Positions 1 to 33,641 of a stretch of DNA of 33,641 bases are shown here, piece after piece. The notes under the pieces were generated by a model. That model was not told the origin of the DNA. It worked only from the letters and a program-made list of their open reading frames with translations, and ran no database searches. Made by a program: the position numbers and the translations under genes. The stretch is from IMG/VR virus record IMGVR_UViG_3300035703_000282, positions 1 through 33,641 of that record; one strand, 5' to 3'. How positions within the stretch are numbered: position 1 is the first letter of the stretch; every line of letters begins with the position of its first letter. This DNA is from a virus.

Positions 1-1113
1 AGAGCAGCGATAGAGAATACGAAGGAGGCTCCAAGATATGCGTTTATTGGGCCTACCTACTCCCAGACCAAGCGAGTTATCTGGGATTACCTCCTCAAGT
101 TTACCGAGCCCCTTAACGCCACTGCCAATATTGCGGAACTTAGGGTTGATTTCTGGGGCAGACGCATCCAACTTGCGGGGTCTGATAACCCAGACTCTCT
201 TAGAGGACAGTATTTCGACGGGGTTGTATTCGACGAGTTTGGGGATCAGAACCCTAAAATTTGGTCGGAAGTGGTTCGTCCGGCCTTATCAGACAGGATG
301 GGATGGGCGTTATTCCTCGGAACACCCAAAGGAAACAACCACTTCAAGACCCTGAGAGATCATGCAGAGCAGCATAACGATTGGGCACTGCTTGAGTTCC
401 GAGCATCCGAAACTGGTCTTATCCCTCAGACTGAACTCGATGCAGCCAAGTCTGAAATGGGAGACGATAAGTACTTACAGGAGTTTGAGTGTTCCTTTGA
501 CTCAGCCATTGAAGGAAGTTACTACGGGCAACTTCTCAATGAGCTACCGTCTGAGCGATTCCACGACATACCTGTAGACGGACTAGCCAAGACTTACGCA
601 GCCTGGGACTTAGGGATAGGTGACTCTACTGCTATCTGGGTGTGTCAGAGAGTAGGCTTAGAGACACGACTCATTGACTTTGTGGAGAACCACGGCCAGG
701 GACTCGATTGGTATGTGAACTGGCTGAGAACGAATCACTATGAGTTAGCCGAGCAGTTACTTCCTCATGACGTACAAGTAAGGGAGCTAGGCACTGGTCG
801 CTCCAGGATGGAACTCCTACAAGAAGCAGGGTTGAATATCACGATTGTGCCGAGAATGGGTGTTGACGACGGGATACAGGCCGTGAGAAGGCTGATCCCT
901 TATTGTTGGTTTGACTCCAAGACTAAGCGCGGAGTGGACGCACTACGCAACTATAGGAGACAATACGACGATAAGCGTCAAGTCTACTGGGATAAGCCTT
1001 TACATGATTGGGCATCTCATGCGAGCGACGCATTTCGGTATTTGGCAATAGGTATGTCTGAGACAACATCTTGGTCAAAGCCTCTGAAACCTAACGTAAG
1101 CTGGGTGGTGTAA
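1..1113 (+). CDS. terL: Terminase large subunit (5' end missing)
   Basis: DNA-packaging motor: an ATPase that pumps DNA through the portal, fused to a nuclease that cuts the concatemer. The reading frame is open from the first base, so the N-terminus, including the expected Walker A loop, lies outside the window. Visible ATPase signs are a Walker B-like GVVFDEFGDQ (bases 220-249) and the coupling motif LGTPKGNNHF (316-345). The C-terminal half looks like the RNase H-fold nuclease: AAWDLGIGDSTAIW carries an early acidic residue, and HDWASHASDAFRYL supplies a late Asp typical of this domain. Its stop overlaps the portal start by one base (TAATG), so the two are probably translationally coupled. 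Family identity is secure; the subfamily is not resolved. Confidence 0.93.
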   Translation, partial: RAAIENTKEAPRYAFIGPTYSQTKRVIWDYLLKFTEPLNATANIAELRVDFWGRRIQLAGSDNPDSLRGQYFDGVVFDEFGDQNPKIWSEVVRPALSDRMGWALFLGTPKGNNHFKTLRDHAEQHNDWALLEFRASETGLIPQTELDAAKSEMGDDKYLQEFECSFDSAIEGSYYGQLLNELPSERFHDIPVDGLAKTYAAWDLGIGDSTAIWVCQRVGLETRLIDFVENHGQGLDWYVNWLRTNHYELAEQLLPHDVQVRELGTGRSRMELLQEAGLNITIVPRMGVDDGIQAVRRLIPYCWFDSKTKRGVDALRNYRRQYDDKRQVYWDKPLHDWASHASDAFRYLAIGMSETTSWSKPLKPNVSWVV

Positions 1114-3080
1114 TGGACGACGGTAGACTTAAAGCAATACTTCAAGGCGAAATCGACAACGCCATAGGCTTTCTTGAAACAGAGACCGTAGAGCAGCGGA
1201 AAAACGCGCTTACGGCCTACATGCGTGATCCTTACGGAAACGAGGTAGAGGGTCGCAGCCAGATCGTAACCGGAGAGGTTGCAGAAGCAGTAGACGGGAT
1301 GCTGCCGCCTCTCATGCGTTTGTTTACTTCTGCCGACCAGATCGGTGTATTCGAGCCTGTAGGCCCAGGCGACGAGCCTTTAGCACAACAAGCTACGGAG
1401 TACACAAACTGGGTGCTTATGAAGCAAAACCCAGGTATTGCGATCATGCACGACTGGTTTAAGGATGCGATCCTTCAAAAAGTCGGGGTGCTTAAGGCTT
1501 ACTGGGATGACTCCATATCTGTCACAAAGGAGCAGTACGCAAACCTTACCGACGACGAACTAGCTCTTATCATGTCTGATGGCACGATGGAGATCGCAGC
1601 ACAAGAGACGGTTGAGCAAGATATAGACGGTCAAGTCATGCGTGTTCATAACGTCGCGCTTATGCGTAAGACCAAGGCAGGAAGGGTCAAAATCGAGAAT
1701 GTGCCTCCAGAGGAGTTCCTGATCTCTAAGGCAGGAAAGACCGTAAGAGACACGCCTTTCGTCGCGCACAGGAAACTCATCACGAGGTCTGATTTAGTTG
1801 CAATGGGGTTCGATGCCGAGATCGTGATGAACCTGCCGGTTTACAACGACCTCGAGTTCTCTGCTGAGTACATTGCTCGATACAACCGAGACGAACAGCC
1901 TTACATGGAGCCGAGTCTCGATAAGTCCATGCAGACGGTTGAGGTTTTCGAGTGCTACCTAAAGACTGACTATGATGGGGATGGGATTGCAGAACTAAGA
2001 CGGGTTCACTTTTCGGGGAATGAAATCCTAAGCAACGAGGAAACCGACTATGTGCCGTTTTACACCCTCTGCCCTATTCCGATACCTCATCGCTTCTTTG
2101 GGGATTGCCCTGCTGATCGTACAGTTGATCTCCAGCTTATCAAGACTACTCTAACGAGGCAGATGCTTGATAACCTTTACCTTCAAAACAATACTCGTAT
2201 GGGTGCTGTCGAAGGTCAGGTCAACCTCGATGACCTCTTGAGCGTTACCCCTGGTGGCGTGGTCAGGCTGAAGAACCCTGGCGCACTTGTTCCTATTCAA
2301 GTCAATCCTGTTGCCCAGCAGGTATTCCCGTTCATGGAGTACCTGGATTCGATCCAAGCCAAGCGTACGGGCGTTACAGAGGCTTCCCAAGGGTTAGACC
2401 CCAACATCCTACAGAACGTGACTGCTGCGGCCATAGCAGCCCTTACGCAAGCCTCACAAGGCAAGATCGAGTTAGTCGCTAGGATCTTCTCTGAAACAGG
2501 TGTAAAAGATCTATTCAAAGGACTCTTACACCTACTATGCAAGTACCAGGACAAAGCAGTCATCATTCGGATGCGCGGCCAGTATGTTCAGTACGACCCT
2601 CGAGAGTGGTCGAACCAGTACGATGTGTCAGTGAATGTCGGACTTGGTACGGGGAACATCGAGCAAAAGATGGCGATGCTCTCAATGGTTCTTGCAAAAC
2701 AAGAGCAGATCATCCAGACGTACGGCCCGAGCAATCCTTTAGTGTCTGTCTCGCAATATCGTGCGACGCTCGGAAAGTTGATTGAGGCAGCAGGCTTTGC
2801 AGACTCGGCTGAGTTCTTCAAGCAAGTGACACCAGAGGTTGATGCTGCACTTGCACAACCTCAGCAACAAGGCCCAGATCCTGCCGTACAAATGATGATG
2901 GCGCAGGCTCAAGCGGATATTGAGATCAAGCGTCAGAAAGCTATGGCAGACATTCAACTTGCAAGAGAGAAAGCACTAGCCGAGCTAGAACTCAAGCGTA
3001 TGGAGTTTGAAGCAGAAGCGCAGATGAAGGCTATGAAAGTCGGCGCAGGCATTACGTCTAACATTGAGATACCAGGATAG
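1113..3080 (+). CDS. Portal (head-to-tail connector) protein
   Basis: Forms the dodecameric ring at the capsid vertex through which DNA enters and leaves, and to which the tail adaptor binds. The 655-residue length fits portals of P22-like and similar short-tailed phages. The N-terminus (DNAIGFLETETVEQRKNALT) and the following segment EVEGRSQIVTGEVAEAVDGM match the usual start of these portals. The last 80 residues are rich in Gln, Ala, Glu and Lys (MMMAQAQADIEIKRQKAM) and should form a long helix or coiled coil, as expected for a portal barrel or crown. Position directly after terL and before the scaffold and capsid genes supports the call. Assignment rests on pattern and context rather than a single diagnostic motif. 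Confidence 0.88.
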   Translation: MDDGRLKAILQGEIDNAIGFLETETVEQRKNALTAYMRDPYGNEVEGRSQIVTGEVAEAVDGMLPPLMRLFTSADQIGVFEPVGPGDEPLAQQATEYTNWVLMKQNPGIAIMHDWFKDAILQKVGVLKAYWDDSISVTKEQYANLTDDELALIMSDGTMEIAAQETVEQDIDGQVMRVHNVALMRKTKAGRVKIENVPPEEFLISKAGKTVRDTPFVAHRKLITRSDLVAMGFDAEIVMNLPVYNDLEFSAEYIARYNRDEQPYMEPSLDKSMQTVEVFECYLKTDYDGDGIAELRRVHFSGNEILSNEETDYVPFYTLCPIPIPHRFFGDCPADRTVDLQLIKTTLTRQMLDNLYLQNNTRMGAVEGQVNLDDLLSVTPGGVVRLKNPGALVPIQVNPVAQQVFPFMEYLDSIQAKRTGVTEASQGLDPNILQNVTAAAIAALTQASQGKIELVARIFSETGVKDLFKGLLHLLCKYQDKAVIIRMRGQYVQYDPREWSNQYDVSVNVGLGTGNIEQKMAMLSMVLAKQEQIIQTYGPSNPLVSVSQYRATLGKLIEAAGFADSAEFFKQVTPEVDAALAQPQQQGPDPAVQMMMAQAQADIEIKRQKAMADIQLAREKALAELELKRMEFEAEAQMKAMKVGAGITSNIEIPG

Positions 3081-3083
3081 ATC

Positions 3084-4745
3084 ATGGCACTTCCCGTACT
3101 ACCTTCTGGCTGGACTGGCTACACGCCACAACAAAAGATCTCGTGGTTTAACTCAAACGGAACGACGATTGAGGAACTCGTAGGTGCGGGTGTGCCTGAT
3201 TCAGACATTCTCTACATGCTGAACAATGGTTACAACCCACCCGCTCCCGTTGTTCAAGAACCTATCCAACAAGAACCAATTTACACGCAGCCAGAACCTG
3301 TTTATCAAGAACCAGTCTACCAAGAGCCTGTTTATCAGGAACCTGTATACACACAACCTGTTTATCAAGAGCCTGTGTACACACCGCCGGTATACACGCC
3401 TCCTCCTGCGCCAACTTACAACATCTTTGGATTGCAGTGGGATTCTGCTGCGCCTTTGTCTACTAAACAAGGCTATGTTAGCTCTTTGCTAACAGCAGGT
3501 ATCACTCCCGATCAAATCAAGGCAAAGATTGCTGAGTTAGACCCTGCTAACGCTAACCAAGCGGCGTATGACTTATTGGGCATACCCTCTGCGCCTCCTC
3601 CTCCAACTACAACAACGACAACAAACACGACTAACACGACTGGCTTGCTCGGCGGGGATACAAGCGTTCCGACAACGACAGTAACCCCTCCAACGACAAC
3701 CGTAGTCGAGCAACCAAGGAATACATCTCAAGACGCTGTGACGCTGATGGCGGCGCAGTTAGGTCTTGGATTGCCTAATGAGTGGCAGTATTACACCCCG
3801 CAAGATAAGGTCAACTGGTTTAACGCTAACAATGTGACTGAGCAGACGCTCAAAGATTACAAGGTTCCTCAGTCTGATATTGATTACGCAAAGACGCTTG
3901 GGTTGGGAACGACAACCGCGCCACCTCCGTCTTATCAGCTTCCCACTGGTATGACGCTCCCCAGTGGTTGGTCTGCGTTTACAGGCCAACAGAAGGTTGA
4001 TTGGTACAACCAGAATAGAGTCACAGCAGACATGCTGCGAGCGATGGGAGTACCAGAGACTGATGTGCAGGGTGCTATCACTCTTGGCCTGGGGCAGACA
4101 ACCACGCAACCTCCTGCTGGTACGACTCAACCTCCGCGTACGTTTAACCCTGCGGACTACATGCCGCCTACGTTCAACTTGCCTGCGACTAACTTTGTTC
4201 CTTTCACTACAGGCGGCGGCCAGACAAGTCTTGCTGCGCCTACTACAGGGTTCTTTTACAAGACAACACCTACAGAGCAGGTTCCTTTCCAGTTTCAATC
4301 GGGTGCTGCTGGCTATACAAACCTACGTCCCATGACGCTAGAGTTTGGTATCCCGCAGGCTGTGTCTCAAGTTCAGCAGTTTCAACCTGGTTACTTCAAC
4401 CAAGCAGGGATTCTCCAGAATTACGATTGGGCTAAGACCAACACGCAGTTAGCAGAGCAGGCAGCACAAGAAGCTCAACAGCAGGCAGCGCAAGATTCGG
4501 GTATTGCTCAGGGCGGCATGTACATGGGCGGAAAGGTTGAGTCAGATAACCTTTCTTACGAGAAAGGCGGGAAGATCCGGTCTTTACTTGGGCCTAATCC
4601 AGACGGGCCGGACGAGGGTTATGCCAAGCTACAGCGTGGTGAATATGTCGTTCGTAGGAAAGCAGTTAACAAGTACGGTGAGGACTTCTTAGAAGCCCTA
4701 AACGAAGCAAGAATGCCTAAAGAGAAACTAAAGAGCCTGCTATGA
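3084..4745 (+). CDS. Modular Pro/Tyr-rich structural protein
   Basis: A 553-residue protein of unknown function between portal and scaffold. It holds three similar modules of about 45 residues, near residues 6-50, 229-274 and 290-335. Each begins LPSGW or LPNEW, continues with a TPQQK/TPQDK/TGQQK-type motif and a WFN/WYN, and ends with a short helix (VPDSDI, VPQSDI, VPETDV). A weaker fourth copy may lie at 115-160. The modules are separated by low-complexity linkers: EPVYQ pentads, Pro/Thr runs and Gln-rich stretches. The C-terminus (GPDEGYAKLQRGEYVVRRKA, then VNKYGEDFL) resembles the EYVV...AV.K.G ending common in phage tail and head proteins. The start follows the portal stop by three bases with only a weak ribosome site. 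Probably a virion or assembly accessory protein. Confidence 0.7.
   Translation: MALPVLPSGWTGYTPQQKISWFNSNGTTIEELVGAGVPDSDILYMLNNGYNPPAPVVQEPIQQEPIYTQPEPVYQEPVYQEPVYQEPVYTQPVYQEPVYTPPVYTPPPAPTYNIFGLQWDSAAPLSTKQGYVSSLLTAGITPDQIKAKIAELDPANANQAAYDLLGIPSAPPPPTTTTTTNTTNTTGLLGGDTSVPTTTVTPPTTTVVEQPRNTSQDAVTLMAAQLGLGLPNEWQYYTPQDKVNWFNANNVTEQTLKDYKVPQSDIDYAKTLGLGTTTAPPPSYQLPTGMTLPSGWSAFTGQQKVDWYNQNRVTADMLRAMGVPETDVQGAITLGLGQTTTQPPAGTTQPPRTFNPADYMPPTFNLPATNFVPFTTGGGQTSLAAPTTGFFYKTTPTEQVPFQFQSGAAGYTNLRPMTLEFGIPQAVSQVQQFQPGYFNQAGILQNYDWAKTNTQLAEQAAQEAQQQAAQDSGIAQGGMYMGGKVESDNLSYEKGGKIRSLLGPNPDGPDEGYAKLQRGEYVVRRKAVNKYGEDFLEALNEARMPKEKLKSLL
3297..3411 (+). repeat. 15-base tandem repeat encoding EPVYQ-type pentapeptides
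   Basis: Tandem degenerate 15-base units encode repeated EPVYQ, EPVYT and PPVYT pentapeptides in the linker after the first module of the structural protein. The bases vary mostly at third codon positions, so selection appears to keep the peptide rather than the DNA. An extended Pro/Tyr linker is the likely consequence. Confidence 0.75.
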
Positions 4746-4978
4746 CACAACGATGGGAACGAGCAAAAGCATTACTTGGTGACGAGTTTCTGACAGAAAT
4801 CTTCACTGAGTTGGAAAAAGACAACATCGAGCGTATCATCAATAGTAATCCTGACGACATTGACTTACGCGAAGAGTCATATGTGGCAATTCGTGCAGTG
4901 CGTCAGGTTAAGGCACGTCTTGAATCTGTTGCCGCCGAAGGCGAGATAGTGAAGAGACGATTTAAGATTTTTAAGTAG
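4742..4978 (+). CDS. Small conserved head-region protein
   Basis: A 78-residue charged, mostly helical protein (MTQRWERAKALLGDEFL at the N-terminus). Its ATG overlaps the previous stop (ATGA), so it is translationally coupled, and the scaffold gene follows 10 bases later. I see no catalytic motif or membrane segment. Lying between a structural protein and the scaffold, it may be a head-assembly helper, but the function is unknown. Confidence 0.65.
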   Translation: MTQRWERAKALLGDEFLTEIFTELEKDNIERIINSNPDDIDLREESYVAIRAVRQVKARLESVAAEGEIVKRRFKIFK

Positions 4979-4988
4979 AGGTTAGTGT

Positions 4989-5924
4989 ATGGAAAGCAGC
5001 AACCCGCAAGGGACTAGCTTGACAGTGGGACAGGCAGCAGATGCCTTCTTGGGTCTAATGGGTGGCGGCGAACCTCCTCAGGAGCAAGTTCAAGACCAAC
5101 CAGAAGAACAAGAGGTTGCGGCCAGTGAATCCGAATATGAGGAAGCAGCAGAGGAAGTTCAGGAAGAGGAACCACGCTTTACGGTGAAAGCCGCTGGTGA
5201 AGAGCGTGAAGTGACCCTCTCAGAACTTATCGAGGGCTACCAAAAGGGTACGGATTACCATAAAAAGACTAACGCGCTTGCCGAACAGCGCAAGGCTGTA
5301 GAGGCTGAAAAAGCCGCTGTAGAGCAAGCAAAGCAGGCGAGAGACGCATATTCTCAGCGTTTGCAGGCTATGGATCAGTTCCTAAGCCAACAAATGCGTG
5401 GCGAGGATATTGAAAGTTTGAAGGAAACCGACCCGATTGCGTATGCGGTCAAGGTCGCAGAGCAGACTAGGCAAAAAGAGCAGATTCAACAGATTCGTGC
5501 TGAACAGCAACGCATTGCGAGAGAGCAACAGGCAGAGCGTGAGGCGCATCTTGAGAAGCACTTAGCCGAGGAAGCGAAAAGGGTAGCCGAGGCAATCCCT
5601 GAGTATGCACATCCTGAGAAGGGTGAGAAGGTTCGCTCTGAACTTCGTAGCTTTGCAAAGAGTATTGGTTACTCGGACACAGAGCTAGCAAATGCAACCG
5701 ACTCTCGCGCTGTGTTGACGTTGTGGATGGCAAGTCAGTACCAGAAACTGCAAAAGGCCAAGCCTGGTGTAACCAAGAAGGTTGCCGAGGCTCCCAAGAT
5801 GCTAAAGGCTGGTAATGCCACGGGTAAGACCATAGCAACAGAGGCAGCAAAACAGGACTTTGCGCGACTTAAAAAGACTGGTTCTCGACAAGACGCTGCA
5901 AGGGTTTTTGAAAGATTTTTGTAA
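4989..5924 (+). CDS. Capsid scaffolding protein
   Basis: Internal scaffold that directs procapsid assembly and is then lost. The call rests on position immediately before the capsid gene and on composition. Residues 30-60 are strongly acidic (runs of Glu and Gln). Residues about 95-210 are Glu/Lys/Gln/Ala-rich and should form a long coiled coil (KAVEAEKAAVEQAKQARDAY). The C-terminus is basic (FARLKKTGSRQDAARVFERF), the usual feature by which scaffolds bind the coat protein. The 311-residue length is typical. A ribosome site (AGAGG) precedes the ATG. Confidence 0.85.
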   Translation: MESSNPQGTSLTVGQAADAFLGLMGGGEPPQEQVQDQPEEQEVAASESEYEEAAEEVQEEEPRFTVKAAGEEREVTLSELIEGYQKGTDYHKKTNALAEQRKAVEAEKAAVEQAKQARDAYSQRLQAMDQFLSQQMRGEDIESLKETDPIAYAVKVAEQTRQKEQIQQIRAEQQRIAREQQAEREAHLEKHLAEEAKRVAEAIPEYAHPEKGEKVRSELRSFAKSIGYSDTELANATDSRAVLTLWMASQYQKLQKAKPGVTKKVAEAPKMLKAGNATGKTIATEAAKQDFARLKKTGSRQDAARVFERFL

Positions 5925-5936
5925 TTAGGAGTAATC

Positions 5937-6893
5937 ATGTCTGTTCCTTCAGGTACATTCCAGACCTTCACCGCTATCGGTCAGCGTGAAGATCTAACCG
6001 ATGTTATTTACAACATCAGCCCGACCGAGACACCTATCCTTTCGTCGCTTGCTCGCACCAAAGCAACGGCTGTCTACCACGAGTGGCAGACGGATACCCT
6101 TGCCGCAGCAACCACCAACAACGCACAGGTTGAAGGTGACGACGCAACGGCAGCAACCATCAGCCCAACAACCCGTCTCGGCAACTACACGCAGATCGTT
6201 TCCAAGACGATCCAGGTGTCAGGAACCATGATGGCCGTTGATCTTGCAGGCCGTCGCGCAGAGAAGGCTTATCAACTCTCGAAGGCTTCGCAAGAACTCA
6301 AGCGAGATCAGGAAACGATCATCTCTGCCAACCAGGGGCGTAGCGCAGGTAACTCGTCCACGGCTCGCAAGATGGGTTCGCTTTTGTCTTGGCTCAAGAC
6401 CAACTCGAACTACAACACCAGTGACGGTGCTAACCCCACCACCATCGGTGTTTCGACCCGTTCGGACGGTACAACCCGTACCTTTACCGAGGCAATCCTC
6501 AAGGATGGCGTTCAGCAGGTTTACACCTCTGGCGGTAGCCCCAAGATCCTCGTGGTTGGCCCTGCACTCAAGCAGACCGTTTCGGCCTTTGCGGGTATCG
6601 CAGCACAGCGCTACATGGCTCCTTCTGACGCACCGACGACCATCATCGGCGCGGCGGATGTGTACCTAAGCGACTTCGGTTCGATCTCTGTAGTCCCAGA
6701 TCGTTTCGTTCGTAGCCGTGATGCGTTTATCCTCGATCCTGAGTATGCAGCGATTGGTTATCTGCGCCCATTCCAGACCAACGAGCTTGCCAAGACTGGC
6801 GACTCGGAGAAAACTCAGATCCTTGCTGAGTTCACGATGGAAATGCGTAACGAGGCTGCTCACGGTATCCTGGCTGACCTCAAGACAGCGTAA
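5937..6893 (+). CDS. Major capsid protein (SU10/DUF5309-like)
   Basis: Coat protein of the icosahedral head. The N-terminus (TFTAIGQREDLTDVIYNISP followed by TETPILSSLAR) is the typical start of the SU10-like/DUF5309 capsid family, which has the HK97 fold. The 318-residue length fits. Other matching stretches are the HEWQTDTLA segment near residue 45, the central KDGVQQVYTSGG and the C-terminal FTMEMRNEAAHGILADL. A strong ribosome site (AGGAG, five bases before ATG) and an intrinsic terminator directly after the gene suit high-level expression. Codon use here is markedly C-rich at third positions compared with neighbours, consistent with a highly expressed gene. Confidence 0.93.
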   Translation: MSVPSGTFQTFTAIGQREDLTDVIYNISPTETPILSSLARTKATAVYHEWQTDTLAAATTNNAQVEGDDATAATISPTTRLGNYTQIVSKTIQVSGTMMAVDLAGRRAEKAYQLSKASQELKRDQETIISANQGRSAGNSSTARKMGSLLSWLKTNSNYNTSDGANPTTIGVSTRSDGTTRTFTEAILKDGVQQVYTSGGSPKILVVGPALKQTVSAFAGIAAQRYMAPSDAPTTIIGAADVYLSDFGSISVVPDRFVRSRDAFILDPEYAAIGYLRPFQTNELAKTGDSEKTQILAEFTMEMRNEAAHGILADLKTA

Positions 6894-6912
6894 CAAAAAC
6901 TGTGGTAAAAAA

Positions 6913-6941
6913 GAGGGAGGCGTAACAACCTCCCTTTTTTT
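6913..6941 (+). terminator. Intrinsic terminator after the capsid gene
   Basis: GGGAGG (6915-6920) pairs perfectly with CCTCCC (6929-6934) around an eight-base loop. An A-rich run precedes the stem and seven T follow it at 6935-6941. The T-run abuts the ATG of the next gene at 6942. Partial termination here would keep capsid mRNA in excess over the tail genes. Confidence 0.88.
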
Positions 6942-7226
6942 ATGCTCAAAACTAAATTTCATGCAACCGACGACCAGTATGTCTTTGAAAGAACTCAAGA
7001 CATAACGGCTATTGTTGAGCAGAACAAAGCACTCTATAACGCGACAGATGAGCGCGAGCGTTGGGGTGAGTGGACTCGATACGCTCAACTGCCTTATGCG
7101 GTGATTGACGACCTAAACAAACAAGGAATCATGCGAGGCTTTGCTATCGCAGACGAGAAGAAGTTCAGGGCGTGGATGAACGACCCAGAGAACAGACACT
7201 TTAGAACTAGACCAGGGAAAGTATGA
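6942..7226 (+). CDS. Conserved phage protein after the capsid gene
   Basis: A 94-residue soluble protein with no recognised domain. It is charged and aromatic, with a C-terminal segment FRAWMNDPENRHFRTRPGKV that looks like a conserved structural-region protein. The ATG comes immediately after the terminator's T-run, so there is no clear ribosome site, unless the terminator stem is opened by read-through. Its stop overlaps the glycosyltransferase start (ATGA). Function unknown. Confidence 0.6.
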   Translation: MLKTKFHATDDQYVFERTQDITAIVEQNKALYNATDERERWGEWTRYAQLPYAVIDDLNKQGIMRGFAIADEKKFRAWMNDPENRHFRTRPGKV

Positions 7227-7888
7227 AGATAGCCTTTTGTGTCCCATGTCGGGACACGATGATGACGGGGACTGCCTTCGACATGGCTCGACTGGCAGCG
7301 TATGACGGGGCCAACAGATGTGCGACAACAGGAGGATCGTTCCTCTTGTATACCGCACCAGGCACTCTCATCTTCAGCCAGAGAGAGTCTTTGGCTAAGG
7401 AAGCCTTAGCCGACGGCGCGGAGTACATCCTTTGGGTGGACTCGGATATGAGGTTCCCTAAGAACACGTTAGAACGACTGTTAGCCCACGGCCAAAAGAT
7501 CGTCGGCGTTAATGCAGTCACAAGGCGCAAACCTGTTTTACCGACAGCGATTAACTTTCACCAAGATAAAGAGATCTTTGAGAAGATCGAGAGTCGAGGC
7601 AAGAAGGGTATCGAGGAGGTTACGGCTGTAGGTTTCGGGGTTGTGTTGACCCATAAGTCTGTGTTTGATGCTATGCCGCAGCCTTGGTTTGATGTAGTAT
7701 GGGGGGCGGGTGGTCTAATTGGCGAAGATGTGCATTTTTGCGTGAAAGCCTTAGATCACGGGATAAAAACTTTCGTGGATCACGAATTGAGCCTCGAAAT
7801 AGGACACATCGGGACGCACGAATACCGGTGGAGCGATGTCGAATATGGCCCTAAGCACCTACAGCGATCTGCAAACAACGATAGCTAA
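7223..7888 (+). CDS. Family 2-like (GT-A) glycosyltransferase
   Basis: Probably transfers a sugar from a nucleotide-sugar donor. The N-terminal strand MKIAFCVPCRD is followed by a helix and then WVDSDMRFP, in which D73-S-D75 is a DxD-type metal and donor site. Later features fit a GT-A fold: VGFGVVLTHKSVF, then GGLIGEDVHFC with a candidate acidic base, then a late His (LEIGHIG). At 221 residues it is a minimal, soluble enzyme without a membrane anchor. It is coupled by ATGA to the gene before it, and its 3' end overlaps the adaptor gene by about 44 bases. Position inside the morphogenesis block suggests virion glycosylation, but the acceptor is unknown. Confidence 0.82.
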   Translation: MKIAFCVPCRDTMMTGTAFDMARLAAYDGANRCATTGGSFLLYTAPGTLIFSQRESLAKEALADGAEYILWVDSDMRFPKNTLERLLAHGQKIVGVNAVTRRKPVLPTAINFHQDKEIFEKIESRGKKGIEEVTAVGFGVVLTHKSVFDAMPQPWFDVVWGAGGLIGEDVHFCVKALDHGIKTFVDHELSLEIGHIGTHEYRWSDVEYGPKHLQRSANNDS

Positions 7889-8465
7889 TTATCTCTCGCG
7901 AGATGATCTTACTTCCGCGATCCCTGACTTCATCCAACTCGCAGAGATTCGACTCCGTAGAGATTTACGCTTGCGGCAAATGCTTACGCAAACATCGGTC
8001 ACGGCGACCGGTGGAGTCTCGACAATTAACCTCCCTAGTGACTTCTTGCAAGCAAGGGATGTGTACGTTGACTCTGACCCAGACTTCCCTATTACGTTCT
8101 CAACGCCGAGCATCTTTATTCGGAACGGTAGGACGAACCAAAGTGGTGTACCGGCTTTCTATACCGTCCTTGGGTCTACGATTCAGTTTGCCCCAATTCC
8201 TGACAGCGATTACACGATCAAGATCCTGTACTACGCCTCCCCTACGTTTCTATCTACAAGCAACACGTCAAATCTCTGGCTTACGACCTGTCCGGATGCA
8301 CTCCTCTACGCCTCGTTAGGCGAAGCAGAGCCTTACCTGATGAACGATCCCAGGCTACAGACCTGGGGTACGCTTTATGATCGTGCGATTTTTGCGCTTA
8401 CAAGGTCTGACGAGGAAAGTCAGTATTCAGGTGTGCCGTTAACCATGACGGTGGCGAAGCGATGA
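7845..8465 (+). CDS. Head-tail adaptor protein
   Basis: A 206-residue protein likely to form the ring between portal and tail nozzle. The N-terminus MALSTYSDLQTTIANYLSRD and the later ELR-like IQLAEIRLRRDLR segment are characteristic of adaptor proteins of short-tailed phages (P22 gp4/T7 gp11-like role). An in-frame ATG exists at 7836, but GGAG at 7830-7833 is only two bases from it. It is 11 bases from the ATG at 7845, which I therefore prefer. The stop overlaps the next start (ATGA). Confidence 0.78.
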   Translation: MALSTYSDLQTTIANYLSRDDLTSAIPDFIQLAEIRLRRDLRLRQMLTQTSVTATGGVSTINLPSDFLQARDVYVDSDPDFPITFSTPSIFIRNGRTNQSGVPAFYTVLGSTIQFAPIPDSDYTIKILYYASPTFLSTSNTSNLWLTTCPDALLYASLGEAEPYLMNDPRLQTWGTLYDRAIFALTRSDEESQYSGVPLTMTVAKR

Positions 8466-9913
8466 GGGTTAACTTTGGTGAGTGGCTACCGGATCAACCT
8501 GGGGTCGCTGGTGCGCTTGTGGACGCTAAGAACGTCATACCTCAGCAGGTAGGTTATGGGCCATTGTCTACACCTTCTGAGTGGTCAAATGCTGCCTCTG
8601 AGACGCTTAATTCTGTGGTTGCTGCTGCCGCTCCTAGCGAGGCGGTGACTGTTTTTGCTGGCGGTGATACCAAGTTATTCAAGCTAGAGACAAACTTAAA
8701 CCTTACGGATGTCTCTAAGGTTGGCGGCTATACAACACCTTCAGATCAGAAGTGGCGCTTTACCCAGTTTGGTAATCGAGTGATTGCGGCTAATGGCGGT
8801 GACAGACTCCAGGGTTATCTCATGGGTTCGTCTACGCTCTTTGCAGACCTCGGTGCTGCTGCGCCTAAGTCTAGGTATGTAACGACAGTCAGGGACTTTG
8901 TAGTTGCTGGCTTTAATAACGGGTCAACGGTCTACCCTAATCGCGTGGAGTGGTGTGCGTTGGGCGATGAGACTGATTGGACTCCAGCGGCAGCAACGCA
9001 ATCGGACTACCAGGACATACCAGACGGTGGGCATGTCAAGGGCATAACCGGCGGTGAGTTCGGTATTGTGTTTATGGATCGTGCGGTTGTACGGATGTCT
9101 TATGTTGGGAGTCCGCTTGTATTCCAGTTCGACACAATCTCACGAGGGTTAGGGTGCATGGAACCCAACTCGATCATTCAGTACGCAGGGTCTAGCTTCT
9201 TTCTGTCTGACGACGGGTTTTACGTCTGTAACGGGCAGACTGTGCAGTCTATTTCGGTAGAGAAGGTTGATCGTTGGTTCTTTAACACGGTGGATATATC
9301 GCAGTTATCAACGATGTCTACTGCTGTAGATCCACTTAAGAACCTTGTTATCTGGTGTTTTAAGACCGTAGACCAGACGACTGCGCTCTTGATCTACAAC
9401 TTCAACCTTTCTAAGTGGTCTTACGCTGAGGTTAACGTCGATACGATTGCATCTTCAACAGCAATCACAACAACCTCATCATCTGGCCTTACCTTAGAGC
9501 AACTAGACGCATACGGGAGTATTGATACGCTTCCTGCAAGCCTAGACTCATTCGGTTATACGGTGACATCGAATCTATTGACAGGGACGCTAGGCACGAA
9601 AATCGTGGCTTTCTCTGGGTCTGCTCTGACTGCAAACATTGTTACTCCAGACCTATCCCTAAACGACATGCCTTCAGTGATGACGCTGATTCGGCCTGTC
9701 ATTGACGGTGGTTCTTGCTCGGTACAAGTGAACTCTCGCAGAAGGCTGAACCAACAAACAGACTTTACGGGCTCGACTTACTCCAGCAACACCGATAACC
9801 GCATCGGGTTACGCTCGGCAGGAACTTATCATCGAGTGAAAACAATCCCTACTGGGGTCTGGTCGTCTGCGGTAGGTTTAGACGTAACTATTATTCCGCA
9901 GGGGATGCGATGA
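8462..9913 (+). CDS. Tail nozzle / DNA-stabilisation-type protein
   Basis: A 483-residue beta-rich protein. Repeated strand patterns (AVTVFAGGDTKLFKLE, KWRFTQFGNRVIAANGG, FVVAGFNNG, GIVFMDRAVVRMSY, SFFLSDDGFYVCNG) give the look of a beta-propeller. That fits the hub or nozzle proteins of short-tailed phages (P22 gp10, T7 gp12 role). It sits directly after the adaptor with stop/start overlap. No signal peptide or membrane segment is present. The role is inferred from pattern and order; no catalytic motif is visible. Confidence 0.72.
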   Translation: MRVNFGEWLPDQPGVAGALVDAKNVIPQQVGYGPLSTPSEWSNAASETLNSVVAAAAPSEAVTVFAGGDTKLFKLETNLNLTDVSKVGGYTTPSDQKWRFTQFGNRVIAANGGDRLQGYLMGSSTLFADLGAAAPKSRYVTTVRDFVVAGFNNGSTVYPNRVEWCALGDETDWTPAAATQSDYQDIPDGGHVKGITGGEFGIVFMDRAVVRMSYVGSPLVFQFDTISRGLGCMEPNSIIQYAGSSFFLSDDGFYVCNGQTVQSISVEKVDRWFFNTVDISQLSTMSTAVDPLKNLVIWCFKTVDQTTALLIYNFNLSKWSYAEVNVDTIASSTAITTTSSSGLTLEQLDAYGSIDTLPASLDSFGYTVTSNLLTGTLGTKIVAFSGSALTANIVTPDLSLNDMPSVMTLIRPVIDGGSCSVQVNSRRRLNQQTDFTGSTYSSNTDNRIGLRSAGTYHRVKTIPTGVWSSAVGLDVTIIPQGMR

Positions 9914-10686
9914 TCTTCCGGACGCTACCTCCTTTTGGTGGCGACCAACGAGCCGTTGCTGAGATTGTCCGTGGCATCATGGACGGCAAGACGAATAACA
10001 CCGGAACGGTAACGCTCAACACAGGAAACGCCACCACAACCACGATTACAGACGCTAGGATAGGGGTAGAGAGCAAGATTATTCTTATCCCTTACTCTGC
10101 CAATGCTTATGTAAGCGGATTGCCTTTCGGCTCGTTTTATGACGTTAACGACCAAACGGCTGCGAGCACGACTGCATCGTATGCGGTTACGTTTTCAAAC
10201 ACTGACTTAAGCAACAACGTTTATCTTTCCAACTCCAGTCGAATCAATGTCAGGGCGGCAGGGAAGTACAACCTTCAGTTTTCTGTGCAGTTTGCAAACG
10301 CTGATACACAGATCCAGGACGCTGACCTATGGTTGAGAAAAAACGGTACAGATCTAGCAAACTCTAATTCGCAGTTCTCGATTCCTAATTCTCACGGTGG
10401 CACAGACGGGCATTTGATCGCAGCGTTGAATCTTTTTGTTGATCTTGCGGCTAATGACTACGTTGAGCTTATCTGGGGAGCAACAAGCACTCAGGTTAGG
10501 CTTGAATACATAGGGCCACAGTCAAGCCCGACAAGACCGGCTACGCCTTCAGTTATTCTGACTATGCAGCACATATCAGATGGCCCTCTTATTTACGTTT
10601 CTAGCGTGACGAATGGCAGCGCAACGATTACGCATTACCCAAACTCGACATCAAACATGACCTACGGGTATGTGGTGGTTGGATGA
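9910..10686 (+). CDS. Virion protein with C1q/TNF-like beta-sandwich inserted in a small phage core
   Basis: A 258-residue protein with two apparent layers. The N-terminal 60 residues (FGGDQRAVAEIVRGIMDGK, then TLNTGNATTTTITDARI) and the last 35 (NGSATITHYPNSTSNMTYGY) together resemble a small phage protein, usually about 100 residues, often found among tail genes. Between them, roughly residues 80-215, lies a segment that looks like a C1q/TNF-type jelly roll: NVRAAGKYNLQFSVQFAN, DLWLRKNGTDLANS, LNLFVDLAANDYVELIW and a final VILTMQHI. Such domains often form trimers on virion surfaces. It is coupled by ATGA to both neighbours. Probably a surface or decoration protein. The insertion reading is an inference from remembered family patterns. 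Confidence 0.6.
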   Translation: MIFRTLPPFGGDQRAVAEIVRGIMDGKTNNTGTVTLNTGNATTTTITDARIGVESKIILIPYSANAYVSGLPFGSFYDVNDQTAASTTASYAVTFSNTDLSNNVYLSNSSRINVRAAGKYNLQFSVQFANADTQIQDADLWLRKNGTDLANSNSQFSIPNSHGGTDGHLIAALNLFVDLAANDYVELIWGATSTQVRLEYIGPQSSPTRPATPSVILTMQHISDGPLIYVSSVTNGSATITHYPNSTSNMTYGYVVVG

Positions 10687-11069
10687 ATGCAAGATACATC
10701 AAACCCGAAGAACTTAGGAAGATTTGGCCGTTCGTTAGGGCAGGACTGGAGGTCATTCTCAAGAAAAGTCCGGAGCAGTGGATACCGGAGGACATTTACG
10801 CAGACTGTTTTGCGGGACGATCACTTCTTTGGATGTACTTTGAGGACAGTTATCCTTGCGGGTTTGTTGTTCTTCAGCCTATCGGCGATAATTTGCATAT
10901 TTGGTGCGCTTATGGCAAGGGGGATTTTGATGCAGGCATGGATCATGTTCTCGTTCTTGCGAGAGAAGGTGGCGCAAGGACTATCAGCTTTGATTCGTGG
11001 CGTAAAGGCTGGGATCGCAAAGCTAAAGCGTTAGGTTTTCGGCCCCGTAAGTGGGTAAGAGAGGTTTGA
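10683..11069 (+). CDS. GNAT-like internal virion protein
   Basis: A 128-residue protein resembling the acetyltransferase-fold proteins found next to ejection protein genes in podoviruses (T7 gp13-like position). Signs are YIKPEELRKIWPFVRAGLEV at the N-terminus, a substrate-lid-like segment WIPEDIYADCFAGRSLLWM and a final KGWDRKAKALGFRPRKWVRE. The classic acetyl-CoA loop is not clearly present, so enzymatic activity is doubtful. Start overlaps the previous stop (ATGA). Confidence 0.68.
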   Translation: MNARYIKPEELRKIWPFVRAGLEVILKKSPEQWIPEDIYADCFAGRSLLWMYFEDSYPCGFVVLQPIGDNLHIWCAYGKGDFDAGMDHVLVLAREGGARTISFDSWRKGWDRKAKALGFRPRKWVREV

Positions 11070-11070
11070 T

Positions 11071-11964
11071 ATGGCTGGTGGCTCAACAAACACGGTGACG
11101 AGGACGGAATTAGACCCGTCTCAAGCCCCTTATGTCCAATATGGTCTATCCGAGGCGCAACGTCTCTACGCTACTGGAGGCCCGCAAGCCTACACAGGCC
11201 AAACCTATGTTGGCCCATCCCAACAGACGCAGGCCGCGCTTTCTGCCATGCAGACAAGGGCTATGCAAGGCAATCCACTTGTGCCTTTAGCGCAACAACA
11301 GCTAGCAAGTCAGATCGGTGGCAGTCAGGCGGAGACACTTCAGAGTCAATTTAACCCTGTCTTGCAAAACACGTTAAGCGGTAGCTTCCTTGGGCCTAAC
11401 CCTTACCTGACACAAGCGTTACAACCTGGGTTTAACCAAGCTACACAGTCTTATCAAGACGCTATCAACCAGATGCGGTCTAAGGCTTCTGCTTCTGGCC
11501 GGTATGGGACGAACGAAGCCCTTATGAGCCAGGAAGCAAGGGCTCAGGGTGCGTTAGCAAATGCGTTAACCAGTCAGGCAGGACAGCTTGCTTATCAGAA
11601 CTACGGAGACGAGCGAGCAAGACAGATGTCTGCGCTTGGTCTAGGTGCGAATCTCTACGAACAGGAGCGAGCAAGACAACAGGCTGCGATTGGTGCTGCT
11701 CCTGGCATGGCCGCACAGGACTACACGGATATTGCACAACTCGCACAAGTTGGTCAGACAGCAGAGCAGTACCAACAAGCGGCACTTGCAGACGCGATCC
11801 AGAAGTTCAACTACCAACAACAACAACCTTACGCGAACCTACAGTCGTTTCTGTCGAGTGCTTATGGATCGCCTGCTGGTATGCAGACTATCCAACCCAC
11901 CTACTCTAATCCGCTAGCTGGCGTTCTTGGCGCGGCATTGGCAGGAAAGGCGTTGTTAGCATGA
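11071..11964 (+). CDS. Putative DNA-ejection (internal virion) protein
   Basis: A 297-residue Gln/Ala-rich protein. The start GGSTNTVTRTELDPSQAPYV and the following GLSEAQRLY resemble phage proteins that begin with a short Tyr-containing segment and continue as long amphipathic helices. The repeated A/Q pattern and SKASASGRYGTNEALMSQEA suggest a helical bundle. The C-terminus ends with a hydrophobic Ala/Leu/Gly segment (LAGVLGAALAGKALLA) that could touch membranes. It is followed with overlap by three more proteins of the same character. The role as an ejection protein is inferred from order and composition. Confidence 0.6.
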   Translation: MAGGSTNTVTRTELDPSQAPYVQYGLSEAQRLYATGGPQAYTGQTYVGPSQQTQAALSAMQTRAMQGNPLVPLAQQQLASQIGGSQAETLQSQFNPVLQNTLSGSFLGPNPYLTQALQPGFNQATQSYQDAINQMRSKASASGRYGTNEALMSQEARAQGALANALTSQAGQLAYQNYGDERARQMSALGLGANLYEQERARQQAAIGAAPGMAAQDYTDIAQLAQVGQTAEQYQQAALADAIQKFNYQQQQPYANLQSFLSSAYGSPAGMQTIQPTYSNPLAGVLGAALAGKALLA

Positions 11965-12464
11965 GCGGTGCGGAGCCAATTATTGCCGCTGAGGTTATTG
12001 GTTCTGCTGCGGCGGCAGAGGGCGCTGCTGCGGCTGCGGCTGCTGCAACTGCTGCTGAGGCGGCGGCTGCTGCTAGTGCGGCACAAACAGCGGCAACAGC
12101 AACGGGAGCGGCAAATCCGTTCTTATCTGCTGCCTATGGCTCCTTGCCTGGTATGACTGCCGGATCTCAACAGGCCGCGATGTTAGCTGCACAGACGGGA
12201 GAGTTTGGCCTTCCTGGTCTGATGTCTACAGGCGGTTCTGCAACGTACTCAGGTGCGGGCGGTCCACTTGCTAAGGCTTTGTTTTCTTCTGGTACGCCTA
12301 CGGCATCGAGAATGGGCCTGCAAGGGGTAAGTATGTTGCAACAGTCTCAGCCAAGACCTATGGGGCAGGCTCCAGGCATAAAGAGAGGTCAGGCTTTGCA
12401 GGCTCCAGATATTGCATCGTATTTACCTCAACCTATCCAACGCAAACGCTTATCGTTGCTATGA
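11961..12464 (+). CDS. Ala-rich putative ejection-associated protein
   Basis: A 167-residue protein whose residues 8-50 are almost entirely Ala with Glu, Thr and Ser (AAAAEGAAAAAAAATAAEAA). The segment could be a long helix or a membrane-interacting one. The rest is Gly/Ser/Gln-rich with no known domain, ending in a basic tail (QPIQRKRLSLL). Start overlaps the previous stop (ATGA). Placed between two larger ejection-type proteins, it is probably part of the same complex. Function unproven. Confidence 0.55.
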   Translation: MSGAEPIIAAEVIGSAAAAEGAAAAAAAATAAEAAAAASAAQTAATATGAANPFLSAAYGSLPGMTAGSQQAAMLAAQTGEFGLPGLMSTGGSATYSGAGGPLAKALFSSGTPTASRMGLQGVSMLQQSQPRPMGQAPGIKRGQALQAPDIASYLPQPIQRKRLSLL

Positions 12465-12468
12465 GGGC

Positions 12469-13884
12469 ATGATGGACGAGTATTTACAAAGATTGTTTGG
12501 TTCAGGACCGTCCTACATGGGGCAACTCATGGGAGCGGATGAGGCTGAGAGGTTACGCAGAGAGGCGCAAAACCAAGGCTTGTTGGGTGCTGGTATCGGG
12601 CTTCTCATGGCTTCTGGACCGTCCGCACAAAGACAGAACATAGGCCAGATCATCGGGCAGGGTCTTATGACAGGCCAGCAGGCCTATCGCGGTGCTGTGC
12701 AGCAAGCGGTGCAGGATAAGATGACTGCGCTACAGCTTGGCGAGATGGCGAAGAAACAAAGAGCTGAACAAGCATTACCTGGCCTTATTCAGGGCGCTAT
12801 GGTCGCTCCTCAAAGAGAGTTGACGGATCTTGAGCGGATGGAAATGAGAACTCCTTCTGTTGCTACGGGTCCAGCTCGATTTGATCCTCAACAGTTTTTG
12901 CAAAGAGCAACTGCTGCCGGTGTGTCACCAACGGTTGCTATTCCGCTAGGCCAACAGATTCAATCATTTACTAAACCGCAAACAAAGGTTTATAAGCCTG
13001 GCGATGTAATCATGGACGAAGTAACTGGGCAGGTGCTGCATACCGTCCCAGAAAAGTCTGAGATGGGCTATATGTCAACAGACCAGGGTATTTTTGCTTA
13101 TGACAAAAATGCAAAAACACCATCTTTAGTAAAGGTCATGGATGCTGGCGGGAAGTTCACTGGCGAAGCAGCGAATTATGCTTTAAGCGAATACGGAACC
13201 GCTGATGCCTCAAAACTAAGTCCAACGCAAAGGCAAGACGTTTGGAAAAGCGGTACTTTAGAATCTAAAAAAGCCAGTGCTTCATCAACAAAAGTTGTTT
13301 TGCCTGGAGAAAAATCAACAAGCAAAGCCTTGGAAAAGTTTGGCGAGCAATATCCAGAACGACTTGCCCAGGCCGTTACCGCCGACCAAACAAACCAGCG
13401 TCTTGCGTCAATTATTGAAAACAAAAACCAAAAGATGTACACGGGACTGCTTGCTCCTGGTCAAGTTGCTGCGGCCCAGTTCTTGCAATCGTTTGGCGTG
13501 CAAGTTGATGCAGAAAAGCTAGCCAACACAAGAACATCGCAAGCGACTGCCAACCAGCTTGTACTTGACTTTATGGGCGCTATGGGCGGTGCTAAAGGGT
13601 TCTCCAAAGAAGAGTCGGCAATTCTTTATGACTCATTCCCCAAGATCATTGATGACCCGAATAGCCGAGCAAGAATTGCTGAGATGCTTATCAAGCGAAA
13701 CAATCAGGTCATTGATGACTTCAATAGCATTAGATCGTCGCTGGAAGAATATGAGGGCGGCAGAGCGCTTCCTGGAAGAAAAATATCTCCGTTTGATTTG
13801 TCGGCAATTAAACCGGAGCCGCAACAAGAAAAGAAAAAGCCGAGCACCTTGCCTCCAGGCGTAAGAGTTATTAGGGAACGCTAA
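12469..13884 (+). CDS. Putative ejection / internal virion protein
   Basis: About 471 residues. The N-terminus has MDEYLQRLFGSGPSYMGQLM, then a hydrophobic glycine-rich stretch (GLLGAGIGLLMASG), then helical Gln-rich sequence. An in-frame ATG at 12412 would overlap the previous gene by 53 bases. The tandem ATGs at 12469 and 12472 lie just after a TGAGGG ribosome site and fit better. From about base 13040 to 13800 the DNA is visibly richer in A and T, with more AAA/CAA-type codons than either flank, which hints at recombination. The stop overlaps the next start (TAATG). No enzymatic motif seen. Confidence 0.58.
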   Translation: MMDEYLQRLFGSGPSYMGQLMGADEAERLRREAQNQGLLGAGIGLLMASGPSAQRQNIGQIIGQGLMTGQQAYRGAVQQAVQDKMTALQLGEMAKKQRAEQALPGLIQGAMVAPQRELTDLERMEMRTPSVATGPARFDPQQFLQRATAAGVSPTVAIPLGQQIQSFTKPQTKVYKPGDVIMDEVTGQVLHTVPEKSEMGYMSTDQGIFAYDKNAKTPSLVKVMDAGGKFTGEAANYALSEYGTADASKLSPTQRQDVWKSGTLESKKASASSTKVVLPGEKSTSKALEKFGEQYPERLAQAVTADQTNQRLASIIENKNQKMYTGLLAPGQVAAAQFLQSFGVQVDAEKLANTRTSQATANQLVLDFMGAMGGAKGFSKEESAILYDSFPKIIDDPNSRARIAEMLIKRNNQVIDDFNSIRSSLEEYEGGRALPGRKISPFDLSAIKPEPQQEKKKPSTLPPGVRVIRER

Positions 13885-15788
13885 TGAAAACCTACAGCGT
13901 CGAGATTCCAGGCCAAGGTCGGTTTCGCGTAGAGTCCGAGCAAGAACTTACGGACGAGCAAGCGTATCAGGCGGCACTAATGCAGGCTCAAAAGGAGCCT
14001 CCTACGCAAAGACTTCGTACTGCCGCCCAAGGTTTTACGATGGGAGCATCTGACGAGGCTGAGGCCGCGATTGTTTCTCGATGGACGGGAAGGCCGTACG
14101 ACGAGGTTCTTAGCGAGATCCGTACAAAGATCAAGGCTTACCAGCAAGCACAGCCCGTTGAATCAACTGGTGCTGAATTGATGGGTGCGGCGGGTATGGG
14201 TTTATTAACCGCTCCGCTTACTGGCGGCGCATCTATTCCAATGACGTTAGGACGCGCTGCTGCGCTCAGTGGAGCGCAAGGTGGTATAACTGGATTTGCG
14301 TCTGCTGAGGGTGGTATGCAAGAGCGTGGCGCTGGTGCGGTTACCGGAGCGGTTACAGGCGCTGCGCTAGGTCCGATTGCTCAGAAGGGCATGGAGGCTC
14401 TTGGGTTTACTGCCGACAAGGTTGTTGATTGGGCGAGGCGCAACATAGGCGGTCGAGGAAGTAAGGCTGTCGAAACGGAAATCCAAAGGCTCGCAAGCAC
14501 TAGCGGCATGACAACAGATGAGATCGTTGATCGTATCGCTAAGGGCGAAATCATGGCAGAAAACGAGACGCTGAGAACAGCGGTTCGTGCGCTGTACTCA
14601 CAGGGTGGCTCTGCTTCCAATATTCTTAGAGAAGCATTAACGGTCCGACCTGAAGCGTTTAGAAAGTCTGCTCAAAGCATGATGCAGGCAGGATTAACGC
14701 CTGGCGTTAATAAGAGCGTGCTTCGCTCCATGAAGATGACTGATGACGCTGCAAGAGCAGCAGAGCGCCAGGCATACAAACAAGCCTTTGAACAAGGCGG
14801 GATCATATCTCCTGAGTTAACACTAGCCTTTGGCGATGCAATCAAAAAAGTTCCCAATGTAGTTGAAAACATCAACCGCAATTACCGAGCAGAAACAGGT
14901 AAGAAAAACTTTTTTGAAGTTGTTGATGGCAATGTGAAGTTTGATAAAGGCGCAACACTTGAAGATTTTGAGATTGCAAGAAGGGCTTTGCGCGACGAGG
15001 CAGATCAAGCCTATCGAGCAGGGCAGGGGTCTTATGGAGAGATCCTTAAAAACCTTGAGTTAAACATCAAAACGGCACTGGATGCAGCGTCTCAACCATT
15101 AGCCAAGGCCAGGGCAGGTGCTGCTGCATTGCGTCAAGCAAGAGACGCTTTTGGTGAGGGCAGGAAAGCTCTTACGAAAAGTGCAGACCAGGTTGATTTG
15201 GAAGTTCAGGGACTAAACGCACAGCAATTGCAAGCATATCGCTCTGGCGTTATGGACTCATTTCGCAACAAGTTCACAACTGGGCAGCGCAAGTCTTTAA
15301 TGACAACGCTTGCAGACCCTGAGAGCAAAGAAGCAAAGATCTTAAGGTCTGTGTACCCTCAAGATTCGCTTTCCGACTTGATGAAGAAAATTGATCTTGC
15401 GTCTCAATCTCAAAAAACAGCCACTTCGGTTCTTGGTGGATCTCAAACTGCTCCTAGCCTGTTACAGGCTCAAAAAGTTGGTTCTAACGTTTCTGCTCAG
15501 GAGATGGTTTCGGCTATGAGCGGAGATCCCTTCGCTTTATTGAACGTAACCCGTAAAATCCTGAGTAGCAAAACTCAAAATCTTTCCGAGCCTGATCGTG
15601 AGCGTGTTGCAAAGATTTTGGTTGAAACAGACCCAACTCTTGTTAGAAGGGCGTTACAGGACGATAGCGTGATGGCAGATTTACAGCGTAGGGTCGGTCA
15701 AATTATGGGCGGCACTGCGGTAGGCGCAAGAAGCGCAGGGGCGTATGGCGCTGGGGCTTATTTAACCCCATCGTTGCTAGCGGAGTAA
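13884..15788 (+). CDS. Large putative DNA-ejection protein
   Basis: A 634-residue protein. The opening [18 protein letters not shown] followed by a helix resembles the short N-terminal domain common in phage ejection proteins. Residues about 95-160 are Gly/Ala/Leu-rich and hydrophobic ([38 protein letters not shown]), a plausible membrane-inserting segment. Residues 200-600 are charged helices ([20 protein letters not shown]). This matches the general layout of ejection proteins that build a channel across the cell envelope after ejection. It is the last and largest of the set, directly before the tail fibre. Confidence 0.62.
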
Positions 15789-15790
15789 TC

Positions 15791-18562
15791 ATGGCAAAGA
15801 CAAAGATCTCTGAGTTTTCCTCAACTCCAGGCAATAACACCGACATAGACGGTATAGACATTGCCGAGGGTTGTGCGCCTAGTAATATCAACAATGCTAT
15901 ACGGGAGTTGATGAGTCAGCTTAAGAACCAGCAGGCAGGGCTCGATGGCGATACGTTTACAACAAACGATGTACTTACGGTTTCTGGCGTTACGGCTAAC
16001 GCTGCTCGTATTCGACTAGGTGAAGATGCGGACAACGGTTCTAATTACACCGAATTACGTTCTGCTGCTTCTTTAGCTTCTAACGTAACCTTCGTTCTTC
16101 CCTCTGCTGATGGTGCTGCTAACACGGTCTTGAGCACAGACGGGTCAGGTAACCTGTCTTTTGGTGCTGTCACGGGCACTGGTGATGTTGTGAGAGCAAC
16201 CTCTCCGACGCTAGTCACGCCTAACCTTGGCACACCAACATCCCTGACTCTTACGAATGCAACAGGACTCCCTATTGTTGCAGGCACGACAGGAAACCTA
16301 ACCGTAGCACGAGGCGGTACGGGTGCAGCAACAGCAGCAGACGCAAGGACTAACTTAGGGGTTACTGAGACAGGCCAGGATACAACCTACGCCTTTAGGT
16401 CTAACAACCTTTCTGATCTTTCTTCTGCCTCGTCTGCTCGCACAAACCTCGGTTTAGGAACAATTGCAACACAAGCAGCATCGAGTGTTTCTATTACAGG
16501 TGGTTCGATTACAGGGATTACCGATCTAGCGGTTGCTGACGGTGGTACTGGCGCATCGAATGCGACAGACGCAAGAACCAACTTAGGTGTTACGGCCACA
16601 GGTCAAGACACAACTTACGCTTACCGCGCAAATAACCTCTCTGACTTATCTTCTGCGTCAACAGCCAGAACGAACCTTGGTCTTGGAGACATGGCTACGC
16701 AAGCCTCTAATTCGGTCTCCATCTCTGGAGGCTCGATAACGGGCATTACAGACCTTGCTGTAGCAGATGGTGGTACAGGTGCATCTAACATCACTGACGC
16801 TCGTACGAACCTCGGAGTGCCTTCCACAACGGGTTCTGGTGCTACAGGAACCTGGAATATCGACATCCTTGGTTCTGCTAACAGTGCAACTACAGCGACC
16901 TCAGCGACAACCGCGACAAACCTATCCGGTGGCGCTGCTAATCGTCTAGCTGTACAGACTGCTGCTAACACGACAGGCTTTGTAACCGCGCCTTCTAGCT
17001 CAGGGACATACCTTTCTTGGAATGGGACTGCTTTAACCTGGGCGACTCCAGCGGGAACGGGTGACGTTGTAGGCCCATCCTCTGCAACTGCAAACCAGAT
17101 CGCATTGTTCGATGGAACGACAGGTAAGTTAGTTAAAGCAGCCTCCACAACGGGCGTATTGAAGGCTGTAAGCGGTGTTATCTATGCGGCAACTTCAGGC
17201 ACAGACTATGCCCCTGCAACGTCAGGAACGGGCATTCTTAAGGGTGATGGGGCAGGAGCGTTTGCTACCGCATCATCTGGTATTGACTATGCTCCTGCAA
17301 CAAGCGGAACAGCGATCCTCAAGGGTAATAACGCAGGTGGCTTTGCCAATGCGGTGTCGGGTACAGATTATGTTCCGATCAACGGAACTGGCGCGACAGG
17401 AACATGGTCGATCTCGATCTCAGGTGTAGCCAATAGCGCGACCAGCGCAACAAGCGCGACAACCGCAACCAATCTCGCAAGCGGCGGAACAAACCAGATC
17501 CCTTACCAGACAGGATCGGGAACGACGAGTTTCATTGCAGGCCCAACAGTAAGTTCGACTTACCTCTCGTGGAATGGATCAGGCTTTGTTTGGGCTGCTG
17601 CAAGCGGCGGTGGTGGGACGACAACCAATGCGGCAACCTTCAATAATTCAGGTTCTGGGGACTCTTCTGGGATCACTTTTGACGGGTCTGCTGCCAGGAC
17701 AATTAGCTACAACACGTTAGGGGCAGCTCCTGCTACAACGGGTGTGAGTCATCAACTGTTAGCAAGTAACGGCACTGGTGGCTTTATTAACCTGACAACG
17801 GGAACGGGTGTTGTCACTGCTCTAGGTAACCAAACAAACACCTCTAGTGGGATGGTGACGCAATCAAGCACTTTGCTCACTAACGCAATCCTTGTTGGCG
17901 GTGGTTCTGGAGTAGGTATTAGTTCGGCCACGACGGGAACTGGTGTCGTTACTGCGCTAGGTGTCAACGTAGGATCGTCGGGTGCTTTTGTTGTTAACGG
18001 TGGTGCTCTAGGGACACCTTCTTCTGGGACGCTAACTAACGCAACGGGGCTTCCGCTATCAACGGGTGTAACTGGAAACCTTCCTGTCTCTAACCTCAAC
18101 TCAGGAACCGGTGCATCTTCATCGACTTTCTGGAGGGGCGATGGAACGTGGGCTACGCCTGCGGGTGGTGGTGGAACAACCACTAACGCGCTAACCCTTA
18201 ACAACTCTGGGTCTGGAGCCGCATCGGGAACCACGTTTGATGGGTCAACAGCAGTCACGTTGTCCTACAACACGATTGGCGCTGCTGCTGCTCCTACGGG
18301 TACAAGTGCTGAGTTATTGGCAAATAATGGCACAGGTGGATTCAGTAACGTAACGGTAGGGTCTGGGTTAAGTCTGTCAGCCGGAACCTTGTCTGCGACA
18401 GGTGGTGGAGCAGGCGGGCCTATCTTAGAATCGCAGATACTTATTTCTTCTAACGTGACATTAACGAGCAATACAAACGGTTTGTCGGTCAGTCCGGTGA
18501 CTGTTGCGGCGGGGTATGCTGTAACGGTTCCAGATGGTCAATCTTGGATGGTCTTAGGATAA
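15791..18562 (+). CDS. Tail fibre protein, long repeat-rich
   Basis: Receptor-binding fibre of 923 residues. Residues 4-45 ([20 protein letters not shown], then [17 protein letters not shown]) are the conserved N-terminal attachment segment of many podovirus fibres. The shaft is repetitive and rich in Gly, Thr, Ser, Asn and Ala. It has three VARGGTG/VADGGTG...ARTNLGV copies spaced about 76 residues apart near residues 172, 248 and 324, further [15 protein letters not shown] motifs, and NNSGSG...FDG copies. The C-terminal portion ([19 protein letters not shown]) is short and may be the tip or a trimerisation piece. No intramolecular chaperone domain is visible. The ribosome site GGAG precedes the ATG by six bases. 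Confidence 0.85.
16306..16830 (+). repeat. Three imperfect ~228-base repeats in the fibre shaft
   Basis: Copies start near 16306, 16532 and 16760. Each encodes a V-A-(R/D)-GGTGA segment followed by DARTNLGV. The first two continue with TTYA(F/Y)R(S/A)[10 protein letters not shown] and ARTNLGLG before the next unit. The copies differ at many third codon positions, so the duplication is not recent. Confidence 0.8.
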
Positions 18563-18565
18563 GCT

Positions 18566-19303
18566 ATGAGCAAAATCAAACTTCAGGGTAACGCATCTGG
18601 AACGGGGACTACAACCGTCCAATCTGCAAACACCTCATCGAACACAACCTTTACGATACCAGGAACAGATGGTACTGCTGGACAGTTTCTGTCTACAGAC
18701 GGTTCAGGTAACTTATCGTTTGCTACGGGCCTGAGTTCAGGCGGTGCGTTAGGTACACCATCGTCGGGGACGTTAACAAACTGTACAGGCTTACCAGTAA
18801 GCACAGGCATTTCAGGATTAGCTGCTAACGTAGCTACATTCTTAGCAACACCTTCGTCTGCTAACTTGGCTGCTGCGCTAACGGATGAGACTGGAACTGG
18901 TGCTAACGTATTTGCTAATACACCAACCCTAGTAACACCGATCTTAGGCACACCGACATCAGGAACACTTAGTAACTGTACGGTAGACGGTACTAACCCA
19001 GTTGGGTATAGAAACGTACCTGTATCGAGCAACTCTACGAATACGCTTGTAGTTGGTGATGTAGGTAAGGTGTTATCGGTAAGCGCAGGACAGACAGTTC
19101 CAAACTCAACCTTTGCTGCTGGTGATGTGGTGGTTATCTTTAACAACTCATCGTCATCCATCACGCTTACGATGTCGATCACAACGGCTTACATAGCTGG
19201 AACGGATAGTGATAAAGCTACGATGACGCTTGCGACCAGAGGTGTTGCGACGATTCTGTTTATCTCCGGTACGGTTTGTGTTGTTTCAGGGAACGTGTCA
19301 TGA
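18566..19303 (+). CDS. Second fibre-like tail protein
   Basis: A 245-residue protein beginning MSKIKLQGNASGTGTTTVQ, a pattern seen in short phage fibre proteins. It shares shaft motifs with the upstream fibre: [10 protein letters not shown] also occurs near residue 113 of that protein, and [13 protein letters not shown] recurs there too. The C-terminal 90 residues (VSSNSTNTLVVGDVGKVLSV onward) are beta-rich and may be a binding head. The gene begins four bases after the fibre stop and its stop overlaps the next start. It may have arisen by duplication of the fibre. Confidence 0.68.
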   Translation: MSKIKLQGNASGTGTTTVQSANTSSNTTFTIPGTDGTAGQFLSTDGSGNLSFATGLSSGGALGTPSSGTLTNCTGLPVSTGISGLAANVATFLATPSSANLAAALTDETGTGANVFANTPTLVTPILGTPTSGTLSNCTVDGTNPVGYRNVPVSSNSTNTLVVGDVGKVLSVSAGQTVPNSTFAAGDVVVIFNNSSSSITLTMSITTAYIAGTDSDKATMTLATRGVATILFISGTVCVVSGNVS

Positions 19304-21060
19304 CAGGCATTTTGTCTATGCTGATTGGGCAGACCTTTGCCGGAGGCGGCGGTGGTGGTTACACCGTCATCCAAACCTTTACAGCTACCTCTACGTGGAC
19401 TTGCCCTGCTGGGGTGACAGAGGTTGAGTATTTGGTGGTGGCTGGTGGTGGGGGTGGTGGAAGATCAATCGGTGGTGGGGGCGGTGCTGGTGGGTTTAGG
19501 ATGGGAACAGGTTTAACCGTTTCCTCTACTGGTGGCCCTAATTCAGACGGCACTTACACCATAAATGTTGGAGGCGCTGGTGCGGGTGGGCCACATGCCG
19601 TTAATACTGACGGTGGAAGCGGCGGTGATTCTTATATTCAAGGCGCTCCAATTACCGCAAGTCCATCGGCTCCCGGAAACCCATACGCAAATGCTTTAGT
19701 TGCTTTTGGCGGCGGTGGCGGTGGTGGTTATAGTTTTCCAGTTGCAGGAAGAAACGGTTTGAATGGAGGTTCCGGTGGCGGCGGGGGATCGGGAGATACA
19801 ACAGGTGGTTCTGGTGGTTCAGGCAATACGCCTTCTGCACCGTCTGGCGCTCCTAGCCCATATAACGCCAATCAAGGTAGCAATGGCGGAGCCGGTAAAA
19901 GCGGAGGAAGCCCGTGGTTGGGTGGCGGCGGCGGTGGTTCTGATACAGCAGGCGTAGCAGCAACCTCAACTAATGCAGGAAACGGTGGCTCTGCAATTCC
20001 TAGTTCGATCACAGGCGCATCAGTAGCTTACGCAGGCGGGGGAGGAGGTGGCGCTTATTCTTCTCCCGGAGTTGCTGGTTCTGGTGGCTCTTCTATAGGT
20101 GGTGGTGGTGCTGCTACAAATGGAGCAACAGGAGGAACTGGAACCAGCACTGGTGGAAACGGAAGTACCAATACAGGTAGCGGTGGCGGCGGCGCTGGAT
20201 ACAACGCAGGCTCAAGCGGCGCAGGCGGCTCCGGTATCGTCATCCTAAAGTACACCGTTGCTAGCCAAACCGTCTTTGTATTCAAAGGCACGACTACGTG
20301 GAAATGCCCGACAGGTGTTACCAGTGTTGACTATCTTGTGGTTGCGGGTGGGGGTGGGTCTGGCGTTAATCGTGGTGGTGCGGGTGGTGCTGGAGGCTTT
20401 AGAACTGGCACGGGTTTATCTGTTACTTCTGGTACTGCTTACACAATTACTGTAGGTGCTGGTGGTGCTGGTGGCGTTGGTGGATCATCTCAGCCATCAG
20501 GGTCTTCTGGTGGTAACTCAACATTTAGCACGATTACAAGCACCGGCGGCGGTTATGGCTCTGGTCGCGTTGCAAGCCCTCAAACGGGACAAGGAGGTTC
20601 TGGTGGATCAGGCGGCGGCGCTGCGTCTAGTGATGGCGGTAATTCATCGGTTACTGGCGGGTCGGGAAATGCCGGAGGTTATACACCCTCAGAAGGAAAC
20701 AACGGCGGCGCAGGCGCGTCATCCCCATCTGTTGGTTCTGGCGGCGGTGGTGGCGCTTCTGCTGCTGGCACAGCCGGATCATCCGTCGGTGGCGCTGGTG
20801 GGAATGGAACAGCCTCAAGTATTAGTGGTTCTTCAGTGACCTATGCTGGTGGGGGCGGTGGTGGCGGCGATAGTCCAAGCAGCGGCGCCCCGGGTGGAAC
20901 TGGTGGTGGTGGCGCTGGTAAAGCAGGTGGTGGTGGTGTAGGCACCGCAGGAACGGCAAACACTGGTGGTGGTGCTGGAACTCCCGGCAGCAGCCCACCT
21001 CCGTATGTTGATGGAGCCGCAGGTGGCTCCGGTATCGTTATCATAAAAATAAATCAATAA
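19300..21060 (+). CDS. Glycine-rich tail adhesin with two tandem modules
   Basis: A 586-residue protein, over a third glycine. It has two modules, each starting with a small beta unit (TATSTWTCPAGVTEVEYLVV and GTTTWKCPTGVTSVDYLVV). Each runs through hundreds of residues of GGGG, GGSG and GGAG repeats and closes with AGGSGIVI(L/I)K. Long glycine repeats of this type can form polyglycine-II helix bundles, as known for the gp38 adhesin of phage S16. This is a plausible receptor-binding tip, but that role is inference. The ATG at 19300 overlaps the previous stop and has CAGGGAA upstream. An in-frame TTG at 19276 is less likely. The fibre cluster context supports a tail location. Confidence 0.72.
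   Translation: MTGILSMLIGQTFAGGGGGGYTVIQTFTATSTWTCPAGVTEVEYLVVAGGGGGGRSIGGGGGAGGFRMGTGLTVSSTGGPNSDGTYTINVGGAGAGGPHAVNTDGGSGGDSYIQGAPITASPSAPGNPYANALVAFGGGGGGGYSFPVAGRNGLNGGSGGGGGSGDTTGGSGGSGNTPSAPSGAPSPYNANQGSNGGAGKSGGSPWLGGGGGGSDTAGVAATSTNAGNGGSAIPSSITGASVAYAGGGGGGAYSSPGVAGSGGSSIGGGGAATNGATGGTGTSTGGNGSTNTGSGGGGAGYNAGSSGAGGSGIVILKYTVASQTVFVFKGTTTWKCPTGVTSVDYLVVAGGGGSGVNRGGAGGAGGFRTGTGLSVTSGTAYTITVGAGGAGGVGGSSQPSGSSGGNSTFSTITSTGGGYGSGRVASPQTGQGGSGGSGGGAASSDGGNSSVTGGSGNAGGYTPSEGNNGGAGASSPSVGSGGGGGASAAGTAGSSVGGAGGNGTASSISGSSVTYAGGGGGGGDSPSSGAPGGTGGGGAGKAGGGGVGTAGTANTGGGAGTPGSSPPPYVDGAAGGSGIVIIKINQ
19360..20256 (+). repeat. Glycine-rich module 1
   Basis: First of two tandem coding modules. It opens with a Trp-Thr-Cys-Pro-Ala-Gly-Val motif and ends with SGIVILKYTV. 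Internally it has a Cys-free Gly/Ser/Thr-rich body with several GGGGGG blocks. Confidence 0.72.
20257..21057 (+). repeat. Glycine-rich module 2
   Basis: Second module. It opens with Trp-Lys-Cys-Pro-Thr-Gly-Val and DYLVVAGGGG, continues with GGFRTGTGL (matching GGFRMGTGL of module 1) and ends SGIVIIKINQ at the stop codon. It is about 30 residues shorter than module 1. Confidence 0.72.
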
Positions 21061-21068
21061 GAGGTTCT

Positions 21069-21323
21069 ATGACAACAAAGGTATTTAGGTTTCTGGGGAT
21101 TGACACAGCAATGCACCTACTACGTCCAGGTGCGAAGTGGGAGATCAGTAACAACGTCTTTACAAGATGGGATGATCCTAGACCATGCCCAAGCATAGAA
21201 GAAGTGTATTGGGTTATGGACAAGATCAAAGAGTTTGAAGAAATGATTCCTACGATTTGGTTGCCTGAGCAACTAGAGGAAATGGGTATCAGGCAAAAGG
21301 AAATTGAAGATGCAATTGCATAA
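21069..21323 (+). CDS. Small tail-associated protein (XkdW-like)
   Basis: An 84-residue protein. The LLRPGAKWEISNN segment followed by an acidic helix (SIEEVYWVMDKIKEFEEM) resembles short phage proteins that occur just after fibre genes and are sometimes named XkdW-like. AGAGG precedes the ATG. It may be a chaperone or accessory for the adhesins upstream. The family resemblance is moderate and the function is unknown. Confidence 0.55.
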   Translation: MTTKVFRFLGIDTAMHLLRPGAKWEISNNVFTRWDDPRPCPSIEEVYWVMDKIKEFEEMIPTIWLPEQLEEMGIRQKEIEDAIA

Positions 21324-21912
21324 TCTGTTTCCTACGCCAGTAGGCTTTGCAGAGCTTGGCAGACCCTTAAGCGATGAGGAGCTGTTCTTCATTCGTGGGC
21401 TTGAAACAAGACCCAACATGGGTAACACCACAAGTACAGATAACTTCGTACTGCGTAACCCTGCGCTAACAAGCCTACGTTCGTTCGTAGAAGATAGTGT
21501 TTCGGATTACTTCAAAAGCACAGTCAATCCAAAGCACAACGTAAGCCTGAGAGTGACCCAAAGTTGGTGTAACTACTCGGAACCAGGGCAATACCATCAC
21601 AAACACGCACATCCTAATAGCTACATATCAGGTGTGTTTTATGTGCAGACAAACGCTGATGACAGGATTTACTTCTACCGTGATGGATGGCAGCAGATCA
21701 AGTTTCCTCCTGAGACATGGAACCCGTACAACTCTGAGTCTTGGTGGTTTGAAGCCACAGCAGGAAAGCTGATTCTGTTTCCGTCAAGCCTGACGCATAT
21801 GGTTCCTGAAGTCAAAGGCGATGACACTAGGATTTCACTATCGTTTAACACCTTCCCCGTCGGTGTCGTTGGGGAAGAAATGGATTTAACTGGATTAAAG
21901 CTGGAGGCGTAG
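21310..21912 (+). CDS. 2-oxoglutarate/Fe(II)-dependent oxygenase
   Basis: Predicted hydroxylase using 2-oxoglutarate, oxygen and ferrous iron. The 200-residue protein has the layout of the phage 2OG-Fe(II) oxygenase family. The iron-binding segment is HKHAHPNSYISGVFYVQ, with H99/H101 as first ligands, and the distal ligand is H163 in SSLTHMVPEV. R174 (DDTRISLSFN) would bind the 2-oxoglutarate carboxylate. I take the ATG at 21310, with AGGA eight bases upstream, rather than a TTG at 21304. The gene overlaps the preceding small gene by 14 bases. The substrate is unknown; fibre or capsid protein side chains are possible. Confidence 0.87.
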   Translation: MQLHNLFPTPVGFAELGRPLSDEELFFIRGLETRPNMGNTTSTDNFVLRNPALTSLRSFVEDSVSDYFKSTVNPKHNVSLRVTQSWCNYSEPGQYHHKHAHPNSYISGVFYVQTNADDRIYFYRDGWQQIKFPPETWNPYNSESWWFEATAGKLILFPSSLTHMVPEVKGDDTRISLSFNTFPVGVVGEEMDLTGLKLEA

Positions 21913-22278
21913 ATGAGTCATTTCGCAAAAATTGACGAAAACGGATTGGTGCTGCAAGTTGTTGTGGTTGACAACAAAGATACGGCTGATGCTTTTGGCG
22001 TTGAAAAGGAACACATTGGCGCCGCACACCTAGAAAAGATTCTCGGTGGTACTTGGAAGCAGACAAGTTACAACGGCAACATGCGTAAGAACTATGCAGG
22101 GATTGGTTATACCTACAGGTCAGACATTGATGCGTTTGTGCCACCACAGCCTTTTGCTAGTTGGATTTTGAACAACGACACGGCGCAATGGGAGGCTCCC
22201 ACACCCATGCCTACAGACGGAAATATGTACAGTTGGGATGAGTCAACCGTTAACTGGGTTGAGGTAAACAATGGCTAA
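21913..22278 (+). CDS. Conserved phage structural-region protein
   Basis: A 121-residue protein. The pattern MSHFAKIDENGLVLQVVVVD, a central NMRKNYAGIGYTYRSDIDAF and a C-terminal FASWILNNDTAQWEAPTPMP recall a small protein widespread in cyanophages and other aquatic phages beside tail and oxygenase genes. Its function is not known to me. The ribosome site GGAGG lies five bases before the ATG. The gene overlaps the next by eight bases. Confidence 0.7.
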   Translation: MSHFAKIDENGLVLQVVVVDNKDTADAFGVEKEHIGAAHLEKILGGTWKQTSYNGNMRKNYAGIGYTYRSDIDAFVPPQPFASWILNNDTAQWEAPTPMPTDGNMYSWDESTVNWVEVNNG

Positions 22279-22834
22279 CGTCCTCAATGCTGCTACCGCT
22301 GGAACCTCGATTACGTCTGACAACACAGACATTCTAGAGATCAAGACAGCAGGTACTACAGCACTTACCTTCTCTGCTGCGCAGGCAGCAACCTTTGCTA
22401 AACAGTTATCGCTAGCCTCTACATCGTCACAGATCGGTGCAAAGCTACAAGGCGTGGTTGAGACCATCACAGTCTCTGCTACAGCAGCCACAGGTACGAT
22501 TAACTTTGACACGACGACTCAGGGTGTCCTGTACTACACAACGAATGCCTCTGGGAACTTCACAGTCAACTTCAGAGCCTCTTCAGGTACTTCTCTGAAT
22601 ACTGCAATGGCTACAGGCGAAGTCTTAACCTGTGCCTTTCTGGTGACGAATGGAAGTACTGCTTACTACAACTCTGCCGTACAGGTAGATGGTTCGTCAG
22701 TCACTCCTAAGTGGCTAGGTGGTACTGCTCCTACTGCGGGTAACGCTTCTTCCATTGACGTTTACTCTTACTCCATCATCAAGACTGGATCAGCTACGTT
22801 CACGGTCTTGGCTTCTCAGTCTCGGTACGCATAA
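22271..22834 (+). CDS. Beta-rich tail/adhesin protein
   Basis: A 187-residue Ser/Thr/Ala-rich protein. The N-terminal part (SDNTDILEIKTAGTTALTFS) resembles a fibre shaft unit. From about residue 60 the sequence (VVETITVSATAATGTINFDT, then QGVLYYTTNASGNFTVNFR) reads as a compact beta-sandwich, seen in fibre-tip-like proteins of aquatic phages. GAGGT precedes the start. Its stop overlaps the next ATG (TAATG). Probably part of the receptor-binding apparatus, by context. Confidence 0.6.
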   Translation: MANVLNAATAGTSITSDNTDILEIKTAGTTALTFSAAQAATFAKQLSLASTSSQIGAKLQGVVETITVSATAATGTINFDTTTQGVLYYTTNASGNFTVNFRASSGTSLNTAMATGEVLTCAFLVTNGSTAYYNSAVQVDGSSVTPKWLGGTAPTAGNASSIDVYSYSIIKTGSATFTVLASQSRYA

Positions 22835-23490
22835 TGCCGCTCTTAGAAGCATTAGGTGGTGGCTCTGTTAGAGGCTTTGGCCCAGGATCTGGTGCTAGAG
22901 GCCCGTCTGCTATCGGTGAGTTCTGGCAGGGTGGTTACTACGCAGGGCAGATCGAGTTCGGTGGAAGCAGGTACTATCTCTTAGTCTCTCCTAAGTCGTC
23001 CGGTGAGAACACCTCTGTAAGCTACAAGACTGCTGCTACGTCTGACTCTCTAGGTCTGTCTACTTATGACGGTGCAACCAACACAGCAGAGTTAGACTCA
23101 GCGACTTATCCTGCTGCTCAGTGGTGTGCTGCACTGACAATCAATGGTTACTCGGATTGGTATCTGCCTGCGCTTTATGAGCTAGAGATTTGCTACTACA
23201 ACCTAAAACCAACCACACAGTCTAATAGCACTTCCTACGGAACAAACTCCTATTCAGTACCATCCAGAGGTTCTAACTACACAACAGGTACACCAGCACA
23301 AACAAGTGTTGCAGCATTTCAGTCTGGAGGCTCTGAAGCCTTTGCAACGTCTTTAAGAACATGGTCTAGCACCAACGCTGGTGTAGGCCTTACAACAGCC
23401 GTTAGAATTGATTTCTTAGATGGCAGTCAGTTCAATAACTCGAAAACTCAATCTTTAATCGCAAGAGCTATTCGTAAAGTCGCTGTGTGA
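22834..23490 (+). CDS. DUF1566 / C-type-lectin-like domain protein
   Basis: A 218-residue protein whose core matches the DUF1566 pattern: WCAALTINGYSDWYLPALYE with a following ELE, and a final segment SLIARAIRKVAV equivalent to the RAVR ending. This family has a C-type-lectin-like fold and often serves in surface binding. The N-terminus is Gly-rich (ALGGGSVRGFGPGSGARG) and may attach to the tail. No reverse transcriptase or template repeat is present, so it is not a diversity-generating target here. It probably ends the adhesion block before the lysis genes. Confidence 0.72.
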   Translation: MPLLEALGGGSVRGFGPGSGARGPSAIGEFWQGGYYAGQIEFGGSRYYLLVSPKSSGENTSVSYKTAATSDSLGLSTYDGATNTAELDSATYPAAQWCAALTINGYSDWYLPALYELEICYYNLKPTTQSNSTSYGTNSYSVPSRGSNYTTGTPAQTSVAAFQSGGSEAFATSLRTWSSTNAGVGLTTAVRIDFLDGSQFNNSKTQSLIARAIRKVAV

Positions 23491-23497
23491 GGTTGTC

Positions 23498-23716
23498 ATG
23501 TCTCCGGAACAAAAGTCAGATGTACTTACGGAAGTTGTAAAAGCAACACCTCCTGTTGTTATTACAACCGCAGTTACTGTAGGTGGACTGACCTTAAACG
23601 AATGGGTAGCAGTTGCTACCTTGCTCTACATTGTGTTACAGTCCGGCTGGCTTGTCTGGAAATGGTTCCATGCCATAAAAGATAAGAAGAATGAAGCACA
23701 ATCTTCCAATAGTTAA
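23498..23716 (+). CDS. Holin candidate, small class II-like
   Basis: A 72-residue membrane protein. Hydrophobic segments lie at about 18-31 (PPVVITTAVTVGGL) and 33-57 (NEWVAVATLLYIVLQSGWLV), followed by a charged tail (KDKKNEAQ). The NEW motif before the second segment is seen in small phage holins. GAGGT precedes the start. Location at the head of the lysis block fits a pore-forming protein that times lysis. Whether this or the 25360 gene is the active holin cannot be decided from sequence. Confidence 0.72.
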   Translation: MSPEQKSDVLTEVVKATPPVVITTAVTVGGLTLNEWVAVATLLYIVLQSGWLVWKWFHAIKDKKNEAQSSNS

Positions 23717-23957
23717 AGTAGTTTGGGAAGATGCCTGCCACGACACTCTGGGGTGGGGTGATAGCCCAGAGAAAGCCAGGGAATTTCAGGTTCCGCTTGT
23801 TGTTTCTGTAGGTTTTTTGATTGCGGAAAACAAGCAGGGCGTGAAAATTTGTCAGTCATTGACTGACGACGCAATTGCTCAGTCTTTGGTTATTCCGAGA
23901 AAGATGATCCAAAGTATCGAGCGCGGAGCTTGGCGTGAGAAAAAAGTCCGAAGATGA
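23691..23957 (+). CDS. Conserved small phage protein
   Basis: An 88-residue soluble protein. Its pattern is a VVWEDA opening, then FQVPLVVSVGFLIAENKQGV, then LVIPRKMIQSIERGA. This resembles a beta-rich small protein common in proteobacterial phages, with SVGFL and IPR...I as its marks. It overlaps the holin candidate by 26 bases and the phosphoesterase by 23. No function is known to me. Confidence 0.62.
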   Translation: MKHNLPIVKVVWEDACHDTLGWGDSPEKAREFQVPLVVSVGFLIAENKQGVKICQSLTDDAIAQSLVIPRKMIQSIERGAWREKKVRR

Positions 23958-24870
23958 AGAGTTCATCAAAGTCTGGAAAGAGTTAGGTAGCCCAACAAAG
24001 ATTGCAGATCGTCTTGGTATTGCGGTTCGCAACGTCTACGAACGACGTCGGACAATCGAGAAAACCCACAATATCCTGCTCCCAACCAAAGACGGTCGTT
24101 TCACCATACCTGAGAATCGCAGGCGAGCAACCCTAGAAACTGAAGGCTATGTGCTTGTCTTTAGCGACGCTCACTTCATGCCTGGAGAACCCTCTGTAGG
24201 CTTCAAAGCCCTCCTGAAACTCATCAAGACCTTAAAGCCTAAAGCGGTTATTGCAAACGGCGACATCCTTGATGGCGGGACTATAAGCAAGTACGGCGCG
24301 ATGGACTGGGAACCCGTTACAAACCTTCGTGACGAACTAGAGGCAGTCCAGTGGCATATGGATCAGATCGTGAAGGCTTGTAAGGGTCTAGGAACCTTCT
24401 TACATCGAACAACAGGCAACCATGACATTCGGTTTGACAAGAGGTTAGCCGGCGCGGTTCCTGAGTACAAAGGGATTGCCGGAACATGTCTTAAAGATCA
24501 TATTCCTGAGTGGTCTGTCAGTTGGTCGGTCATGGTCAACGATCTTTGCATGATTAAGCACAGGCTCCAACACGGCGGTATCCACTCAGGATATAACAAC
24601 ACGTTGAAAGCGGGGATCTCTACGGTCTCAGGGCATACCCATCTTTTAGAGGTCAAGGGCTGGGGCGACTATCGCGGGAGAAGGTACGGGGTCTCAACAG
24701 GGATGCTGGCTGATCCTGACGGAAACCAGTTTGCTTACATCGAGGATAATCCGGTTCCCTGGTGTTCGGGGTTTGCTGTCTTGTGTTTTAGAGATGGTTT
24801 ACTCTTGCCTCCTGAACTCGTAGAAGTCATCGAGGGCACTGCGTATTTCCGAGGAGCGGCAGTTGGCTAA
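23935..24870 (+). CDS. Calcineurin-like metallophosphoesterase with N-terminal HTH
   Basis: A 311-residue predicted phosphohydrolase with a two-metal centre. The full motif set is present: D78-x-H80 (FSDAHF), G109-D110 (NGDILD), G161NHD164 and G233HTH236, plus H209 and H213 between them. Residues about 14-45 (GSPTKIADRLGIAVRNVYER) look like a helix-turn-helix. The start is GTG at 23935, supported by GGAG six bases upstream. No in-frame ATG lies near. The substrate could be nucleotides, nucleic acid or protein phosphate. It lies between two lysis genes and is co-translated with them, but nothing shows a lysis role. Confidence 0.87.
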   Translation: MRKKSEDEEFIKVWKELGSPTKIADRLGIAVRNVYERRRTIEKTHNILLPTKDGRFTIPENRRRATLETEGYVLVFSDAHFMPGEPSVGFKALLKLIKTLKPKAVIANGDILDGGTISKYGAMDWEPVTNLRDELEAVQWHMDQIVKACKGLGTFLHRTTGNHDIRFDKRLAGAVPEYKGIAGTCLKDHIPEWSVSWSVMVNDLCMIKHRLQHGGIHSGYNNTLKAGISTVSGHTHLLEVKGWGDYRGRRYGVSTGMLADPDGNQFAYIEDNPVPWCSGFAVLCFRDGLLLPPELVEVIEGTAYFRGAAVG

Positions 24871-25363
24871 CTTTGAACAAGCGTACGACAAGATGATGGA
24901 GGACGAGGGAGGTTACGTTCTTCATGAAGTACAAGGAGATCGTGGCGGTCAGACCTACGCGGGTATTGCTCGCAAGATGCACCCCAAATGGGAGGGCTGG
25001 AATCATATTGACTACCAGGAAACGCCTCCAACGCAGTTAGTCAGAGACTTCTATAAAGATAACTTTTGGGACAAGATAAAAGGCGATGATTTAACGCATG
25101 ACGTTATAGCCTCGTCCATCTTTAACTTTGCTGTTAACGCTGGCGTTCCCGTATCTATCAAACTTGCCCAGATATGCGTCAAAACGGCCCCAGATGGCGT
25201 TATTGGCCCTAAGACCATATCAGCACTCAACCAAGTTAATCCTGAGCTCTTCGTGGCTTATTACGCGCTAGCAAAGATTGCTAGGTATCGTGACATTGTG
25301 ACGCGAGATAGAAGTCAGATGAAGTTCATGTTAGGTTGGATCAACAGGACGCTCAAGCTATGA
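24863..25363 (+). CDS. Endolysin, GH108-type N-acetylmuramidase
   Basis: Cuts the glycan strands of peptidoglycan to release progeny. The catalytic Glu is E15 in the EGGY motif (MEDEGGYVL). The segment GDRGGQTYAGIA matches the family's second motif, and the C-terminal half (TAPDGVIGPKTISALN) matches the peptidoglycan-binding part of this family. The 166-residue length is typical. The start is TTG at 24863: GAGGAG ends six bases before it. The next ATG, at 24892, would remove the first helix just before the catalytic Glu. No signal peptide is seen, so release needs a holin. The stop overlaps the next start. Confidence 0.9.
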   Translation: MANFEQAYDKMMEDEGGYVLHEVQGDRGGQTYAGIARKMHPKWEGWNHIDYQETPPTQLVRDFYKDNFWDKIKGDDLTHDVIASSIFNFAVNAGVPVSIKLAQICVKTAPDGVIGPKTISALNQVNPELFVAYYALAKIARYRDIVTRDRSQMKFMLGWINRTLKL

Positions 25364-25773
25364 ACCTGTTAGGAATCTCTTCCATCGTTGATTCGGTTGG
25401 TAAGGTCATCGGAGACTTGCATACGTCCGACAAGGAACGCATGGAGCTCGAGCTCGAGGCCAAGCGTATCGACCAAGCGATAGACCTCGGTCAAATGGAA
25501 GTTAACAAGGTCGAGGCTGCTAACCAGAATATGTTCGTTGCTGGCTGGAGACCTGCTATTGGTTGGGTAGGGGCGGGCGCGATGTTCTACCAGTTTCTTC
25601 TCTACCCTCTTTTGGTCTGGGCGTGGACTTGGATGCAGGCAGAACAGATTGTCCCGCAGGAGGTAAAGCCTCCTCCCATGTTAGATACCGACGCTTTGTG
25701 GGTTATTTTGAGCGGTATGCTTGGGATTGCTGGGATGCGTTCTTTCGAGAAAAGTCGCGGTGTTGCGCGGTAA
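25360..25773 (+). CDS. Holin_3TM-like membrane protein
   Basis: A 137-residue protein of the 3TM holin type first named from gene transfer agents. It has a charged helical N-terminal half (KERMELELEAKRIDQAIDL), then the conserved WRPAIGWVGAGAMFYQFLL at residues 63-81. Membrane segments follow at about 66-92 and 112-126 (LWVILSGMLGIAGMRSFE). Family members end with a similar GMRSFEK. The ATG overlaps the endolysin stop (ATGA); an in-frame TTG at 25336 is less likely. It may be a second holin or a spanin-like partner. The last 71 bases overlap a gene on the other strand. Confidence 0.82.
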   Translation: MNLLGISSIVDSVGKVIGDLHTSDKERMELELEAKRIDQAIDLGQMEVNKVEAANQNMFVAGWRPAIGWVGAGAMFYQFLLYPLLVWAWTWMQAEQIVPQEVKPPPMLDTDALWVILSGMLGIAGMRSFEKSRGVAR

Positions 25774-25978
25774 CTTCGTCTCGTACCATCTGGCCGATCT
25801 TTACTCCGTGAACCCTGTCAATCTTCTCGATGATCGGAAGTCTTTTGTTCTTAGGTAAGTTTAGGATCATCTTCGCCCAGTCCTGAACGACAAACGGCAA
25901 CGCTTTTTCATACGCTGCCGTTATCTCCTCTATGTTAGATGTTTTAACCTTCTTGATAAGGTTGATCCACGAGGCCAC
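25703..25978 (-). CDS. Small conserved early protein, last gene of the minus operon
   Basis: Unrecognised protein of 91 residues if translated from the GTG at 25978, which has GGAG ten bases upstream. An ATG at 26077 is in frame but would overlap most of the neighbouring gene. The body is helical (EEITAAYEKALPFVVQDWAK), followed by NLPKNKRLPIIEKIDRVHG and a charged tail. The middle part recalls short phage proteins with a helix-hairpin of unknown role. Its 3' end is antisense to the end of the 3TM holin gene. Confidence 0.5.
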   Translation of the reverse strand: MASWINLIKKVKTSNIEEITAAYEKALPFVVQDWAKMILNLPKNKRLPIIEKIDRVHGVKIGQMVRDEVTAQHRDFSRKNASQQSQAYRSK

Positions 25979-26129
25979 GGATCGACCACTCCTTAAACGC
26001 TTTGTGCTTTGCCATTGTGTCTGGGCACTCGGTTGATGGAGGTATCCAGCCGTGTTCTCTCCAGATCTCCTCGACAAGCCTGAAGCGTTCTTTCCTCGTC
26101 TGAGTCTTGATTAAGTCTTGCCAACTCAT
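25944..26129 (-). CDS. Small early protein
   Basis: A 61-residue charged protein (SWQDLIKTQTRKERFRLVEE onward) with no recognised domain. Its ATG overlaps the stop of the upstream gene (ATGA) and is preceded by GAAAGG six bases away, so translation from here is well supported. It ends inside the beginning of the last gene of the operon. Function unknown. Confidence 0.6.
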   Translation of the reverse strand: MSWQDLIKTQTRKERFRLVEEIWREHGWIPPSTECPDTMAKHKAFKEWSIRGLVDQPYQEG

Positions 26130-26383
26130 AGTAGGCCTTTCGGGAACGGATAGACTGCATCAGCGTGAGGAGTCCCAGGCCTCGGTGCATTGAAAAACCT
26201 CCTTTTGTCTAGTTCTGTAGGCTTCCAGAAACACTCCGGAGCCTCAGACTTGATGATGTAAATGATTCTCTCAAGTACGGGAGAGTCATCCGAAATGTTT
26301 GCAGGTCTTTTTGCAAACGCCTTTTTCAGCATGGTTTGGTGGTGTACGCTTAACATATCAAAATGGCACTGAATCGTCGTCAT
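26126..26383 (-). CDS. Small early protein with conserved-looking C-terminus
   Basis: An 85-residue protein from the ATG at 26383, or 76 residues from the ATG at 26356, which lies just past the previous stop. Neither has a good ribosome site. The C-terminal segment DKRRFFNAPRPGTPHADAVY then PFPKGLL is striking, basic and proline-rich, and probably the functional end. No domain is recognised. It lies between an SSB-like small protein and a small helical protein in the recombination operon. Confidence 0.55.
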   Translation of the reverse strand: MTTIQCHFDMLSVHHQTMLKKAFAKRPANISDDSPVLERIIYIIKSEAPECFWKPTELDKRRFFNAPRPGTPHADAVYPFPKGLL

Positions 26384-26579
26384 CGACTTTGGTTGATCTT
26401 ACTTCCCCGTCTTTCTGTTGAAACTTTAGGCCCAAATATTTCCCGTCGGAACCCTCGTTGATCCAGCCAGAGATCCAGTACTCGACCCCGTTAATCATTG
26501 CTGAACCTCGATAGTCTGGGTGCACATCCTTCTCCTTCTTCTTATTCTTGCTGATACTTCCTGTTAGTTCTTTTGGCAT
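26358..26579 (-). CDS. Small protein with SSB-like acidic C-terminal tail
   Basis: A 73-residue protein. The sequence GSISKNKKKEKDVHPDYRG, then MINGVEYWISGWINEGSDGK and YLGLKF, reads as a compact five-strand beta domain that could be a small OB fold. The C-terminus DDDDSVPF is very similar in character to the acidic tip of bacterial single-stranded-DNA-binding protein (DDDIPF), through which SSB recruits repair enzymes. It is coupled to the YqaJ exonuclease upstream by a 16-base overlap. A role in binding single-stranded DNA or docking on host SSB partners is inference, but the context is apt. It is much shorter than a standard SSB. Confidence 0.62.
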   Translation of the reverse strand: MPKELTGSISKNKKKEKDVHPDYRGSAMINGVEYWISGWINEGSDGKYLGLKFQQKDGEVRSTKVDDDDSVPF

Positions 26580-27160
26580 AGCTTTTCTACCATTTGAGTA
26601 ACTTCGTTGAGAAAGGCAACCAGATCAGCCTCGATCTTGGTTAGCTCTTCTGGCTTTGGCTCGTAACGTACGATAAATAACTGTAGATGTTCAGGAAGCC
26701 TTGGGTCGAACGAAACAAAGTCGCACCAAGTACGTCCTGTCACGAGCATTTGAGTGAGCATTTGTGGCTTGTATTTAGCGGGAACCTCCTTAGATAAAAG
26801 ATAATCGACATGGGTGTTTGAGTTGGGACACTTAATCTCGATCAGCCCTGAGCCTGCAAACCCGTCAGGAGACGCTCCAAGCCACTTTATCGACTTGTGA
26901 GTATGAAACCCTGTCTGCTCGACGAAATGCCCTGTGTGAACCTCGTAGGCTGCTCTGGCGACAGGTTCTTGCTCTGTACCCCATTGCATATAAGTATTTG
27001 TATAAGAATCGCTTTGTAAGCCAGTCAGACGCTCTGTAACGAGTTGAATCTGATAGTTCCTGCGTGTAGCCGTTCCTGCCTTTGCAAGCGCGTCTGAGGC
27101 CCGTGAAGCGGTTAGGTGGCCTAACCTCGCCTTGTACCAATCGTCAGATCTTTGTTCCAT
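26564..27160 (-). CDS. YqaJ-type recombination exonuclease
   Basis: Lambda-exonuclease-like nuclease that degrades one strand of a DNA end so that the annealing protein can act. The 198 residues contain the PD-(D/E)XK core GASPDGF...LIEIKCP, giving D99, E108 and K110. The N-terminal helix EQRSDDWYKARLGHLTASRA is the family's opening motif, and WGTEQEPVARAAYE carries another conserved Glu. It pairs functionally with the Sak-type protein upstream in the same operon. AAAGGTG lies before the ATG. The gene overlaps the YbcO-like gene by 17 bases. Confidence 0.9.
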   Translation of the reverse strand: MEQRSDDWYKARLGHLTASRASDALAKAGTATRRNYQIQLVTERLTGLQSDSYTNTYMQWGTEQEPVARAAYEVHTGHFVEQTGFHTHKSIKWLGASPDGFAGSGLIEIKCPNSNTHVDYLLSKEVPAKYKPQMLTQMLVTGRTWCDFVSFDPRLPEHLQLFIVRYEPKPEELTKIEADLVAFLNEVTQMVEKLCQKN

Positions 27161-27437
27161 TTTGCACCTTTAGCCATCCTCGTTCGATCATTGTTTGCAT
27201 CGTGTTTATGTACGCTTGGTTCCAGAAGTCTCGACGTTCCTCACGAGACATGTCTTTCCCCTGATCCAAGTATGTATGACAACGAAAGCATAGGGATGCT
27301 ACTAAAGCATCAGATACCTTGATTCCCATGCCTTTGCCTTGGTTTCGGTGAGCAGCGACTACTGTCCCATCCTCTGCAAAGCATGACCCGCAAGGGATGT
27401 ATCTACAAGCCTCAAGTAGTTTTTTGTTTGTGTACAT
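27144..27437 (-). CDS. YbcO/DUF1364-like putative nuclease
   Basis: A 97-residue protein matching the YbcO family of small HNH-fold phage nucleases. It begins NKKLLEACRYIPCGSC, continues VVAAHRNQGKGMGIKVSDAL and then ASLCFRCHTYLDQG. Two cysteine pairs (CGSC and CFRC) and the AHRN and CH segments provide metal-binding and catalytic candidates. Members usually sit among recombination genes, as here between NinB and YqaJ. AAGGAAG precedes the ATG by four bases. It overlaps NinB by 26 bases. DNA cleavage activity is inferred from the family. Confidence 0.82.
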   Translation of the reverse strand: MYTNKKLLEACRYIPCGSCFAEDGTVVAAHRNQGKGMGIKVSDALVASLCFRCHTYLDQGKDMSREERRDFWNQAYINTMQTMIERGWLKVQNGTKI

Positions 27438-27831
27438 TTATCTTCCTTAGATCAAGTTCAGCGTCTTTCATCTCATCCGTCCAGACCAAGCCCTTCTCTA
27501 ATGCGTACTGTAAAAGTTGCTCCACCATGTCCGAGAACTCCGAAACCGTAAGCGAAGCAGTGGAAGGCTCGATCTCTTTTACCTGACCTCCAGGGAGTTC
27601 GACGACACGAGAAGGTAAAAACCTCGTCTTAGCCCACTCGTGCCAGATGTCCTGGGTGTACTGCTGGCCCATTAACTGTTCCGCACAAGCTGTCAGGATC
27701 GACCAATAGAATCGATTCTGGGCGGCTGTGCGAGGAGGTTTAGTAATAGTTACCATGTAGCCTAGTTCCGTGGCTTCTATGGCCTCTATGACCCTCCTGC
27801 GGTCATTCTCAGTTGTTAGGATTGATCTCAT
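27412..27831 (-). CDS. ninB: NinB-type recombination protein
   Basis: A 139-residue protein of the NinB (lambda Orf) family, which binds single-stranded DNA and helps load recombination proteins, replacing host RecF/RecO/RecR functions. Matching features are the TITKPPRTAAQNRFYWSIL segment, in which the R-T-x-x-Q-N is diagnostic, the WHEWAKTRFLPSR region, and STASLTVSEFSDMVEQLLQY near the C-terminus. The start overlaps the previous gene by 23 bases; its ribosome site is weak. It sits in a complete recombination operon. Confidence 0.88.
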   Translation of the reverse strand: MRSILTTENDRRRVIEAIEATELGYMVTITKPPRTAAQNRFYWSILTACAEQLMGQQYTQDIWHEWAKTRFLPSRVVELPGGQVKEIEPSTASLTVSEFSDMVEQLLQYALEKGLVWTDEMKDAELDLRKINVHKQKTT

Positions 27832-28162
27832 TTCTTAGATACCAGTTGTAGTTTGCTCGAAAGGCTCGTCTCTCGAAGTCAGTAAACTTATCGTGACGAT
27901 CAGCAAACATAGCCTCGACCATGCGCCTCTTGAATTGTTTACCGTCAACGTCAAGCCACATCAGATAATTGTCGAGCCCAGACTCGTGGAGGTCTCCGAA
28001 TAGAAACCGCATGGCTGTGATCGTGTCGTCTTGAGGTCTAGTTTTGTAAGGCGCTTTGCAGGCGTCATCGACTGCTAGTTGGATGACAGACCAGAGCAGT
28101 TTCTTGCAACGCTCGGTCTGGATTGAATCCAGCAGTCCTTCTTCAAATGTGTGTAGGTTCAT
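27809..28162 (-). CDS. Conserved early protein of unknown function
   Basis: A 117-residue helical protein. Notable stretches are KLLWSVIQLAVDDACKAPY, then ITAMRFLFGDLHESGLDNYL and FERRAFRANYNWYLRNEINP. It resembles hypothetical proteins found upstream of NinB in several phages, but I cannot name a function. The ATG overlaps the winged-helix gene's stop (ATGA), so it is coupled to it. Confidence 0.65.
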   Translation of the reverse strand: MNLHTFEEGLLDSIQTERCKKLLWSVIQLAVDDACKAPYKTRPQDDTITAMRFLFGDLHESGLDNYLMWLDVDGKQFKRRMVEAMFADRHDKFTDFERRAFRANYNWYLRNEINPNN

Positions 28163-28461
28163 TTTCGTTTGTAGTAGTAAGCCCAGGCTTGCCTGTAGAG
28201 TTTTTCTTTCGTAACCAACTTGCGAGCCTCTAGTGCGCGAATCATCTTCAAGGCATTTTGTGGTGTGCAGCCGAACTTGTTTGCCAAATCGTTAAGCGAC
28301 ATCCAATCATCGAGTGCTGCCAAGTAAGCCTTTTGTGTCGGTGTTAGCGGTTTGGACTTGTTAAGCATCAACCGGCCAAACTTTTCCACCGACTTTAGGA
28401 ACTCACCTCGGTGAGAGATGAGCACCCCTGATCGTTTAGCGGCATCAAGAATCTGACTCAT
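28159..28461 (-). CDS. Winged helix-turn-helix protein (paralogue A)
   Basis: A 100-residue probable DNA-binding protein. The segment KPLTPTQKAYLAALDDWMSL, then NDLANKFGCTPQNALKMIR and ALEARKLVTKEK, is a winged HTH: helix, recognition helix after FGCT, then the wing, ending AWAYYYKRK. It is clearly related to the gene at 32107-32421, which shares KPLT-T, SL..L...FGCT..-A-K and AWA-YY-RK. The two lie on opposite strands in the two early operons. It is coupled by ATGA to both neighbours. Possibly a regulator; the target is unknown. Confidence 0.75.
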   Translation of the reverse strand: MSQILDAAKRSGVLISHRGEFLKSVEKFGRLMLNKSKPLTPTQKAYLAALDDWMSLNDLANKFGCTPQNALKMIRALEARKLVTKEKLYRQAWAYYYKRK

Positions 28462-28988
28462 TTAATCTCCGTGAGTTCTTTCTTGCGTTGTTCTTTGGCT
28501 GCGTCCAGTTGCTTGATAGCCTCAGGATTGTTCTTTAGAGCTTTGTAAGCTGTCGTGAAGGCTTGTTTTAGATCTTCCATGTTCCCAGCCTCGCTCACAA
28601 TCTTGAGGTGGTCTGCTGGATCTTCCTTGGCTTCTTCCGGCAGATCTTCTCCTGCGTAGATGTAGAGCCCGATACCGTGCAGGCTGATAGCCTTGGCTAA
28701 ACATCTCTGCATAGCCGTGTTGACTGCAAACGCATCTGGGTTAGGGATTGCTTTGTTCTTGTAGTCCATGACCGGCAGTTGTGCAGTGCGAGATACGCCA
28801 AATGCTTTGACCTCGCAGAACACCATTACGGTGTCATTCCACACTTGATGAGGTTTGTACTCCCAGGTTGCATTAGGATCGTGTTGCAACAATGTATCTA
28901 CAGCCCATGCCCAGGAGAGATAAGAAAGTCCGTTTTTCTTCTCGACCTTCTCGGTTACGTTGATCTTTCTGAGTTCGTTGAATTTCAT
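28458..28988 (-). CDS. Sak/DUF1071-type single-strand annealing protein
   Basis: Recombinase that anneals complementary single strands, partner of the YqaJ exonuclease. The 176-residue protein matches the DUF1071 (Sak-type) family: KFNELRKINVTEKVEKKNGL, then SYLSWAWAVDTLLQ, LPVMDYKNKAIPNPDAFAVN and ISLHGIGLYIYAGEDLPEEA. The C-terminal 40 residues are charged and helical. I chose the ATG at 28988, which has CGGAG six bases before it. An ATG at 29054 would run through the small membrane-peptide gene upstream and is probably not used. The stop overlaps the winged-helix gene's start. Confidence 0.88.
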   Translation of the reverse strand: MKFNELRKINVTEKVEKKNGLSYLSWAWAVDTLLQHDPNATWEYKPHQVWNDTVMVFCEVKAFGVSRTAQLPVMDYKNKAIPNPDAFAVNTAMQRCLAKAISLHGIGLYIYAGEDLPEEAKEDPADHLKIVSEAGNMEDLKQAFTTAYKALKNNPEAIKQLDAAKEQRKKELTEIK

Positions 28989-28999
28989 AATCGGCTCCG

Positions 29000-29092
29000 T
29001 TACTTTATGAACAGGAAGAGCAGTGTTCCGTAGCAAATCCCCAATAGCGCGCATAGTGCCCAGTCACTCCTCGTTATTTTGTACTTGGTCAA
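29000..29092 (-). CDS. Tiny single-pass membrane peptide, TTG start
   Basis: A 30-residue frame with a TTG start at 29092, supported by AGGA eight bases upstream. The N-terminus is basic (TKYKITRSDW), followed by an uninterrupted hydrophobic helix (ALCALLGICYGTLLFLF) and IK at the end. Its TAA stops 11 bases before the Sak ATG, leaving exactly the room for the Sak ribosome site. It overlaps the 44-residue frame upstream by 29 bases. The basic N-terminus plus one transmembrane helix fits a small phage membrane peptide. Function unknown; alternatively the frame is accidental. Confidence 0.55.
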   Translation of the reverse strand: MTKYKITRSDWALCALLGICYGTLLFLFIK

Positions 29093-29198
29093 GTTCGTAT
29101 TCCTGTTGTTCCAACTGTTGTTGATAGTCATCTTGTTCCCTCTCTCTGTCGTATCTGTAAAGTTCTCTGTCTAGCCACCAATCGTAGTCAACGCTCAT
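29064..29198 (-). CDS. Tiny acidic Gln/Tyr-rich protein
   Basis: A 44-residue frame: SVDYDWWLDRELYRYDRERE followed by a Gln/Glu-rich helix ending in NNEE. The ATG overlaps the stop of the 47-residue gene upstream (ATGA) and has AAGGGA six bases before it. Charged-residue content is extreme (about half Asp, Glu, Arg or Lys), as in small phage proteins that bind host enzymes or mimic nucleic acid. That function is speculation. Ribosome site and coupling make translation likely. Confidence 0.6.
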   Translation of the reverse strand: MSVDYDWWLDRELYRYDREREQDDYQQQLEQQEYELDQVQNNEE

Positions 29199-29338
29199 TG
29201 GAGTTCCCTTGTGTAGATGGTGCAGAACTGTTCTACGTTAGCTGCAAATACAATCTCGTTGATCTTGATGTTGTAGTCGTTGTCGAAGTATTCCTTGAGG
29301 ATTTTTTCTAGCTGCTCTTGTGTGAGTATGATTTTCAT
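29195..29338 (-). CDS. Tiny protein, first gene of the minus early operon
   Basis: A 47-residue frame: KIILTQEQLEKILKEYFDN followed by DYNIKINEIVFAANVEQF. AAGGAG lies five bases before the ATG at 29338, one of the best ribosome sites in this strand. It reads as an N-terminal helix followed by strands. No family recognised. As first gene of the operon it should be expressed early. The 59 bases between it and the divergent GTG at 29398 should contain the operon's promoter; I see no convincing sigma-70 match for this direction. Confidence 0.62.
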   Translation of the reverse strand: MKIILTQEQLEKILKEYFDNDYNIKINEIVFAANVEQFCTIYTRELQ

Positions 29339-29397
29339 GTTGGCTCCTTGTTGTGATGGAGTAATCTTAGGCTTATCAACTACTAAAGACTGTCATC

Positions 29398-29751
29398 GTG
29401 ACGACAATCTCTGCCGCTGATACCAAAAAGAAACGCCGTTCGTCGGTAAGTCCTACTCAGCGATCCTTAGCTGCACTGCGCGAGCGCGGGTATCTCTGCC
29501 AGATCGTCGAGCACTGGAACCCGTGGGCTCGTATACGCCAGGACTTGTTTGGGATAGGCGACATCCTTTGTCTTAAAGACGAGGAGACGCTCCTGGTACA
29601 GACAACGAGCAGAGGTAACGTATCAGCCAGGGTAAAGAAGATTGCAGAGAGTGAGCATCTTCCAGCTATCTTGAGGGCAGGCTGGAAAATCGAGGTGCAC
29701 GGATGGGCTAAGTTAAAAGAGGGCTGGACTTGCAAGGTTGTGGAGATGTGA
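29398..29751 (+). CDS. Possible PD-(D/E)XK-like nuclease-fold protein
   Basis: A 117-residue protein divergent from the recombination operon. After a basic N-terminus (KKKRRSS) comes a helix (TQRSLAALRERGYLCQIVEH), then QDLFGIGDILCLKDEETLLV and QTTSRGNVSARVKKI. The D55...L66-V-Q68 arrangement and the helix after it resemble the compact nuclease-resolvase fold. In place of E-x-K it has V-Q-T, so it may be inactive or use another residue. The start is GTG at 29398 without a clear ribosome site. A weak promoter-like pair (TTGTGA at 29351, TATCAA at 29374, spacing 17) would give a very short leader. A long hairpin terminator follows. Confidence 0.6.
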   Translation: MTTISAADTKKKRRSSVSPTQRSLAALRERGYLCQIVEHWNPWARIRQDLFGIGDILCLKDEETLLVQTTSRGNVSARVKKIAESEHLPAILRAGWKIEVHGWAKLKEGWTCKVVEM

Positions 29752-29756
29752 TACGA

Positions 29757-29786
29757 TTGACTTGTCTGTGTGGAAGCAGATGTAAG
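29757..29786 (+). promoter_or_regulatory. Possible sigma-70 promoter ahead of the hairpin region
   Basis: TTGACT (29757-29762, five of six matches to the -35 consensus) is followed after 18 bases by TGTAAG (29781-29786, four of six to the -10). Transcription would begin near 29793, inside the 5' arm of the long hairpin. This could express the non-coding region or the downstream early operon, or it may be chance. Confidence 0.3.
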
Positions 29787-29862
29787 CCGTTAGGAATGTG
29801 CCCTGCCCCTTGCTCCTGAGGGGGCTTCCACCAGGGTACATCCTTAACGGCTTTTTCTTTTT
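29784..29862 (+). terminator. Long hairpin followed by T-rich run
   Basis: Bases 29784-29805 pair with 29832-29853: 22 pairs with two G-U wobbles and one A-C mismatch. A small inner hairpin, CCCCT (29806-29810) with AGGGG (29819-29823), sits at the tip, leaving an eight-base bulge GCTTCCAC (29824-29831). CTTTTTCTTTTTC follows at 29851-29863, so it reads as an intrinsic terminator for the gene at 29398-29751. The stem is far longer than a simple terminator needs. The bulge is perfectly complementary to GTGGAAGC at 29770-29777, just upstream. Confidence 0.75.
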
Positions 29863-29865
29863 CTA

Positions 29866-30205
29866 CCAGACCGTACTCCGAGCGTTATTAAGAACCTGCA
29901 TGGGTTGCGCGGAAGTAAACACCGGCTGGCGATACACCCCGTTTCATGCCGATCCAGACTGTCAGTGAGGTACTGGACTAAGCCTCTTGTACATGGGTGG
30001 GACAAGCAAGAGGTGGAGAGAATCGCTGGCTTAGGCTGTACTAGGCAGGGAACATCCAGAAGAGACCCCTGCTGGGTAAGGTGAGTGCTACCACCCTTGG
30101 GGAAGTTATGTCTCAAGAAAAGAGAAGTAGAAGATTGTCAACAGAACGACAGTCAACAACAAAAATAAGGTTTACATTGAGATTTCCTAACAACAGGAGA
30201 AAACA
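29866..30205 (+). other. Non-coding interval with candidate structured RNA
   Basis: About 340 bases without a credible gene. Visible pairings are CTAAGCC (29978-29984) with GGCTTAG (30028-30034), extended by GTAC (29970-29973) with GTAC (30038-30041); CTTG-containing TCTTG (29985-29989) with CAAGA (30007-30011) inside it; GCAGGG (30045-30050) with CCCTGC (30067-30072); and GCATG (29898-29902) with CATGC (29945-29949). Together these could make a branched RNA. Near the end, GTCAACA occurs twice 15 bases apart (30137 and 30152), possibly regulator sites before the next operon. The remainder shows nothing further. I do not recognise a known RNA family. Confidence 0.35.
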
Positions 30206-30568
30206 ATGTTCGAGGAGTTCTGGAGCAAATACCCAAGAAAGGTCGCTAAACGTGCTGCACAGAAAGCATGGGCCAAACTATCGCCGCAAGAGCAAAAGTC
30301 TGCTGTAGAGGCTCTGGCGACGCACAACAGGTACTACCAAGTGAAGGGTACGGGGCATGAGTTCATCCCGCATCCTGCTACATGGTTGAACCAGGGAAGA
30401 TGGGAGGACGAACTAGAGATCGCTCCTCCACAGGAGAAGGTGGCTGTGTGGTGGGCTACAGAGAAAGGAACTGCTGAGATGGCAGAGAAGGTGGGCTGTC
30501 CTGCAAGACCAGGAGAGGATTGGAACTCTTGGAAGGCAAGGATCTCAGAGAAAGCGAGGGCAGCGTGA
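30206..30568 (+). CDS. Small replication-type protein (YPRKV / HPATWLN motif)
   Basis: A 120-residue protein. FEEFWSKYPRKVAKRAAQKA then FIPHPATWLNQGRWEDE are marks of a domain often found at the C-terminus of phage replication-initiation or helicase-loader proteins. Here it stands alone, with a C-terminal extension (CPARPGEDWNSWKARISEKA). AGGAG lies six bases before the ATG. It heads the plus-strand early operon. It may act with host replication proteins; no ATPase or DNA-binding motif is visible. Confidence 0.65.
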   Translation: MFEEFWSKYPRKVAKRAAQKAWAKLSPQEQKSAVEALATHNRYYQVKGTGHEFIPHPATWLNQGRWEDELEIAPPQEKVAVWWATEKGTAEMAEKVGCPARPGEDWNSWKARISEKARAA

Positions 30569-30789
30569 GCAGAGAAGAAATTATCAAGTTGGCGCGGCAG
30601 GCTGGCGCAATTTTTGGCGACATGGCAGAGGCTGCGGTTGTTGCTCCTATTTTTGAACGTTTCGCCGACCTTGTTGCCGCTGCCGAGCGTGATGCGTGTG
30701 CCCAAGTTGTTGAAGCAATAGATCGTAATGGTGCTTGGGTTACTAAAGCAGAAGCTGCCGCAGCTATACGAGCAAGGAGTAAGCAATGA
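30565..30789 (+). CDS. Small conserved early protein
   Basis: A 74-residue Ala-rich helical protein. The pattern FERFADLVAAAERDACAQVV then AAAAIRARSKQ resembles very common small phage proteins of unknown role. The start is GTG at 30565, which overlaps the previous TGA (GTGA) and follows GAGGG. An ATG at 30520 lies well inside the previous gene and is less likely. Its stop overlaps the next ATG. Confidence 0.65.
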   Translation: MSREEIIKLARQAGAIFGDMAEAAVVAPIFERFADLVAAAERDACAQVVEAIDRNGAWVTKAEAAAAIRARSKQ

Positions 30790-30971
30790 CCGACAAAGAA
30801 AAAGCCTACGCTCTGCTACGCAAGCTAGCAGACGAAACAACGTATGTCATGGTTCATCCTAACGAGCTAAGAATCCTGCTGCACGATCTTGACCAGATGA
30901 GACTTAGGGTCAGGATTGCCAGAGAAGAACTAGGCGATGCTTGGCAACTTTACAAGGAGGATATGGCATGA
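30786..30971 (+). CDS. Small helical early protein
   Basis: A 61-residue charged protein (DKEKAYALLRKLADETTYVM at the N-terminus, then HDLDQMRLRVRIAREELGDA) likely to fold as helices. No family recognised. Coupled by ATGA to the gene before, and by ATGA to the winged-helix gene after it. Confidence 0.6.
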   Translation: MTDKEKAYALLRKLADETTYVMVHPNELRILLHDLDQMRLRVRIAREELGDAWQLYKEDMA

Positions 30972-31285
30972 GAAAGGTTGATCGCGGTGAAGTTTGTCTA
31001 AGGTATTTACAGTCAAGAACAACACCAGTTACGACTATCGAACTCGCAGAGAAATTAAAAGTTAGCCCACGGTCTATCCAGAACTCGTTAGAACCTCTCA
31101 TCTTAGAAGGAAAGGTCATAAGGGGTTCTGTTTGGAAGCAATCGTCTCCAGCCAAGAAAGCAGGGCTCTCTTATTCTTATCTGGCAGCAGACCCAAAGAC
31201 GAAGAAGAAGATTCTGCAAAACGGGTCGGTCGAGGAAGTGTTCGACATCAACTTCAACAATCCCTTTAACTTGAGGGCATCATGA
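30968..31285 (+). CDS. Winged helix-turn-helix protein
   Basis: A 105-residue probable transcription regulator. Residues 7-58 (EVCLRYLQSRTTPVTTIELA, EKLKVSPRSIQNSLEPL, ILEGKVIRGSVWK) form an HTH with recognition helix SPRSIQNSLEPL and a wing. The C-terminal half (SYSYLAADPKTKKKILQNGS) may bring an oligomerisation segment. The ATG at 30968 has a perfect AAGGAGG seven bases upstream, the best ribosome site in the operon; a TTG at 30941 is rejected. Overlaps both neighbours by ATGA. Confidence 0.73.
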   Translation: MRKVDRGEVCLRYLQSRTTPVTTIELAEKLKVSPRSIQNSLEPLILEGKVIRGSVWKQSSPAKKAGLSYSYLAADPKTKKKILQNGSVEEVFDINFNNPFNLRAS

Positions 31286-31485
31286 AAAAACTTCTGTCCA
31301 TCTGTAATCAAATGACTGACAGGATGCTATGTAAGACACATCCAGATGCACCTCACGGTTTTGATCGCAATGCCTCACACAACGCTGACCGCTACGTCTG
31401 TGAGTGCGAAGGGTGGCAACCCTCTGATGATGCGGGGGCAGTTTGGGAAGTGATTGAAGCCAAGTTGCGGGAGAAGAATATATGA
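31282..31485 (+). CDS. Small His/Cys-containing early protein
   Basis: A 67-residue protein. LCKTHPDAPHGFDRNASHNA then DRYVCECEGWQP contains Cys and His residues (CKTH, CEC) that might bind zinc, followed by an acidic helix (AGAVWEVIEAKLREKNI). The C and H residues are too few for confidence. Coupled by ATGA overlaps to both neighbours. Function unknown. Confidence 0.58.
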   Translation: MKKLLSICNQMTDRMLCKTHPDAPHGFDRNASHNADRYVCECEGWQPSDDAGAVWEVIEAKLREKNI

Positions 31486-31910
31486 GCAGAGAAGCTATGC
31501 AGATGGCGCTTGAAGCGCTAGAGAGCGATCCGGTAAGCCATCTGGGTTTGGTTCATAGAAAACTGGCCATCACTGCCCTGCGCCAAGCCCTTGAGCAGCA
31601 GCCAGTCGAGGAGCGTCTTGGTTACTGGAACGCTGTCGAAGGCTGGGTTGACCTACCCGAACCAGATCAGGCGGCGGCATGGGTTGAACCAGAGTTTTGG
31701 CAGCACCTTGAAAAGGTCAACTGCGGAACAGCATACCGATTGCCCAGCGAAAGCCGACAACCCCTCTACACCGCACCACCAAAAAAGCAATGGGTTGGGC
31801 TGACGGATGAGGAACACGACAACATAAAAGATAATTATCACAACATGACGTGGACCCTTGAAATGTTTGCCAGAGCTGTAGAACAAGCCTTGAAGGAGAA
31901 GAACACATGA
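31482..31910 (+). CDS. Conserved small phage protein (MSREAMQMALEALE type)
   Basis: A 142-residue protein of a type very common in phages of Burkholderiales and in freshwater viral sequences. An N-terminal amphipathic helix (SREAMQMALEALESD) and a second helix (LAITALRQALEQQP) are followed by a variable middle and the segment PLYTAPPKKQWVGLTDEEHD. The function is unknown. It is one of the better hints to the host group. Coupled to its neighbours by overlaps. Confidence 0.72.
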   Translation: MSREAMQMALEALESDPVSHLGLVHRKLAITALRQALEQQPVEERLGYWNAVEGWVDLPEPDQAAAWVEPEFWQHLEKVNCGTAYRLPSESRQPLYTAPPKKQWVGLTDEEHDNIKDNYHNMTWTLEMFARAVEQALKEKNT

Positions 31911-32110
31911 CACCAGCAGACATAATCTCAACGCTTGAAATGATCGGATGGACAAGACACGGCATTGCTCAGTATGTCGGTGTTGGCAAACCGGCAATTA
32001 GCCGGATGGCTACTGATCAATGCGCCAATCCGCGCTACAAAACAATGGACGCGCTGCGTGAACTGATCGCGTTGCCAACGCCAATTAACAGAGCAAGGGG
32101 TGAGCAATGA
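31907..32110 (+). CDS. Cro/XRE-like small HTH protein
   Basis: A 67-residue DNA-binding candidate. DIISTLEMIGWTRHGIAQYV then GVGKPAISRMATDQ is a helix-turn-helix (recognition helix about residues 27-37). The following PRYKTMDALREL matches the third and fourth helices of Cro-like folds. Size fits a Cro-type repressor. Coupled by ATGA to both neighbours. Confidence 0.72.
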   Translation: MTPADIISTLEMIGWTRHGIAQYVGVGKPAISRMATDQCANPRYKTMDALRELIALPTPINRARGEQ

Positions 32111-32421
32111 CCGGCGCTGAAATCCAGAGAATGGCGCATAACCTCGGTCTTGTTCATCACACAGATCAAGTTAAAGCATTAGTTCGTCAGATTCTCCGCA
32201 AGCACAAACCGCTGACAAAAACCGAGCAGATGTATCTCAACCATCTTACTCAACCTTACTCGCTCATCGAGCTCTCAGAGCACTTTGGCTGCACAACAGA
32301 GGGAGCAAGGAAGCATCTAAAGGTGTTGATGTCAAAGGGATTGATAGAGAGAGAGTCTAGGTATCGGTGGACAGAGGGAAGGCATGGTGCTTGGGCCTGG
32401 TATTACAGGAGGAAGGTATGA
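32107..32421 (+). CDS. Winged helix-turn-helix protein (paralogue B)
   Basis: A 104-residue protein related to the minus-strand gene at 28159-28461. LRKHKPLTKTEQMYLNHLTQ, then SLIELSEHFGCTTEGARKHL and KVLMSKGLIERE give the HTH and start of the wing, and the C-terminus GAWAWYYRRKV matches AWAYYYKRK of its relative. The wing is seven residues longer here (RWTEGRH). Probably a regulator acting on the same or related sites. Its stop overlaps the methyltransferase start. Confidence 0.75.
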   Translation: MTGAEIQRMAHNLGLVHHTDQVKALVRQILRKHKPLTKTEQMYLNHLTQPYSLIELSEHFGCTTEGARKHLKVLMSKGLIERESRYRWTEGRHGAWAWYYRRKV

Positions 32422-32969
32422 AAGTATTGATTGCTTGCGAGTACAGCGGAGAGGTGCGAGATGCTTTTATAAGGCTTGGGCATAATGCCCTATCTTGCGA
32501 TCTTCTTCCTACTGATGTTGATGGTCCGCATTATCAAGGTGATGTACTGGACATCATTAACGATGGATGGGACTTAATGGTCGCCCATCCTCCATGCACT
32601 CATTTAGCGGTTTCTGGCGCACGATGGTTTAAAGATAAACAACAAGAGCAGGCAGAAGCCTTAGAGTTTGTTAGAACGCTTTTGAACGCACCTATAGACC
32701 GTATATGTTTAGAGAACCCTGTAAGCATTATTAGTTCTCGTATACGCAAGCCCGATCAAATTATTCATCCTTGGCAATTTGGGCATGGCGAAACCAAGGC
32801 TACCTGTTTGTGGCTTAAAAACCTGCCAAAACTTGCGCCAACAAATATTGTCGAAGGCCGTAATCCGCGAGTTCATAAATTACCGCCAACATCTGATCGT
32901 TGGAAAATAAGAAGCAAAACATATTCAGGTATTGCAAAAGCAATGGCAGAGCAATGGGGCATTAAATGA
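32418..32969 (+). CDS. DNA cytosine methyltransferase-like protein, short
   Basis: A 183-residue protein resembling short phage C5-methyltransferase-like proteins. KVLIACEYSGEVRDAFIRLG is the AdoMet-binding start, and VAHPPCTHLAVSG carries the Pro-Cys motif (C60 as nucleophile). CLENPVS corresponds to the ENV motif, and TYSGIAKAMAEQWG to the last helix. The target-recognition region of full-length enzymes is largely missing, so specificity, or even activity, is uncertain. AGGAGG lies five bases before the ATG at 32418. The DNA is AT-richer than its neighbours, hinting at separate acquisition. It may protect phage DNA from restriction. Confidence 0.75.
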   Translation: MKVLIACEYSGEVRDAFIRLGHNALSCDLLPTDVDGPHYQGDVLDIINDGWDLMVAHPPCTHLAVSGARWFKDKQQEQAEALEFVRTLLNAPIDRICLENPVSIISSRIRKPDQIIHPWQFGHGETKATCLWLKNLPKLAPTNIVEGRNPRVHKLPPTSDRWKIRSKTYSGIAKAMAEQWGIK

Positions 32970-33148
32970 AGGATTACGTTTCAGGATATACCCACTGGAT
33001 GACACCGAGTGACAAGACACCTCCGTTGGGAACTAAGATGCTTTTGCTGAACCCTGGAGGGGTCTGTGTGATCGGGCATTGGTCGGATTGGGCGGTTGCA
33101 TGGGCTCCATTGCCAAAGGTTCCTGAGCATATAAAGGAGTTGCTGTGA
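32966..33148 (+). CDS. DUF551-like small protein
   Basis: A 60-residue protein. YTHWMTPSDKTPPLGTKMLL then GVCVIGHWSDWAVAWAPLPK follows the pattern of DUF551, small phage proteins that begin with a W..P..S...PP motif and end HW...PLP. The function of the family is unknown to me. Its ATG overlaps the methyltransferase stop (ATGA). Confidence 0.68.
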   Translation: MKDYVSGYTHWMTPSDKTPPLGTKMLLLNPGGVCVIGHWSDWAVAWAPLPKVPEHIKELL

Positions 33149-33357
33149 GCGACAACGTCAACCATCCCAGACACTACACCGAGCATCCTTCGGGTGTTGA
33201 GTGCATCCAGATCACGGAGCACATGGGATTTAACCTCGGCAACGCAGTGAAATACATCTGGAGGGCTGACCTTAAGGGCAACCAGGTCGAGGATCTGAAG
33301 AAGGCAGTTTGGTATATCAACCGTGAGATACAAAGGATCAACAATGAATCTAAATGA
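33145..33357 (+). CDS. DUF3310 (SaV-like) small protein
   Basis: A 70-residue protein with the typical pattern NHPRHYTEHPSGVECIQI, then FNLGNAVKYIWRADLKG and DLKKAVWYINREIQ. This is a widespread phage family sometimes called nucleotide-kinase-like, but no kinase motif is present. The start is GTG at 33145 with AAGGAG five bases upstream, overlapping the previous TGA. The family match is clear; the function is not. Confidence 0.85.
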   Translation: MSDNVNHPRHYTEHPSGVECIQITEHMGFNLGNAVKYIWRADLKGNQVEDLKKAVWYINREIQRINNESK

Positions 33358-33526
33358 AGCAGCAGCTAAAGCAATCGCTCAGGACGTTATCCAGGATGCG
33401 ATGGATTCGAGTGAGTTAGAATCACGAGTCTTGGCTTTAGTCAACATGAGCGTAGAACTACACAAAGCAAGCATTGATCTTCGACTACAAGCCGAGGAGC
33501 TTCTCAACTTCTTGACGGGGGAGTAA
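33344..33526 (+). CDS. Small helical early protein, last of the operon
   Basis: A 60-residue protein (NLNEAAAKAIAQDVIQDAMD, then SSELESRVLALVNMSVELHK) predicted to be entirely helical and acidic. The ATG at 33344 has AAAGGA seven bases upstream; a GTG at 33323 is less likely. It overlaps the DUF3310 gene by 14 bases. Not recognised. A terminator follows 28 bases later. Confidence 0.62.
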   Translation: MNLNEAAAKAIAQDVIQDAMDSSELESRVLALVNMSVELHKASIDLRLQAEELLNFLTGE

Positions 33527-33553
33527 ACTAACGATGGAACTCCTCCTGTGTTT

Positions 33554-33580
33554 GCCTGGCGCGATGCCAGGCTTTTTTTT
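33554..33580 (+). terminator. Intrinsic terminator ending the early operon
   Basis: GCCTGGC (33554-33560) pairs perfectly with GCCAGGC (33566-33572) around a five-base loop, followed by eight T. It is the cleanest terminator in the window. Confidence 0.93.
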
Positions 33581-33641
33581 GTGATCGCTGTCTACACATC
33601 CATCTTCGGGAGTTACGACCCGCTGCACTACGCGGTCAGGC
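33581..33641 (+). CDS. Start of a probable glycosyltransferase (3' end missing)
   Basis: The last 61 bases are an open frame from GTG: IAVYTSIFGSYDPLHYAVR. The VYT.IFG.YD opening is typical of the N-terminal strand and loop of DUF616-like glycosyltransferases, which some phages carry. The GTG comes directly after the T-run of a terminator and has no ribosome site, so the true start is uncertain. Only about 20 residues are visible. Confidence 0.5.
   Translation, partial: MIAVYTSIFGSYDPLHYAVR

What the first reader, a model, noticed from the sequence alone, without database searches (positions are those of the whole stretch)
3084..4745. Repeated ~45-residue W-(F/Y)-N modules in a portal-adjacent protein
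Three clear copies and a possible fourth of a small helical module are joined by Pro/Tyr and Thr-rich linkers, followed by a tail-protein-like C-terminus. A beads-on-a-string protein between portal and scaffold is unusual, and the module does not match a domain I know.
Basis: seen in the sequence. Interest (0 to 1): 0.5.

Follow-up and report, generated by a model that had tools for sequence, protein, structure and literature searches.

The report
Swappable bead modules beside phage portal
A freshwater-type phage carries, next to its DNA-portal gene, a protein made of small interchangeable helical beads on flexible strings; the same beads are fused to DNA-ejection proteins in other phages, so it is probably a variable accessory part of the machinery that pushes phage DNA into bacteria.

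Summary
Confirmed. ORF 3084-4745 (553 aa) has three copies of a ~49-residue module ("A"). AlphaFold gives A as a compact three-helix micro-domain (pLDDT 95.6). No Pfam family or solved structure matches significantly; only an unnamed 48-position PHROG (phrog_37693) matches part of it.

In SU10-like relatives, all 52 distinct readable portal-to-scaffold intervals (portal about 86% identical or more) have as longest ORF a protein with a GEY/FV[VI] segment. Its N-terminal half is exchanged among seven unit types while portals stay 92-99% identical in 46 of them. phiEco32, tf, pCB2047-C and Venkman lack the gene.

In other phages the modules are fused to the N-terminus of an ejection-type protein: 15 of 76 distinct A-ORFs, 7 of them with independent sequence links to DNA-ejection proteins. 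In 3 of 76 the module protein lies directly upstream of a separate one.

Best reading: a virion-internal, ejection-associated accessory protein with a constant C-terminal anchor and exchangeable N-terminal beads. Packaging, ejection and the modules' target are inferred. Tape-measure labels rest on a short C-terminal stretch. New variant of a known kind.

The parts
3084..4745 (+). modular portal-adjacent protein (W), 553 aa
   Evidence: 67 IMG/VR loci with relatives; dN/dS 0.07-0.11 in 9 pairs
3090..3236 (+). A module 1 (residues 3-51), three helices
3237..3416 (+). Pro/Tyr/Gln linker (QEPVYQEPVYTPP repeats), low model confidence
3417..3590 (+). B module (residues 112-169): two short strands and three helices in the full-length model; separate family from A
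3591..3758 (+). Thr-rich linker and a helix before A module 2
3759..3908 (+). A module 2 (residues 226-275)
3948..4094 (+). A module 3 (residues 289-337)
4095..4550 (+). conserved middle segment (TNFVPF..GGGQTSL..PTTGFFYKTTPT..) and Q/A-rich helix, low model confidence
4551..4742 (+). conserved C-terminal segment with GEYVV motif, the constant end through module swaps; proposed anchor
1113..3080 (+). portal (SU10_portal PF23899, 703.7 bits)
4742..4978 (+). 78-aa conserved ORF of unknown function; phiEco32, tf and pCB2047-C have a short ORF in the same place
4989..5924 (+). scaffold (phrog_3927)
5937..6893 (+). major capsid (SU10_MCP PF17236)
11071..11964 (+). X: DNA-ejection protein (phrog_4287, 5.9e-13); its homologue in L096 carries an A module
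12412..13884 (+). Y: large protein after X (a 167-aa ORF lies between); role by position only
13884..15788 (+). Z: next large protein (phrog_5880, unknown function); role by position only

Best explanation
The protein is an accessory internal virion protein that works with the DNA-ejection apparatus of a short-tailed, SU10-like phage. The constant C-terminal half, ending in the GEYVV segment, holds it in the head at the portal or the ejection complex. The N-terminal half is an exchangeable string of micro-domains on disordered Pro/Thr-rich linkers. On infection it would leave with the ejection proteins, its flexible beads engaging a host or cell-envelope partner along the DNA path; module turnover between phages tunes that partner. 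Shown: repeats, a confident predicted module fold, conservation under purifying selection, module swapping beside near-constant portals, and fusion or adjacency of the same modules to ejection-type proteins elsewhere. Inferred: packaging, ejection, anchoring and target binding.
For: Same modules on ejection-type proteins: 15 of 76 distinct A-module ORFs also carry an X-type body, and 3 of 76 are GEYVV-type proteins with a separate X directly downstream (9 bases apart in L077). Of the 15, one (L096) is a direct homologue of this window's X (phmmer 2.7e-20); six (L108, L099, L067, L050, L098, L097) are found by phmmer with the X of Synechococcus phage MinM2 (4.3e-20 to 2.7e-5), itself a phrog_4287 match (2.1e-19); the other eight rest on a profile built partly from such fusions. 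Window X matches phrog_4287 (5.9e-13), the family of phiEco32 gp23 and gp24 (1.8e-117, 1.2e-108). By gene order (my inference) these correspond to SU10 gp21 and gp22; SU10 gp20-24 are in virions and gone after genome release (PMC9509320, passages). Profile comparison of fusion bodies with the window-X family: probability 95%, score 66.9; two reversed-profile controls 17.5 and 18.0, 20 column shuffles at most 16.3. GEF/YV segment joined to X: L095 and L097 hold modules, an SHGEFV segment and X in one ORF; in MinM2 the matching stretch is two adjacent genes (one tblastn piece, 9e-13). Units A, B and I occur in both the GEYVV and the X class. Anchor logic: across 46 relatives with portal at least 92%, the last 62 residues keep a median identity of 79% (minimum 66), the first 52 only 51% (minimum 30). 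dN/dS 0.07-0.11 in 9 pairs.
Against: No proteomics or structure for any member. P0001 itself does not match phrog_4287. In the window the gene is ~6 kb from X. Of ten module proteins scanned, six fusions (L099, L093, L095, L060, L097, L050) gave no phrog_4287 match at E 0.001, only L096 did; L085 none at 0.1. The profile that classed 14 of the 15 fusions was built from eight of them. Single-sequence searches with window X find only L096 among module proteins, and those with MinM2 X do not find window X; the iterated window-X HMM misses the other fusions. phiEco32 gp24 alone against the window-X profile is not significant (probability 3%). GEYVV against SHGEFV is motif-level only (probability 14%, E 0.002). 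Two complete A-module ORFs (L094, L115) carry neither X nor GEYVV. X proteins are Q/A-rich, so composition could inflate weak matches.
Confidence: 0.55

Rival explanations
1. A surface-exposed neck or collar appendage: the C-terminus docks on portal or adaptor outside the head and the beads bind host surface, like a variable adhesin.
For: Module swapping under near-constant portals is what one expects of host-facing parts; Pro/Thr-rich linkers suit an extended appendage; gene lies beside portal.
Against: The modules' other homes are mostly ejection-type proteins followed by further large genes. The window has separate tail-fibre-like genes.
Confidence: 0.18
2. An assembly factor (portal/scaffold co-chaperone or head-length factor) acting inside the procapsid and not needed after maturation.
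For: Position between portal and scaffold in all 52 readable close intervals.
Against: Wide module swapping with near-constant portal is unexpected for an assembly part; in L062-L064 a GEYVV-type module protein lies beside an ejection-type gene instead; phiEco32, tf and pCB2047-C have no such gene there.
Confidence: 0.15
3. A tail length tape-measure protein, as PHROG labels on the C-terminus suggest.
For: phrog_3547, phrog_10030 and phrog_23013 match the C-terminus, 4.6e-9 to 0.004.
Against: Matches cover 35-124 residues against profiles of 1379-2105 positions; the genome has an SU10-type portal and adaptor; the open frame varies from 259 to 870 residues between phages whose portals are 96-98% identical to the window's.
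Confidence: 0.03
4. Neutral, fast-drifting low-complexity protein with no specific role.
For: Disordered linkers; large length variation.
Against: dN/dS 0.07-0.11 in 9 pairs; present in 52 of 52 readable close intervals.
Confidence: 0.04

Closest known systems
phrog_4287 DNA ejection proteins (phiEco32 gp23 and gp24; by gene order SU10 gp21 and gp22)
   Same: The A module is fused to a member's N-terminus in L096 and to relatives of MinM2's member elsewhere; in L062-L064 the module protein is directly upstream of an X-type gene.
   Different: P0001 lacks the X body and lies beside the portal; the window has its own X at 11071-11964.
phrog_37693 (48 positions, unknown function)
   Same: Matches the first part of the A module: 9 of 20 members, best 3.8e-4; P0001 5.9e-6; L063 3.4e-11.
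   Different: 20-23 positions of an unnamed family; says nothing of function.
Tail tape-measure PHROGs 3547, 10030, 23013
   Same: C-terminal stretch with the GEYVV segment.
   Different: No match over the other ~430 residues or more; SU10-type portal and adaptor genes.
SAM domain of p73 (9gnb, 1cok)
   Same: Weak phmmer alignment over A module 2 (E 0.5-0.65).
   Different: Not significant; SAM has five helices in ~65 residues (recalled), A has three helices in 49.

Membership tests
phrog_4287 DNA ejection protein | profile match of the protein itself | tested here: not met
   No phrog_4287 match for P0001 at E up to 1; window X matches at 5.9e-13
phrog_4287 DNA ejection protein | packaged in the virion and lost on genome release | not testable with these tools
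   Stated for SU10 gp20-24 in PMC9509320 (passages); no data for this lineage
Ejection-associated proteins in general | gene fusion or adjacency to ejection proteins | tested here: met
   Met for the A modules: 15 of 76 distinct A-ORFs fused to an X-type body (7 with independent links), 3 of 76 directly upstream. In the window itself the gene is ~6 kb from X
Tail tape measure | match along the profile length | tested here: not met
   Only 35-124 C-terminal residues match
Tail tape measure | long-tailed virion | tested here: inconclusive
   SU10-type portal and adaptor argue for a short tail; no virion image
Scaffold protein | profile match (phrog_3927/9013) | tested here: not met
   No match for P0001; the scaffold is the separate ORF 4989-5924
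WW domain | Pfam cut-off and beta fold | tested here: not met
   1 of 20 members at E 0.0097; the predicted model is all-helical
SAM domain | significant sequence or fold match | tested here: inconclusive
   phmmer E 0.5-0.65; not among the 8 Foldseek PDB matches

The most novel reading that the evidence does not exclude
The locus is a cassette system for virion-delivered cargo: a constant C-terminal docking segment beside the portal, onto which phages swap strings of previously unnamed micro-domains from a pool that also arms ejection proteins, so that each phage injects a different set of host-facing beads with its DNA.
Probability: 0.25. Interest if true: 0.75.

Novelty: new variant of a known kind. 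Interest (0 to 1): 0.5.

Why it matters
Ejection proteins of short-tailed phages are hard to classify; a study of phage PhiGT1 (PMC10386132, passages seen) calls internal virion genes difficult to place on a tree because of divergence and mosaicism. Here one gene shows such mosaicism in the open: an exchangeable N-terminal half, a constant C-terminus, and units shared with ejection-type proteins, in environmental phages with almost no annotated relatives. If the protein is injected, module content would be a readable variable of host interaction, testable with single modules.

Tried and rejected
B as a fourth A copy: rejected. WW domain: rejected. Hits of the A profile to WW prototypes and D-lactate dehydrogenase in PDB sequences: E 0.055-0.47, not pursued. 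Extensin-like Pfam hit (4.6e-4; 20.5 bits against a cut-off of 105): composition of the linker. Fold searches: A model against PDB, best E 2.0, and against BFVD, best 2.8; VIA-align best Z 2.7 with 37 residues at 2.6 A; full model best Z 3.3, 61 residues at 3.7 A, over the B region and best BFVD E 0.55. None is evidence of a known or of a new fold. B was not folded alone. The full-length model is poor (pLDDT 50.6, pTM 0.24). Phage records: P0001 finds one record, by the C-terminal stretch only; a module query finds none. Two scans of GTDB genome contigs found no relative; plasmids none. SU10_portal search of the L096 record found nothing and its control rang nowhere: the record is an 8.7-kb fragment beginning with what looks like the end of a scaffold gene, so it is uninformative. 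Positive selection: not seen for the protein as a whole in 9 pairs. Literature: nine searches (35 and 92 empty) showed no paper on this protein or module in the listings seen; most subscription papers are not held. Dropped rows: one search kept distinct intervals, from all 265 loci then held, with a usable portal end and a small-ORF or scaffold start (54), and looked at the longest ORF of each; one search used the 46 of 52 with a single portal segment at 92% or more; one search merged identical ORFs (76). Of one search's 15 'neither' ORFs, by their coordinates 12 run off a contig end, L047 lies in a contig with an inversion after the ORF, and L094 and L115 are complete. The gaps printed are between open frames, not start codons.

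Full report
What is there. The window is a virus record of 33,641 bases with SU10-type portal, capsid and adaptor proteins. Between portal (1113-3080) and a 78-aa ORF (4742-4978) followed by scaffold lies ORF 3084-4745, 553 aa. It has three A modules (residues 3-51, 226-275, 289-337), each about 49 residues; W, a Leu and a Gly are invariant in 40 modules and LP, K, N and V nearly so. The three copies are similar far beyond chance (Smith-Waterman 108-119 against a shuffled maximum of 50, 0 of 1000). The fourth unit is a different family, B. Linkers are Pro/Tyr-rich and Thr-rich and low-confidence in the model.

The module. AlphaFold with 40 module sequences gives three short helices (13-22, 27-32, 37-44 of the 49-residue stretch) at pLDDT 95.6 and pTM 0.75. 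In the full-length model, poor overall, B appears as two strands and three helices. Pfam, PDB sequences and PDB folds give no significant match; PHROGs gives only the unnamed phrog_37693 over part of A. The tools cannot show that the fold is new.

Conservation and swapping. A scan of IMG/VR with P0001 gave 67 loci; a scan with the module profile confirmed 85 of 163 pattern matches, 79 loci kept. With the portal as query, 381 of 386 stretches were confirmed and 80 kept. Among the 54 distinct portal-to-scaffold intervals that could be read in all loci then held, 52 have a portal about 86% or more identical to the window's; in all 52 the longest ORF contains a GEY/FV[VI] segment; 43 of the 52 contain A and/or B in strings ABAA 16, ABBBAA 13, A 9, BBAA 2, AAA 2, ABBAA 1, and 9 contain neither. 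Those nine carry other units, which I named C, D, E, G and I from these sequences. Across 46 relatives with portal at least 92%, the C-terminal 62 residues keep a median identity of 79% (minimum 66) and the N-terminal 52 only 51% (minimum 30). Between relatives with the same modules selection is purifying: dN/dS 0.07-0.11 for this protein in 9 pairs, 0.03-0.06 for portal. So change comes mainly by gain, loss and exchange of units.

Where else the modules occur. phiEco32, tf, pCB2047-C and Venkman go from portal to a short ORF to scaffold without this gene; MW202711 and PP496355 also have only a short ORF there. MW202462 has a 540-aa protein without A, B or GEYVV in the slot. Among 76 distinct A-module ORFs in the loci then held, 46 are GEYVV type, 15 carry an X-type (ejection) body and 15 carry neither; by their coordinates 12 of these last run off a contig end, one is in an inverted contig, and two (L094, L115) are complete. 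In three GEYVV cases (L062-L064) a separate X lies directly downstream (9 bases after the stop in L077, the same contig as L062). X-type fusions are followed by two further large proteins in L093, L095, L097 and L099, e.g. 590 and over 1,690 aa in L099; phiEco32 gp24 is likewise followed by proteins of 551 and 1,473 aa. That is order and size only; I did not test homology of these followers.

Identity of X. The window's own X (11071-11964) matches phrog_4287 'DNA ejection protein' at 5.9e-13, while the 9 other window proteins in the same call do not match that family at E 0.01. phiEco32 gp23 and gp24 are members (1.8e-117, 1.2e-108). In SU10, gp20-24 are in the virion and missing from the genome-release intermediate (PMC9509320, passages), and a 33.3-kDa 'DNA injection protein' gp22 was detected earlier (PMC4281155, passages). 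Matching phiEco32 gp23/gp24 to SU10 gp21/gp22 is by gene order, my inference. L096 carries an A module on a direct homologue of window X (phmmer 2.7e-20) and itself matches phrog_4287 (1.3e-7).

The other fusions are more distant. A profile of eight of them aligns to the window-X family with probability 95% and score 66.9; two reversed-profile controls score 17.5 and 18.0 and 20 column shuffles at most 16.3. A bridge that does not use this profile is the X of MinM2: it matches phrog_4287 at 2.1e-19 and finds six of the fusions by plain phmmer (L108 4.3e-20, L099 2.1e-19, L067 3.7e-19, L050 1.2e-12, L098 6.3e-7, L097 2.7e-5). L077's X (phrog_4287 5.3e-6) finds three of these. Against this: six of the fusions give no phrog_4287 match at 0.001, phiEco32 gp24 alone does not match the window-X profile, and neither the iterated window-X HMM nor MinM2's X joins window X to the distant fusions.

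Link between the GEYVV protein and X. L095 and L097 are single ORFs with modules, an SHGEFV segment and X. In MinM2 the corresponding stretch is two adjacent genes: WEV89209.1, ending in a DGEYVIPADVV segment and without a visible A module, and WEV89210.1, the X. This is a fusion/fission pair. The similarity between the window's GEYVV segment and SHGEFV is only motif-like, so this link is weaker than the module link. Units A, B and I occur in both classes; H only in X-type proteins and L115; C, D, E and G only in GEYVV-type proteins or cut ones.

Mechanism. The simplest account is an ejection-associated internal protein with a constant C-terminal anchor and an exchangeable N-terminal string. 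Shown: repeats, fold prediction, conservation, swapping, shared units and gene fusions. Inferred: presence in the head, anchoring at portal or ejection complex, exit with DNA, and binding of a host partner. The main rivals are a surface appendage and an assembly factor; virion proteomics before and after DNA release separates all three.

Noticed in passing
window 21304-21912 (+): 2OG-Fe(II) oxygenase (PF13759, 2.1e-22). Some members of this superfamily hydroxylate proline (recalled); the modular protein has extensin-like PVYQEP repeats, so a link could be tested.
   Followed up: no
window 4742-4978 (+): 78-aa ORF between the modular protein and scaffold, 73-100% identical in the relatives; a short ORF holds the same place in phiEco32 and tf. 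Function unknown.
   Followed up: no
IMGVR_UViG_3300047553_000096 (L139, L178): One 60-kb contig holds two SU10-like portal regions (98% and 92% identical to the window's) roughly 30 kb apart: probably two joined genomes or an assembly chimera.
   Followed up: no
L096, L115 and L050 module proteins: Another recurrent unit (type H: QK..YYN.L...GYT..EIR.A...DW..L) in several ejection-type proteins; phrog_649 (unknown function) matches it in L096 (4.4e-4).
   Followed up: partly
window 15791-18562 (+): Tail-fibre-like protein with repeated ARTNLG stretches.
   Followed up: no
window 7223-7888 (+): Glycosyltransferase-like protein between capsid and adaptor genes (phrog_1574 6.7e-17, unknown function; phrog_12406 glycosyltransferase 1.9e-5).
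   Followed up: no
L069 11026-12648: MW202462 carries a 540-aa protein with a Pro-rich stretch but no A, B or GEYVV in the same portal-scaffold slot: the slot itself may be a cargo site.
   Followed up: partly

Follow-up and report, generated by a model that had tools for sequence, protein, structure and literature searches.

Three small genes, two of them sharing 68 nt, precede a Sak-type annealase gene in a group of related phages

We report that three short reading frames, genes A, B and C, which lie upstream of the gene for a Sak single-strand annealing protein in an IMG/VR virus record, are almost certainly genuine protein-coding genes that are under selection and kept in dozens of related phages. 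Comparison of these phages indicates that B and C form a constant pair ahead of the annealase gene, unlike the slot occupied by A, which behaves as a cassette site for swappable small genes. Specifically, our sequence data suggest that B and C are most likely accessory to the annealase module, and that A, the variability of whose slot fits a host-interaction gene, is most likely an interchangeable gene of that kind.

Methods

The window, i.e. the whole stretch of DNA analysed, comprises positions 1-33,641 (33,641 nt) of the IMG/VR record IMGVR_UViG_3300035703_000282, in which genes A, B and C are located on the minus strand (Table 1). IMG/VR was scanned with Sak as query, which gave 80 loci, and with alignment queries for C, A and B, for which 139, 92 and 164 related stretches, respectively, were reported. 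The dN/dS values are mean pairwise Nei-Gojobori counts, and the membrane topology of C was derived from charge and hydropathy only.

Table 1. Features of the locus and the gene types found in slot A
Feature	Coordinates	Strand	Description
Rest of recombination operon	25993..28461	-	winged-helix/O-like, unknown, NinB/Orf, HNH, RecE/YqaJ-type exonuclease, SSB, two unknowns
sak	28458..28988	-	single-strand annealing protein, 176 aa; PF06378 E=3e-42, phrog_659 E=6e-45
In-frame upstream extension of Sak	28989..29054	-	ATG 29054, runs through gene C; probably not used
Gene C	29000..29131	-	43 aa from ATG; carries an NSWNNR motif, a basic stretch and a single predicted transmembrane helix in which GxxxG is invariant
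TTG version of C	29000..29092	-	30 aa; rejected start
Gene C ribosome site GAGAGGGA	29137..29144	-	conserved; within gene B
B/C overlap	29064..29131	-	68 nt, different frames; purifying selection in both
Gene B	29064..29198	-	44 aa; strongly acidic (net charge -11); YDWWLD motif at the N-terminus
Gene B Shine-Dalgarno AAGGGA	29205..29210	-	ATGA overlap of B with gene A at 29195-29198
Gene A	29195..29338	-	47 aa, starts MKIILTQEQLEKILKEYF...; exchangeable slot; predicted helix and beta-hairpin
Gene A Shine-Dalgarno AAGGAG	29344..29349	-	5 nt before ATG; inside leader common to unrelated slot-A genes
Palindrome TGTCATCGTGACGACA	29391..29406	.	16 bp, between divergent operons; putative operator
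Slot-A type 1			A-family genes, 47-56 aa
Slot-A type 2			MDVQIKTADYEKL.. genes, 56 aa
Slot-A type 3			MKVHISHVVKAIEVL../MSIKISEIV.. genes, 62-63 aa

Results

The window as a whole holds 229 open reading frames of at least 40 aa, so the length of a frame together with a Shine-Dalgarno sequence is little proof of a gene. That A, B and C are coding genes follows from the conservation of the frames in 86 distinct B-C haplotypes and from dN/dS ratios well below 1; these are 0.38 for A (41 distinct homologous sequences), 0.21 for B and 0.27 for C (both outside the overlap) and 0.15 for Sak. The order slot A-B-C-annealase is kept without exception across 308 partly redundant IMG/VR loci. C is present in all 67 loci in which Sak is at least 64% identical (L002-L068), as is B where the contig is long enough, and B and C both occur, in the same order, in every relative whose Sak is at least 69% identical and whose upstream sequence is long enough; a short C was also present in L073 in the IMG/VR locus comparison. 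Within this clade there are no stops or frameshifts in the three frames where Sak is kept. The proposal that hidden small genes head the recombination operon is supported by this conservation, selection and constant order, and the lengths, Shine-Dalgarno sequences and mutual ATGA overlap predicted for A and B agree with what we find.

None of the three proteins matched a family in PHROGs, Pfam or NCBIfam (for A, B and C, best PHROG E values 0.012, 0.31 and 0.14, respectively; nothing above the Pfam cut-off), tblastn of the three against named phages gave no match (low-complexity filtering may mask B), and a scan of genome contigs with C returned zero relatives. The three families are absent from the distant Sak phages L069-L072 and L074-L081 and from named phages (Venkman, MW202691), so that Sak in itself does not depend on them.

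The third gene had been placed at TTG 29092. In relatives, ATG or GTG is kept at the position corresponding to ATG 29131, which is preceded by GAGAGGGAACAAG in this phage and by GAGAGGGAACAA or a close variant in the relatives, and where a 6-nt deletion is present the start shifts together with the ribosome motif. At the position of the TTG some relatives have TTA or CTG, and it was rejected as the start of C. Since ATG/GTG and the ribosome site are kept and TTG is not, C starts at 29131 and overlaps B by 68 nt, and the start and length first predicted have to be replaced; the basic N-terminus and single hydrophobic helix stand, as does the distance of 11 nt from the stop codon to the Sak start ATG 28988. 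Of 69 loci, 57 have this same distance, and the others have one of 2-9 nt. In the part of C outside the overlap, the third codon position is variable at 14 of 21 sites compared with 4 of 20 at each of the other two.

Inside the overlap the synonymous divergence is lower than outside, dropping from 0.465 to 0.317 for B and from 0.42 to 0.24 for C, and pN/pS in the C frame is 0.63, as compared to simulated values of 1.64 with B alone constrained and 0.49 with both frames constrained. The reduced synonymous divergence, together with a pN/pS near the value for two coding frames, shows that both frames are used, i.e. that the 68 nt encode two proteins, with C starting inside B. With Prodigal-type gene callers, a same-strand overlap of 68 nt and a competing longer start of the downstream gene would each tend to suppress C. 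C is hidden by this overlap and by the longer in-frame Sak start at 29054 more than by its length, and the locus illustrates how such a gene can be lost; that the genes are too short for ordinary gene finders was an overstatement, as 50-59 aa frames upstream of sak carry annotation in deposited phages.

C has the features of a single-pass membrane mini-protein, with one hydrophobic helix of approximately 19 residues between charged flanks (insertion predicted). Its Kyte-Doolittle hydropathy is 2.23 over residues 24-42 (19-residue window), and a helix is predicted with high pLDDT for residues 21-42. Even among members that are 37-67% identical, the residues W, LG, G, L and F are invariant, with LGxxxG in the helix. 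Distant homologues of C, down to a form of 25 aa (MRKIEWLAYIALGMFYGVLMFLFVR), are positioned directly 5' of an ERF annealase gene instead of sak.

Slot A contains at least three unrelated families of small proteins (Table 1) behind one leader (..acaacaaggagccaac) and ahead of one B gene, and in a few relatives two slot-A genes are present in tandem. When mapped on a tree built from 89 Sak haplotypes, the slot-A type switches 31 times, as compared to 29.4 times with shuffled labels, and is thus distributed independently of Sak phylogeny. In several relatives a further gene is present upstream of A, in some together with a ggggcttcggcccc hairpin, and A is therefore the first gene of the operon in this phage, as predicted, though other members of the group differ. 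The ggggcttcggcccc hairpin is found in L163, L100, L153, L178 and L147 just 5' of the A ribosome site and just 3' of another gene, and is possibly a border motif of cassettes in an accessory block. The AlphaFold model of A (pLDDT 87.7) has the helix and beta-hairpin fold given in Table 1. Fold searches gave no structural homologue of A with known function: there were zero matches at E <1 in the PDB, and the top matches in a viral library were uncharacterised phage proteins only, at E 0.035 or worse. An annotated 59-aa protein before sak in MW202710 is a weak candidate relative of A (hhalign probability 57 over 22 residues), for which the HMM search was without a hit.

The Sak protein scores 144 bits against PF06378, exceeding the gathering score of 22.3. 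C precedes two annealase families, Sak and, in other phages, ERF (PF04404 E=6e-26 and 91.6 bits in L309, E=2e-22 and 80.3 bits in L343; cut-off 25), and near-identical translations to these ERF cases are present in L311, L314-L316, L318-L320 and others. Between L317 (Sak) and L319 (ERF), identity is 95% as far as the final bases ahead of the Sak start; the cores have no detectable similarity, and identity is then 75% over the C-terminal tail and 95% past it. For L310 and L313, identity is 86% as far as a border within C, followed by approximately 450 nt without a match and then 96% identity. These alignments show that Sak and ERF cores are exchanged between conserved flanks. Moreover, the C-terminal 59 residues of the ERF annealase at 3066-3767 in L309 are 56% identical to the tail of the present Sak, and the same applies to L311; judged by their sequences, such ERFs with a Sak-like tail are chimeric annealases with exchanged cores.

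Among the distant Sak phages, L074-L076, L079 and L081 have unrelated single-helix membrane-type proteins 5' of sak, and L069-L072 have very basic 35-aa proteins at the upstream position, so that small proteins of hydrophobic or charged character recur at this place. Upstream of sak in L074-L081 the unrelated membrane-type proteins, of 27-41 aa, are followed by a protein of approximately 93-98 aa starting MNKYDxWLE, which echoes the YDWWLD motif of B.

The label "recombination operon" in the original prediction is right given the winged-helix/O-like, NinB/Orf, HNH nuclease, exonuclease and SSB genes downstream of sak; that the operon is "early" is unsupported, as scans of 28900-30300 for sigma-70 promoters and for terminators were both empty. 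The RNA at the sak ribosome site folds less stably than all 200 shuffled sequences (z +2.6), and hairpin-based translational coupling from C to sak is unsupported with a site this unusually unstructured. At related loci the palindrome between the divergent operons is present in either orientation, also as variants (TGTCGTCACGATGACA, TGTCATTACGGCGACA and TGTCATCGCGGCGACA) in which the dyad is largely kept, and it may therefore be an operator. The gene after sak (28159-28461) has a weak winged-helix/MarR signal (E=4e-4, under the Pfam cut-off) and could encode a regulator acting on the palindrome. The divergent gene at 29398-29751 encodes a protein of 117 aa without a family match in PHROGs, Pfam, PADLOC or NCBIfam; its GIGDIL..ETLLVQTTSRGN segment gives us the impression, and only that, of nuclease folds, and homologues are present at the same place in the distant loci L309 (2116-2466) and L343 (2286-2600). 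Between this gene and a replication-initiation-like gene at 30206 there are approximately 450 bp (29750-30200) with no obvious gene, which may hold regulatory or origin sequence.

Discussion

Annealases drive phage mosaicism, yet their small companions are almost unstudied. As a functional model, to which we give an even chance, the head of the operon would serve the annealase module as an accessory platform. C would insert into the membrane as an N-in single-pass mini-protein and dimerise, probably via GxxxG, and its short cytoplasmic NSWNNR/basic tail would stay close to the recombination machinery of the phage or to a membrane-bound enzyme of the host. B would act as a small acidic partner, possibly of a DNA-mimic type like that proposed for P22 Arf, and A would be an exchangeable host-interaction protein with a role in counter-defence or host modulation. 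Through a presumed interaction with Sak or ERF, the three would aid the annealase module in a given host and would not anneal DNA themselves. Against this model, a gene neighbourhood can persist without functional interaction, and C, lying at a recombination boundary (cf. the L310/L313 border), could be retained by the mechanics of exchange. Moreover, as the distant and named Sak phages lack A, B and C, a helper of this kind is not generally needed. A more far-reaching version, which we consider unlikely, is that C founds a family of membrane-anchored annealase partners kept across the Sak/ERF exchange and, with the dual-coded acidic B, tethers recombination to the membrane or shields the annealase from membrane-associated defence, slot A providing a host-matched counter-defence protein.

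It is possible, although we find it doubtful, that A, B and C instead hit host targets early in infection (e.g. FtsH, cell division or abortive-infection sensors) and that their adjacency to sak reflects shared early expression only. The free swapping in slot A is as expected of arms-race genes, P22 c3 and kil hold the same place (annotated in the P22 record as putative FtsH inhibitor and septation inhibitor, respectively), and annealases are themselves targeted by phage defence (PMC8093625; PMC11846896). However, B and C are not swappable but constant companions of the annealase, the hits to defence models were weak and partial only (in a library without anti-defence families), and the promoter scan recognised none. 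The host-takeover idea fits A best.

That C serves mainly as a translational leader, with translation across the B-C-sak junctions setting the expression of Sak and the peptide sequence being of little weight, would account for the tight packing (the A/B ATGA, the B/C overlap, and the C stop mostly 11 nt from sak); we regard it as improbable given that purifying selection acts on the amino-acid sequence of C (dN/dS 0.27), in which W, LG, G, L and F do not vary, and that the sak ribosome site is not sequestered (z +2.6).

Even less probable is that C is not a gene, the region being an N-terminal extension of Sak or ERF from ATG 29054 and the C frame being open by accident. No stop interrupts the extension frame in 33 haplotypes, and its pN/pS, at 0.85, falls between the values simulated for coding by C alone (1.25) and by both frames (0.48). 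The codon-position pattern and a pN/pS of 0.31 favour the C frame, however, a conserved start and a conserved ribosome site belong to C itself, and the Pfam Sak domain starts at residue 3 counted from the short start (28988). The extension as sole coding frame was rejected on the pN/pS values and the simulation, a weak extra constraint being possible; from the sequences, its use is unlikely. Finally, the idea that the three frames are open merely by chance, for which the many 40-50-codon frames in the window might speak, is refuted by the comparative data (frames kept in 86 haplotypes; dN/dS <0.4 for all three) and has next to no probability.

The locus offers natural experiments, in which Sak and ERF cores are swapped behind near-identical flanks and one leader precedes unrelated slot-A genes; these make the role of such tiny genes testable.

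Comparison with known systems

The arrangement resembles c3-kil-arf-erf of P22, in which overlapping genes of approximately 50 codons likewise stand in a row directly before the annealase gene and arf overlaps erf by 4 nt (sequence record). P22 Arf stimulates recombination by Erf (record note; PMC9836394); its mechanism is uncharacterised and a DNA mimic has been suggested (PMC9836394). B is similar to Arf in size (44 and 47 aa) and has the same net charge of -11, but unlike arf it is one gene removed from the annealase gene, the adjoining gene being the basic C, and no membrane mini-protein resembling C adjoins erf in P22. Local alignment scores of A, B and C against P22 Arf, Kil and C3 were no better than those of shuffled controls.

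Mosaic exchange and domain shuffling of phage annealases with shared C-terminal domains have been proposed (PMC8093625), and the replacement of Sak and ERF cores by each other, with C-terminal tail and flanks kept, is similar; what differs here is the 5' exchange border, which coincides with a conserved membrane mini-gene or falls within it. Conserved and overlooked frames of <50 codons in phage metagenomes were described by Fremin et al. 2022 (as cited in PMC11323111). A, B and C are typical of such genes in size and in having no annotation, and that catalogue may already list one or other of them; the present analysis deals with the B/C dual coding, the cassette slot and the linkage to the annealase. 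The locus is not deeply novel in kind; what is unusual is the combination of dual coding, a cassette slot and a membrane mini-protein linked to two annealase families.
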